Shown here piece by piece: positions 1 to 47,765 of a stretch of DNA of 47,765 nt. Under the pieces are notes generated by a model. The model was given only the letters and a program-made list of their open reading frames with translations. It did no database searches and was not told the DNA's origin. Within the stretch, counting starts at the first letter, position 1. Each line of letters starts with the position of its first letter. The DNA is from Phaeospirillum sp. (GTDB lineage Bacteria > Pseudomonadota > Alphaproteobacteria > Rhodospirillales > Magnetospirillaceae): NCBI GenBank assembly GCA_030824585.1, contig JAVBXM010000239.1, positions 1-47,765 on the forward strand. Reading direction: 5' to 3'. Made by a program: the position numbers and the translations under genes.

Positions 1-463
1 GGCCGGGGGCGGAGCTTGGCGTCTGGGCGGCGGGAGCCTGGGCGGCGGGGCTCTTGCCTCCACCGCCGGGGCCGAGCAGGGCGGCGAGGTCCGGCAGGTT
101 GGGCAGCCCGCCCTGCTGCGGCGACAGGGGCAGGGCGCCGGTGGGCCGCCCGTTGATGGACAGCAGCTTGAAGGCGGGCAGGCCGTTCTGCGAGATGTAT
201 TGCATGGCCAGTTGGGCGCCGTCGGGCGGCAGCGGCTGGCCGGGCGGCAGGCGCAACGACAGGCTGGCGCCGTCGGCGGTCATCACCCGCACCACGCCCT
301 TGCCCTCGGACGAGGCCATGGCGGCGGCGATCACCGCGCCGGCCTGCAGCTTGGCCAGGGCCTCGGCGGCGGCCTTGTCGGCCACCACGCTCAGCACCGG
401 CGGCGCGCTCGCCGGGGTGGGCGGAGCGGCCGGAGGCGGGGCCGGCGGGATGGCCGAGCACAT
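1..463 (-). CDS. FliK-like hook-length protein, N-terminal part (cut by window edge)
   Basis: The reading frame opens at ATG 463, four bases after the flhG stop, and runs off the left edge, so only about 154 N-terminal residues are visible. It starts with a Pro/Ala-rich stretch. A compact region follows that resembles the small beta-rich domain of FliK-type proteins: a basal AGAVIAAAM strand, then VVRVMTADGASLSLRLPPG and PPDGAQLAMQYI. After that comes another Pro/Gly/Ala-rich linker. It is the last visible gene of the fliF-flhG run. FliK-type proteins measure the hook or rod and switch export specificity. A complete fliK-like gene already exists at 13187-14932, so this would be a second copy. 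The family call is inference from composition and local pattern; the C-terminal domain that would prove it lies outside the window. Confidence 0.55.
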   Translation of the reverse strand, partial: MCSAIPPAPPPAAPPTPASAPPVLSVVADKAAAEALAKLQAGAVIAAAMASSEGKGVVRVMTADGASLSLRLPPGQPLPPDGAQLAMQYISQNGLPAFKLLSINGRPTGALPLSPQQGGLPNLPDLAALLGPGGGGKSPAAQAPAAQTPSSAPG

Positions 464-467
464 GGCG

Positions 468-1265
468 TTATCGCGAGCGGATCAGGCGCTCGACGATGGC
501 CTCGACGTCGGCGGCGGCCTCGGCGTTGGGCGAGCGCATCATGATGGGCGTCTGGTTGCGGATGGCTTCGCGCACCTTGAGGTCGCGGCGGATGACGCCG
601 GCCAGGGGCGGCGAAATCTTCAGGAAGCCCTCGCAGGCCTTGAGCAGGGTGTTGTAGATGCGCTCGCCCTCGCGCGTCGAATTGGCCATGTTGACCACGA
701 TGCGCATGTCGGTGCCGGGGCGCTCCATGTGGGTGACCTTGATGAAGGCGTAGGCGTCGGTCAGCGAGGTAGGTTCGTCGGTGGTCACCACCATGATGGT
801 GCCGGCCTGCTGCGAGAAGTTGCGCGTGGTCTTCTCGACGCCGGCCCCCAGGTCGACCACCACACGGTCATAATTGCCGGCCAGCAGCACCAGGTCGTCG
901 CCCAGCATCTGCAGCCGCGACAGCGGGATGTTGGCGAGCGTGCCGCTGCCCGAGCGGCCGGCGATGATGTCGAAGCCGCCCTCGGGGAAGCGGGTCAGCG
1001 CCTGGTTGAGCGTCATGCGCCCGGCCACCACGCTGCCCAGGTCGGTCTTGGGCATCAGGCCCAACTGGATGTCCACGTTGGCCAGTCCCAGGTCGCCGTC
1101 GAACAGCAGCACACGCTGGTTGGCCCGCGCCAGGGCGTGGGACAGCGTGATGGAGAACCAGGTCTTGCCGACACCGCCCTTGCCGGACGCCACCGCGACG
1201 ATGTTGCGTCCCTTGGCCCGAAGGGTGGGGCGGGGCGCCAGGGTGGGAACTTCCATCGTGGTCAT
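468..1265 (-). CDS. flhG: MinD/ParA-family ATPase FlhG (FleN)
   Basis: This 265-residue P-loop ATPase belongs to the MinD/ParA class. FlhG-type proteins limit flagellar number and antagonise FlhF at the pole. The deviant Walker A KGGVGKT is at residues 29-35, followed by the LFDGDLGLANVDIQLGL signature that is typical of FlhG (about 54-70). The later VVVDLGAGV is the Walker B region. A predicted membrane-targeting helix would lie near the C-terminus (AAADVEAIVERLI). The ATG overlaps the flhF stop by four bases (ATGA), so translation is probably coupled. Its place directly after flhF separates it from a cell-division MinD. The short N-terminal extension before the P-loop contains basic residues but no clear DQA-type FlhF-activating motif that I could identify. 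Confidence 0.93.
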   Translation of the reverse strand: MTTMEVPTLAPRPTLRAKGRNIVAVASGKGGVGKTWFSITLSHALARANQRVLLFDGDLGLANVDIQLGLMPKTDLGSVVAGRMTLNQALTRFPEGGFDIIAGRSGSGTLANIPLSRLQMLGDDLVLLAGNYDRVVVDLGAGVEKTTRNFSQQAGTIMVVTTDEPTSLTDAYAFIKVTHMERPGTDMRIVVNMANSTREGERIYNTLLKACEGFLKISPPLAGVIRRDLKVREAIRNQTPIMMRSPNAEAAADVEAIVERLIRSR

Positions 1266-2263
1266 GATGCGGATGCCTCGGTCCAGAAGGTTTCGTCTTT
1301 GGTTTCGGCCTCGGCGGCTTGCGGCATGATCAGCCGGGCCAGCGCGATTGCCGAGATGGGCGATATGCCCGACGCCACGTGAGGGCTGGCGGAAACGTCG
1401 CAGAAGGCCATCTGCCCCGCCTCGGCGGCGGCCAGGATGGCGCCCAGGCGGCGCGTGGTGTCCAGGCGCGACGCGAACAGCCGGGTGGCGCCGATGGTGG
1501 CGAAGGCCTCGCCGATCTCGGCGGCCTCTTCCGGGTCGCTGCCCGCCGCCATCACCAGGATGGGCTCGACGTCGGCGGCCTCGATCAGGGCCTGCAGGTA
1601 GTCCATGTCGCTCTGCTTGAAGGGATTGAGACCGGGGGAATCGATCACCACCAGATCGAACAGCCCGTTCATGCTCTCCACCGCCCGGGCCAGGGATTCC
1701 GGCCCCCGCGCCCGCACCAGGTCGATCTCCAGGATGGAGGTGAAGGCGGCCAGCTGCTCGACGGCGCCGGCCCGGATGTTGTCGCAGGTGACCACGCCCA
1801 CCTGGCGCTGCTTCAGCACCGAGCGTGCCGCCAGCTTGGCGGTGGCGATGGACTTGCCCGAGCCGTTGGGCCCCACCAGCATAAAGGGGCGCGGCGCGCC
1901 GTGCTCGGGCAGGTGGGCGAAGGTGAAGCCGGCTTCCAGCGCGGCGGCGCAGGCCAGCGGCGGCTGGGTCAGGCCCGATGTCTGGGCGGCGTTGACCAGC
2001 CGGTCGGTCAGCCGCGCCGGCACGCCGTGATCGGCCAGCGCCTTGCGCACCGCCTCGGAAACCTCGGAACCGCCGGTGGCCTGTTCCAGCATGGAAGCCA
2101 CCGCCAGATCGGCGTCGACGGATTCCAGGGCGGCGGTGATGCGCACGCCCTTGGACCCGGCCGCCCGCTGGGTCGAGACGATGATGGCATCGTCGCCCAA
2201 TTCCTGGCGCACCAGTTCCATGGCCTCGGTCATGGTGGGCGCGGTGAAGGATTTGAGCCTCAT
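1262..2263 (-). CDS. flhF: SRP-type GTPase FlhF
   Basis: FlhF is an SRP/FtsY-like GTPase that places the flagellum. The N-terminus (MRLKSFTAPTMTEAMELV, then GDDAIIVSTQ) is typical of the family. In the G domain, the P-loop GPNGSGKS is at 131-138, a CDNIRAGAVEQL segment at 160-171 matches the SRP-GTPase insertion-box region, and DSPG at 208-211 is G3. The guanine-specificity motif, normally TKLD, reads SRLD at 265-268, so the usual Lys is Arg. At 333 residues the protein is somewhat short for FlhF, mainly because of a short B domain. It lies 16 bases after flhA and overlaps flhG by four bases. The call is secure; GTP-binding strength with the altered G4 motif is an open point. Confidence 0.92.
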   Translation of the reverse strand: MRLKSFTAPTMTEAMELVRQELGDDAIIVSTQRAAGSKGVRITAALESVDADLAVASMLEQATGGSEVSEAVRKALADHGVPARLTDRLVNAAQTSGLTQPPLACAAALEAGFTFAHLPEHGAPRPFMLVGPNGSGKSIATAKLAARSVLKQRQVGVVTCDNIRAGAVEQLAAFTSILEIDLVRARGPESLARAVESMNGLFDLVVIDSPGLNPFKQSDMDYLQALIEAADVEPILVMAAGSDPEEAAEIGEAFATIGATRLFASRLDTTRRLGAILAAAEAGQMAFCDVSASPHVASGISPISAIALARLIMPQAAEAETKDETFWTEASAS

Positions 2264-2279
2264 GGTCTAGCCGCCATCA

Positions 2280-4391
2280 TCAGATCTGCCCCAGTGTCTT
2301 GATGCGGGCCTTGGGATGAATCTCCGACTGGCTCATCACCACGGTCATGGGCCGGAAGCGCTCGACGATGGAGCGCACATAGGGGCGGACCATGGGGCTG
2401 GTCAGCAGGATCGGGGTCTCGCCCTGCATGGCGAAGCGCTCGAAGGTCTGCCGCGTGCGGCTGATGAAGTCCTGCAATTGCGACGGCGCCATGGAGATCT
2501 GCTTCTCCTCGCCGCTGCCCACCAGGGATTCGGCGAAGGCCTGCTCCCATTCCGGCGACAGGGTGACCAGCGGGATGAAGCCCTGCGGCCCGGTATTGTT
2601 GTCCGAGATCTGCCGCGCCAGGCGGGCGCGCACGTGCTCGGTGATCATGGTGACGTTGCGGGTATGGCCGCAGGCCTCGGCGATGCCTTCCAAGATGGTG
2701 GGCAGGTCGCGGATGGAGATGCGCTCGCCCAGCAGGTTCTGCAGCACGCGCTGCAGGCCGCCGATGGTCATCTGGCTGGGGATCAGCTCGGCGATCAGTT
2801 TCTGGTGTTCCTTGTCCAGTTCGTCCAGCAGCTTCTGGGTCTCGGCATGGGACAAAAGCTCGCTCATATTGTCCTTGATCACCTCGGTCAGGTGGGTGGT
2901 GATCACCGTCGGCGGGTCCACCACGGTATAGCCGCGGAACAGCGCCTCCTCCCGGTTGGTGGGGTCGATCCACATGGCCGGCAGGCCGAAGGTGGGCTCG
3001 CGCGTTTTCTCGCCCGGCAGGGTGATGTCCTCGCCCCGGGGGTCCATGATCAGCAGGGCGGCGGGGCGCAGGTCGCCGCGTCCGGCCTCCACCTCCTTGA
3101 CGTGGATGACGTAGGTGTTGGCCGGCAATTGCATGTTGTCCTGGATGCGCACGGACGGCATGACGAAGCCCATTTCGGCGGCGATGGCGCGGCGCAGGGA
3201 TTTGATCTGGTCGGTGAGGCGCTGGCCCTTGGGGGTGTTGATCAATTGCAGCAGGCCGTAGCCCAGTTCCAGGCGCACATGGTCGATCTTCAGCGCGGTG
3301 GAGATGGGTTCCTCGGGCACGGGCGCCTGCTGCATGGCCTCGGCCACTTCCGCCTGCTGCTGCTGCTCGACCTTGGCGCGCTGGTCGCGGTCCAGCAGAT
3401 AGGCCGAGGCGCCCATGCCCAGGCCCAGCAGGAAGAAGGGGATGAACGGCATGTTGGGCACGATCGACATCAGGGTCATCAGCGCGCCGGCCATGCCCAC
3501 GGCGCGGGGATACCCGGCCAATTGCTTGAACAGGGCGCGGTCGACGGCCTCCTGCACGCCGGCCTTGGTGACCAGCATGCCCGCCGACACCGAGACGATC
3601 AGCGCCGGAACCTGGGTGACCAGACCGTCGCCGACGGTCAGCTTGGTGTAGAACTCGGCGGCCTGGCTGAAGGTCAGCCCCTGCTGCGCCATGCCGATGA
3701 TCATGCCGCCGATGACGTTGATGGCGGTGATCATCAGGCCGGCGACGGCGTCGCCGCGCACGAATTTGGACGCGCCGTCCATGGCGCCGAAGAAGGCGGA
3801 TTCGCCTTCCAGCTCGGCGCGGCGCTTCCTGGCGGTGGGTTCGTCGCACAGGCCGGCCGACAGGTCGGCGTCGATGGCCATCTGCTTGCCGGGCATGGCG
3901 TCCAGGGTGAAGCGCGCCGCCACTTCGGCGATACGGGTCGAGCCCTTGGTGATGACCACGAAATTGACGATCACCAGGATGGCGAAGACGATGATGCCGA
4001 TGACGAAGCTGCCGCTCATGATGAAGCTGGCGAAGGCGGCGATCACCTGTCCGGCGCCCTCGACGCCCTCGTGGCCGTGGGACAGGATCAGGCGGGTCGA
4101 GGCCAGGTTGAGCGCCAGGCGGATCAGGGTGGTGATCAGCAGCACCGTCGGGAACGAACTGAACTGCAACGGCTTTTCGATGAAGATGGCCACCATCAGG
4201 ATCAGCACCGAGATGGTCAGCGACAGGGCCAGGCCGATGTCCAGCAGCCACGGCGGCAACGGCAGGATCAGCACCATCAGGATGACGATGATGCCGAATG
4301 CCAGGCCCACGTCGCCGCGCCGAGCGGACGCGGTGAAGCGATCGAGGATTTCCCGGCCTACACTTGCGCTCGGTGCCTGTCCCTCAGCCAT
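2280..4391 (-). CDS. flhA: Flagellar type III export gate protein FlhA
   Basis: FlhA forms the nonameric ring of the flagellar export gate and couples proton flow to secretion. The 703-residue length is normal. The N-terminal half holds about eight membrane helices, beginning near residues 30-60 (IIVILMVLILPLPPWLLDIG). The conserved cytoplasmic loop with the FHIPEP-family signature follows, including RIAEVAARFTLDAMPGKQMAIDADL. The C-terminal half is the soluble chaperone/substrate-binding domain. It begins four bases after flbD and ends 16 bases before flhF, so it sits in the middle of the fliF-flhG operon. No truncation or unusual residue stands out. Symbol and function are secure from the signature loop and the length. 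Confidence 0.96.
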   Translation of the reverse strand: MAEGQAPSASVGREILDRFTASARRGDVGLAFGIIVILMVLILPLPPWLLDIGLALSLTISVLILMVAIFIEKPLQFSSFPTVLLITTLIRLALNLASTRLILSHGHEGVEGAGQVIAAFASFIMSGSFVIGIIVFAILVIVNFVVITKGSTRIAEVAARFTLDAMPGKQMAIDADLSAGLCDEPTARKRRAELEGESAFFGAMDGASKFVRGDAVAGLMITAINVIGGMIIGMAQQGLTFSQAAEFYTKLTVGDGLVTQVPALIVSVSAGMLVTKAGVQEAVDRALFKQLAGYPRAVGMAGALMTLMSIVPNMPFIPFFLLGLGMGASAYLLDRDQRAKVEQQQQAEVAEAMQQAPVPEEPISTALKIDHVRLELGYGLLQLINTPKGQRLTDQIKSLRRAIAAEMGFVMPSVRIQDNMQLPANTYVIHVKEVEAGRGDLRPAALLIMDPRGEDITLPGEKTREPTFGLPAMWIDPTNREEALFRGYTVVDPPTVITTHLTEVIKDNMSELLSHAETQKLLDELDKEHQKLIAELIPSQMTIGGLQRVLQNLLGERISIRDLPTILEGIAEACGHTRNVTMITEHVRARLARQISDNNTGPQGFIPLVTLSPEWEQAFAESLVGSGEEKQISMAPSQLQDFISRTRQTFERFAMQGETPILLTSPMVRPYVRSIVERFRPMTVVMSQSEIHPKARIKTLGQI

Positions 4392-4395
4392 GGCT

Positions 4396-5772
4396 CTAGA
4401 TCATGGCTCGTTCGACTTCGCCGCCGGCCGGCGGCGGGACGTCGACGCCTTCGTCGGAATACTGCTTGAGCTTGTTCCTCAGGGTGCGGATGGAGATGCC
4501 CAGGATGTTGGCCGCATGGGTGCGGTTGCCCAGGCAATGGGACAGGGTGTCGATGATCAGGTCGCGCTCGACCTCGGCCACGGTCTTGCCCACCAGGTTG
4601 GCGCCCCGGGCCCCCATCACCGAGGCGGCGGCATTGGCCGCCTGGGCCACCATGGGATCGGGATTGGTGCCCACCGGGCTGCCGGACAGGATCATGGCCT
4701 CGGGGCCGATCTCGGCACCGCTGGCCAGCAGCACGGCGCGGTGCATGGTGTTCTCCAGCTCGCGCACGTTGCCGCGCCAGTGATGGCGCGACAGCATCTG
4801 GCGCACCTCGGCCGACAGCTGGCGCGACGGCAGGCCGTTGGCCTCGGTGTAGCGCTTGACGAAGTGGTCGGCCAGCACGGCGATGTCCAGCGGGCGTTCG
4901 CGCAGCGCGGGCAGGGCCAGGGTGACCACGTTGAGGCGGTAGTAGAGGTCCTCGCGGAAGGTGCCCTTGCCGACCTCGTCCTCCATGTTGCGGTTGGAGG
5001 TGGCCAGGATGCGCACGTCCACCTTGACCGGCTGGTTGCCGCCCACCCGGTCGATTTCCTTTTCCTGGATGGCGCGCAGCAGCTTGGATTGCAGGCGCAC
5101 GTCCATCTCGGAGATTTCGTCGAGGAGAAGCGTGCCGCCCTGGGCTTCCTCGAACTTGCCGATGCGCCGGGCCACCGCGCCGGTGAAGGCGCCCTTTTCA
5201 TGGCCGAACAGCTCGGATTCCAGCAGGTTCTCGGGGATGGCGGCGCAGTTGACCGCCACGAAGCGCTTGTCGGAGCGTTTGGACTTGTTGTGAATGAACC
5301 GGGCGATCAGCTCCTTGCCGGTGCCCGATTCGCCGGTGATCATGATGGAGGCGTCGGAATTGGCCACCTGCTCGGCCAGCTTCAAGGTCTGCCCCATGCG
5401 CGGGTCCTTGAAGATGATGTTGTGGTTTTCCTGGGTGACGGCGGCGATGACGGCGGCGATCAGCTCGGCGTCGGGGGGCAGCGGGATGTATTCCTTGGCG
5501 CCGGCCTTGATGGCGCGCACCGCGGCGGACGCGTCGGACGCGATGCCGCAGGCCACCACGGGAACGATGATGCGTTCGGCTTCGAGCGAATCGATCAGGC
5601 CCTTGATATCGCGCTTCACGTCGATCATCACCAGATCGGCGCCCTGGCTGCGCAGCACCTCGAGGCCGGCGGGAACGTCCTCGGCCTGGCGGACCTTGGC
5701 GCCACGCGCCATGGCGATCTGGCTGGCGGCGCCGATCTGGCCGTCGAGCGTGCCGATGATCAGAAGTCGCAT
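4396..5772 (-). CDS. flbD: Sigma-54-dependent flagellar activator FlbD
   Basis: This 458-residue NtrC-type activator resembles FlbD, which in Caulobacter switches on sigma-54 flagellar promoters. Domains: receiver-like (1-115), AAA+ (about 120-360) and a Fis-type DNA-binding helix-turn-helix at the C-terminus (HAANILGISIRTLRNKL). Walker A GESGTGKE is at 147-154 and the sigma-54 contact loop GAFTGA at 194-199. The receiver keeps an Asp at about 51 (VMIDV) but lacks the usual acidic pair at its N-terminus (LLIIGTLDGQ). That fits FlbD proteins, which are known to be controlled by a partner (FliX) rather than by ordinary phosphotransfer. It is embedded in the flagellar operon between fliN and flhA. 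Its probable targets include the sigma-54 promoter before fliK at 14985-15001. Confidence 0.92.
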   Translation of the reverse strand: MRLLIIGTLDGQIGAASQIAMARGAKVRQAEDVPAGLEVLRSQGADLVMIDVKRDIKGLIDSLEAERIIVPVVACGIASDASAAVRAIKAGAKEYIPLPPDAELIAAVIAAVTQENHNIIFKDPRMGQTLKLAEQVANSDASIMITGESGTGKELIARFIHNKSKRSDKRFVAVNCAAIPENLLESELFGHEKGAFTGAVARRIGKFEEAQGGTLLLDEISEMDVRLQSKLLRAIQEKEIDRVGGNQPVKVDVRILATSNRNMEDEVGKGTFREDLYYRLNVVTLALPALRERPLDIAVLADHFVKRYTEANGLPSRQLSAEVRQMLSRHHWRGNVRELENTMHRAVLLASGAEIGPEAMILSGSPVGTNPDPMVAQAANAAASVMGARGANLVGKTVAEVERDLIIDTLSHCLGNRTHAANILGISIRTLRNKLKQYSDEGVDVPPPAGGEVERAMI

Positions 5773-5797
5773 GTCGTCCCTCTCCCGCTAGAGCGCT

Positions 5798-6127
5798 TTA
5801 GGCCCGGTCGGTCTTGATGATTTCGGTCATGGTCACGCCCAGGCGGTCCTCGACGACGACCACCTCGCCGCGCGCCACCAGGCGGTTGTTGACGTAGATG
5901 TCGATGGCCTCGCCCACCTTGCGGTCCAGCTCCACCACCGCGCCGCGCCCCAGCTTCAGCAACTGGTTGACCTGCATGGTGGCCTTGCCCAGCACCGCGG
6001 AGACCTGCACCGGGATATCGTAGACGGCCTCAAGGTCCCGGGCCGATCGCGGCATATCGGGAATATCGCCGCGACCCTGGGGCTCTTCGCCATCCGGCTT
6101 GAAATCGTTGAGTTCGAAATCGGGCAT
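5798..6127 (-). CDS. fliN: C-ring switch protein FliN
   Basis: FliN forms the base of the flagellar C-ring and binds FliH. The protein has 109 residues. An acidic N-terminal tail (about 1-30) precedes the SpoA/FliN domain (about 35-107), with the typical run IPVQVSAVLGKATM, LLKLGRGAVVELD, VGEAIDIYVNNRLVARGEVVVV and LGVTMTEI. Length and architecture are normal. It follows fliH by 12 bases and precedes flbD by 25 bases. FliM, its usual partner, is not encoded in this window and must lie elsewhere. Confidence 0.96.
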   Translation of the reverse strand: MPDFELNDFKPDGEEPQGRGDIPDMPRSARDLEAVYDIPVQVSAVLGKATMQVNQLLKLGRGAVVELDRKVGEAIDIYVNNRLVARGEVVVVEDRLGVTMTEIIKTDRA

Positions 6128-6139
6128 GGGGACCTCCAG

Positions 6140-6817
6140 TTACTCTTCGGGGCGGTGTTCGGGCGGTGCCAGCGCCCGGTTCACCGCCGTCTCGATATCG
6201 GCGATCAGGCGGGTCTGATCCCGCTCGGCTCCGCCGTCCGTCCATTCCACCCGGCAATCGCCGATGGCGACGCGGGGGTCGGCCTGGACCACCACGCGGC
6301 CCTCGAAGCCGTGCTCGATGGCCGTCTGCTCCAGGCGCTCGCGCAGGGGATCGACCAGCGACGAATCCACCCTGACGATGATACGCGGCTCGTCCAGCAC
6401 ATGGCCCAGGCATTCGTGCACCGTGCGGACGATTTCCTCGAAGGCGTTCTGCTCGCAGGCGGCGGGCAGGACTTTTTTCAATATGGCCATGGCCACCCGG
6501 GAGGCGACCCGCTGGTTGGCGTCGTTGGCGTCGGCCTGGGCGGCGTCCAGCATGGCCAGGGCGTTGGACACCCGCTCCAGCGAGGCGGCCAGCAGGGCCT
6601 GCTGGGTCTCGTTGGCCTCGGCCGTGCCATTGCGGTGGCCTTCCTCGTAGGCGGCCTCGCGCACCACCTGGAGGTCCTCCTCGGTGAAGGTGGGCGGCGG
6701 CGGCAGATCGGGCTCGGGCTCGGCCTCGAAGTTGTCCTCGGCCTGCTCCACAGCCTTCTGCCGGTTGGCGGGCGGCGGGCCGAAATCCAGGTCGAACATG
6801 TACTTCTGATAAGCCAT
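6140..6817 (-). CDS. fliH: Flagellar export ATPase regulator FliH
   Basis: This 225-residue protein sits between fliG and fliN, where FliH is expected. FliH binds and restrains the export ATPase FliI and tethers it to FliN. The N-terminal part (about 1-70) is Pro/Asp/Glu-rich with a YMFDLDFG start. The middle is Ala/Gln-rich and helical (about 75-130), consistent with the elongated coiled coil of FliH. The C-terminal domain contains HECLGHVLDEPRIIVRVD and VVVQADPRVAIGDCRVEW, the pattern shared with YscL/FliH proteins, near 140-200. Sequence identity in this family is low, so the call rests on architecture, the C-terminal pattern and gene order. FliI is not encoded in the window. Confidence 0.85.
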   Translation of the reverse strand: MAYQKYMFDLDFGPPPANRQKAVEQAEDNFEAEPEPDLPPPPTFTEEDLQVVREAAYEEGHRNGTAEANETQQALLAASLERVSNALAMLDAAQADANDANQRVASRVAMAILKKVLPAACEQNAFEEIVRTVHECLGHVLDEPRIIVRVDSSLVDPLRERLEQTAIEHGFEGRVVVQADPRVAIGDCRVEWTDGGAERDQTRLIADIETAVNRALAPPEHRPEE

Positions 6818-6820
6818 GGA

Positions 6821-7840
6821 TTAGTACACCAGCTCGTCTTCCTCGCGGCCCTCGGAGATGACGATCTGTCCCGACGCCGCCAGTTCCTTGGCCATGACCA
6901 CGATGGCGGCCTGGGCCTGGTCCACGTCGCGCAGACGGACCGGGCCGAGGGCTTCCATGTCTTCGCGCAGCATCTTGCCGGCGCGTTCGGACATGTTCTT
7001 GAAAAACAGTTCCTTGACGGCGTCGGCGCCACCCTTGAGCGCGATGGCCAGCTTGTCCTTTTCCACCGAGCGCAGCAGGATCTGGATGCCGGAGGCGTCG
7101 ATGCGGGTAAGGTCGTCGAAGGTGAACATCAGCGCCTTGATCTTCTCGGCGCTTTCGCGGTTGCGTTCCTCGAGCGCCGACATGAAGCGATTCTCGGTAT
7201 TGCGGTCCAGGTTGTTGAAGATGTCGGCCATGAGTTCGTGGGCGTCGCGGCGCTGGGTGCGGGCGAGGTTGGTCATGAACTCGGTGCGCAGCGTCTTTTC
7301 CACGCCGTCCAGCACTTCCTTCTGCACCGCCTCCATGCGCAGCATGCGCATGATGACTTCCATGGCGAAATTCTCGGGCAGGATGGCCAGCACGCGCGAC
7401 GCATGGTCGGGCTTGATCTTGGCCAGGACCACGGCGACGGTCTGGGGGTATTCGTTCTTCAGGTAGTTGGCCAGCACCTGCTCGGACACGTTGCCCAGCT
7501 TGTCCCACATGGTGCGGCCGGCCGGACCGCGGATTTCCTCCATGATGGAGTTGACGCGGTCCTTGGACAGACTCTTCATCAGCAGGCGTTCGGTGGTATC
7601 GAACGAGCCGGTCAGCGAACCGGTGGATGACAGGGCGTCGGCGAACTCGACGAAGACGCGCTCCACCAGGTTGGACGACACGGTGCCAAGGCTGGCCATG
7701 ATCTGGGACAGTTCCTTGATCTCGTCGTCACCCAGCATGCCGAACAGCTTGGACGAGTGCTCCTCGTTGAGCGACAGCATGAACATGGCCGCCTTCTGGG
7801 GGCCGGTGAGGCTGCGGTAGTCTTCCTTGACGCGTGCCAT
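6821..7840 (-). CDS. fliG: Flagellar motor switch protein FliG
   Basis: FliG joins the MS-ring to the C-ring and generates torque against the stator. The 339-residue length is normal. The FliF-binding N-domain ([12 protein letters not shown]) is followed by the middle domain, whose usual EHPQ motif reads EYPQ ([16 protein letters not shown]). The C-terminal domain carries [20 protein letters not shown], the charged torque helix region. The protein ends in an acidic EEDELVY tail. It starts 12 bases after fliF and ends three bases before fliH. The His to Tyr change in the EHPQ motif probably reflects lineage variation, since the surrounding residues are intact. Confidence 0.97.
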
Positions 7841-7852
7841 GGCGGTTCCCTA

Positions 7853-9514
7853 TCAGCTTTCCTGGTAGAGCCAGTTGCGGATGATGGACAGAGCCTCTTC
7901 CGGGTGCTTCTCGACGATTTCGCCGATCTTGCGGATCGAGGAGGCCTTGACGCGGCCTTCCACCTTGTCGATGTCGATGAGCTCGTCGGCGATGACCTCT
8001 TCCTCGCCGCCCAGCGGCTGGGGCATGGCCGCCGCGCCGGGGCCGGTGAGTTGCGGCATGGCGCCGCCCTCGGCGGTCAGCAGGCGGCGGCCGTCGGGGC
8101 CGACCTGGCCCTGCATGGATTCGATGGCCCGGCTGATCAGCGGGCGCAGCACCAGCAGCAGGAACAGGATGGCGACCACCGACAGGCCCAGGTTCGACGC
8201 CACCTTCTCGACGAAGTCGCGACGCATGCCGAAGATGAACTCGCCGGGCTCCTCGGCCATGTCCAGCTCCTCGCCCTTGTAGAAGGGCATGGAGGCGACC
8301 TTGACCTGATCGTCGCGGTCCTTGGTGAAGCCGATGGCCGACTTGACCAGCGCCTCGATCTGCGTCAGCTCCTCGGCGGTGCGCTCGCGGTAGGTGGTCT
8401 GCTTGCCGTCGGCCGATTTCTCGCGCACGCCGTCGACGATGACGGCGGCGGAAACCTTGCGGATTTCGCCCATCTCGCGGACCGTGCTCTTGGTCTTGCG
8501 CGAGATTTCGTAGTTCACCGTTTCCTGGTTCTTGTTGATCTTGGTGGAGGTGCGGATGTTGCCCGACGATGAGGCGTTGGGGTCGGGCAGGTTCTGCTGC
8601 ACGGTGACCGGGGTGGGCTCGGCGTCCTGGCTCTGCTCGCCCTCGTTGACGGTGACCTGGGAGCGGACCACCTTGGTCTCGGGATCGAAGGTTTCCTCGG
8701 TGGTGGTGGCCTGGCTCAGGTCCATGTCCACCGTCACCTCGGCGCGCACGCGGCCCGGGCCCAGCGAGCGCTCCAGCAGGTCCTCGATGGTCTTGACCAG
8801 CTTGGCCTCGGTCTTGATCTTCATCTCCTCGGCGGTCTGGGCCTGATACTCCTTGGAGTTCTCGAAGCCCTTGGCCAGCAGGGTTCCCTTGTCGTCGACG
8901 ATGGAGATGCGCGACGGCTTCATCTTGGGGACGGCGGCGGCGATCAGGTGCTGGATGGCGCTGACCTGCCCCTTGTCCAGGCGCTGGGAGCCGTTCATCT
9001 TGATGATCACCGAGGCCGACGGTTCCTGGGTGTCGCGGGAGAACGCCTCGCGCTTGGGCAGCACCAGATGGACGCGGGCGGCCTTGACCTTGTCGATGGA
9101 GCGGATGGTCTTGGACAGCTCGCCTTCCAGGGCGCGGATCATGGTGATGTTCTGCTGGAAGCTGGTGGAGCCCAGGGCGTCCTGCTTGTCGAACAGCTCG
9201 TAGCCGGCCATGCGGCCGCCGCCGGGCAAAGCCTGTTCGGCCATGCGCACCCGCAGGTCCAGCTTGCGGTCCTTGGGCACCCAGACCTCGGTGCCGTCCT
9301 TCCTGAGCTCGTAGGGGATCTTGTCGGCGGTCAGCTTCTCGATGATCTGCTTGGAATCGCCCAGATCGAGATCGCCGTAGAGCAGCTCCATCTGCGGCGC
9401 GGCGACGCGGCTCATCAGATAGATGAAGAAGCCGAGAATACTGACGCCGACACCGGCGATGGCGGCCAGCCGCATGGGCCCCAGGCCGCGCAGCATCTGC
9501 AGGAATGCGTTCAC
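7853..9514 (-). CDS. fliF: Flagellar MS-ring protein FliF
   Basis: FliF forms the MS-ring in the inner membrane and is the first gene of this transcription unit. The start is GTG at 9514, with GGAG a few bases upstream. The 553 residues show a first membrane helix (about 14-36), YscJ-like ring-building motifs (TSFQQNITMIRALEGEL and KAARVHLVLPKREAF), a Ser/Asn/Asp-rich periplasmic linker near 290-330, and a second membrane helix (about 448-470). The cytoplasmic tail ends in PEEALSIIRNWLYQ, which binds FliG. The 303-bp region upstream should hold its promoter; a CtrA-like motif lies about 92 bases before the start. Confidence 0.97.
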   Translation of the reverse strand: MNAFLQMLRGLGPMRLAAIAGVGVSILGFFIYLMSRVAAPQMELLYGDLDLGDSKQIIEKLTADKIPYELRKDGTEVWVPKDRKLDLRVRMAEQALPGGGRMAGYELFDKQDALGSTSFQQNITMIRALEGELSKTIRSIDKVKAARVHLVLPKREAFSRDTQEPSASVIIKMNGSQRLDKGQVSAIQHLIAAAVPKMKPSRISIVDDKGTLLAKGFENSKEYQAQTAEEMKIKTEAKLVKTIEDLLERSLGPGRVRAEVTVDMDLSQATTTEETFDPETKVVRSQVTVNEGEQSQDAEPTPVTVQQNLPDPNASSSGNIRTSTKINKNQETVNYEISRKTKSTVREMGEIRKVSAAVIVDGVREKSADGKQTTYRERTAEELTQIEALVKSAIGFTKDRDDQVKVASMPFYKGEELDMAEEPGEFIFGMRRDFVEKVASNLGLSVVAILFLLLVLRPLISRAIESMQGQVGPDGRRLLTAEGGAMPQLTGPGAAAMPQPLGGEEEVIADELIDIDKVEGRVKASSIRKIGEIVEKHPEEALSIIRNWLYQES

Positions 9515-9605
9515 GTCGTCTCCATCGGGTGCCCATCGGTTTGGTGCACGGAAGGGTGCCGCCGGCCGGCACGCGCGTCCAGATGACAGACTATGGTGTT
9601 GTCGC

Positions 9606-9620
9606 TGAAGAGATGGTTAA
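9606..9620 (-). promoter_or_regulatory. Near-match to a CtrA binding site upstream of fliF
   Basis: On the minus strand the sequence reads TTAA-CCATCTC-TTCA, one mismatch from the CtrA consensus TTAA-N7-TTAA, about 92 bases upstream of the fliF start. CtrA controls early flagellar promoters in several alphaproteobacteria. A one-mismatch hit of this length can occur by chance, so position is the main support. Confidence 0.35.
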
Positions 9621-9622
9621 CG

Positions 9623-9641
9623 CCCGGCAATTTTTGCCGGG
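9623..9641. repeat. CCCGGCAA inverted repeat (8-bp stem, 3-base loop)
   Basis: Positions 9623-9630 and 9634-9641 are perfect reverse complements around TTT. It lies next to the CtrA-like motif in the flgE-fliF gap. It could be a terminator hairpin or an operator. No clear T-run follows on the minus strand; four Ts follow on the plus strand at 9647-9650. Confidence 0.5.
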
Positions 9642-9740
9642 TCGGGTTTTGCCCTAGTTTGTCGGGTCCTTCGAGCGCCGGGGGCGGGCCTCCGCCCGCC
9701 GGGCTTTCGCGCCAGCAAGGCGCGCGGCCCCTTGGGCCTG

Positions 9741-9765
9741 TGAAGGAGGCCGGAATCGAACCGGC
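9741..9765 (-). other. tRNA 3'-end-like sequence (T-arm plus acceptor strand) without a tRNA body
   Basis: Read on the minus strand, 9765-9749 gives GCCGG-TTCGATT-CCGGC, a perfect 5-bp T-stem with a canonical T-loop. CTCCTTC-A at 9748-9741 follows, as expected for an acceptor 3' strand and discriminator base. CCA is not encoded (CAG follows). No GAAGGAG partner strand or D/anticodon arms could be placed upstream, so this is not a functional tRNA. It may be a remnant, or an attachment-site copy left by an integrated element, or chance. Confidence 0.45.
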
Positions 9766-9782
9766 GGCCTTCTGGCCGCCGG
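9761..9782 (-). terminator. GC-rich hairpin downstream of flgE
   Basis: A perfect 9-bp stem (CCGGCGGCC / GGCCGCCGG) with a 4-base loop lies 36 bases after the flgE stop. No U-run follows, so any terminator role would be non-canonical. It overlaps the tRNA-like T-arm. Confidence 0.4.
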
Positions 9783-9817
9783 GTCTTGTCAGGAAGCACG
9801 ATGGGTGGATGGACGGG

Positions 9818-12352
9818 TTAACGCTTGATCTGCACCAGTTCGTCCAGCATCTGGTCGGCAGTGGTGATGATCTTGGCCGCCGCCGAGTAGGCGCGCTGGG
9901 TCACGATCATGGTGGTGAACTCGGCACCGATATCCACGGTCGAGGCTTCCAGCGAGGCCGACTGCACCGAGCCGGCGCCGGCGTTGTTGGCGACGCGCAA
10001 CGTGTAGGAGCCCGAGGTGTTGGTCTCGATCCAGGAATTGCCGGTGAGCGATTCCAGGCCGTTGGGGTTGGTGAAGGTGGCGATGGGGATCTGGAAGACA
10101 GGGCGGCGGACGCCGTTGTCGAACAGGGCGGTGACCACGCCGTCGGTGCCCACCGACACGCCGGAGAAGTTGCCGAACTTGGCGCCGTTCTGGGTCAGGT
10201 AGGACAGCTGATAGGTGCCGCCCAACTGGGTCATGCCGTCGGCCTGCGAGGTATTGCCCACGAACCAGTTGATGCGCTGGTCGGCACCGGTGCCGTTGGG
10301 CACCAGGGTCATACTTTGCGCGCCGTTGGCCCAGTTCACCGCCATCTTGCCCACGTTGACCTCCTTGGGCGTGCCGTCGCCGTTGAAGGTGATGGCGGGA
10401 TCGGTGGCGGTGATGGCGTTGATCTTGAAGATACCGTCGACATTGTCCAGCGAGGGGATGGCCGAGCTCCAGTTGCGGGTCTGCGACTGGATCAGATTGG
10501 TGCCCAAATCGGTGCAATTCACGGTCATGGTGCTGGCGCCGGTCTGCTGGACGATTTCCACGGTCGAGCCGTTGGCGCGGAACAGCGGCATGGTCGAGCC
10601 CAGCGAAATCACGTCGGTGGCGAACAGGTCGCCGGCCGCAGCGTTGTAATTGGTGTCCTTATCCCAAATGCGCGGGTTCCGCAGGGTCTGGGCCAGCACG
10701 GTGGCGACATCGGAGCCCGAGGTATAGCTGGTGCTGTTGAGGTTGACGATTACGTGGTTCGTGCCGGTATGGGTGAGGGTGCCCTTGGTGTCGAACACCA
10801 CGTTCAGGTCCTCGCCGCCGACCGAGAAGGTGATCTGCTTGCCGTGCAGGTTCTGGATGTCGGCGTTGGAGGTGGCGGTAAAGTCCAGGCGGCCTTGGCT
10901 GGCATAGACCAGAGACGGGTTGGACTGGTCCAGGATGTCCATGGACGCAGCGCCCGAGGGCGGCGTGACGCCGCGCTGTTCCTGATAGGGTGTGGTGTCG
11001 GTGATGATGTAGTCGGCAGGCGTCAGGTCCATGCCGTTCGGGAAACCGGCGCCCAGGGTCACCTTATAGTAGCCGGTATTGGTGGTGCCGCTGGTGGAGT
11101 TGGCGATGCGGACGTAGTCTCCGCTCTGGAGGCCCCAGTTGCGGGGATCCTGGCCCAGATTCAGGTGGGGGCCGCCGACAGCCAGGAACTGGCATCCCGA
11201 GAGATTGCGGGTGGTGCCGTTGAACTCGACCGTCACGGTGGTCGGTGCGGCGTCGTCGATAATGGCCGGGCTGGCCGCCACGGTCTGGCTCACGTACCAG
11301 TCGCCGTTATTGCTGCTGGCGGTGCCCGAGGCACCGGAAATATTCAGGACTGAACCGGCGGGCAGTGCCTCCTGGGAGCCGAGAAGGGTGGCGTGCAGGG
11401 GGTCCAGGGTGTTCGCCGGCATGGCGATGGCGCCGGTGCTGGCGAAATACCCCATCGAGGTGGTGCTGGCCGAGGTGACCAGGGTGGTGGTGCTTCCGGA
11501 CGCCTCGCCCACGAGCTTGAACGTCGCCGTATCGTTGTTGGCGGCGTTGGTGAGTGTGGTGTTGACCGAGAAGAAGTTGCTCTTGGTCTCCACGTCCCAC
11601 TGGTTCGAGTTGGTTTTCGTCCAGTTGACGTTGAAATTATGGGTGTCGCCCAAGCTGTCGTAGATCAGCACGCTGGTCTGGTGGTAGCCCGACGACGAGG
11701 TGCTGGCCGGGTTGTAGATGGTGTCGCCCGACGGCAGGTTGGCGCCCATCTTGATCTGAGTGGTCTGGTCGGCGGTGCCGCCGATGGTCTTCAGATTGAG
11801 GGACTTGGTTTCCTGCGGATTGATGATGTTCTGGTTGATGTAGTGGAAGGTGCCGTCCGCCTGCTTGTAGGCCTTCATGTAGGTGTTGCCGTCGACGGTC
11901 AGCTCGGTCGGCTTGGCCAGGACGTTGTTGTTGGTCGGCTGCAGCGGCCAGCCCTGGACGTAGAAGCCCGACACGTTCTGCAGATAGCCTTCCTTGTCCA
12001 CCTTGAACGATCCGGCGCGGGTATAGGCGAACATGCCGTTGCCCGAGGTGGCCGAATCGGGGTCGGTGTTGACCACGAACATGCCCTGGCCCGACAGGGC
12101 CAGGTCGGTGGAGTTGGTGGTGGCCTGCAGCAGGCCCTGGTTGTCGATGGCCGCCCGGGGCTTGGACTGGACGCCGCCCGGCGAATAGGTGGTCAGGGAG
12201 ACCTGCTTGGTCACCAGGGTCTGGAAGTTGACCTTGGCCCCCTTGTAGCCGGTGGTGTTCACGTTGGTGATGTTGTCCGAAATGGCTCCCATGGCGCTGG
12301 ACTGAGAAGCCAGACCGGAGACACCCGAGAACAATGCGCCGTACAAGCTCAT
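9818..12352 (-). CDS. flgE: Flagellar hook protein FlgE (enlarged)
   Basis: FlgE polymerises into the hook. The N-terminal D0 region is clear: MSLYGALFSGVSGLASQS, then AISDNITNVNTTGYKGA. The C-terminal D0 region is too: SASLEASTVDIGAEF, then RAYSAAAKIITTADQMLDELVQIKR. At 844 residues it is about twice the usual length. The extra sequence is a Thr/Ser/Asn-rich central region (about 200-650), which should form expanded surface domains. It lies 22 bases after flgD and is the third gene behind the sigma-54 promoter at 14985-15001. Lys and Cys are scarce in the insert. The family is certain; the role of the enlarged surface is unknown. Confidence 0.94.
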   Translation of the reverse strand: MSLYGALFSGVSGLASQSSAMGAISDNITNVNTTGYKGAKVNFQTLVTKQVSLTTYSPGGVQSKPRAAIDNQGLLQATTNSTDLALSGQGMFVVNTDPDSATSGNGMFAYTRAGSFKVDKEGYLQNVSGFYVQGWPLQPTNNNVLAKPTELTVDGNTYMKAYKQADGTFHYINQNIINPQETKSLNLKTIGGTADQTTQIKMGANLPSGDTIYNPASTSSSGYHQTSVLIYDSLGDTHNFNVNWTKTNSNQWDVETKSNFFSVNTTLTNAANNDTATFKLVGEASGSTTTLVTSASTTSMGYFASTGAIAMPANTLDPLHATLLGSQEALPAGSVLNISGASGTASSNNGDWYVSQTVAASPAIIDDAAPTTVTVEFNGTTRNLSGCQFLAVGGPHLNLGQDPRNWGLQSGDYVRIANSTSGTTNTGYYKVTLGAGFPNGMDLTPADYIITDTTPYQEQRGVTPPSGAASMDILDQSNPSLVYASQGRLDFTATSNADIQNLHGKQITFSVGGEDLNVVFDTKGTLTHTGTNHVIVNLNSTSYTSGSDVATVLAQTLRNPRIWDKDTNYNAAAGDLFATDVISLGSTMPLFRANGSTVEIVQQTGASTMTVNCTDLGTNLIQSQTRNWSSAIPSLDNVDGIFKINAITATDPAITFNGDGTPKEVNVGKMAVNWANGAQSMTLVPNGTGADQRINWFVGNTSQADGMTQLGGTYQLSYLTQNGAKFGNFSGVSVGTDGVVTALFDNGVRRPVFQIPIATFTNPNGLESLTGNSWIETNTSGSYTLRVANNAGAGSVQSASLEASTVDIGAEFTTMIVTQRAYSAAAKIITTADQMLDELVQIKR

Positions 12353-12374
12353 GATATCCTCCTGATCCTAAATC

Positions 12375-13175
12375 CTACTGGCTGCTCGAGCCGGTGTTGT
12401 TCGAAGAGGCCGACTGCAGCGCCTGAAGCTGCGCCAGCGCGGCCTGGTATTGGGCGTTGGCGGCGGCCAACTGGGCGTTGTTGATGCCGGCCGTGTTGTC
12501 TTTGATGCTGACCACCTTATCCATGGTCAGCGCGATGTCGTTGCCCTTGGTTCCGGCTCCCATCACCAGCTGGCTGCCGTTGGTGGCGTCGTTGGTCACC
12601 TTGGTGACCCGGCCGAAGGTGGTGCTGGTGGTGGTGATGGAGGTGCCGTCGGCGGCGGTGGCCACCACCTGGATGGAATAGCGGCCGTCGTCGAGCTGGG
12701 TGCCCGACGAGTCCTTGCCGTTCCAGCTGATGTCGTGGCGGCCCGAGGCGGTCTCGCCGGTGATGGAATTGACCTGCTTGCCCGACGAGTCCTTGATCAG
12801 GATCTTCACGTCGCGGGCTTCCTTGGGCAGGGTGTAGGACAGCGAGGCCGCCCCGTCCTGCAGCGCCAGGTCGGTGCCGGCCACCTCGACGGTCTGGCCG
12901 AGATAGCTGATGCCCTGCGAGGTCTGGGCCGTCTGCTGTAGCTTGATCAGCTTTTCCAGGTTGGAATTGGCGTTGATCTGCTGCTCGACGCTGGAGAACT
13001 GGACCAATTGGTTGGTGAACTGGGTCGAGTCCATGGGCGACAGCGGGTCCTGATGCTTGAGCTGGGTGGTCAGCATGGTCAGGAAGGTATTGAAGTTGCT
13101 GCCGAGCGTCGCCTTGCCCGCCGTTGATCCGGTGGCGGTACTGTTGGCTGCTGCTGATGTATCGACGGTGGTCAT
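12375..13175 (-). CDS. flgD: Hook-capping scaffold protein FlgD
   Basis: FlgD caps the growing hook. The 266 residues begin with a Thr/Ser/Ala-rich export region. The conserved FlgD N-terminal signature follows (about 27-75): NTFLTMLTTQLKHQDPLSPMDSTQFTNQLVQFSSVEQQ. The centre holds the FLN-like/tudor-like fold (SYTLPKEARDVKILIKDSSGK, SWNGKDSSGTQLDDGRY), and the C-terminus is Ala/Gln-rich. It lies between fliK (11 bases) and flgE (22 bases) in one transcription unit. Confidence 0.95.
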   Translation of the reverse strand: MTTVDTSAAANSTATGSTAGKATLGSNFNTFLTMLTTQLKHQDPLSPMDSTQFTNQLVQFSSVEQQINANSNLEKLIKLQQTAQTSQGISYLGQTVEVAGTDLALQDGAASLSYTLPKEARDVKILIKDSSGKQVNSITGETASGRHDISWNGKDSSGTQLDDGRYSIQVVATAADGTSITTTSTTFGRVTKVTNDATNGSQLVMGAGTKGNDIALTMDKVVSIKDNTAGINNAQLAAANAQYQAALAQLQALQSASSNNTGSSSQ

Positions 13176-13186
13176 GGAACCTGCTC

Positions 13187-14932
13187 CTACACCGAGATGT
13201 CGACGCCGGAGCGTCCGCCGAGGGTGCGGCCCCGGGTGGCCTGGGCCGCGCCGGCGCCGGCCAGTTGGCCGTCCTCGCCGTTGGCGTTGCCGCGGCTGCG
13301 GCCGCGGCGGGACCGGGCGTTGTTGTTGCGGTCGGCGTTCTGCTGCTGCTCGCCGCCCTTCAGGCTGAAGGTGGTGGCGGCGCTGTCGGGCTTGAGGCCC
13401 GCATCCTCCAGGGCCTTCTCCAGGCCCTTGGCGTCCTTTTGCAGCATGGCCAGGGTCTCGGGCTTGTCGGCGGTGACGGTGGCCGAGACGCGGCCGTCCG
13501 AGCTGACTTCCAGCTTGATCTCGATCTTGCCCAGCTCATGGGGCTTCAACTGGATCTTGATGGTGTCGGCGCCGTCCTTGACCTGCTTGTCGATCTGGAC
13601 GGTGACCTGCTCCATCACCTGGGCCTGCATCGGGGGGCGGGGCGTCCGGGCGGCGGACTGGGCCGCCTGGCCGGCCGAGGCCTTGTCGGCGGCCTGGGCG
13701 CCGCCCACTCCGGCCAGACCGATGACGGTGCGCTGCTCGGGGGCGGCATCCTCGGTGACCGAGGCTTCCACCTGGGCGGCCAGGATGGCGGCGAAGGGGC
13801 TTGTCTCGGCCTCGGCGACCGTGGCGACGCCCGTATCCTGGGTCAGGGTGATGTCGGCCTGGACCAATGCGGCGCCGGTATCCTGGTTGGAGGCGAAGCC
13901 CTGGCCCGCCTGCGGGTCCTGGCCGCTGTCCTGGGCGATGCCCTGGGCGGCCAGATCGAGCAGGGACAGGGCCTCGACCACCGTCGCGGCGGTCTGGGCG
14001 GCGGGAGTGGCATCGGCGGTCTTGGTCTGGACCTTGATGTCGAGATGGACGTTGGAGCCGGACAGCATGGCCGCCAGGTCGCGGGCCTGCTGGTCGGCCA
14101 GGTCGCCCATCTGGTCAGTGCTGTTGGCTTCGGCGGCGGCCTTGTGCTGGCCCACCTTGGCGATCATCTGGTTGACCAGCTCGGTGGCGGCGTCCAGGGC
14201 GTCGTCCATGTCGCCGTCCTGGATGTCGTTGACCAGACGGCTTTCCAGGTCGTTGATGCGCTGGCGATCCTCGGCGGACAGGCCGGCCATGGGATCGTCC
14301 TCGCCCTTGCCGTCGTCGGTGCCGTTCAACTGGGCCTTCACGCTCTGGGCCAGGGCCGTCAGGTCCAGGGTGGGGGCGTCGCCGGAGGTGTCGACCTGCA
14401 CGATCTGCACGGTTTCGGTGATGGTTACGTCGATGGCGACCACGATCTCGTCGTCGTCCTTGGCCTTGGTCTCGACGGTGCCGTCGTCCTGGGCGGCGGC
14501 GTCCTCGTCCGTGGCGTCGGTATCGGCGGCCTGGACGGCGGTCTTGCCGTTGTCGTCCTGGGCCGGAGCCGGAGCGGCCTCGGTGTCGTCATTCTTGCGG
14601 GCATTGGCGGAGCCGGTGCCGGCGGCGCGGGACGGCTTGTCGGCCTTCAGGGCGGATCGGGTATCCTTGGCGTCGGGTTGGGCGTCCTCGCGGGCGTCCT
14701 TGGCGTCGACCTTCACTTCCATGTGCAGGCGGGTGATGTGCTCGGACAGGACCTTGTCGCCCGATGCCAGGCCGCTCAGATTGCCGACCTTGCCGGCGAA
14801 GCGCTGGGTGGTCTGCTGCAGCAGCGAGAGGAAGGCGTCTTCCGCCGACACGCTGGACTGCTGCTTATCCTGACTGACCGCAGTCATGTTGGCTTCGGGT
14901 ACCACACGCTTGTCGATGGATTGCACGGTCAT
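13187..14932 (-). CDS. fliK: Flagellar hook-length control protein FliK
   Basis: FliK measures hook length and switches export specificity. The long N-terminal part is Ala/Asp/Gln-rich and low in complexity. The conserved C-terminal hook domain (about 455-550 of 581) contains IKIQLKPHELGKIEIKLEV and VSATVTADKPETLAMLQKD. I chose ATG 14932 (MTVQSIDKRV) over a TTG at 15001 because the TTG lies inside the sigma-54 promoter at 14985-15001 and would precede the transcript. GGGGA sits about nine bases upstream of the ATG. The protein ends in an Arg/Asn-rich tail. It is the first gene of fliK-flgD-flgE. Confidence 0.9.
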   Translation of the reverse strand: MTVQSIDKRVVPEANMTAVSQDKQQSSVSAEDAFLSLLQQTTQRFAGKVGNLSGLASGDKVLSEHITRLHMEVKVDAKDAREDAQPDAKDTRSALKADKPSRAAGTGSANARKNDDTEAAPAPAQDDNGKTAVQAADTDATDEDAAAQDDGTVETKAKDDDEIVVAIDVTITETVQIVQVDTSGDAPTLDLTALAQSVKAQLNGTDDGKGEDDPMAGLSAEDRQRINDLESRLVNDIQDGDMDDALDAATELVNQMIAKVGQHKAAAEANSTDQMGDLADQQARDLAAMLSGSNVHLDIKVQTKTADATPAAQTAATVVEALSLLDLAAQGIAQDSGQDPQAGQGFASNQDTGAALVQADITLTQDTGVATVAEAETSPFAAILAAQVEASVTEDAAPEQRTVIGLAGVGGAQAADKASAGQAAQSAARTPRPPMQAQVMEQVTVQIDKQVKDGADTIKIQLKPHELGKIEIKLEVSSDGRVSATVTADKPETLAMLQKDAKGLEKALEDAGLKPDSAATTFSLKGGEQQQNADRNNNARSRRGRSRGNANGEDGQLAGAGAAQATRGRTLGGRSGVDISV

Positions 14933-14984
14933 AGTCTTGTCCCCGCAGAATGGGCTCGCGAACGGTCTTTCGCGTCCATTCCTC

Positions 14985-15001
14985 AGCAAGCGGCGGGCCA
15001 A
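14985..15001 (-). promoter_or_regulatory. Sigma-54 (-24/-12) promoter of fliK-flgD-flgE
   Basis: The minus strand reads TTGGCCCG-CCGC-TTGCT, matching the consensus YTGGCACG-N4-TTGCW with one change and exact GG to GC spacing. The expected start of transcription is about 40 bases upstream of the fliK ATG at 14932. Sigma-54 control of hook genes by FlbD is established in related bacteria, and flbD is encoded in the same block. Confidence 0.8.
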
Positions 15002-15125
15002 GTCGTGCCGGTTGGAATACCTTATTGATTCATATCGATAATTTTTTTGTCTATCGCGAAGGCGGGGAGCCGGGAGGTGACGGTGGACGGAAAAAAATGC
15101 CGGGTGTGGGGAAAAGCCTGCCGGT

Positions 15126-15386
15126 TCAGTAGATGTCCCGGTCGGCTTCGTCGTCCTTGGCCAGGCTCATGATTCCCACGCCCATGGCCACCGAGCCGAA
15201 GGTGACGAACAATCCGCCGAACAGCAGGAGCAGCACCGGGAACGGGTTGGGGGAATCCATGGCCAGGGTGCGGATGTGGCCGAGATCGGTGGCCAGCACC
15301 AGGGCGCCGAAGGTCGCTCCGGCGGCAAGGCCGTAGCACAGGTGCTGGGCCAGGAATTTCAGCGGCTCGCGTTCCTTGGGCGTCAT
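15126..15386 (-). CDS. Small inner-membrane protein of unknown function
   Basis: ATG 15386 (MTPKEREPLKFLAQH) gives 86 residues. It lies four bases after the stop of the CinA-domain gene, which suggests translational coupling. Two hydrophobic segments are visible: about 13-33 (CYGLAAGATFGALVLA) and about 50-75 (FPVLLLLFGGLFVTFGSVAMGVGIM). The C-terminus is acidic (KDDEADRDIY). I do not recognise a named family. Small two-helix proteins of this shape are common in alphaproteobacteria. The longer in-frame start at 15470 would overlap the upstream gene by 80 bases and adds an unlikely Trp/Pro-rich extension, so I rejected it. Confidence 0.75.
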   Translation of the reverse strand: MTPKEREPLKFLAQHLCYGLAAGATFGALVLATDLGHIRTLAMDSPNPFPVLLLLFGGLFVTFGSVAMGVGIMSLAKDDEADRDIY

Positions 15387-15390
15387 GGGA

Positions 15391-16125
15391 TCATCCCTCG
15401 GCCAAGGCGGCGCCCAGCTCGGCCGCCAGGACGCGGGTTTCGGCCATGACGCCGTCCAGCCGCCCGGCATCGGTGCCGCGCGCCACGATGGTGACCAGCG
15501 AGCGGCCCTCGGTGAACGAGGGATAGGACCCCACCTCCACCTCGGGATGGCGGTCCTGGATGCGGGTCAGCCCCTCGGCCAGATCGCCTTCGCGCACCGC
15601 CAGGGTGACGGAACGCGACAGGTGGGGCGGGCCTTCCGCCAGGGTATGGCGGATGCCCTCGAACATGGCCCGCAGGATGGACGGCACCCCGGCCATGACG
15701 AAGACGTTGGCCATGCGGAAACCCGGCGCCTGACTGACGGGATTGTCCACCAACTGGGCGCCCACCGGAATTTCCGCCATCTTGAGGCGGGCGGCGTTGA
15801 GTTCGCCGTCGCCATAGCGGCTTTGCAGGCGGCGAACGGCCTCGGGGTTGCGCTCCAGCGGTACGCCGAAGGCCCTGGCGATGGCGGCCGAGGTGATGTC
15901 GTCGTGGGTGGGGCCGATGCCGCCGCTGGTGAAGACGTAGGTGTGGGAGGTCCGGAGCGCGTCCAGGGCGGCGACGATGGCCGGCTGGTCATCGCGGACG
16001 ATGCGCACTTCCGACAGGGTGATGCCGCGTGCCGCCAGTTCCTTGCCCAGATAGGCGACATTGGCATCCTGGGTGCGACCCGACAGGATTTCGTTGCCGA
16101 TCACCAGGATTGCCGCGTTGGCCAT
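15391..16125 (-). CDS. CinA-type molybdopterin-binding domain protein
   Basis: This 244-residue protein carries the MoaB/MogA-like (MoCF) domain found in the N-terminal half of CinA. The start AAILVIGNEILSGRTQDAN and the central TSGGIGPTHDDITSAAIARAFG are diagnostic. The C-terminal nicotinamide-nucleotide amidase domain of full CinA is absent, so this is a stand-alone COG1058-type protein. Some relatives are annotated as pyrophosphatases or as competence/damage-inducible proteins; the true substrate is not shown here. ATG 16125 is preferred over ATG 16131 because GGGGAG then sits six bases upstream instead of touching the start codon. Confidence 0.85.
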   Translation of the reverse strand: MANAAILVIGNEILSGRTQDANVAYLGKELAARGITLSEVRIVRDDQPAIVAALDALRTSHTYVFTSGGIGPTHDDITSAAIARAFGVPLERNPEAVRRLQSRYGDGELNAARLKMAEIPVGAQLVDNPVSQAPGFRMANVFVMAGVPSILRAMFEGIRHTLAEGPPHLSRSVTLAVREGDLAEGLTRIQDRHPEVEVGSYPSFTEGRSLVTIVARGTDAGRLDGVMAETRVLAAELGAALAEG

Positions 16126-16152
16126 GACCATCTCCCCTATGAGGGAGTGGCA

Positions 16153-17136
16153 TTATACCCATTCCCGAAGGATGGCGACCAGCGGGATATCGGCGGGCGG
16201 CATGGGCAGGTCGCCCAGGCGGGCGGCGCGCACCCAGCGCAGCTCCTGGCCCTCGCGCGAGGCGGGGTTTCCCTTCCACACCCGCACCAGATAAAGCGGC
16301 ATCAGCAGGTGGAAGGTGTCGTAGTCGTGGGAGGCGAAGGCGACGGGCGCCAGGCAGCTTTCCCGCACATCGATGCCCAGTTCCTCCTCCAGTTCGCGGA
16401 CCAGGGCGGTTTCCGGGGTTTCGCCCTCATGGATCTTGCCGCCGGGGAACTCCCACAGGCCGGCCATGGTCTTGCCGGCGGGGCGCGACGCCATCAGCAC
16501 GCGGCCGTCGCCGTCGACCAGGGCGGCGGCCACCACCAGCAGGGTGGGACGCAGCGACCGGGCCATCTGCCAGTCCGCCCTCTTCAGCCTGAAGACCGGG
16601 GCGACGACGCTTTCGCCCCGCGCCGGCATGGGGCAGGTGTCGACGCGCAGGAAGGTGAGGCCCACCTTCTCCAGCACCCGCTTGGAGGCGGTGTTGTCGG
16701 GATGGAAATGGGCCCACACCCGGTCGAAGTCCAAGGTGTCGAACAGATGGCGGATCAGGCGGTGCGCCGCCTCGGTGGCATAGCCCTGGCCCCAGAATTC
16801 CTTGCCGACCCAGTAGCCCAGTTCCGGAGCGCCGTCCCGCTCGAGCCCGAAGCCGATCACGCCCACCAGCGCGCCGTCGATGGTGCGCTCCATGGCCAGG
16901 GCCACGCCCTTGCCCTCGGCCCGGCGGGTTTCCTGGGCGACGACGAAGGCCTTGGCGTCGTCATGGCTGTAGGGATGGGGAATGGCGGCGGTCAGCCGCA
17001 CCACATCCCAGTCGCCGAGCAGGGCGACCAGACCGTCCAGGTCCCTGCCGTCGACCGGCCGCATGCGCAGCCGGGCGGTGAGCAGCGGATGCCCCGCCCA
17101 GACCGTGCCCGGTTCCCGGCAACCCCGTTCCGCCAT
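16153..17136 (-). CDS. GNAT acetyltransferase-Nudix hydrolase fusion
   Basis: One 327-residue frame contains two enzymes. Residues about 18-190 are a RimJ/RimL-type GNAT domain (TARLRMRPVDGRDLDGLVAL; acetyl-CoA loop region GKEFWGQGYATEA; HPDNTASKRVLEKVG). Residues about 198-327 are a MutT-like Nudix domain with a complete Nudix box at about 233-254 (G-x5-E-x7-REL-x-EE-x-G-I). MutT-type domains hydrolyse nucleoside diphosphates linked to another moiety. The Nudix half ends in a MutT-like DLPMPPADIPLV. The gene follows argJ by 18 bases. Stand-alone mutT genes beside argJ are common in alphaproteobacteria, so the GNAT part looks like an addition. No stop or frame change lies between the domains. 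Confidence 0.88.
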   Translation of the reverse strand: MAERGCREPGTVWAGHPLLTARLRMRPVDGRDLDGLVALLGDWDVVRLTAAIPHPYSHDDAKAFVVAQETRRAEGKGVALAMERTIDGALVGVIGFGLERDGAPELGYWVGKEFWGQGYATEAAHRLIRHLFDTLDFDRVWAHFHPDNTASKRVLEKVGLTFLRVDTCPMPARGESVVAPVFRLKRADWQMARSLRPTLLVVAAALVDGDGRVLMASRPAGKTMAGLWEFPGGKIHEGETPETALVRELEEELGIDVRESCLAPVAFASHDYDTFHLLMPLYLVRVWKGNPASREGQELRWVRAARLGDLPMPPADIPLVAILREWV

Positions 17137-17154
17137 GACGCCGTCTCCGTTCCG

Positions 17155-18387
17155 TCAGGTCCGATAGGACCCGTTGATATCGATGTACGCGTGGGTCAGG
17201 TCGCAAGTATAGACGGTCGCCTTTCCCTTGCCCACGCCCACGTCCACCTCGATGACGATGTCCTTGCCCTTGAAGTGGGCGGTCACCGGCGCCTCGTCGT
17301 AGCCGGCGGCGATCTCACCCTTGTCGGCCACCAGCACGCCGCCCATGCGGATGGACAGCTTGTCGCGGTTGGCCTTCTCGCCCGCCTTGCCCACCGCCAT
17401 CACCACGCGGCCCCAATTGGCATCCTCGCCGGCGATGGCGGTCTTGACCAGGGGCGAATTGGCGATGGCCATGCCGATGGTGCGCGCCGCCCGCTTGCCG
17501 GCGGCACCGCCCACGTGGATGGTGACGAACTTGGTGGCGCCCTCGCCGTCCTTGACCACCTGCAGCGCCAGGTCGAGCAGCAGGTCGAACAGCTTGGCCT
17601 TGAAGTCGGCCAGGCGCTTGTCCTTGGCGTCCTTGACCACCGTGTTGCCCGCGCATCCCGTGGCGAACAGCATCAGGGTGTCGCTGGTCGAGGTGTCGGA
17701 ATCCACGGTGATGGCGTTGAACGAGCGGTCGACGCCCTTGGACAGCAGGTCCTGCAGCACACCGGACGGCAGGGCCGCGTCGCTGAAGACGTAGGACAGC
17801 ATGGTCGCCATGTCCGGCGCGATCATGCCGGCACCCTTGGCGATGCCGTTGATGATCACCTTGGTCCCGTCGATGGTCGCCGTGCGGGTGGCGCCCTTGG
17901 GATAGGTGTCGGTGGTCATGATGGCCCGGGCGGCTTCCAGCCAGTTGCCGGGCTGGAGCTTGGCGCGCACGTCGGCCAGGGCATTGGTGATCTTCTCGTC
18001 GGGCAGGCGCACGCCGATGGTGCCGGTGGACGCGATATAGACCTCGGATTCCTTGCAGCCCACCAGGGCGGCGGTGGAGTCCACGGTGCGCTTGACCGAG
18101 GCGACGCCCACCGAGCCGGTGAAGGCGTTGGCGTTGCCCGAATTGACCACCAGGGCGCGGGCCGAGCCCTTGGCCACGGCGCTTCGGCACCATTCCACCG
18201 GCGCCGAGGCGGTCAGCGAGCGGGTGAAGACGCCGGCGGCGGCCGTCCCCTTGTCCATCTCGACCAGCAGCAGATCGGTGCGCCCGGCATAGCGCACGCC
18301 GCAGGCGTGGCTGGCCAGCCGGATGCCGGCGATGACGGGCATGTCGGGGAAGCGCTCGGGGGCGAGGGGGGAGATGGCGGTGGTCAT
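17155..18387 (-). CDS. argJ: Bifunctional ornithine acetyltransferase / N-acetylglutamate synthase ArgJ
   Basis: ArgJ recycles the acetyl group in arginine synthesis by moving it from N-acetylornithine to glutamate. It is an autocleaving Ntn-type enzyme. The cleavage motif ATML is present, with the nucleophile Thr at about 195 when translation starts at ATG 18387 (410 residues). Other family landmarks are VNSGNANAFTG, IASTGTIGVRLP, KGAGMIAPDMATML, GEDANWGRV and the C-terminal DLTHAYIDINGSYRT. An in-frame TTG at 18396 would add three residues. It lies upstream of the GNAT-Nudix gene and downstream of the parvulin gene. Whether it is mono- or bifunctional cannot be read from sequence alone. Confidence 0.95.
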   Translation of the reverse strand: MTTAISPLAPERFPDMPVIAGIRLASHACGVRYAGRTDLLLVEMDKGTAAAGVFTRSLTASAPVEWCRSAVAKGSARALVVNSGNANAFTGSVGVASVKRTVDSTAALVGCKESEVYIASTGTIGVRLPDEKITNALADVRAKLQPGNWLEAARAIMTTDTYPKGATRTATIDGTKVIINGIAKGAGMIAPDMATMLSYVFSDAALPSGVLQDLLSKGVDRSFNAITVDSDTSTSDTLMLFATGCAGNTVVKDAKDKRLADFKAKLFDLLLDLALQVVKDGEGATKFVTIHVGGAAGKRAARTIGMAIANSPLVKTAIAGEDANWGRVVMAVGKAGEKANRDKLSIRMGGVLVADKGEIAAGYDEAPVTAHFKGKDIVIEVDVGVGKGKATVYTCDLTHAYIDINGSYRT

Positions 18388-18453
18388 GGCGTGCAATCCG
18401 TCGTCACAGGGTAAAATGCCCGGCCCCTTTCGGCGGCCGGGCCCATCAGACTT

Positions 18454-19275
18454 TTACTTCTTGGCCGCTTCGAGCGGCGAGCCATCGGGCTTGAACCGCT
18501 TGATCTTGGCCTTGTCGCGCAGGTCGACCACCATCTTTTCCTGGAGTTCCTCGGCGATCTGGCGGGCGATGACCGGCTTGGCCTGGTCGAACGGGGGGAT
18601 GGAGGCCATCCGCTTGTCCTCGACCTTGATGACGTGATAGCCGAACTGGCTCTTGACCGGGGTCTTGGACACCTCGCCCGGACGCATGGCGAAGGCGGCG
18701 GCGGCGAATTCCGGCACCATGGCGCCCTGGACGAAATAGCCGAGATCGCCACCCATGGCGCCCGACCCCTTGTCGGTGGAACGGCTCTTGGCCAGTTCGG
18801 CGAAGTCGGTGCCGCGATTCAGGTCGGCGATGACCGAACGGGCGCCGTCCTCGGTTTCCACCAGGATGTGACGGGCGTGCACTTCTTCCTGCGGGGTGAA
18901 GTTCTTCACCGCCTGGTCGTAGCGGGCCTTGACGGCCTCGTCGGTGATGGCGCCGCGCACCTTCTTCTGCATCATGGCCTGGGCCATCAGCTGGACCTCG
19001 ACCCGCTTCAGCGCCGCCTTGACGTCGGGATCGGCATCAAGCTTTTCCCGCTTGGCCTGCTCGTAGACCAGCTGGTTGTTGATGGCGACCTCGAGCACCG
19101 CCTCGTAGGGGGCCTGGGGGCCCATCTGGCGGCCGTACTCGGCCAGCTGCGACATCTTGATGTCGGAGCCATTGACGTTGGCGACAACGGTGTCGGCGGC
19201 AAACGCCGGGCTGGCGGCCAGCCCGGCCGCCAGGGAAAGGGCGAGCATGGGGCGGCGCGCGAACAGCATCTTCAT
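18454..19275 (-). CDS. Periplasmic parvulin-type peptidyl-prolyl isomerase
   Basis: A secreted PpiC/SurA-type foldase of 273 residues. I chose ATG 19275 because it begins a clear signal peptide (MKMLFARRPMLALSLAAGLAASPAFA, with AFA cleavage) and has AAGGAA upstream; the longer frame to 19506 adds non-coding-like sequence. A SurA-like N-terminal region precedes the rotamase domain (about 125-220), with HARHILVETEDGA, FAELAKSRSTDKGSGAMGGDLGYF and FGYHVIKVEDKR. The C-terminus is basic (KRFKPDGSPLEAAKK). Parvulin genes next to argJ are a common alphaproteobacterial arrangement. Substrates are probably exported or outer-membrane proteins; this is inference from the family. Confidence 0.9.
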   Translation of the reverse strand: MKMLFARRPMLALSLAAGLAASPAFAADTVVANVNGSDIKMSQLAEYGRQMGPQAPYEAVLEVAINNQLVYEQAKREKLDADPDVKAALKRVEVQLMAQAMMQKKVRGAITDEAVKARYDQAVKNFTPQEEVHARHILVETEDGARSVIADLNRGTDFAELAKSRSTDKGSGAMGGDLGYFVQGAMVPEFAAAAFAMRPGEVSKTPVKSQFGYHVIKVEDKRMASIPPFDQAKPVIARQIAEELQEKMVVDLRDKAKIKRFKPDGSPLEAAKK

Positions 19276-20587
<1,312 letters not shown>

Positions 20588-20658
20588 GCCGCTTGGTGCC
20601 GATCCGGGCGGAAGGGTCTCCCTTCCGCCCGAATTCCTTCCAGACATAAGGAGCTTCC

Positions 20659-21906
20659 ATGTTCCGGACCATCGACAAGCTGGACGTCCAGGGCAAGCGG
20701 GTACTGGTGCGCGCCGACCTCAACGTCCCGGCCAAGGACGGCAAGGTCACCGACACCACCCGCATCGACCGCTCGGCCGCCACGCTGATCCAACTGGCCG
20801 CCAAGGGCGCCAGGGTCATCGTGCTGACCCATTTCGGCCGCCCCAAGGGGCGCGAGGACAAGTACTCGCAGAAGCTGTTGGTCGAGCCGCTGGCGCGTGC
20901 CGTGGGCAAGAAGGTGGCCTGGGCCGACGACTGCATTGGACCGGAAGCCGAGACGCTGATCGCCTCCATGAAGGACGGCGACATCGCGCTCCTTGAAAAC
21001 GTCCGCTTCCATCCCGAGGAAGAGAAGAACGATCCCGCCTTCGCCAAGGCCCTGGCGGCCCTGGGCGACGCTTACGTCAACGACGCCTTCTCCACCGCGC
21101 ATCGGGCGCACGCCTCCACCGAGGGGCTGGCGCACCTGCTGCCCGCCGCCGCCGGCCGCCTGATGCAGGCCGAGCTGGAAGCCCTGGGCAAGGCGCTGGA
21201 GGCGCCCGAGAAGCCGGTGGCCGCCATCGTCGGCGGCGCCAAGGTCTCCACCAAGCTGGACCTGCTGGGCAATCTGGTGGCCAAGGTGGACTACCTGATC
21301 ATCGGCGGCGGCATGGCCAACACCTTCCTGTTCGCCATGGGCAAGCAAGTGGGCAAATCCTTGTGCGAGAAGGACCTGGCCGACACCGCCCGCGAGATCA
21401 TCAAGAAGGCCGAAGCCGCCAAGTGCCGTATCGTGCTGCCCACCGACGCGGTGGTGGCCGGCGAGTTCGCCGAGAACGCCGCCAATGCCGTGGTGAGCGT
21501 GGATGCGGTTCCCGATGACAAGATGATCCTGGACGCCGGCCCGGCTTCGGCCGAGGCGGTGGTCAAGCTGCTGGAAGGCTGCAAGACCCTGGTGTGGAAC
21601 GGCCCGCTGGGCGCCTTCGAGATCGCCCCCTTCGACAAGGCCACCAATACCGTGGCCCAGGCGGCGGCGGCTCTGACCGCCAAGGGCAAGCTGCTCACCG
21701 TGGGCGGCGGCGGTGATACCGTCTCGGCCCTGGCCAAGGCGGGGGTGGAGGACAAGTTCTCCTATATCTCCACGGCGGGCGGCGCCTTCCTGGAATGGCT
21801 GGAAGGCAAGGAACTGCCCGGCGTGGCCGCCCTGCATGTCCAGCCCGATCAGGTGCGCGGAACCGGCTGCGGCTGTGGTGCCGGCGGCGTCGGTGGCTGC
21901 GGCTGA
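20659..21906 (+). CDS. pgk: Phosphoglycerate kinase with a Cys/Gly tail
   Basis: Pgk makes ATP from 1,3-bisphosphoglycerate. The protein is 415 residues, about 15-20 longer than usual. Typical landmarks are [16 protein letters not shown] near the start, [33 protein letters not shown], and the C-terminal [11 protein letters not shown] and [26 protein letters not shown]. After that normal end comes an unusual tail, [15 protein letters not shown], with four Cys and many Gly (roughly 21862-21903). AAGGAG lies before the ATG. The enzyme call is certain; the tail has no known role. Confidence 0.96.
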
Positions 21907-21922
21907 GTTATTGGGGCGCTCT

Positions 21923-21998
21923 CCGAACCCTCTTTGGCTTTGAAAAACAAAGGGGGTTCGGGGCATCGCCCCGACTGGGATTGGGCGAGAGCCCAATC
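21923..21998. repeat. Three tandem hairpins between pgk and cobM
   Basis: Three stem-loops follow one another: CCGAACCCTCTTTG with CAAAGGGGGTTCGG (21923-21961), GGGGC-ATC-GCCCC (21960-21972) and GATTGGGC-GAGA-GCCCAATC (21979-21998). They fill most of the 112-bp gap. They could act as a pgk terminator and cobM leader, or be a copy of a dispersed intergenic repeat. I see no cobalamin riboswitch signature. Confidence 0.6.
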
Positions 21999-22018
21999 CA
22001 TTCGAGGATACTGTTTCC

Positions 22019-22780
22019 ATGACCGTCCATTTCATCGGCGCCGGACCGGGCGCCCCCGATCTCATCACCGTGCGGGGGCTGAACCTGATCCGCCGCTGTC
22101 CGGTGGTGCTGTACGCCGGGTCCCTGGTGCCGCCCGAGATCGTCGCCGAGGCCATGCCCTCGGCCCAGGTGGTCGACACCGCGCCGCTCAATCTGGACGA
22201 GATCATCGCCGAGATGGCCGAGGCCCATGCCAGGGGCCACGACGTGGCCCGCGTCCATTCCGGCGATCCCTCCATCTATGGCGCCATCGCCGAGCAGATG
22301 CGCCGCCTGGACGCCTTGGGCATTCCTTACGACGTGACGCCCGGCGTTCCCGCCTTCGCGGCCGCCGCGGCGGCGCTGTCCACCGAGCTGACCCTGCCCG
22401 ACGTCAGCCAGACGGTGATCCTGACCCGCACCTCGGTGCGGTCGTCGGCCATGCCCAACAACGAGGACCTGGCGACGCTGGGTCGCAGCGGCGCCACCCT
22501 GGCCATCCATCTGTCGGTCAGCAACCTGGCCCATGTGGTCAAGGAGCTGTCGCCGCTTTATGGCGCCGATTGTCCGGTGGTGGTGGCCTTCCGGGTGGGC
22601 TGGCCGGACCAGAGCTTCATCCGGGGCCGGCTTTCCGACATCCGCGACAAGGTCAAGGCGGCGGGGCTGACCCGTACCGCCCTGATCCTGGTGGGCCGCG
22701 TGCTGGGGGGGGCGGAGTTCACCGATTCCCGCCTCTACGCCGAGGACCATACCCACGTCTTGCGGCCCGGCAAGGAGTGA
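22019..22780 (+). CDS. cobM: Precorrin-4 C11-methyltransferase CobM
   Basis: CobM methylates C-11 of precorrin-4 in aerobic cobalamin synthesis with S-adenosylmethionine. The 253 residues match the tetrapyrrole methylase fold: [18 protein letters not shown] at the start (SAM-binding loop), [36 protein letters not shown] and [15 protein letters not shown]. The last two are typical of CobM/CbiF. It precedes cobA (SUMT) and, further on, cobB. A stem-loop overlaps its stop codon. CbiF, the anaerobic equivalent, is hard to exclude from sequence, but CobM-type naming fits the alphaproteobacterial aerobic pathway. Confidence 0.92.
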
Positions 22781-22797
22781 GACTCCCGGGCCGCAAG
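22759..22797 (+). terminator. Hairpin across the cobM stop codon
   Basis: CTTGCGGCCCGG (22759-22770) pairs perfectly with CCGGGCCGCAAG (22786-22797), with the cobM stop in the 15-base loop. CTCTTATAG follows, with only a weak T content. It may attenuate transcription between cobM and cobA. Confidence 0.5.
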
Positions 22798-22817
22798 CTC
22801 TTATAGTACGGGCCACC

Positions 22818-23597
22818 ATGCTCGACCTGCCTTTCGATCTCCCCGATTTCGCCCCCGGTTCCGTCTGGCTGGCCGGTGCCGGCCCCGGCGATCCCGGCCT
22901 GCTGACCCTGCTGGCGCTGCATGCGCTGCGGAGCGCCGACGTCGTCGTTCACGACGCCCTGGTGGATGGACGCATCCTCGCGCTGATTCCCGCCGGTGCC
23001 GCAATCGAGTCCATGGGCAAGCGCGGCGGCGAGGCCTCGGCGCGGCAGGCCGACATCACCGCGCGGCTGATCGAGCTGGCCGGGGCGGGCAAGAAGGTGC
23101 TCCGCCTCAAGGGCGGCGATCCCTTCGTCTTCGGGCGCGGGCCGGAGGAGGCCTTGGCCCTGGTGGCGGCCGGCGTGCCGTTCCGCATCGTGCCCGGCAT
23201 CACGGCCGGCATCGGCGGGCTGGCCTATGCCGGCATTCCGGTGACCGCCAAGGAAACCAATTCGGCGGTGGCTTTCGTCACCGGCCACGGTCCCGACGGC
23301 GACATTCCCGACGAATTCGACTGGGATGCCCTGGCGCGCGGCGCTCCGGTGCTGGTGTTCTACATGGGGCTGAAGCACCTGGACCGCCTGACGGCGCGCC
23401 TGATGGCGGCGGGCCGCAAGGCGGACGAGGCGGTGGCCGTGGTGTGCAACGCCGCCACGCCGCGCCAGACCGTGCTGGAGACCACCCTGGCCGAGGTGGC
23501 CGGAGCGGTGGAGCGGGCCGGGCTGAAGCCGCCGGCTCTGCTGGTGGCCGGTCCGGTGGTCGAATTGCGCCGCCGGTTGGACTGGTGGATTCGGTGA
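22818..23597 (+). CDS. cobA: Uroporphyrinogen-III C-methyltransferase CobA (SUMT)
   Basis: SUMT adds two methyl groups to uroporphyrinogen III to give precorrin-2, the entry to cobalamin and siroheme. The 259 residues contain VWLAGAGPGDPGLLTLLALHAL, ADVVVHDALV, GKRGG, KVLRLKGGDPFVFGRGPEEA and PGITAGIGGLAYAGIPVT, all standard for this family. No CysG-type dehydrogenase/ferrochelatase domain is fused. Its stop overlaps the GTG of the next gene by GTGA, so the membrane protein that follows is probably translated from the same message. The symbol is used here for SUMT, not for the ATP:corrinoid adenosyltransferase. Confidence 0.93.
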   Translation: MLDLPFDLPDFAPGSVWLAGAGPGDPGLLTLLALHALRSADVVVHDALVDGRILALIPAGAAIESMGKRGGEASARQADITARLIELAGAGKKVLRLKGGDPFVFGRGPEEALALVAAGVPFRIVPGITAGIGGLAYAGIPVTAKETNSAVAFVTGHGPDGDIPDEFDWDALARGAPVLVFYMGLKHLDRLTARLMAAGRKADEAVAVVCNAATPRQTVLETTLAEVAGAVERAGLKPPALLVAGPVVELRRRLDWWIR

Positions 23598-24352
23598 TCG
23601 AGGCGCTGACCGATCTGGCCCATGCCGGCATCGGCATCTGCCGCGTCGGCATCGACGGGCGGGAAAATCTGATCCTCGGTCTGTTCGTCACCGGGCTGGT
23701 GGGCAGCCTGACCCATTGCGCCGGCATGTGCGGCCCTTTCGCCCTGTCCCAGGTGGCGGCGCGGCTGGAAGCCATACCGCTGGAGCGCATGACCGAGATG
23801 CGGCGGCTGGCGGGAGCGGCGCTGCTGCCCTATCATCTGGGCCGCGCCACCACCTACGGGGTGCTGGGCGCCGTGGCGGCGAGCTTCGGCGGCATCCTGG
23901 GCGGGGCGGGGTCGTTCCGCCTGCTGGCCGCCGTGCTGCTGGGCGTGGCGGCGGCGCTGCTGCTGGCCATGGCCTTGCCCGGGGTCAAGGCGCTGGGCGG
24001 CGGCGGCGGCGAAAGTCGCTGGTCGCGGGCGGTGGGGCGCATGGCCGGGCCGTTGTTCGCCCGCCCGTTCGGGCTGCGCGGCTGGATGCTGGGGGTGATG
24101 CTGGGCTTCATTCCCTGCGGCCTGCTCTACGCCGCCCTGGCGGCGGCGGCGGCGGGCGGCAACCCGGTGGCCGGCACGTTCGGCATGCTGGCCTTCTGGG
24201 CCGGCACGGTACCCATGCTGGTGCTGGTGGCGACGGTCGGCCAGGCGGCCTTATCCCATTGGCGGGCTCCGCTGTTGCGGGCGGCGCCGGCTTTGTTGGT
24301 TTTGAATGCGGGAATGCTGGGCTTCATGGCCTGGCAGCTTCTCGCCTCCTGA
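23594..24352 (+). CDS. SafE/DsbD-like membrane protein with HCxGMCGP motif
   Basis: A polytopic membrane protein of 252 residues, translated from GTG 23594 that overlaps the cobA stop. About six hydrophobic segments are visible. The motif LTHCAGMCGPFAL (about 45-57) marks the sulfite exporter TauE/SafE-like, DsbD-related family. Members often sit near copper-handling or cytochrome-oxidase assembly genes. The next gene encodes the copper chaperone SCO1, which supports a role in copper or thiol delivery across the inner membrane rather than sulfite export; that is inference. The Cys pair and His could bind metal. A longer upstream frame to 23444 is a shadow of cobA and was rejected. Confidence 0.82.
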   Translation: MIEALTDLAHAGIGICRVGIDGRENLILGLFVTGLVGSLTHCAGMCGPFALSQVAARLEAIPLERMTEMRRLAGAALLPYHLGRATTYGVLGAVAASFGGILGGAGSFRLLAAVLLGVAAALLLAMALPGVKALGGGGGESRWSRAVGRMAGPLFARPFGLRGWMLGVMLGFIPCGLLYAALAAAAAGGNPVAGTFGMLAFWAGTVPMLVLVATVGQAALSHWRAPLLRAAPALLVLNAGMLGFMAWQLLAS

Positions 24353-24368
24353 ATACGGAGAGTGCGGT

Positions 24369-24971
24369 ATGAAGTTTTCGCGCAGCCTGCTGGCCCTGAT
24401 GGCGGTGATCGTCGTCGCCCTGGTGGTGATCGGCGTCCGCCTGGTGATCTGGAGCGGTCAGAATTCCGAGGGCGCCAAGGCGATTCCCGCCATCGGCGGA
24501 CCTTTCCAGCTCACCGACCATAACGGCAAGTCGGTCAGCGATCGCGACTTCCGCAATCGCTACATGCTGGTCTTCTTCGGCTATACCTTCTGCCCCGACG
24601 TCTGCCCGACCACCCTGTCGACGGTGACCGCGACCCTGGAGAAGCTGGGGCCCAGCTACGCCAGGAAGGTGGTGCCCATCTTCATCACCATCGACCCCGA
24701 GCGCGACAACGTGGCGGTGATGAAGGAATATGTCAGCGCCTTCTCCCCCGACATCGTCGGCCTGACCGGCACGCCGGAAGAGGTCGCCAAGGTGGCCAAG
24801 GAGTTCAAGGTCTATGCCTCCAAGGTCAAGGGCGACCGGCCGGAACACTATACCGTGGACCACTCGGCCATCCTTTACCTGATGGGGCCCGACGGAAGGT
24901 TCGTCGCCCACTTCACCCACGGCATTTCCGCCGACGACCTGGCGGCGGGGCTGAAGAAGCACGTTGGGTGA
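24369..24971 (+). CDS. SCO1/SenC-family copper chaperone
   Basis: SCO proteins deliver copper to the CuA or CuB site of cytochrome c oxidase. ATG 24369 gives 200 residues with a single N-terminal membrane anchor (about 8-28) and a thioredoxin-like periplasmic domain. The copper ligands are visible: CPDVC at 75-79 and His at about 165 in VDHSAILYLM. FITIDPERD and LTGTPEEVAKVAKEF are typical family segments. It starts 16 bases after the SafE-like gene and ends four bases before cobB, so it lies inside a run that otherwise makes cobalamin. Confidence 0.94.
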   Translation: MKFSRSLLALMAVIVVALVVIGVRLVIWSGQNSEGAKAIPAIGGPFQLTDHNGKSVSDRDFRNRYMLVFFGYTFCPDVCPTTLSTVTATLEKLGPSYARKVVPIFITIDPERDNVAVMKEYVSAFSPDIVGLTGTPEEVAKVAKEFKVYASKVKGDRPEHYTVDHSAILYLMGPDGRFVAHFTHGISADDLAAGLKKHVG

Positions 24972-24975
24972 GGGG

Positions 24976-26313
24976 GTGACGGGGGCTGAGCCCAAAGGCC
25001 TGATCATCGCCGCGCCCGCCTCGGGCAGCGGCAAGACCACCCTGACGCTGGGCCTGCTGCGATTGCTGGCCCGGCGCGGCATGGCGGTGGGCTCGGCCAA
25101 GGTGGGGCCGGACTACATCGACCCCGCCTTCCATGCGAGCGCCTCGGGGCGGCCCTGCTACAACCTGGATTCCTGGGCCATGCGCCCCGCCACCCTGGGC
25201 GCCCTGGCGGCCAAGGCGGCGGACGGGGCCGACCTGCTGGTCTGCGAAGGCGTGATGGGCCTGTTCGACGGCGCCTTCGTGCCGGCTGGGCAGGCGGACG
25301 GCAGCACCGCCGATCTGGCCGCCGCCACCGGCTGGCCGGTGGTGCTGGTCATCGACGGGCGCGGCATGACCGGCTCGGCGGCGGCGGTGCTGGCCGGCTT
25401 CGCCAATCTCAGGCCCCAGGTACGCATCCGGGGGGTGATCTTCAACCGGGTGGTGGGGGAAAAGCACAAGGTTGCCATCGCCGCCGCCTGTGCCTTGGCG
25501 TGTCCCGACATACGCCTGCTGGGTTTCCTGCCGCCATCGGCGGGGCTGGAGACGCCGTCCCGCCATCTGGGGCTGGTCCAGGCCGCCGAGCGCGCCGACC
25601 TGCAGGCCTTCCTCGACGGCGCCGCCGCCCTGGTGGCCGAGCATCTGGACGTGGACGGGCTGGTGGCCCTGGCCGGGCCCTCACGGCTTGCCGCCGGGGT
25701 CGCCGCCGCCATGATCCCGCCCCTGGGAGGCCGCATCGCCGTGGCCCGCGATACCGCCTTCGCCTTCGCCTATCCGGCCTTGCTGGAGGGCTGGCGCGCC
25801 GCCGGCGCCGAGCTTTCCACCTTCTCCCCCCTGGCCGGCCAGGGGCCGGACGAATCCGCCGATGCCGTCTACCTGCCGGGCGGCTATCCCGAGCTGCACG
25901 CCGGCCGGCTGGCCGGTACTGCCGGGTTCCTGGGCGGCCTGCGCCGTGCCGCCGCCCGCGGGGCGGTGCTGTACGGCGAGTGCGGCGGCTACATGGTGCT
26001 GGGCCGGGGCATGGAGGACGCCCAGGGTGTCCGCCACGAAATGGCCGGGCTGCTGGGGCTGGAAACCTCGTTCGCCAAACGCCGGCTGCACCTGGGCTAC
26101 CGCCGCGCCGCCCTTTCCGCCGACGGGCCGCTGGGCAAGGCCGGTTCCGGCTTTCGCGGCCATGAATTCCACTACGCCTCCATCCTGGCCGAGGAGGGCG
26201 CGCCGCTTTTCAGGACGGCCGATGCGCCGGGGGCGCCACTGGGGAGCGCCGGGCTGGCGGCGGGCCGGGTGATCGGCTCGTTCGTTCATCTGATCGACGT
26301 CGACGGCCCTTGA
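24976..26313 (+). CDS. cobB: Cobyrinic acid a,c-diamide synthase CobB
   Basis: CobB amidates the a and c side chains of (hydrogenobyrinic or cobyrinic) acid using ATP and glutamine. I chose GTG 24976 (MTGAEPKGLIIAAP, 445 residues), four bases after the SCO1 stop; a TTG at 24964 would overlap it. The N-terminal dethiobiotin-synthetase-like domain has the P-loop ASGSGKTTLTLGLL and KVGPDYIDPAFH, CEGVMGLFDG. The C-terminal class I glutaminase domain has YLPGGYPELHAG and the nucleophile Cys in YGECGGYMVLG. GHEFHYAS supplies part of the triad region. The partner genes cobM and cobA lie upstream. Confidence 0.94.
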   Translation: MTGAEPKGLIIAAPASGSGKTTLTLGLLRLLARRGMAVGSAKVGPDYIDPAFHASASGRPCYNLDSWAMRPATLGALAAKAADGADLLVCEGVMGLFDGAFVPAGQADGSTADLAAATGWPVVLVIDGRGMTGSAAAVLAGFANLRPQVRIRGVIFNRVVGEKHKVAIAAACALACPDIRLLGFLPPSAGLETPSRHLGLVQAAERADLQAFLDGAAALVAEHLDVDGLVALAGPSRLAAGVAAAMIPPLGGRIAVARDTAFAFAYPALLEGWRAAGAELSTFSPLAGQGPDESADAVYLPGGYPELHAGRLAGTAGFLGGLRRAAARGAVLYGECGGYMVLGRGMEDAQGVRHEMAGLLGLETSFAKRRLHLGYRRAALSADGPLGKAGSGFRGHEFHYASILAEEGAPLFRTADAPGAPLGSAGLAAGRVIGSFVHLIDVDGP

Positions 26314-26316
26314 ACT

Positions 26317-26331
26317 TGCTGCGGCGCAGCA
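26317..26331. promoter_or_regulatory. PhaR-type operator upstream of phaZ
   Basis: TGCTGCGGCGCAGCA is a perfect palindrome containing CTGC-GGC-GCAG, which matches the CTGC-N3-GCAG site reported for the PHB regulator PhaR in related alphaproteobacteria. A second TGC-rich stretch, CTGCATTGCGATGCTG, lies at 26360-26375. The downstream gene is a PHB depolymerase, which makes PhaR control plausible. The palindrome lies four bases after the cobB stop, about 125 bases before phaZ. Confidence 0.55.
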
Positions 26332-26455
26332 TGAAATGAATCCTGGGTCAATGCGTATTCTGCATTGCGATGCTGAATAATTTTGTTGCGGGAATTGTCA
26401 TCGACATGTAACAAAAATCCACGCCACCGTTCCAATCAGCCTGGGATCGACGGAC

Positions 26456-27682
26456 ATGCTCTATCACCTGCACGAAATGCAGCACCACGCTTTCGCCCCC
26501 ATGCGCATGCTGGCCGAGGCCATGCAGACCATGTACAGCCACCCCTGGGTGCCCATGGCCTATACCAAGTTCGGCCGCACGGTGGCGGCGACGGCGGAGC
26601 TGGTGGAGCGCACCACCCGGCGTTACCCCAAGCCGCCCTTCAACCTGCCCACCACCACGGTGGACGGCGAGACGGTAGGCGTGGTCGAGCAGGTGGCCCA
26701 CCAGACCCCGTTCTGCAACCTGTTGCATTTCAAGCGCAACGTCGAAGGGCGCAAGGACCCCAAGGTCCTGCTGCTGGCTCCCATGTCGGGACACTTCGCC
26801 ACCCTGCTGCGCGGCACGGTCGAGACCATGCTGCACGAGCACGACGTCTATATCACCGACTGGACCGACGCCCGCAACGTGCCGCAGGCCCAGGGCGACT
26901 TCACCCTGGACGACTACATCGACCTGCTGGTGGAGTTCATGGAGTTCCTGGGCCCCGACACCCACATCATGGCGGTGTGTCAGCCGTCGGTGCCCATGCT
27001 GGCGGCCGTGTCGCTGATGGCCGCCGCCGGCAATCCCAGCCAGCCGCGCTCCATGCTGATGATGGGCGGGCCCATCGACACCCGCATCAATCCCACCAAG
27101 GTCAACGACGTCGCCACCCACAAGCCCCATTCGTGGTTCGAGCGCACGGTGATCCATTCGGTGCCCATGAACCATCCCGGCCACGGCCGCAAGGTCTATC
27201 CCGGCTTCCTGCAGCTGCACGGCTTCATGAGCATGAACCTGGAGCGCCACGTGGGCGAGCACGTCAAGCTGTTCCAGAACATGGTCAAGGGCGACGGCGA
27301 TTCCGCCGCCCAGCACCGCGAGTTCTACGACGAGTACCTGTCGGTGATGGACCTGCCCGCCGATTACTACCTGGAGACCATCCGCAAGGTGTTCCAGGAA
27401 CATCACCTGCCGCGCGGCATCATGGTGTCGAGGGGCCGCAAGGTCGATCCCGGCGCCATCCGCCACACCGCCCTGATGACCATCGAGGGCGAGAAGGACG
27501 ACATCACCGGTGTCGGCCAGACCAAGGCGGCCCACGATCTGTGCGCCAACCTGGCGCCCGAGAAGCAGCGCTACCACCTGCAGCCCAAGGTGGGCCATTA
27601 TGGCGTCTTCAACGGCCGCCGCTGGCGTGAAGAGGTCTACCCCAATGTCCGCGAGTTCATCCGCCAACACGACAAAGGCTGA
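26456..27682 (+). CDS. phaZ: Intracellular poly(3-hydroxybutyrate) depolymerase
   Basis: PhaZ releases hydroxybutyrate from stored PHB granules. The 408 residues begin [17 protein letters not shown], standard for this family, and have no signal peptide, so the enzyme is cytoplasmic. The nucleophile is the Cys at 175 in the lipase-box-like VCQPSVP, as in the Ralstonia-type intracellular depolymerases. Other landmarks are [33 protein letters not shown] and the C-terminal [13 protein letters not shown], which provides the catalytic His. A PhaR-type site lies upstream. The last 38 bases overlap the start of the YcgN-like gene. Confidence 0.94.
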
Positions 27683-28127
27683 CAAGGACGCGGAGGGTCC
27701 GCCGTTCTGGCGGACCACGCCGCTGTCGGCCATGAGCCGCGAGCAGTGGGAATCGCTGTGCGACGGCTGCGGCCGCTGTTGCCTGCACAAGCTGGAAGAC
27801 GCCGATACCGGCGAGATCCACTACACCAACGTGGCCTGCCGGCTGCTCAATCTGCATACCTGCGGCTGCAAGACCTATGCGAAGCGCTGGGAGCAGGTGC
27901 CCGATTGCGTCGAACTCAGCCCGGTGGTGCTGCCCACCCTCAAGTGGCTGCCGTCCACCTGCGCCTACCGCGTGCTGTCCGAGGGCAAGGTGCTGCAGTG
28001 GTGGCATCCGCTGGTGTCGGGCGACCCGGAGACGGTGCACCGGGCCGGCATCTCGGTGCGCGGCAAGGTCATCGCCGAATCCCGCGCCGACCTGCTGGAC
28101 TACCACGTGGTGACCTGGCCGGAATAA
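27645..28127 (+). CDS. UPF0260 (YcgN-like) cysteine-cluster protein
   Basis: ATG 27645 gives 160 residues and overlaps phaZ by 38 bases; no start codon exists between there and the conserved [28 protein letters not shown] segment, which supports this choice. The family is marked by clustered Cys residues: [31 protein letters not shown] and STCAYR. They probably bind a metal or Fe-S centre. The C-terminal WHPLVSGD and ISVRGKVI are also typical. The biochemical role of YcgN-like proteins is not established. The neighbouring phaZ does not indicate a clear shared function. Confidence 0.85.
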
Positions 28128-28133
28128 GGACGG

Positions 28134-28193
28134 GATGCGGGCGGAGCGCCCGCGCCCCGTGACGCCTTGGAGCGCGGGCGCCCCGCCCGCATC
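28134..28193. terminator. Long hairpin between convergent genes
   Basis: GATGCGGGCGG (28134-28144) pairs with CCGCCCGCATC (28183-28193). Inside it, AGCGCCCGCGC pairs with most of GCGCGGGCGC. The hairpin fills the gap between the convergent YcgN-like gene and gshA and ends exactly at the gshA stop. It is a likely bidirectional terminator without a T-run. Confidence 0.6.
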
Positions 28194-29561
28194 TCAGTAG
28201 GCGTATTCCTTGAAGAGGGGATCGACCGAGCGCTGCCAGCGGGTGGCGTAGGCCTCCAGCATGTCCTCGGCGGCGGTCTTGCCGCTTCTCGCCACCGCCT
28301 CGATGGGATCGAGGTAGATGCTCTCGTCGCGGCCGGAATCGTTGAGCCGCGCCCGCGCCTTGAGACCGGCCGAGGCCAGGCCCAGCACGTCCAGCGCCAC
28401 CTCGCGCAGGCCGCGCCCGCCGATGGCGGCGGCCAGCCCCTGGGCGGGGACGGCGGCGCGCAGGGCCTCCCGCTCCTCGGCGGTCCAATTCTTGACCAGC
28501 TCCCAGGCGCCGTCCAGGGCCGCATCGTCGTAGAGCAGGCCGGTCCACAGGGCGGGCAGGGCGCACAGCCGTCGCCACGGCCCGGCATCGGCGCCGCGCA
28601 TCTCCAGGAACTTCTTCAGCCGCACGTCGGGGAAGGCGGTGGTCAGGTGGTCGGCCCAGTCGCCCATGGTGGGCAGCTCGCCGGGCAGGCCGGGCAGCTT
28701 GCCGGCCATGAAATCGCGGAAGCTCTGGCCCGCCACGTCGATGTACTTGCCGTCGCGGTAGACGAAGTACATGGGGACGTCCAGCATCCAGTCCACGTAT
28801 TGTTCGAAGCCCATCCCCTCGTCGAAGGCGAAGGGCAGGCCGCCGGTACGGTAGCGGTCGGTATCGGTCCACACGTCGCCGCGCGCCGAGATGAAGCCCG
28901 ACGGCTTGCCGTCCACGAAGGGCGAGGCGGCGAACAGGGCAGTGGCGAGGGGCTGCAGCGCCAGCGAGACGCGCAGCTTCTTCACCATGTCGGCTTCCGA
29001 GGCGAAATCCAGGTTCACCTGCACCGTACAGGTGCGCAGCATCATGTCCAGGCCCTTGGTTCCCACCTCGGGCATGTAGCGGCGCATGATGACGTAGCGG
29101 CCCTTGGGCATCCACGGCGTGTCGTCGCGGCCCCATTTGGGCTGGAAGCCCACGCCCAGGAACCCGATGCCCAGGTGCTGGGCCACGTGCTTGACCTGGG
29201 CCAGGTGGTGGGTGACCTCGGCGGCGGTCTGGTGGATGTTTTCCAGCAGGCCGCCGGACAGCTCCAACTGCCCGCCCGGCTCCAGGCTGATGGCGGCACC
29301 GCAGTAATCGTGCAGCGCGATGACGTTGCCGTCCTCGAACACCGGCTCCCAGCCCAGGCCGGCCAATCCGTCGAGCATGGCCTTGATGCCCCTGTCACCG
29401 CCATAGGGCAGCGGCCTCAGGTCGTCGAGGGAAAAGCCGAACTTCTCGTGCTCGGTGCCGATGCGCCAGGCGTCCCTCGGCTTGCAGCCCGATTCCAGGT
29501 ATTCGACCAGCTGATGCTTGCCGGCGATGGGTTCGCCGCTGGGCTTGGCGGGTGCGGACAT
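28194..29561 (-). CDS. gshA: Glutamate-cysteine ligase (plant/alphaproteobacterial type)
   Basis: GshA joins glutamate and cysteine, the first step of glutathione synthesis. ATG 29561 ([14 protein letters not shown]) gives 455 residues. Landmarks of the plant/alphaproteobacterial class are [12 protein letters not shown] near residue 40, [49 protein letters not shown] and [14 protein letters not shown]. The last residues, DPLFKEYAY, are typical. This class is distinct from the enterobacterial GshA. The longer frame to 29648 adds a leader unlike the family and was rejected. It is divergent from panD. Confidence 0.93.
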
Positions 29562-29647
29562 GGGGGGGATTATCCTAATGAGCGACGCGGAGCCCCAGCA
29601 AACGACAGGGCGCATGAGGGCGTCAAGCGCCGAATCCGTGCCCCTCA

Positions 29648-29666
29648 CCGCAATAAGGTGTTGCGG
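29648..29666. repeat. CCGCAA inverted repeat in the gshA-panD divergent region
   Basis: CCGCAA (29648-29653) and TTGCGG (29661-29666) are perfect reverse complements around seven bases. The site lies between the divergent gshA and panD starts, where an operator would be expected. Six-base arms are weak evidence alone. Confidence 0.3.
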
Positions 29667-29724
29667 AAGGGGGCCCGGTACGTTTACGTCACTGCACTAT
29701 GCTGCAAGTTTGTTCCGGTGCCCC

Positions 29725-30267
29725 ATGATGAAGATCATTCGCGCGAAGCTGCACGGCATTCGCGTTACCAATGCCGACCTCAATTACCACGGCTCGATCA
29801 CCCTTGATCCCGAGCAGTGCGAGATGGCCGGCATCTATCCCATGGAATTCGTCGATATCTGGAACAAGAATTCGGCGGCCCGCATCTCCACCTACGTCAT
29901 CTTCGGCGAGCCGGGCTCGCGCTGCTGCGTGCTGAACGGCGCCGCCGCGCGGACCTGCCAGAAGGGCGACGAGCTGATCATCGCCGCTTCCGCCGACATT
30001 TCCGGTCCCGAGAAGCTGTACGAGATCAAGCCGCGCATCCTGACCTTCCTGCCCGACAACCACGTGGACCAGGTGCTGTACTACGACGTGTTCCAGAGCG
30101 AGAAGCGTCCCTACGACTTCCGCATCGTCGACGCCGACAAGCACACCATCGAGAGCTGCCACACCTGGCCCAACGTGGACATCACCAAGGTGCGCTCCGA
30201 GTTGCAGGCCAAGGGCTGGAACGAGGCCGAGATCGACGCCTTCATCGCGTCGCACTTCTCGCTGTAG
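29725..30267 (+). CDS. panD: Aspartate 1-decarboxylase-like protein with C-terminal extension
   Basis: PanD makes beta-alanine for pantothenate and cleaves itself at Gly-Ser to form a pyruvoyl group. Here the site is Gly23-Ser24 in NYHGSITLD. The known active-site residues all appear, shifted by one from E. coli: Lys8, Arg53, Thr56, Tyr57 and Asn71 (NGAAAR). Residues 1 to about 120 cover the normal enzyme. The protein is 180 residues, so about 55 extra C-terminal residues follow ([14 protein letters not shown], then a [19 protein letters not shown] helix). Two adjacent ATGs (29725, 29728) are possible starts. The extension is unusual for PanD and might serve regulation or oligomerisation. Confidence 0.88.
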
Positions 30268-30271
30268 TACC

Positions 30272-30295
30272 GGCGGGTCGTCTTGACGACCCGCC
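30272..30295 (+). terminator. Hairpin after panD
   Basis: GGCGGGTCGTC and GACGACCCGCC form a perfect 11-bp stem with a two-base loop, four bases after the panD stop. No T-run follows. It separates panD from queC. Confidence 0.6.
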
Positions 30296-30383
30296 TGAGT
30301 GTCCCTCGCCGGACGGGCGCCTCCGCGCCCTTGGCCGCCGCCTCGATGGCGGCCGCATTCCGGCGGAACGGAGGTTCGCCGGA

Positions 30384-31073
30384 ATGACCGCCAAGCCCGC
30401 AATCGTCCTGCTGTCCGGCGGATTGGATTCCGCCACGGTGCTGGCCATCGCCAAGGCCGAGGGCTTCGCGCCGTCGGCGCTGACCTTCCGCTACGGCCAG
30501 CGCCACGCGGTGGAAATCCGGGCGGCGCAGCGCGTGGCCGGAGCCATGGGCATCGGCGACCATCGCATCGCCGATATCGATCTGCGGGTGTTCGGCGGCT
30601 CGGCGCTGACCTCGGACATCGCGGTGCCCAAGGGCGGGCTGGACGACGCCATTCCCGAGGGCATTCCGGTCACCTACGTGCCGGCCCGCAACACCATCAT
30701 GCTGTCCTTCGCCCTGGCCTTCGCCGAGGTGCTGGGCGCCGCCGACATCTTCGTCGGCGTCAACGCCGTGGACTATTCCGGCTATCCCGATTGCCGCCCC
30801 GACTACATCAAGGCGTTCGAGGTCATGGCCAACCTGGCCACCAAGGCGGCGGTCGAGGGCACGAGACTGCGGCTGCATACCCCGCTGATCGACCTCACCA
30901 AGGGGCAGATCATCCGGCGCGGCCTGGACCTGGGCGTCGATTATTCCATCACCTCGACCTGCTACGATCCCGACGAACTGGGACGGGCCTGCGGCCATTG
31001 CGATTCCTGCCGCCTGCGCCTCAAGGGCTTCGCCGAGGCAGGACTGGCCGACCCGGCGGAGTACGCTCCGTGA
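30384..31073 (+). CDS. queC: 7-cyano-7-deazaguanine synthase QueC
   Basis: QueC converts 7-carboxy-7-deazaguanine to preQ0 with ATP and ammonia, a step in queuosine synthesis. ATG 30384 has GGAGG upstream and gives 229 residues. The PP-loop ATP motif [12 protein letters not shown] is at about 9-20. The central block [21 protein letters not shown] and [14 protein letters not shown] is typical. The C-terminal zinc cluster [20 protein letters not shown] provides four Cys. Length is normal. The stop overlaps the GTG of the next gene (GTGA). No preQ1 riboswitch is evident upstream. Confidence 0.96.
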
Positions 31074-31804
31074 TCCGGGCGGCTCTTTGCCTCCCCGTCG
31101 TGCTGGCATGGCTGGCGGCGGGGCGGGCCGGGGCCGCCGAGCTTCACATGATCTCGCAGATCCAGGGCGACCACCTCAGCGTGCGGGGCTTCGAGGTGGT
31201 GCGCGAGGCCTATCGCCGCGTCGGATTGCAGGCGGCGGCCGATATCCGTCCCAACGAGCGGGCCATCGTTTCGGCCGACAGCGGCGACACCGACGGCGAC
31301 ACCATGCGCATGGCCGGGCTGGAGGTTCGCTATCCCAATCTGGTGCGGGTGCCCGAACCGGTCCTGGCCTTCGACACCGTCGCCTTCACCGGCGGCATGG
31401 CGTTCAGGGTGGACGGCTGGGAAAGCCTGCGTCCCTACAGCATCTGCGTGGTGCGCGGCTTCAAGGTGGGCGAGCGGGGAACCGAGGGCATGAGCCGCGA
31501 GGTGGTCTCCACCAACGAGGCCTCCCTGCGCATGGTCAAGGCCGGGCATTGCCAGGTGGCGGTGCTGGGCGAGGCGCTGTGGCTGCTGATCGACGAGCTG
31601 AAGCTGGGGCCGCTTCGGGCGCTGGACCCGCCGGTGGAGGTCACCCCCCTCTACCACTACGTCAACGTCCGCCACGCCCATCTGGCGCCCCGGCTGGCCG
31701 AAGCCCTGCGGACCATGCGCCGGGAAGGCGTGATCGATTCCATCCTGGCCGTCGACCGTGGAGTGATCCAGGCCGCCCGGGAGCGGAACTCGATCAGGGA
31801 CTGA
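31070..31804 (+). CDS. Exported periplasmic binding-like protein
   Basis: GTG 31070 overlaps the queC stop and gives 244 residues. The start is a signal peptide ([21 protein letters not shown]). The mature part resembles the SBP_bac_3 / amino-acid-binding fold: an N-terminal [13 protein letters not shown] helix, a central [12 protein letters not shown] turn and a C-terminal [18 protein letters not shown] helix, which is the common end of this fold. No transport permease or ATPase is next to it, so it may be a sensor-linked or orphan binding protein. The ligand is unknown. Its last 11 bases overlap the convergent asnB. Confidence 0.75.
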
Positions 31805-33710
31805 CGCTTTCCAGCCATGCCTGGAACATCAGGGCGTGCCATATCTCGTTCTGCCAGTTCTTGGCGCCCGAGCGGTGCTCGCGCCAGCATTGCGCCACCA
31901 GGGCGGCGTCCAGGTGGCCCTGGCGGCGCAGCCGGTCCTCGGACAGCAGGTCGTCGGCCCAATCCCTCAACTGGCCGTTCAGCCAGCGGCGCAGCGGCAC
32001 CTCGAAGCCCATCTTGGGGCGGTCGACCAGGGCGCGGGGCACATGGCGGTACAGGACGCGGCGCAGCACCGCCTTGCCGGTCTCGCCCTCGATCTTCAAG
32101 CCCGTGGGCAGGCTCCAGGCGAATTCGGCGAGGCCGAGCGCCAGGAAGGGCAGCCGGGCTTCCAGCGAGGCGCCCATGGTGGCGCGGTCGGTCTTGACGC
32201 ACAGGTCGTCGGGCAGATAGCCGCAGGCGTCCAGCACCATGGTGGCCAGGGCATGGTCTTGCAGTCCCGGGGTGGGAGCGGTGAACAGGCTATGGGCGCG
32301 CCCGGCCCCCGGCACCAGGGCGGGCATGCCGCGCCAGCGGGAGTAATGCAGGCCCAGCAATTGGGCCAGGGAGCGGGCCTCCAGCCATTCGGCCTCGCGT
32401 CCCAGGCGGAAGCCGGGATGGCTGCGGCGCTTGCGCAATATTCCGGCCAGTGCCGCCAGCCCCTCGGCCGGTCCGGCCAGCAGGCGGGCGCCCGCCGCTC
32501 CGGCCCGCCTCAGGCCGCCGGGCAGGCCCCGCAGCCGCCGCCAATCCTTCGGGATGGAGCGATAGATGCCGTAGCCGCCGAACAACTCGTCGGCGCCGTC
32601 GCCCGACAGGGCCACCGTGACGCTCCTGCGCGTCACCTGGGCCAGCAGGGCGGTGGGCAGGGCGGCGGCGTCGGCGAAGGGCTCGTCATAGAGGGCGGGC
32701 AGGCGCGGCACCACCGCCAGCGCCTCGGCATCGCCGATCCGCACCTCGGTGTGGATGGTGCCCAGATGGCCGGCGACGGCGCGGGCGTGGGGGCTCTCGT
32801 CCAGGCCCGACTGGTCGAAGCCGATGGTGAAGGAATGGACCGGCTCGGCCGACAATTGCTTCATCAGGGCGGCGGTGATGGATGAATCGATGCCGCCCGA
32901 CAGGAAGACGCCCACCGGGACATCCGCTTGCATGCGCAGGGAAACCGAGGCGCGCAGCAGATCCTCCAGCCGGTCGGCGGCCTGCTCGGCGGTGCCGGTG
33001 AAGCTGTTTTCCAGGCGGGCGGCGCTGTCCGCCGCCGACCAGTAGGCCTGGGTGGATATCCGCCCGCCGCCGACCCGCATCAGGTGGCCGGGCTCCAGCT
33101 TGAAGACGTCGGGGTGAATGGTGTGGGGCGCCGGAATCCAGCCCAGCCGCATGTAAAGGGCCAGGACGTCGCGGTCGATGCCGCCCCGCCAGGCGGGATG
33201 GGCGGCCAGGGCCTTGAGCTCCGAGCCGAACAGCAGGCTGCCGCCCACCTTGGCCCAATAAAGCGGCTTCTCGCCGAACCGGTCGCGGGCCAGGGTGAGG
33301 GTGCGCTCCCGGCGGTCCCACAGGGCGAAGGCGAACATGCCGTCGAAGGCGGCCAGCGCCGCCTCGATGCCCCAGGCGGACACCGCCTGCAGCAGCACCT
33401 CGGTATCGGAATGGCCGCGCCAGGCAAGGCCGTCGCCCAGCCGCGCCCGCAATTCCGCGTGGTTGTAGATCTCGCCGTTGAAGCTGATCACCCAGCGCCC
33501 GTCATGCGATTCCATGGGCTGATGCCCCTGGGGCGTAAGGTCGATGATGGCCAGGCGGCGAAAGCCCAGCGCCACGCCCGCCTCATCGTCCACCCAGGCG
33601 CCATCGTCGTCGGGGCCGCGATGGAGAAGGGTGGCGGCCATGGCGCGCACCACCTGTTCCCGGTCGGGGGTGGCCTGGGTCAGGTCGAGAAAACCGGCGA
33701 AGCCGCACAT
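31794..33710 (-). CDS. asnB: Glutamine-hydrolysing asparagine synthase
   Basis: AsnB makes asparagine from aspartate, ATP and glutamine; relatives also modify sugars or peptides. The 638 residues start MCGFAGFLDL, so Cys2 becomes the N-terminal glutaminase nucleophile. The glutaminase domain (2 to about 210) has LLHRGPDDDG, SFNGEIYNH and RDRFGEKPLYW. The synthetase domain has the PPi-loop SGGIDSS at 271-277, then SGDGADELFGGYGIY and the C-terminal VDRPKMGFEVPLRRWL. It lies convergent to the binding-like gene and upstream of a palindromic repeat. The exact amide acceptor is not decided by sequence. Confidence 0.92.
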   Translation of the reverse strand: MCGFAGFLDLTQATPDREQVVRAMAATLLHRGPDDDGAWVDDEAGVALGFRRLAIIDLTPQGHQPMESHDGRWVISFNGEIYNHAELRARLGDGLAWRGHSDTEVLLQAVSAWGIEAALAAFDGMFAFALWDRRERTLTLARDRFGEKPLYWAKVGGSLLFGSELKALAAHPAWRGGIDRDVLALYMRLGWIPAPHTIHPDVFKLEPGHLMRVGGGRISTQAYWSAADSAARLENSFTGTAEQAADRLEDLLRASVSLRMQADVPVGVFLSGGIDSSITAALMKQLSAEPVHSFTIGFDQSGLDESPHARAVAGHLGTIHTEVRIGDAEALAVVPRLPALYDEPFADAAALPTALLAQVTRRSVTVALSGDGADELFGGYGIYRSIPKDWRRLRGLPGGLRRAGAAGARLLAGPAEGLAALAGILRKRRSHPGFRLGREAEWLEARSLAQLLGLHYSRWRGMPALVPGAGRAHSLFTAPTPGLQDHALATMVLDACGYLPDDLCVKTDRATMGASLEARLPFLALGLAEFAWSLPTGLKIEGETGKAVLRRVLYRHVPRALVDRPKMGFEVPLRRWLNGQLRDWADDLLSEDRLRRQGHLDAALVAQCWREHRSGAKNWQNEIWHALMFQAWLESVSP

Positions 33711-33791
33711 GGAGGGGCAAAAATCCCTATGAGAATTGGCCAGAGCTTATACCAAATCCCCTTGAGGGAAACTCATGGAGAATTCGGCTCA

Positions 33792-33896
33792 TGTCATCCT
33801 GAGTGGAGCGAAGGATCTCCGTCTGGGCCATTGGCGCCGGTTTCTGAAAAGCCGCGCCAGGACGAGATCCCTCCGCCCAGGGGCGTCGGGATGACA
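33792..33896. repeat. Palindromic intergenic repeat, copy A
   Basis: The 105-bp element has inverted ends TGTCATCC / GGATGACA and inner arms GGATCTCCG / CGAGATCC. A related element lies at 36723-36797, with the same AGCGAGGGATCTCCGCC and GGCGGAGATCC blocks and a GGATGACG end. It fills the gap between asnB and the TPR-methyltransferase gene and looks like a dispersed REP/MITE-like sequence. Confidence 0.6.
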
Positions 33897-33920
33897 GGCC
33901 GGACCCGATTGAGGGATGTT

Positions 33921-35540
33921 TCAAATCTTCCGCAAGACCACCACGAGGCCGGGCACGTCGTCGCCGGCTTCCTGGCGGGTGGAGGCCCGTTCCGTGGCGG
34001 CGACGGCGAAGCCGTGGCTGGCCGCGACCGCTTCCACGTAATCGGGGGCGTGGGCATAGCGGTTCTTGGCGCCCAGGAGATAGGAGGCGCAATCCTCGGC
34101 CCGCTCCACCGTGAAGGCGAACAGCCCGCCGGGCTTCAGCGTCAGGGCGGCGGCGGCCATGATCTCGTTCAGGTCGCCGAAATAGACCAGCACGTCGGCG
34201 GCCACCACCAGATCATAGGCCTGGGGCCGGTCCTTCAGGCTGGCGACCAGTTCGCCCACCTCCAGCCGGTCATAGAGGCGGCGGCTGCGGGCTTTCTCCA
34301 CCATGGCGCCCGACAGGTCGATGCCGTCCAGGCGGGCGGCCAGGGGGCGCAGCACCGGCGCGGCCAGTCCGGTGCCGCAGCCGGCGTCCAGCACGTCCAG
34401 ACCCTGCTTGCGCTCCAAGACCGTGTCCAGCGCCTGGGCCAGCAGGGCCGGGGCGCGATAGGCCAGCTTGTCCACCAGGGCGCTGTCGAACTTGTCGGCG
34501 TAGTCGTCGAACAGTTGGCGCACATAGGCGTCGGGGGCGCGGCTCGGCGCGTCGCCGGCTCCGGCCTGGGCCAGCCCGAGGGCGGCGCCGTGGCGGTCGT
34601 CGGGGTCCAGTTCGAGGCAGCGGCGGAAATGCTTGGCGGCCCGCTCCTTCTGTCCCAGGGCCAGGCGGGTCTCGGCGAGGCAATACTGGGCATGCACCGA
34701 ATCGGGGGCGGCGGTCACCGCCCGTTCGAAGGCGGCGGCGGCGGCCTCCGGCATGTCCAGGCCCCGGCGGATCAGCCCCAGTTCCAGCCAGGCGGCGGAA
34801 TCGCGGGAATTGAGCTTGGTGGCGCGCTCGGCATGGACCCGCGCGTCGTCCAGGCGGCCCATGCCGCGCAGGGCGGCCGCCAGGTTGGCCCTGGTGCCGG
34901 CATGGTCGCGGCGCAGGTCCACCGCTCCCGACAGCACGGCCACCGCCCGCTCGTTCTGGCCCAGGGCGCGCAGCACCAGCCCGTAATTGTTCAGCGCCAC
35001 CGCCCAGTCGGGGCGAAGCTCCAGGGCGCGCTCCAGCATGCCGGCGGCCTCGGCATTGTCGCCCTCCTGATGCAGCAGGGTGCCGAGCGTGCACAGGGCC
35101 TCGGCGTGGCGGGAATCGGCGGCCACCGCCCGGCGGGCGTGCTCCAGCGCCTCGGCCTTGTTGCGCCCCAGCCGCCCCAGAAGGTCGGCCAGCCGGGCGT
35201 TGGCCTCGGCGTGGTTGGGCTCACGCCCCAGGATGGCGCGGTAATGCAGGATGGCGCTGTTGAAATTGTCCTGGGCCTCCAGGGCGCGGCCCAGCGCCAG
35301 ACGCGGCACCGGCTGGTTGGGGTCGGCGGCCACCGCCTGGGTCAGGTGGTCCACCGCCCGCCTGGCCTGGCCCTGGCCCAGGGCGATCAGGCCCAGTAGG
35401 TAATGGGCGCCGCCGAAATCGGGCCGCACCTCGATGATGGCACGCGCCAGCCGGCGGGCCTCGGCGACGTTGCCGTCCTCCCAGGCCCGCATGGCGCGGC
35501 CGAACGTCTCGCCGATGTTAAGCGATTTGCCGGTGTTCAT
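33921..35540 (-). CDS. TPR-repeat protein fused to a SAM-dependent methyltransferase
   Basis: ATG 35540 (MNTGKSLNIGETFG; GGGAGAGAG upstream) gives 539 residues. About 8-320 is a run of tetratricopeptide repeats with the usual W/L/G/Y/A pattern and A-x-x-x-P turns. About 345-537 is a class I methyltransferase with motif I DAGCGTG at 385-391, then DGIDLSGAMVEKAR, YDLVVAADVLVYFGDL and LKPGGLFAFTVE. This is the COG4976 type, a predicted methyltransferase with TPR repeats. The substrate is unknown; TPR repeats imply a protein partner. No signal peptide is visible. It is divergent from the Rrf2 regulator. Confidence 0.88.
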   Translation of the reverse strand: MNTGKSLNIGETFGRAMRAWEDGNVAEARRLARAIIEVRPDFGGAHYLLGLIALGQGQARRAVDHLTQAVAADPNQPVPRLALGRALEAQDNFNSAILHYRAILGREPNHAEANARLADLLGRLGRNKAEALEHARRAVAADSRHAEALCTLGTLLHQEGDNAEAAGMLERALELRPDWAVALNNYGLVLRALGQNERAVAVLSGAVDLRRDHAGTRANLAAALRGMGRLDDARVHAERATKLNSRDSAAWLELGLIRRGLDMPEAAAAAFERAVTAAPDSVHAQYCLAETRLALGQKERAAKHFRRCLELDPDDRHGAALGLAQAGAGDAPSRAPDAYVRQLFDDYADKFDSALVDKLAYRAPALLAQALDTVLERKQGLDVLDAGCGTGLAAPVLRPLAARLDGIDLSGAMVEKARSRRLYDRLEVGELVASLKDRPQAYDLVVAADVLVYFGDLNEIMAAAALTLKPGGLFAFTVERAEDCASYLLGAKNRYAHAPDYVEAVAASHGFAVAATERASTRQEAGDDVPGLVVVLRKI

Positions 35541-35630
35541 GACTCTCTCCCTGGTCCCAGAATAGGCCCCCCGGGCCGAGGCGAGCAACGCGGGAAACCG
35601 GGGGCGGCTTTTCGGCTTGCGAATGGGAAC

Positions 35631-35642
35631 GGTGTCTGTTAC
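35631..35642 (+). promoter_or_regulatory. Operator-like GGTGTCTGTTAC upstream of the Rrf2 gene
   Basis: GGTGTCTGTTAC lies nine bases before the regulator's ATG. The reverse complement of the palindrome ahead of the flavodoxin gene contains GGTATCTGTTAC, an 11/12 match. This suggests one protein, probably the Rrf2 regulator, binds both sites. Confidence 0.5.
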
Positions 35643-35651
35643 ATATCTCCC

Positions 35652-36074
35652 ATGGCCAGAAACTGTCGCTTCGCCGTCGCCGTCCACATCGCCTCGCTGC
35701 TCGCCACCATGGAGGGGCAGCCATGCACGTCGGAATGGATCGCCGGTTCGGTCAACACCAACCCGGTGGTGGTGCGCCGCCTGCTGTCCGCCCTGGCCAA
35801 GGCCGGGCTGGTCCATTCGACGCGGGGCAGCACGGGCGGATCGTCGCTGGCCCGGCCGGCCGACCGCATCTCGCTGCTCGACATCCACCGGGCGGTGGAC
35901 GAGGAGGAGGAGCCGGCGCTGCACAACCAGCCGCCCAATCCGGCTTGTCCGGTGGGGCGCAACATCCAGTCGGTGCTGCTCCGGGTGATCGAGCGGGCCG
36001 ATGCCGCCCGCGACGCGGTTCTGTCCACCACCAAGCTGTCCGAGGTGGTGGGAGCCCTGAAGGTCGAGGGTTAG
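35652..36074 (+). CDS. Rrf2-family transcriptional regulator
   Basis: ATG 35652 gives 140 residues. The winged helix-turn-helix includes FAVAVHIASLLATME, SEWIAGSVNTNPVVVRRLLSALAKAGLV and STRGSTGGSSLARP, standard for Rrf2. The region that holds three Fe-S Cys in IscR/NsrR has only one (NPACPVG); other Cys are at 5 and 25. So this is probably not a classical Fe-S sensor and may respond to a redox or small-molecule signal. It lies next to a flavodoxin-family gene in the same direction. Similar sequences ahead of both genes point to autoregulation and control of the flavodoxin; that is inference. Confidence 0.88.
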   Translation: MARNCRFAVAVHIASLLATMEGQPCTSEWIAGSVNTNPVVVRRLLSALAKAGLVHSTRGSTGGSSLARPADRISLLDIHRAVDEEEEPALHNQPPNPACPVGRNIQSVLLRVIERADAARDAVLSTTKLSEVVGALKVEG

Positions 36075-36097
36075 GCGCTATTTTTTTGGGTTAAAAC

Positions 36098-36120
36098 GTA
36101 ACGGTAACAGATACCATTAC
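36098..36120. promoter_or_regulatory. Palindromic operator upstream of the flavodoxin-family gene
   Basis: GTAACGGTA-ACAGA-TACCATTAC is an inverted repeat (8 of 9 arm bases pair), 15 bases before the ATG and just ahead of the AAGGAGAG ribosome-binding site. Half of it recurs before the Rrf2 gene at 35631-35642. Binding here would block transcription. Confidence 0.6.
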
Positions 36121-36135
36121 AGCAAGGAGAGCAAT

Positions 36136-36702
36136 ATGACTTCCATCGCCATCGTCTTTCATTCCGGCTACGGCCATACCCAGGCGGTCGCCGAGGCCGT
36201 CGCCGCCGGGGCGGCCCAGGTGGCCGGCGCCCAGGTGCACCTGGTCCCGGCCGATCAGGCGGAAGCCAAGGCCGACCTGCTGAACGGCGCCGACGCCATC
36301 GTGTTCGGCTCGCCCACCTACATGGGCTCGGTCTCGGCCAAGTTCAAAGAGTTCATGGAGTGGAGTTCCAAGACCTGGTACGGCCGGGGCTGGCAGGACA
36401 AGGTGGCGGCGGGCTTCACCGTCTCGGCCAGCCAGAGCGGCGACAAGCTGAACACGCTGATCCAACTATCCATCTTCGCCGCCCAGCACGGCATGGTGTG
36501 GGTCGGCCTGGACCTGCTGCCCGGCAACAACAGTTCCAAGGGCAGCGTCGAGGACCTCAACCGGCTGGGCAGCTTCCTGGGCGTCATGGCCCAGGCCAAT
36601 TCCGACCAGGGACCGGAAGGCGTGACCGAAGCCGACAGGAAGACCGCCACCCACCTGGGCAAGCGGGTCGCCGAGGCGGCGGCGCGGTGGAAGGCCTCGT
36701 AA
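36136..36702 (+). CDS. Flavodoxin-family (WrbA-like) protein
   Basis: A 188-residue FMN-binding flavodoxin-fold protein. The phosphate-binding loop is IVFHSGYGHTQAVAEAV (about 5-21). The AIVFGSPTYMGSVSAKFKEFME block (about 55-76) and AAGFTVSASQSGDKLNTL (about 94-111) match NAD(P)H:quinone oxidoreductases and FMN reductases of the WrbA group. ATG 36136 has a strong AAGGAGAG site. The gene is controlled, by inference, by the Rrf2 protein upstream through the palindrome at 36098-36120. The electron acceptor is probably a quinone, but this is not shown. Confidence 0.85.
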   Translation: MTSIAIVFHSGYGHTQAVAEAVAAGAAQVAGAQVHLVPADQAEAKADLLNGADAIVFGSPTYMGSVSAKFKEFMEWSSKTWYGRGWQDKVAAGFTVSASQSGDKLNTLIQLSIFAAQHGMVWVGLDLLPGNNSSKGSVEDLNRLGSFLGVMAQANSDQGPEGVTEADRKTATHLGKRVAEAAARWKAS

Positions 36703-36722
36703 GTCGGTTTCCCATCTCCAAC

Positions 36723-36797
36723 GAAGCGAGGGATCTCCGCCCGGAGCACCGGTGCCGAGCCGGAAATACCGCTCCAGGCGGAGATCCCCCGGATGAC
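36723..36797. repeat. Palindromic intergenic repeat, copy B
   Basis: GGATCTCCGCC (36731-36741) pairs with GGCGGAGATCC (36777-36787), with further pairing of CGGAGC and GCTCC and an inner CACCGGTG palindrome. It is related to the element at 33792-33896. It follows the flavodoxin stop by 20 bases and could also act as a terminator. Confidence 0.6.
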
Positions 36798-36886
36798 GTG
36801 AAGGGCGGTTTCGGCCGCCCCCACCCGGGGACCTAGGGCATTCAGTGTATTGACTGGAGTCCTATCCGCTTCTTACCCTGCGCCCC

Positions 36887-39070
36887 ATGGGGATCAGGGA
36901 CGCCGCCATCAACTGGTGCGGCGAGTTCCGTTCGCGTGAACTCGAGGACACCTTCGTCGAAGCGTCACGGCAACGCCTGCTGGACGCGGCCTATCTCTGC
37001 GTGCTGGCCACCAGCCTGACCTGCCTGTCCTTCGTTCCCCTCGATCTGATGACGCTTTCGGGCGACCGGCTGGTGTTCTTCCTGACCGTGCGCCTGGCCG
37101 TCGCCACCCTGATGGCCATCGGGCTGACCACCCTGGCCCAGGCCGCCACCGCCCCCATGATCATCGCGGTCACCCATCTGTACCTCTACGCCTTCTTCTG
37201 CCTCAACGCCCTGGTTTTCGCCCATCCCCTGCTGGACCGCCATGGCGGCACGTTCTTTCCGCTGATCGCCATGTCGCTGTTCATGTTCATGCCGGGGCCG
37301 TTCCGGCGGGTGGCGCTGCTCTGCGCCGTGGCGCCCCTGCTCAGTCTGGTGTTCTGGGCGGAATGGCGCGAGGTGCCGGAAAGCCCGGCCGACATGACCA
37401 TCATCGCCCTGGTCACCGTGGTGGCCTATCTGGTCGGCGCCATGGCCCGCACCCAGATCGAGCGCATGGGGCGGCGCCAGTTCCTGCTGGTCGAGGGCGA
37501 GCGCCGGGCGCGCGTCACCTTGCTGGAGGCCAAGGAGGCGGCCGAGGCCGGGACACGGGCCAAGAGCGAATTCCTGGCGGTGATGAGCCACGAAATCCGC
37601 ACCCCCATGAACGGCATCCTCGGCATGGTGCGCCTGCTGCTCGACCGGCCGCTGGAGGCCGAGGACCGCGAGCGCCTGGAGATGGTCCACCAGTCCGCCG
37701 AGGTGCTGCTGGGCATCCTGGACAACATCTTGGACCTCTCCAAGGTGGAGGCCGGGCGGATGGAGTTCGAGCGGGCGCCCTTCAGCCCCGTCCGGGTCAT
37801 CGCCGGCATCCAGACCCTGTTGTCGGCCCGCGCCGGCGAAAAGGGGCTCAAGCTGTCCCACGCCATCGCCCCGGGGGTTCCCGAATGGGTCGAGGGCGAC
37901 GGCGGACGCCTGCGCCAGATCCTGCTCAATCTGGTGGGCAATGCCGTCAAGTTCACCGATGCCGGCCATGTGCTGGTCCGGGTCGGGCCGGCCGCCGACG
38001 GGTCGGACCGGCTGGAATTCTCGGTGACCGATACCGGCATCGGCCTGGAGGAGGCCGAGATCCGGCGGCTGTTCCATGCCTTCGCCCAGGCCGATTCCTC
38101 CATCACCCGGCGCTTCGGCGGTAGCGGGCTGGGGCTGGCCATCTGCCGCCGGCTGGTGGAGGCCCAGGGCGGCGAAATCGGGGTGGAAAGCCGCCCGGGC
38201 GTGGGCAGCCGCTTCTGGCTGCGCCTGGATTTGCCGGCCACCGCCGCGCCCGCCCCCGGCGCGGTGGACGCGCGCGGCGACGCGGTGCTGCCGCCGTTGT
38301 CGGTGCTGCTGGCCGAGGACAACGCCATCAACCAGAAGGTGGCCCTGGGCTTCCTGACCAAGGCCTCCCATCGGGTCGTCGTCGCCGCCAACGGTGCCGA
38401 GGCGCTGGAGATGGCGCGGGGCGGCGGCTTCGACGTGGTGCTGATGGACATGCAGATGCCGGTGATGGACGGGCTCGAGGCGGCGAAGCGCATCCGGGCG
38501 CTGCCCGCTCCGGCCGGTTCGGTGCCGATCATCGCGCTTACCGCCAACGCCATGCGCGGCGATGCCGAGCGCTGCCGCGACGCCGGCATGAACGCCCACG
38601 TGGCCAAGCCGGTGGACCCGGCGATTCTGTTCCAGGTCATCGCCGACGTGCTGGCCGGCCGGCCGGTGGCGGAGGGGACGCCGTCGTTGGCCGCCGCGAC
38701 GTCGCCCTTCGCCGAACTGACCGCCCATCTGGGGCCCGAGGGCATGGTGGGGCTGATCTCCACCTTCCTGACCCAGGCCGAGGCGGCCTGCCGCATCCTG
38801 GCGGAAGAGACCGGGGACATGCTGCGCCTGCATATGGCGGCCCATGATCTCAAGAGCATGGCCGGGGCGGCCGGCTGCACTCCTCTGGCCGATCTGGCCG
38901 CCGCCATCGAGGCCGCCGCCCGCGCCGGCCACGCCGAGGAGGTGCGCCGCCACCTCCAGCCCCTGGATCAGGTCTGGTCGGCGACCCGCGAGACGCTGGA
39001 ACAGCGCTTCGGGCTGTCCGACGCGGCGCTGGTTCAGGAATTGCCGGACAGCACCGTTCCGGCCAGATAG
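36887..39070 (+). CDS. Hybrid sensor histidine kinase (membrane, HisKA, ATPase, receiver, HPt)
   Basis: A 727-residue hybrid kinase. The N-terminal part (about 30-190) has about six membrane helices with no named sensor domain that I recognise. The HisKA box SHEIRTPMNG has the phospho-His at about 235. The ATPase domain has NAVKFTDAG (N box), TDTGIGL and GGSGLGLAICRRL. A receiver follows with the phospho-Asp at about 521 (LMDMQMPVMDG). A C-terminal HPt domain has His at about 653 (AHDLKSMAGAAG). The protein can thus run a full phosphorelay, with the final receiver elsewhere. The end overlaps the convergent folC by 37 bases. Signal and output are unknown. Confidence 0.92.
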   Translation: MGIRDAAINWCGEFRSRELEDTFVEASRQRLLDAAYLCVLATSLTCLSFVPLDLMTLSGDRLVFFLTVRLAVATLMAIGLTTLAQAATAPMIIAVTHLYLYAFFCLNALVFAHPLLDRHGGTFFPLIAMSLFMFMPGPFRRVALLCAVAPLLSLVFWAEWREVPESPADMTIIALVTVVAYLVGAMARTQIERMGRRQFLLVEGERRARVTLLEAKEAAEAGTRAKSEFLAVMSHEIRTPMNGILGMVRLLLDRPLEAEDRERLEMVHQSAEVLLGILDNILDLSKVEAGRMEFERAPFSPVRVIAGIQTLLSARAGEKGLKLSHAIAPGVPEWVEGDGGRLRQILLNLVGNAVKFTDAGHVLVRVGPAADGSDRLEFSVTDTGIGLEEAEIRRLFHAFAQADSSITRRFGGSGLGLAICRRLVEAQGGEIGVESRPGVGSRFWLRLDLPATAAPAPGAVDARGDAVLPPLSVLLAEDNAINQKVALGFLTKASHRVVVAANGAEALEMARGGGFDVVLMDMQMPVMDGLEAAKRIRALPAPAGSVPIIALTANAMRGDAERCRDAGMNAHVAKPVDPAILFQVIADVLAGRPVAEGTPSLAAATSPFAELTAHLGPEGMVGLISTFLTQAEAACRILAEETGDMLRLHMAAHDLKSMAGAAGCTPLADLAAAIEAAARAGHAEEVRRHLQPLDQVWSATRETLEQRFGLSDAALVQELPDSTVPAR

Positions 39071-40338
39071 AGGCTGCCGCAGATCAGGATGCGGGCCGGA
39101 CCGGTGCCGGCCGCGATCAGCTCGGCCATGGCCGCCTCCACCGAGGGCGAAGGCTTGGCGTCCAGGCAGAAATGCCGGATGGCGGCCGCCGCGCCGTCCT
39201 CGGCCGGCAGCGTCGCCGCCTCACCGGGAATGGCGACGGTGCGCAAGGTGTGGAAGCGCGCCGCCAGCGGCTCCAGATAGCCGTCCACGTCCTTGGTGGA
39301 AAGAATGCCGAATACCCCCATCAGCGGCTTGTCGCGCCAGGTGCGGGCGTGCTGGGCGACGGCCTCTGCGGCATGGGGATTGTGCCCGCCGTCCAGCCAC
39401 AGCTCCCACCCCTCGGGCAGCAAATCCACCAGGGGCCCCTTGGTCAGGCGCTGCAGCCGGGCCGGCCATTCCACCGAGCGGATGCCGGGGCCCAGCGCGC
39501 CTTGCGGAAAATCGGGGAAGGCGGGGACCGGCGCGGTGCGGGACAGGCGCTCGATGGAAGCCAGGGCCAGGGCGGTATTGCGGTACTGGAAGGCGCCGGC
39601 CAGGGCGGGGGCGGGCAGGTTCCACTCCACCGACGGACCGCGATAGACCAGCCCGCCGTCGGCATTGGTGCGGGCGAAGAAATCCTCGCCCTCCTTGATC
39701 AGCGGAACGCCCAGCTCGGTGGAGCGCGCCTCCAGCACCTTGGCGGCCTTGCGTCCCTGCCTGGCGACCACGCAGGCGATGCCGCGCTTCATGATGCCGG
39801 CCTTCTCGGCGGCGATGGCCTCGATGCGTCCCCCCAGGAAGCTCTCGTGGTCCATGGCGATGGGGGTGATGACGGTCAGCGCCGGGCGTTCCACCACGTT
39901 GGTGGCGTCCAGCCGCCCGCCCAACCCGGTCTCCAGGATGCAGACCTCGGCGGGATGCCTGGCGAAGGCCAGGAAGGCGGCGGCGGTGGTGATCTCGAAG
40001 AAGGTGACGGGATGGCCGGCGTTGGCCGCCTCCACCTCCTCCAGCAGGGCCAGCAGCTCCGGGTCGGAGGGCAGGGCGCCGCCGATGCGGATGCGCTCGG
40101 CGAAGCGCACCAGATGGGGCGAGGTATAGACGTGGGCGCGCATGCCCGCCGCCTCGAACAGGGCGCGCAGCGTGGCCACCGTCGAGCCCTTGCCGTTGGT
40201 TCCCGCCACGTGGATCACCGGCGGCAGTTTTTCCTGGGGATTGCCCAGCGCGTCCAGCAGCCGCAGGACGCGGTCCAGGGACAGGTCGATGACCTTGGGG
40301 TGCAGCCGGGTCAGGCGGTCGAGAATGCTGTCGATCAT
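39034..40338 (-). CDS. folC: Folylpolyglutamate / dihydrofolate synthase FolC
   Basis: FolC adds glutamate to dihydropteroate and to folates. The 434 residues have the Mur-ligase-type P-loop GTNGKGS at 46-52. SPHLVRFAERIRIGG, ILETGLGGRLDATNV, ITPIAMDHESFLG and WLDGGHNPHAA are family landmarks. The C-terminus ends GTVLSGNS and overlaps the hybrid kinase gene by 37 bases tail to tail. In many alphaproteobacteria folC follows accD directly; here a sensor kinase gene lies between them. Confidence 0.95.
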   Translation of the reverse strand: MIDSILDRLTRLHPKVIDLSLDRVLRLLDALGNPQEKLPPVIHVAGTNGKGSTVATLRALFEAAGMRAHVYTSPHLVRFAERIRIGGALPSDPELLALLEEVEAANAGHPVTFFEITTAAAFLAFARHPAEVCILETGLGGRLDATNVVERPALTVITPIAMDHESFLGGRIEAIAAEKAGIMKRGIACVVARQGRKAAKVLEARSTELGVPLIKEGEDFFARTNADGGLVYRGPSVEWNLPAPALAGAFQYRNTALALASIERLSRTAPVPAFPDFPQGALGPGIRSVEWPARLQRLTKGPLVDLLPEGWELWLDGGHNPHAAEAVAQHARTWRDKPLMGVFGILSTKDVDGYLEPLAARFHTLRTVAIPGEAATLPAEDGAAAAIRHFCLDAKPSPSVEAAMAELIAAGTGPARILICGSLYLAGTVLSGNS

Positions 40339-40372
40339 GATTGGAAAGGCCGCGCGTCGTCAGGCGATGGGA

Positions 40373-42271
40373 TCAGGCGCGATCCGGAAGGGTGAAGCTG
40401 AAGGTGCTGCCCTGGTCGGGGACGGACACCACCCGGATGCGGCCGCCGTGACGTTCCACGATCTTGCGGCAGATGGCAAGGCCAATCCCGGTGCCTTCAT
40501 AGTGGTTCAGGGTATGCAGCCGCTGGAACACCACGAAGATCTTGTCCCAGTAGGCCTCCTCGATGCCGATGCCGTTGTCGGCGAAGGCGAATTCCCAGCA
40601 ATCGCCCCGGCGGGTCGCCGTCACCCGGATTTCCGGGTTGCGGTCGGCATGGCGGAACTTGATGGCGTTGCCGATCAGGTGCTGGAACAAAAGCCGCAAC
40701 TGCCCGGGATCGGCGTTGACCACCGGCAGGCCGTCGTGGATGACCGTGGCTTTCGTCTCGTCCATGCGGAGCTTCAGGGCGTCCAGCACCTCCGCCAGGA
40801 CGGCCCCGGCGTCGACCGGCGGAAAGAGCGGATCGCCCCGGTCGATCAGGGTGTATTCCAGCAATCCGCTCAACTGGGCGCGCATGCGGTGGGCGCCCTC
40901 GACGGCGTAGGTGATGTACTGGTCGGCATCCTCGCCCAACTGGCCGCCATAGCGCATTTGCAGCAGTTGCAGGAAGCTGGCGATGGTCCGTGCCGGCTCC
41001 TGCAGGTCGTGGGCGGCCACGGCGGTCACCATCTCCAGGTCGTAATGGGCGCGGCGCAGCTTTTCCTCGGCGGATTTGCGGCCGGTGATGTCGCGGCTGA
41101 TGCCGACCATGCCCAGCAGGGTGCCGCGATCGTCGTGGATCGGCGCCTTGACGGTTTCCAGCAGCACCCGGCGCCCGTCGGGGTAGTCGATCCATTCCTC
41201 GTTGGTGCTGGGATGCCCGGCGGCCATGGCTTCGCGATCCTTGGCCCGGTAGAAGGCGGCGATATCGGGAGGAGCGAACTGGTCGTCGGTCTTGCCGGCC
41301 ATGTCGTTCTCGGAGCGGCCGCAATAGGCGGCGAAGGCCTTGTTGTAGCCCAGGTAGCGCGATTGCGGGTCCTTGAAGAAGATCAGGTCCGGCACCGAAT
41401 CCATCAAGGTGCGCAGCAGGGCCTGCTCCTTGGCCAGGGCGGCGTAGGGCGCCTGGACCCCCGAGACGAACAGCGCGTTGTAGATCAGCAGGTAGGCCAG
41501 GGCCTTGCCCACATGGCCGGTCAGGTTGAACAGGTCGCCCACGTCGCCGTAAAGGGTGAGCAGCACGCCGGTCAGGCCCAGGACCCAGGCCGCGGCGGCC
41601 ACCTTCAGGTCGTTGCGGTCCCCGTCGCGGCGAAACCGCAGATACAGGAGGCTGGAGGCCGCCACATAGGCGGCGGACAGGACGTATTCGGCGGTGATCT
41701 TGAAGGTGGTCAGGCCGCTGCCGGGGATGAAGGTCCGGGGAAACCACTCGGGGTGGGCCAGTCCGGCGGCGATCAGTGCCGCGGTGAGCAGCCCGACGGC
41801 GCCAAGGCACAGCCGCCGCTCCCGGTTGCTCCATTGGCGTTCGGCGGTGGTCACCGCCAGGATCAGGCCGATCGCCATGGCCAGGCGCCCCAAAAGCCAA
41901 AGGTTGATGGCCTTTTCCGGGCTGCTGGGGGTGATCAGGTCCGGCATGCCGGCATAGGACAGCGTGTGGAAGATGTCGATGGCCGCCGCCGCCATGGCGG
42001 CCAGTCCGACGATCAGGCTCCGGTGGTTCCGGTCGGCGCGGCGCACGGCCCAGCCGAGCGAGAACACCATCAGCGAGACCGAGATGCTTACCAGTTCCAA
42101 GATGGAGTGGACCGGCAGGTAGTCGTCGGGATTGCCGAACACCCGCCCCGGTGGGACGATGTGCACCGCCACGCCGCACAGCACCGCAGCCGCCGCCATC
42201 AGCAGGGGCGGCACCGCCAGTGGCAGAACTCCCTTTCCAACCCGGGTCAAGACGGGAACCTCGTACCCCAA
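40373..42271 (-). CDS. MASE3-PAS sensor histidine kinase
   Basis: A 632-residue sensor kinase. The N-terminal 280 residues hold about eight membrane helices matching the MASE3 sensor (LPVHSILELVSISVSLMVFSLGW, then AIDIFHTLSYAGM). A PAS domain follows at about 285-400 (LMDSVPDLIFFKD, GISRDITGRK). The H box is AHDLQEPARTI, with His at about 421, as in phytochrome-like kinases. The ATPase part has NAIKFRH, ADNGIGIEEAYWDKIFVVFQRLH and GTGIGLAICRKIVERHGG. There is no receiver. The start is TTG 42271, or a nearby alternative codon; no convincing ribosome-binding site fixes it. It sits between folC and accD. Confidence 0.88.
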   Translation of the reverse strand: MGYEVPVLTRVGKGVLPLAVPPLLMAAAAVLCGVAVHIVPPGRVFGNPDDYLPVHSILELVSISVSLMVFSLGWAVRRADRNHRSLIVGLAAMAAAAIDIFHTLSYAGMPDLITPSSPEKAINLWLLGRLAMAIGLILAVTTAERQWSNRERRLCLGAVGLLTAALIAAGLAHPEWFPRTFIPGSGLTTFKITAEYVLSAAYVAASSLLYLRFRRDGDRNDLKVAAAAWVLGLTGVLLTLYGDVGDLFNLTGHVGKALAYLLIYNALFVSGVQAPYAALAKEQALLRTLMDSVPDLIFFKDPQSRYLGYNKAFAAYCGRSENDMAGKTDDQFAPPDIAAFYRAKDREAMAAGHPSTNEEWIDYPDGRRVLLETVKAPIHDDRGTLLGMVGISRDITGRKSAEEKLRRAHYDLEMVTAVAAHDLQEPARTIASFLQLLQMRYGGQLGEDADQYITYAVEGAHRMRAQLSGLLEYTLIDRGDPLFPPVDAGAVLAEVLDALKLRMDETKATVIHDGLPVVNADPGQLRLLFQHLIGNAIKFRHADRNPEIRVTATRRGDCWEFAFADNGIGIEEAYWDKIFVVFQRLHTLNHYEGTGIGLAICRKIVERHGGRIRVVSVPDQGSTFSFTLPDRA

Positions 42272-42283
42272 CTCTGAAAAGAC

Positions 42284-42310
42284 AATACCGAAGCCATGGG
42301 CCTCGGTATT
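42284..42310. repeat. AATACCGA inverted repeat before the MASE3 kinase
   Basis: AATACCGA (42284-42291) and TCGGTATT (42303-42310) pair perfectly around 11 bases, 13 bases upstream of the kinase start. It could be an operator or a leader hairpin. Confidence 0.4.
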
Positions 42311-42368
42311 ACCATAGAGCTAGTGTAATGCCCCGCTCGGAGAATTTCCAGCCCTGCGAGAGGCCGGG

Positions 42369-43295
42369 TCAGTCCTGGTCGACGGTATCGGGAGTATCGA
42401 TGGGCAGCGACACCAGATCGCCGGCCGCACCGCGATTCTTCAGCAGCGACAGGATGCGGATCATGGTGGCGCGCAGGTCGCGGCGCGGTACCACCATGTC
42501 CACCATGCCGTGCTCCAGCAGGTATTCCGCCTTTTGGAAGCCTTCGGGCAGCTTTTCGCGGATGGTGCTTTCGATGACGCGGGCGCCGGCAAAGCCGATC
42601 ACCGCGCCGGGCTCGGCGATGGCGATGTCGCCCAGCATGGCGAAGCTGGCCGAGACGCCGCCGGTGGTGGGGTCGGTCAGCAGCACGATATAGGGCAGCC
42701 GCTTCTCCTTGACCTTGTCCACCGCCACGGTGGTCCGGGCCATCTGCATCAGCGACAGGATGCCTTCCTGCATGCGGGCGCCGCCCGAGGCGGGAATGAC
42801 GATCAGCGGCGCGTCCTGCAGCACCGCCAGCTCGGCCGCCGCCACGATGCCCTCGCCCACGGCGATGCCCATGGAGCCGCCCTGGAAGTCGAAGTTGAAG
42901 CAGGCGGCCACCACGTTCATGCCGCCCATGCGGCCGTGGGCGACCACGATGGCGTCCACCTCGCCGGTCTTGGAGCGGGTATCCTTGAGGCGGTCGGAGT
43001 AGCGCTTCTGGTCCTTGAACTTCAGCGGGTCGTCGGCGACCTTGGGCAGCTCGATGCGCTGGAACTGGCCGTCATCGAACAGCATGCCCAGGCGCTTCTT
43101 GGCCGACAGGCGCATGTGATGGCCGCAATGCTGGCAGACGTTCAACGCCTTTTCCAGGTCGCGGTGGAAGATCATGTGGCCGCAGCCCGGGCATTTGAGC
43201 CACAGGTTGTCGGGCACCTCCTTGGGCGCCACCAGTCCGATGAGGCGCTCCTTCAGCGAGCGCCGGGTATTGTCGAGATTGGTCAGCCAATTCAT
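42369..43295 (-). CDS. accD: Acetyl-CoA carboxylase carboxyltransferase beta subunit AccD
   Basis: AccD is half of the carboxyltransferase that makes malonyl-CoA. ATG 43295 (MNWLTNLDNTRRSL, AAAGGA upstream) gives 308 residues. The N-terminal zinc ribbon uses Cys35, Cys38, Cys54 and Cys57 (CPGCGH, CQHCGHH). The crotonase-like core contains GGSMGIAVGEGIV, PLIVIPASGGARMQEG and YIVLLTDPTTGGVSASFAMLGD. A longer frame begins inside the cassette's inverted repeat and was rejected. It normally follows trpA; here the GxxExxY cassette lies between. Confidence 0.96.
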   Translation of the reverse strand: MNWLTNLDNTRRSLKERLIGLVAPKEVPDNLWLKCPGCGHMIFHRDLEKALNVCQHCGHHMRLSAKKRLGMLFDDGQFQRIELPKVADDPLKFKDQKRYSDRLKDTRSKTGEVDAIVVAHGRMGGMNVVAACFNFDFQGGSMGIAVGEGIVAAAELAVLQDAPLIVIPASGGARMQEGILSLMQMARTTVAVDKVKEKRLPYIVLLTDPTTGGVSASFAMLGDIAIAEPGAVIGFAGARVIESTIREKLPEGFQKAEYLLEHGMVDMVVPRRDLRATMIRILSLLKNRGAAGDLVSLPIDTPDTVDQD

Positions 43296-43343
43296 GGTCA
43301 ATCGTCCTTTCGAGCTTTTCCGGCCCGGGCATCCGTTTGATAG

Positions 43344-43372
43344 GACACAGATGAACACAGATGAACACAGAT
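43344..43372. repeat. Left inverted repeat of the cassette
   Basis: G followed by ACACAGATGA twice and ACACAGAT. It lies five bases beyond the stop of the GxxExxY gene and 48 bases before the accD start. Confidence 0.9.
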
Positions 43373-43377
43373 CAGAA

Positions 43378-43770
43378 TCACAGACGTATCCTCTTGAACT
43401 CCAGCTTCGGCTTGCCGAAGTTCAACAGCAATGCTGTCTGCAATCCGCTGGCTCGCAGGTAATTGAGGCATTGTCCAACATGGTTTGACGCCAGTGCCTC
43501 GATAGCTTTCAGTTCGACGACGACGCTCCGTTCCACCACAAGGTCGGCGATATAGGTACCGACAGGATCGCCCTTGTAATCGATACGGTACGAGACTTCT
43601 CGTTCGACGAAAAGTCCCGCGAGGCTCAGTTCCTTCAAGAGAGCCTTTTGGTACACCGCTTCGAGAAAGCCGTTTCCAAGGATATTTGAAACCTCGAATG
43701 CGGCGGCCAAGATGCGCCCCGTCAGGGGGTCTCGGTCGGCGCCGTCTTTCCGGGCGTCATCTGTGTTCAT
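43378..43770 (-). CDS. GxxExxY family PD-(D/E)XK-like protein
   Basis: A 130-residue protein of the GxxExxY family, related to PD-(D/E)XK nucleases. The motif is visible as GFLEAVY (about 34-40), after LTGRILAAAFEVSNILGNG. The nuclease-like core reads GTYIADLVVERSVVVELKAIE, giving Asp, Glu-x-Lys. LNYLRASGLQTALLLNFGKPKLEFKR is the typical C-terminus. The ATG at 43770 lies inside the right inverted repeat. The repeat has ATGs in three frames, because its period is 10; only this one opens the gene, as the other two meet stops within 13 codons. GC is lower than in neighbours. The true activity is unknown. Confidence 0.88.
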   Translation of the reverse strand: MNTDDARKDGADRDPLTGRILAAAFEVSNILGNGFLEAVYQKALLKELSLAGLFVEREVSYRIDYKGDPVGTYIADLVVERSVVVELKAIEALASNHVGQCLNYLRASGLQTALLLNFGKPKLEFKRIRL

Positions 43771-43787
43771 CTGTGTTCATCTGTGTC
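43759..43787. repeat. Right inverted repeat of the cassette (contains the gene start)
   Basis: ATCTGTGTTC twice plus ATCTGTGTC, the exact reverse complement of 43344-43372. On the minus strand it supplies the start codon and the first residues (MNTD) of the GxxExxY protein. Confidence 0.9.
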
Positions 43788-43796
43788 TGAAAACAC

Positions 43797-44606
43797 CTAC
43801 TTCCGGGCGCCGCGCACCCCGGCCGCCAGGTCCTTGACCAGGGCCAGCGGGGCGGAAACGGCGCCGGACTTGCCGATATTGTCGGCCAGAACCGAAACGA
43901 TGGCCGAACCCACCACCGCGCCGTCGGCGACGCGGGCGATTTCGGCCGCCTGGGCGGGGGCCTTGATGCCGAAGCCGACGCAGACCGGAAGGCCGGTGTG
44001 GCGACGGATGCGGGCTACCGCCTCGTCGATGGCCGCCTGGGCCGCCGACGCGGTGCCGGTGATGCCGGCGATGGACACGTAGTAGACGAAGCCCGACGCG
44101 TTGGCCAGGACCACCGGCAGGCGGGCGTCGTCGCTGGTCGGCGTGGTCAGCACGATGAAGTCGATGCCGGCGGCGCGCAGGAAGGGCACCAGTTCGTCGG
44201 CCTCCTCGGGGGGCAGGTCGACGATGATCAGCCCGTCGACGCCGGCCTGGGCGGCGTCCTTGGCAAATTTTTCCGGACCCCAGGCGTAGACGGGATTGTA
44301 GTAGCCCATCAGGATGACCGGCGTCTCGGCGTCGGTCTTGCGGAAGGCCGTCACCATCTCCAGGGTCTGCCTCAGTGAGCCGCCCGCTTTGAGCGCCCGG
44401 CCCGCCGCCAGTTCGATCACCGGGCCGTCGGCCATGGGGTCGGTGAAGGGCATGCCCAGCTCGATGATGTCGGCGCCGGCCGCCGGCATGCCGTCGAGCA
44501 GGGCCTGGCTGGTGGCGCGGTCGGGATCGCCGGCGGTGATGAAGGTCACCAGGGCGGCGCGGTTCTCGGCCTTGAGCTTGGCGAAACGCTTGGCGATGCG
44601 GCTCAT
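43797..44606 (-). CDS. trpA: Tryptophan synthase alpha subunit
   Basis: TrpA cleaves indole-3-glycerol phosphate to indole, which passes to TrpB. The 269 residues have the catalytic Glu49 and Asp60 ([15 protein letters not shown]). Other landmarks are [35 protein letters not shown] and [10 protein letters not shown]. It follows trpB after 100 bases containing a hairpin and is followed by the cassette. Confidence 0.97.
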
Positions 44607-44631
44607 CTTATTTGTCCCTCAAGCGCCGGGC

Positions 44632-44647
44632 GGGTGCTCGCGCACCC
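44632..44647. repeat. GGGTGC-TCGC-GCACCC hairpin between trpB and trpA
   Basis: A perfect 6-bp stem with a 4-base loop lies in the 100-bp trpB-trpA spacer, which otherwise has no visible gene. It might reduce read-through or stabilise the message. Confidence 0.4.
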
Positions 44648-44706
44648 TTGGCTCCTCCGCTGCGCTCCGGGACGCTCAGTGCGCCCGCGCTCGGCTATGG
44701 CCTCGC

Positions 44707-45930
44707 TCATACCAGCCCCCCCAGATGTTCGTCGCCCAGCGCCTTGGCGATGGTGCTGACGTCCTTGTCGCCGCGTCCCGACAGGTTGACCACCATCAGG
44801 TGGTCCTTGGGCAGGCCGGGGGTGAGCTTGGCGGCATGGGCGATGGCGTGGCTGGATTCCAGGGCCGGGATGATGCCTTCCAGGCGGGTGCATTGCTGGA
44901 AGGCGACCACCGCCTCGTCGTCGGTCACCGAGACGTATTCGACGCGGCCGGTCTCGTGCAGCCAGGAATGCTCCGGCCCGATGCCGGGATAGTCCAGGCC
45001 GGCCGAGATGGAATGGGCCTCGGCGATCTGGCCGTCGGCGTCCTGCAGCAGGTAGGTGCGGTTGCCGTGCAGCACGCCGGGCTTGCCGCCGGTGAGACTG
45101 GCGGCATGCAGCTTGTCCAGGCCGTGGCCGGCCGCCTCGACGCCGATGATGCGCACGCTCTTGTCGTCGAGGAAGGGGTGGAACAGCCCCATGGCGTTGG
45201 AGCCGCCGCCGATGCAGGCCACCAGCGAGTCGGGCAGGCGGCCTTCCTGGGCCATGATCTGGTCGCGCACTTCCTCGCCGATCACCGACTGGAAGTCGCG
45301 GACCATGGCCGGGTACGGGTGCGGGCCGGCCACCGTGCCGATCAGGTAGTAGGTGTCGGTCACGTTGGACACCCAGTCGCGCAGCGCGTCGTTCATGGCG
45401 TCCTTCAGTGTCGCCGCCCCGCTGGTCACCGGCTTGACCTCGGCGCCCAGCAGCTTCATGCGGTAGACGTTGGGCATCTGCCGCTCGATGTCGGTGGCGC
45501 CCATGTAGATGACGCATCGCATGCCGAACAGGGCGCAGACGGTGGCGGTGGCCACGCCGTGCTGGCCGGCCCCGGTCTCGGCGATGATGCGCTGCTTGCC
45601 CATGCGCCGGGCCAGCAGGATCTGGCCGATGCAGTTGTTGATCTTGTGGGCGCCGGTATGGTTGAGGTCTTCGCGCTTGAGGAACACCTTGGCGCCGCCG
45701 AACGCCTCGGTCAGGCGGCGGGCGAAATACAGCGGGTTGGGGCGGCCCACGTATTGGGCCAGCAGCGAGCGGAACTCGGCCTGGAACGCCGGATCGGCCT
45801 TGGCGGCCCCGTAGGCCTTCTCGACCTCGAGAATGAGGGGCATCAGGGTCTCGGCCACATAGCGGCCGCCGAAGATGCCGAAATGGCCACGCTCATCGGG
45901 ACCGGCGCGATAGGTGTTCAGACTTTGCAT
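44707..45930 (-). CDS. trpB: Tryptophan synthase beta subunit
   Basis: TrpB condenses indole and serine with pyridoxal phosphate. The 407 residues have the cofactor Lys at about 96 ([11 protein letters not shown]). [42 protein letters not shown] and LSGRGDKD are standard. The start is ATG 45930 ([15 protein letters not shown]). trpF, often upstream, is absent; an EAL-CBS-GGDEF gene takes its place, 87 bases away. Confidence 0.97.
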
Positions 45931-46017
45931 CTCTGTTCAGGACCCCGGGGGCGGAAAGGCGCCAATAAAGCAGAAAGCGCCGCCCCTGAGGAGAGATTTT
46001 GTCGGGGGAGAGGGGTT

Positions 46018-47765
46018 TTATGCCAGGCAGGGATGCACGATCGCCAGATGGTCGGCCGCCAGCTTGGCCGCCTTCTTGTGATCGGCCAGCAGGCGCGAGA
46101 TGTCGTCCGACGAGCAGGTTCCGCAATCCGGGGTCAGATGGACGGCGACGCAGCTTACCGTCATCAGCGGGAAGCTCACCGTGTTGCCCAGCCGGTCCTG
46201 GCCGACGATATGGCCCCGCCGCCGGGTGTCGTCGTCGTAGAAGCTCTCCACGTCGTGGGCGAAATCGGCGATCAGCCGGCGGCAGATATCCTCGGCCCTT
46301 TCCGCCGCCGCCGCCTTGAAGCCGGCGAAGAAGTCGTCGCCGCCGATATGCCCGGCGAAGCCGCCGGCCGCCGCCATGGCCTTGGCCAGCAGGTCGCCGA
46401 ACAGCAGGATGGCGCGATCGCCCAGGCGGAAGCCGTACTTGTCGTTGAACGGCTTGAAGTTGTCGAAATCGAAATAGGCCAGCAGGTAGGTTCCGGCCCG
46501 GTCCTCCAGCGCCTCGCACACCCAGGACAGGATGACGGCATTGCCGGGCAGCCGGGTCAGCGGGTTCTGGTCGCGCGCCGTGGCGAGGTTCTTCTCGTTG
46601 ATGACGCGCAGCAGCGAATCCGCCGACAGGAAGCCCACATAGCGCAGGTCGTCGACGATCAGGATGCCCTCGGCCCGCTCCACCGCCGAATAGGCCTCGA
46701 GGATCTGCTCGGCCTTGGCGCCGATATCGGCCACCGGGCAGCGGACGGTGAAATCCTTGAGCGAGCGGCCATAGCTTTTGTTGGCGATCAGCTCCTTGCC
46801 GAAGGGGGAATAGGTGTAGTCCTTCAACTCCTGGTCCCGCACGATTCCCAGGGGAACTCCCGACCCGTCCACCACCGGAAAGAAGGTGGCCGACTTGTCG
46901 GCGCGGAAGCGCTCGAACACCCGCTCCATGGGCGTGTCCAGCCCCAGCGGCTCGGGGCGGGCGATCTGGTCGGCGATGATGCGCTGGTCGCCGCCGGCGG
47001 CGCGGCGGTCCAGGCGGGCCAGGCGCTCGATCTCGGGATAGTGGGCCTGCAGCCCGGTCCATTCCGTGGTCGGCCGTTGCACCAGCCAGCCCTGGACCAT
47101 GTCGCAGCCGATTTCCTTGCAGACCCGGAATTCCCGTTCGGTCTCGACGCCTTCGGCCACCACCACGGCGCCCAGCAGATGGGCGATGGTGACGATGTGG
47201 GCCAGGAACACCTTCTTTTTCGCATCGGTGGCGATGTCGGCCACGAAGAAGCGGTCGATCTTCAGGTAATCGGGCTCCGAGTAGTAGAGCAATTGCAGTC
47301 CGGAGAAACCGGTGCCGAAATCGTCGATGGCCAGCCGGAAGCCCTGGCGCTTGAAGTGGCGGAAGGTGGAGACGGCGTCCAGGCCGGAATCCAGCGGGTG
47401 GCGCTCGGAAATCTCGAACACCACCGAGGATTCGGGTAGGCCGTACCGGTCGAGGATGGCCCGCGTCCGCCGTGCCGGGTCGCCTTCGATGGCCAGGACG
47501 CGGTTGTCGATATTGAGAAACAGCTTGGCCCGGGGGTGGTGGGGCAGGCTGGCGAAGGCGGCCACCGCCTTTTCGCGCAACGCCATCTCCACCTCGGCCA
47601 GGTGGCCGCCGGCATGGCAGGAATCGAAGAAATCCTGGATGGAGGCATAGCCCGCCGTCTCGGTGCCGCGCAGCAGCGCCTCGTAACCGTGGCAGATCCC
47701 CGAATGGATGCCCACCACCGGCTGGAAGGCCATGGTCAGGCGCTCTACGGTGTGGGGGGCAAGGG
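46018..47765 (-). CDS. EAL-CBS-GGDEF cyclic-di-GMP protein (5' end outside window)
   Basis: The frame is open to the right edge (LAPHTVERLT precedes the ATG at 47733), and an EAL domain usually begins a little earlier than that, so the true start is probably outside. Numbering from ATG 47733: EAL domain 1 to about 235 with EAL at 18-20, NID at 74-76, DDFGTG at 137-142, YLKIDR, EGVET at 195-199 and VQGWL. These are the usual phosphodiesterase residues. A CBS-like pair follows at about 250-380 (FFPVVDGSGVPLGIV; GILIVDDLRYVGFLS). The C-terminal GGDEF-type domain has GGDDF at 464-468 instead of GGDEF/GGEEF. So the protein probably degrades cyclic-di-GMP, with a weak or inactive cyclase half. Confidence 0.88.
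   Translation of the reverse strand, partial: LAPHTVERLTMAFQPVVGIHSGICHGYEALLRGTETAGYASIQDFFDSCHAGGHLAEVEMALREKAVAAFASLPHHPRAKLFLNIDNRVLAIEGDPARRTRAILDRYGLPESSVVFEISERHPLDSGLDAVSTFRHFKRQGFRLAIDDFGTGFSGLQLLYYSEPDYLKIDRFFVADIATDAKKKVFLAHIVTIAHLLGAVVVAEGVETEREFRVCKEIGCDMVQGWLVQRPTTEWTGLQAHYPEIERLARLDRRAAGGDQRIIADQIARPEPLGLDTPMERVFERFRADKSATFFPVVDGSGVPLGIVRDQELKDYTYSPFGKELIANKSYGRSLKDFTVRCPVADIGAKAEQILEAYSAVERAEGILIVDDLRYVGFLSADSLLRVINEKNLATARDQNPLTRLPGNAVILSWVCEALEDRAGTYLLAYFDFDNFKPFNDKYGFRLGDRAILLFGDLLAKAMAAAGGFAGHIGGDDFFAGFKAAAAERAEDICRRLIADFAHDVESFYDDDTRRRGHIVGQDRLGNTVSFPLMTVSCVAVHLTPDCGTCSSDDISRLLADHKKAAKLAADHLAIVHPCLA

Follow-up and report, generated by a model that had tools for sequence, protein, structure and literature searches.

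What is a small nuclease gene, closely bracketed by two perfect inverted repeats, doing between trpA and accD? The window, by which we mean the whole stretch of 47,765 bases, carries a GxxExxY gene (43378-43770, minus strand; TIGR04256, PF13366 PDDEXK_3) encoding 130 amino acids with a predicted Cas4/RecB-like fold. Its 5' arm, read on the gene strand (43759-43787, minus), is built of three CACAGAT units with 10-bp spacing and contains the GxxExxY start codon. The 3' arm (43344-43372, plus), again of three CACAGAT units, is an inverted copy of the 5' arm, identical at 29/29 positions, and the stop codon lies 5 bases short of it; the perfect repeats of 10-bp units and the compactness described in the first-pass annotation are thus confirmed. 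The neighbours on either side, trpA upstream (43797-44606, minus) and accD downstream (42369-43295, minus, its start codon read from the sequence), are co-directional with the gene and were both identified by profile, in agreement with the proposed insertion between them. In cassette-free relatives accD follows trpA within about 55 bp, and the leader between the 3' arm and the accD start (43296-43343, minus) itself exceeds the junction length of the nearest empty relatives. The low GC content noted earlier also holds, at 0.54 in the 500-base interval 43250-43749 versus 0.62-0.70 in intervals overlapping the gene by half or less. Arrays of at least three CRCNRA units occur at the two cassette arms only in the whole window. 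The trpB-trpA junction (44607-44705) contains about 100 bp of GC-rich, hairpin-like sequence of a different kind from the arms. A search of 42900-44900 for known RNA families gave a single match to E 1, gut-2 (E 0.72, under the gathering score), within trpA.

The window protein matches NCBIfam TIGR04256 with 133.4 bits (cut-off 35, E 4e-39) and Pfam PF13366 PDDEXK_3 with 130 bits (cut-off 22, E 7e-38); Pfam searched to E 1 and NCBIfam to E 0.001 gave nothing beyond these two profiles, and no transposase match. An AlphaFold model (pLDDT 93), calculated from an alignment (A1) of 106 sequences out of 107 non-redundant ones, places the active-site residues in an alpha-beta core, as predicted for a member of the PD-(D/E)XK superfamily. 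The model's best fold match, and its one match with E under 0.001, is Sulfolobus Cas4 SSO0001 (4ic1; TM 0.58, E 3e-4); LHK-Exo, lambda exonuclease, AddAB and MGME1 follow as weaker matches, and the catalytic domain of I-Bth0305I matches weakly. Residues E37, D76, E86, K88, Q100 and Y104 are all kept in 138/150 proteins, and the D, ExK and QxxxY motifs of the family constitute the RecB/Cas4 signature. The profile matches and the modelled fold uphold the description of the protein as nuclease-like. A search of solved structures by sequence returned zero matches to E 1. Assignment to a defence family was considered and dropped, as neither the match to PADLOC PDC-S02 (E 0.006) nor that of a second family member, L036, to Cas4 (E 0.047) was convincing; the same applies to a phage family (phrog_5928, of unknown function, E 0.0015). 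A large virus infecting a haptophyte alga also has an annotated GxxExxY protein, tabulated under replication, recombination and repair (PMC12085832).

Gene and repeats had been taken at first pass to form one unit, and the link proves to be family-wide. Genes of the family were gathered from three sources: 28 loci obtained when the window protein was searched against genome contigs; a 249-genome sample of the phylum, in which 48 genomes had a match; and 27 genomes of a first set (27/27 with a match, 1 to 18 each), together with the stretches around these matches. After removal of 6 of the 165 domain hits as too near a contig edge and of 22 identical copies, 137 distinct genes remained. Arms were scored as the best local match between the 150-bp 5' flank and the reverse complement of the 3' flank, with a score of at least 14 required. 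Matching inverted arms were found at 86/137 GxxExxY genes versus 1/171 other genes in the same loci, while this score was reached by 3.2% of mismatched pairs (n=2709) and 0.1% of shuffles (n=685); in direct orientation the flanks matched at 17.5% of the 137 genes. Defining an array as at least two CRCNRA units, 8-10 bp apart and within 180 bp of the gene, we found arrays on any flank of 113/137 genes, on both flanks of 92/137 and with at least three units at 95/137, compared with 8.0%, 0.2% and 4.8%, respectively, of 415 control windows from the same loci. Where both flanks carried arrays (n=92) they mostly faced inward (+- 69, ++ 14, -+ 7, -- 2). The modal arm has three units, spacing is 8, 9 or 10 bp in 121/149 cases, and at least two units are present in 78/86 arms versus 5.3% of shuffled arms. 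The comparisons with mismatched pairs, shuffles and control windows reject chance or base composition as the source of the arms.

The pairing of GxxExxY genes with arrays is spread over many bacterial phyla, with variations. No CRCNRA array accompanies 24/137 genes; some of these were checked by eye, and several have palindromes of variant units, e.g. ACAGGAT. At four loci (L037, L047, L202 and L234) the gene adjoins a whole palindrome rather than lying between two arms; in L037, L047 and L202 this palindrome is upstream of the gene, and in L047 and L202 its units are followed by A. By rough ORF calling, the gene sits at co-directional junctions in 93/122 loci. In one family of the phylum (f24) it recurs between apparent trpD and trpC (L067, L070, L071, L073-L075, L079, L080, L083 and L090; neighbours named by eye), with arms that differ across species and mostly match inside one locus. 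The archaeal Methanocorpusculum genome G266 has 18 matches, the most per genome in the first set, and the flanks checked there (among L056, L104, L124, L141, L150, L153, L154, L162, L164 and L174) show unrelated GC-rich hairpins and no CRCNRA arrays. Searched by tblastn, the window protein matched 8/72,556 plasmid records and 0/50,697 phage records, which gives little support to the gene being phage or plasmid cargo.

The arm motif follows the descent of the protein, not that of the host. In 97 loci CRCNRA is followed by G or T, and this base changes once on the 150-protein tree, with zero exceptions, whereas each of 50 shuffles of the class labels required at least 26 changes; the test omitted 40/137 loci (24 without an array, 15 with A and 1 with C; 11 of the 40 in one archaeal genome). 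The G/T switch is one deep event followed by retention, not many independent co-changes. Because 908 of about 3000 protein pairs have an identity below 35%, flanks without function would hardly keep to the G/T rule. Protein distance and motif distance are correlated over 78 loci (Mantel r 0.45, with 0/500 permutations as high), and GC content offered no explanation of the motif (r 0.03, p 0.19). The other positions evolve faster, with 13 changes at R2 and 30 at N4R5 on the 78-locus tree. These variable positions are shared by the two arms of a locus in 0.52 of pairs, by nearest protein neighbours in 0.35 and by random loci in 0.10, so the arms of a pair stay alike while changing. This co-inheritance of motif and clade argues for recognition of the array by the nuclease. 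That the host genome determines the motif was rejected, as three motifs occur in one genome and GC is uncorrelated.

That genome is the source genome of the window (G000), a 4.94-Mb draft with 3 GxxExxY genes. The second gene, L036, lies before an apparent carB within arms of CACGAAGG units, and the third, L037, before an apparent ychF, has its upstream palindrome made of CACCAAGG units, so that one genome holds three copies with three motifs (among the neighbours, carB, ychF, ureC, trpD and trpC were named by visual reading of the sequence, trpA and accD by profile). The pattern of the window arms, ACACAGATNAACACAGAT with at most two mismatches, has 43 matches in the genome and its reversed control 0, which shows that the arms are not chance. 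These 43 matches represent 16 places; one has a GxxExxY gene, and the 15 gene-less ones are mostly palindromes of roughly 75-110 bp. Eleven of the 15 gene-less copies (L022, L024-L026, L028-L034) are embedded in a longer repeat, about 190 bp in length, whose inverted ends resemble CTAGGNCCAATCGACATTCA, and two others, L027 and L035, lie outside it. The larger repeat may be an independent MITE that acquired the palindrome, and it may be the mover of the 11 palindromes inside it. As single-stranded DNA the L027 element would fold into a near-perfect hairpin (z -10.9). With 15 gene-less copies and 3 genes here, and 1 to 18 gene matches per genome elsewhere, the idea of a cassette unique to the source genome was discarded.

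Across the genus, the GxxExxY family is present in 9/17 genomes, and repeats were counted with the gene's own arms included unless stated. The clearest case is ACACGAATNAACACGAAT (at most one mismatch), which has 18 matches in G279, 10 in G283 and 40 in G290, in each of which 4 matches are the gene's own or adjoining arrays, and 0 in the other 14 genomes and in the control; repeats of the ACACGAAT type are therefore found in exactly the 3/17 genomes that hold the gene with ACACGAAT arms. For ACACAGAT the four genomes with the cognate gene have 43, 51, 16 and 7 matches versus 20, 7, 5, 4, 1, 1 and seven zeros in those without it (p 0.003; 0.007 after subtracting own arms by hand), the four highest of the latter being G276, G281, G286 and G288, which have no gene of that motif. 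CACSAAGG gives 59, 66, 16, 2 and 31 matches in the five genomes whose G-class gene sits at the carB or the ychF site (p 0.006; reversed control 0-2 per genome) and 0-5 in the remaining genomes, except for G282, with 55 matches and no gene. The genome with just 2 matches, G289, has a CACCAAGG gene nonetheless, and G279 combines all three repeat types in high number with four GxxExxY genes.

A similar association is seen in the 249-genome sample, whose gene counts and repeat counts were taken to be of the same sample as labels and number agree. At least five matches to the three-unit pattern were found in 17/48 gene-positive versus 8/201 gene-negative genomes, and within one family, comparing 39 positive with 24 negative genomes, the p value is 7e-5; this within-family test was also rerun leaving out G029 only. 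The pattern is loose, several matches being plainly coding repeats, and single matches mean little because 108/249 genomes have at least one. A few genomes are control-rich, among them G029 (37 matches versus 51 in the control) and G203 (6 versus 16). G282, and G037 with 22 matches, carry orphan repeats with no GxxExxY match and are real counter-cases to the pairing of gene and repeat.

Comparison of common junctions reveals all three states of the site. At trpA-accD, gene and arms are present in 4 of 17 genomes (G000, G279, G285 and G289), G290 has a gene-less palindrome with ACACGAAT arms, and the remaining 12 have no array, so that the search for cassette-free junctions called for by the first-pass annotation was successful. 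The same annotation had named repeats occurring widely without the gene, together with a lack of empty sites, as evidence against a mobile cassette; the repeats are indeed widespread without it, but empty sites exist. At the apparent carB junction, G000, G279 and G286 have a G-class gene and G290 and G283 gene-less palindromes of the T class. The L027 element, at a stop/start junction, is present in the source genome and G279, with no array in 11 relatives including the nearest, G276; these are the relatives in which both flanks were found, 4/16 (G289, G284, G277 and G278) being left unjudged. The L035 element occurs in G000, G276 and G279, and 14 genomes have no array at this junction. In the alignments with relatives these two scattered copies stand directly before start codons, and no target-site duplication is visible at either site, where the flanks have diverged. 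The sequence enclosed by gene-less palindromes is varied and measures from about 20 to 420 bp, the interior differs between element copies in G290, and L283 is a T-class element with a G-class palindrome nested inside.

The history of these sites can be read in two ways. The distant G279 shares both tested gene-less junctions with the source genome, and the distribution at L027 and L035 therefore means either that junctions are reused or that old insertions were lost often, leaving the junction intact. The four trpA-accD proteins form one clade (94/95, below the tool's star), within which the G285 protein groups with those of G279 and G289 (95/93), against the species tree, where G285 and G000 belong to a 100/100 clade whose five other members are empty at trpA-accD. 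We regard reuse of junctions as probably the likelier of the two; the trpA-accD clade would also fit an old insertion with losses.

We favour a two-part system consisting of the GxxExxY nuclease and its cognate palindrome, in which the nuclease drives the copying of the palindrome into gene junctions, and give it a probability of roughly 0.6. The family-wide pairing, the matched arms, the gene-less cognate copies and the presence or absence of elements at common junctions establish the association itself; that the nuclease recognises and mobilises the repeats we infer from the co-inheritance of protein clade and motif. The cognate repeat would be a palindrome with about three CRCNRA units at 8-10 bp in each arm, followed by T in the protein clade that includes the window protein and by G in that of L036. 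The nuclease would bind its own class of array and act on the palindrome, either as duplex or as extruded hairpin, and the palindrome would thereby be copied into new gene junctions, with host repair making the joins. Gene-less palindromes would be the non-autonomous form, and the gene would be retained because it sustains its own repeats, an idea put forward for RAYTs and REPINs. The minimal one-gene mobile element suggested at first pass survives insofar as gene and repeats belong together; a one-gene transposon alone does not describe it, given the 15 gene-less copies versus 3 genes, the four loci with a whole palindrome beside the gene and the single clade at trpA-accD. Still broader, and in our estimate somewhat short of even odds, is the proposal of a class of transposase-free mobile elements, bacterial and archaeal, in which one Cas4/RecB-like nuclease plus host repair multiplies CRCNRA-bounded palindromes with or without the gene as cargo, specificity diversifying with the protein and several independent systems coexisting in a genome.

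Two other readings also assign the nuclease a direct role at its arrays. It might be a homing-type selfish gene whose product cuts the gene-less palindrome between the arms, repair then copying the gene in from a filled copy. Arrays facing inward around the gene (69/92 loci), a trpA-accD junction known filled, gene-less and empty, and trpA-accD copies that cluster in the protein tree and disagree with the species tree would all suit such a gene, but numerous gene-less palindromes coexist with the gene in one genome and several loci have the gene outside a whole palindrome; we judge homing unlikely. A little less likely still is that the arrays are operators, bound by GxxExxY to control its own gene and a downstream regulon, with the nuclease fold used for DNA binding only. 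A regulator would have little use for a second, inverted array behind the gene or for active-site residues kept in 138/150 proteins, and the scattered copies are absent from the same junctions in most relatives and enclose varied, even nested, sequence. These features outweigh, in our opinion, the closeness of the arms to the start codon in the window, the co-directional junctions (93/122 loci, rough ORF calling) and the two aligned copies directly before start codons.

The remaining explanations detach the repeats from mobilisation by the nuclease. The palindromes might be ordinary MITEs or REPs mobilised by a transposase from another locus, with GxxExxY genes having merely landed in or near them; this can draw on the 11/15 gene-less copies of the source genome that are embedded in a larger repeat having ends of its own, and on the genomes with repeats and no gene (G282, G037). 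Chance landing would not, however, give a motif that tracks the GxxExxY clade in 97 loci and many phyla without exception, and we consider this origin improbable. Least credible to us, and very improbable, is a housekeeping role for the host, in which a domesticated nuclease and its palindromes would function in DNA repair, in organising the chromosome or at mRNA ends. Same-site copies do form clades, and plasmid and phage records with the gene are few or nil by tblastn with the window protein, as a resident function would have it, but a distribution over 9/17 genomes of one genus is patchy and up to 18 matches per genome are found.

Set against known systems, the two-part system that we favour has partial likenesses to several. 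With Cas4, RecB and lambda exonuclease the protein shares the modelled fold (4ic1, TM 0.58) and the conserved D, ExK and QxxxY of the RecB/Cas4 signature; it differs in a core of about 115 amino acids, in linked repeats of its own and in having trpA and accD as neighbours rather than a CRISPR adaptation neighbourhood, and PADLOC gave no Cas4 match to E 0.1 for the window protein. I-Ssp6803I is a PD-(D/E)XK homing endonuclease, and a small nuclease gene between the halves of a palindrome-like site recalls such enzymes; here, in contrast, no intron or intein is seen, many gene-less sites exist beside the gene and the motif depends on the clade. Relatives show trpA-accD junctions that are empty, gene-less or filled, and homing would in addition require copying of the gene into the empty form. 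The Rpn 'recombination-promoting nuclease' proteins are likewise PD-(D/E)XK proteins with several copies per genome and are suspected DNA movers. We know of no cognate repeat arrays for Rpn, and the window protein has no Rpn profile match in Pfam or NCBIfam. Like MITEs and insertion sequences, the elements are short, have terminal inverted repeats, are present or absent at defined sites and come in forms with and without a gene; unlike them, their gene is no transposase by Pfam and NCBIfam, their arms are unit arrays and their interior is variable in G290. At the two sites aligned with relatives, where the flanks have diverged, no target-site duplication was visible.

The closest parallel in organisation is with REPINs and RAYTs. 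Each distinct RAYT of a genome adjoins its own REPIN type, and movement of REPINs in trans has been proposed (PMC3116915, PMC3733652); deep sequencing has been used to look for REPIN excision (PMC3116915). The same arrangement is found here: an enzyme gene flanked by inverted repeats of its own type, scattered gene-less doublets elsewhere and several such pairs per genome (PMC3116915). RAYT repeats are described as GTAG- or CGTC-tagged palindromes (PMC3733652), whereas each arm here is an array of some three CRCNRA units, and a PD-(D/E)XK nuclease takes the place of the tyrosine transposase. The Pfam and NCBIfam profiles give the GxxExxY protein no match to a Y1 (HUH) tyrosine transposase, and because its enzyme is a PD-(D/E)XK nuclease, the system is not a member of the REPIN-RAYT group.

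We found no description of the link between gene and repeat in the open-licence PubMed Central literature, where absence is not proof. With this link a likely substrate can be named for a family annotated only as 'GxxExxY protein', and a likely cognate enzyme for unexplained palindromes in many phyla. Should the nuclease move the repeats, these would represent a transposase-free class of mobile DNA comparable to RAYT-REPIN; otherwise the pairing seen across the family still demands a function. Protein clades with switched motifs are ready-made specificity tests, and the residues that set the T clade apart from the G clade include 35, 74, 103, 107 and 124-127.
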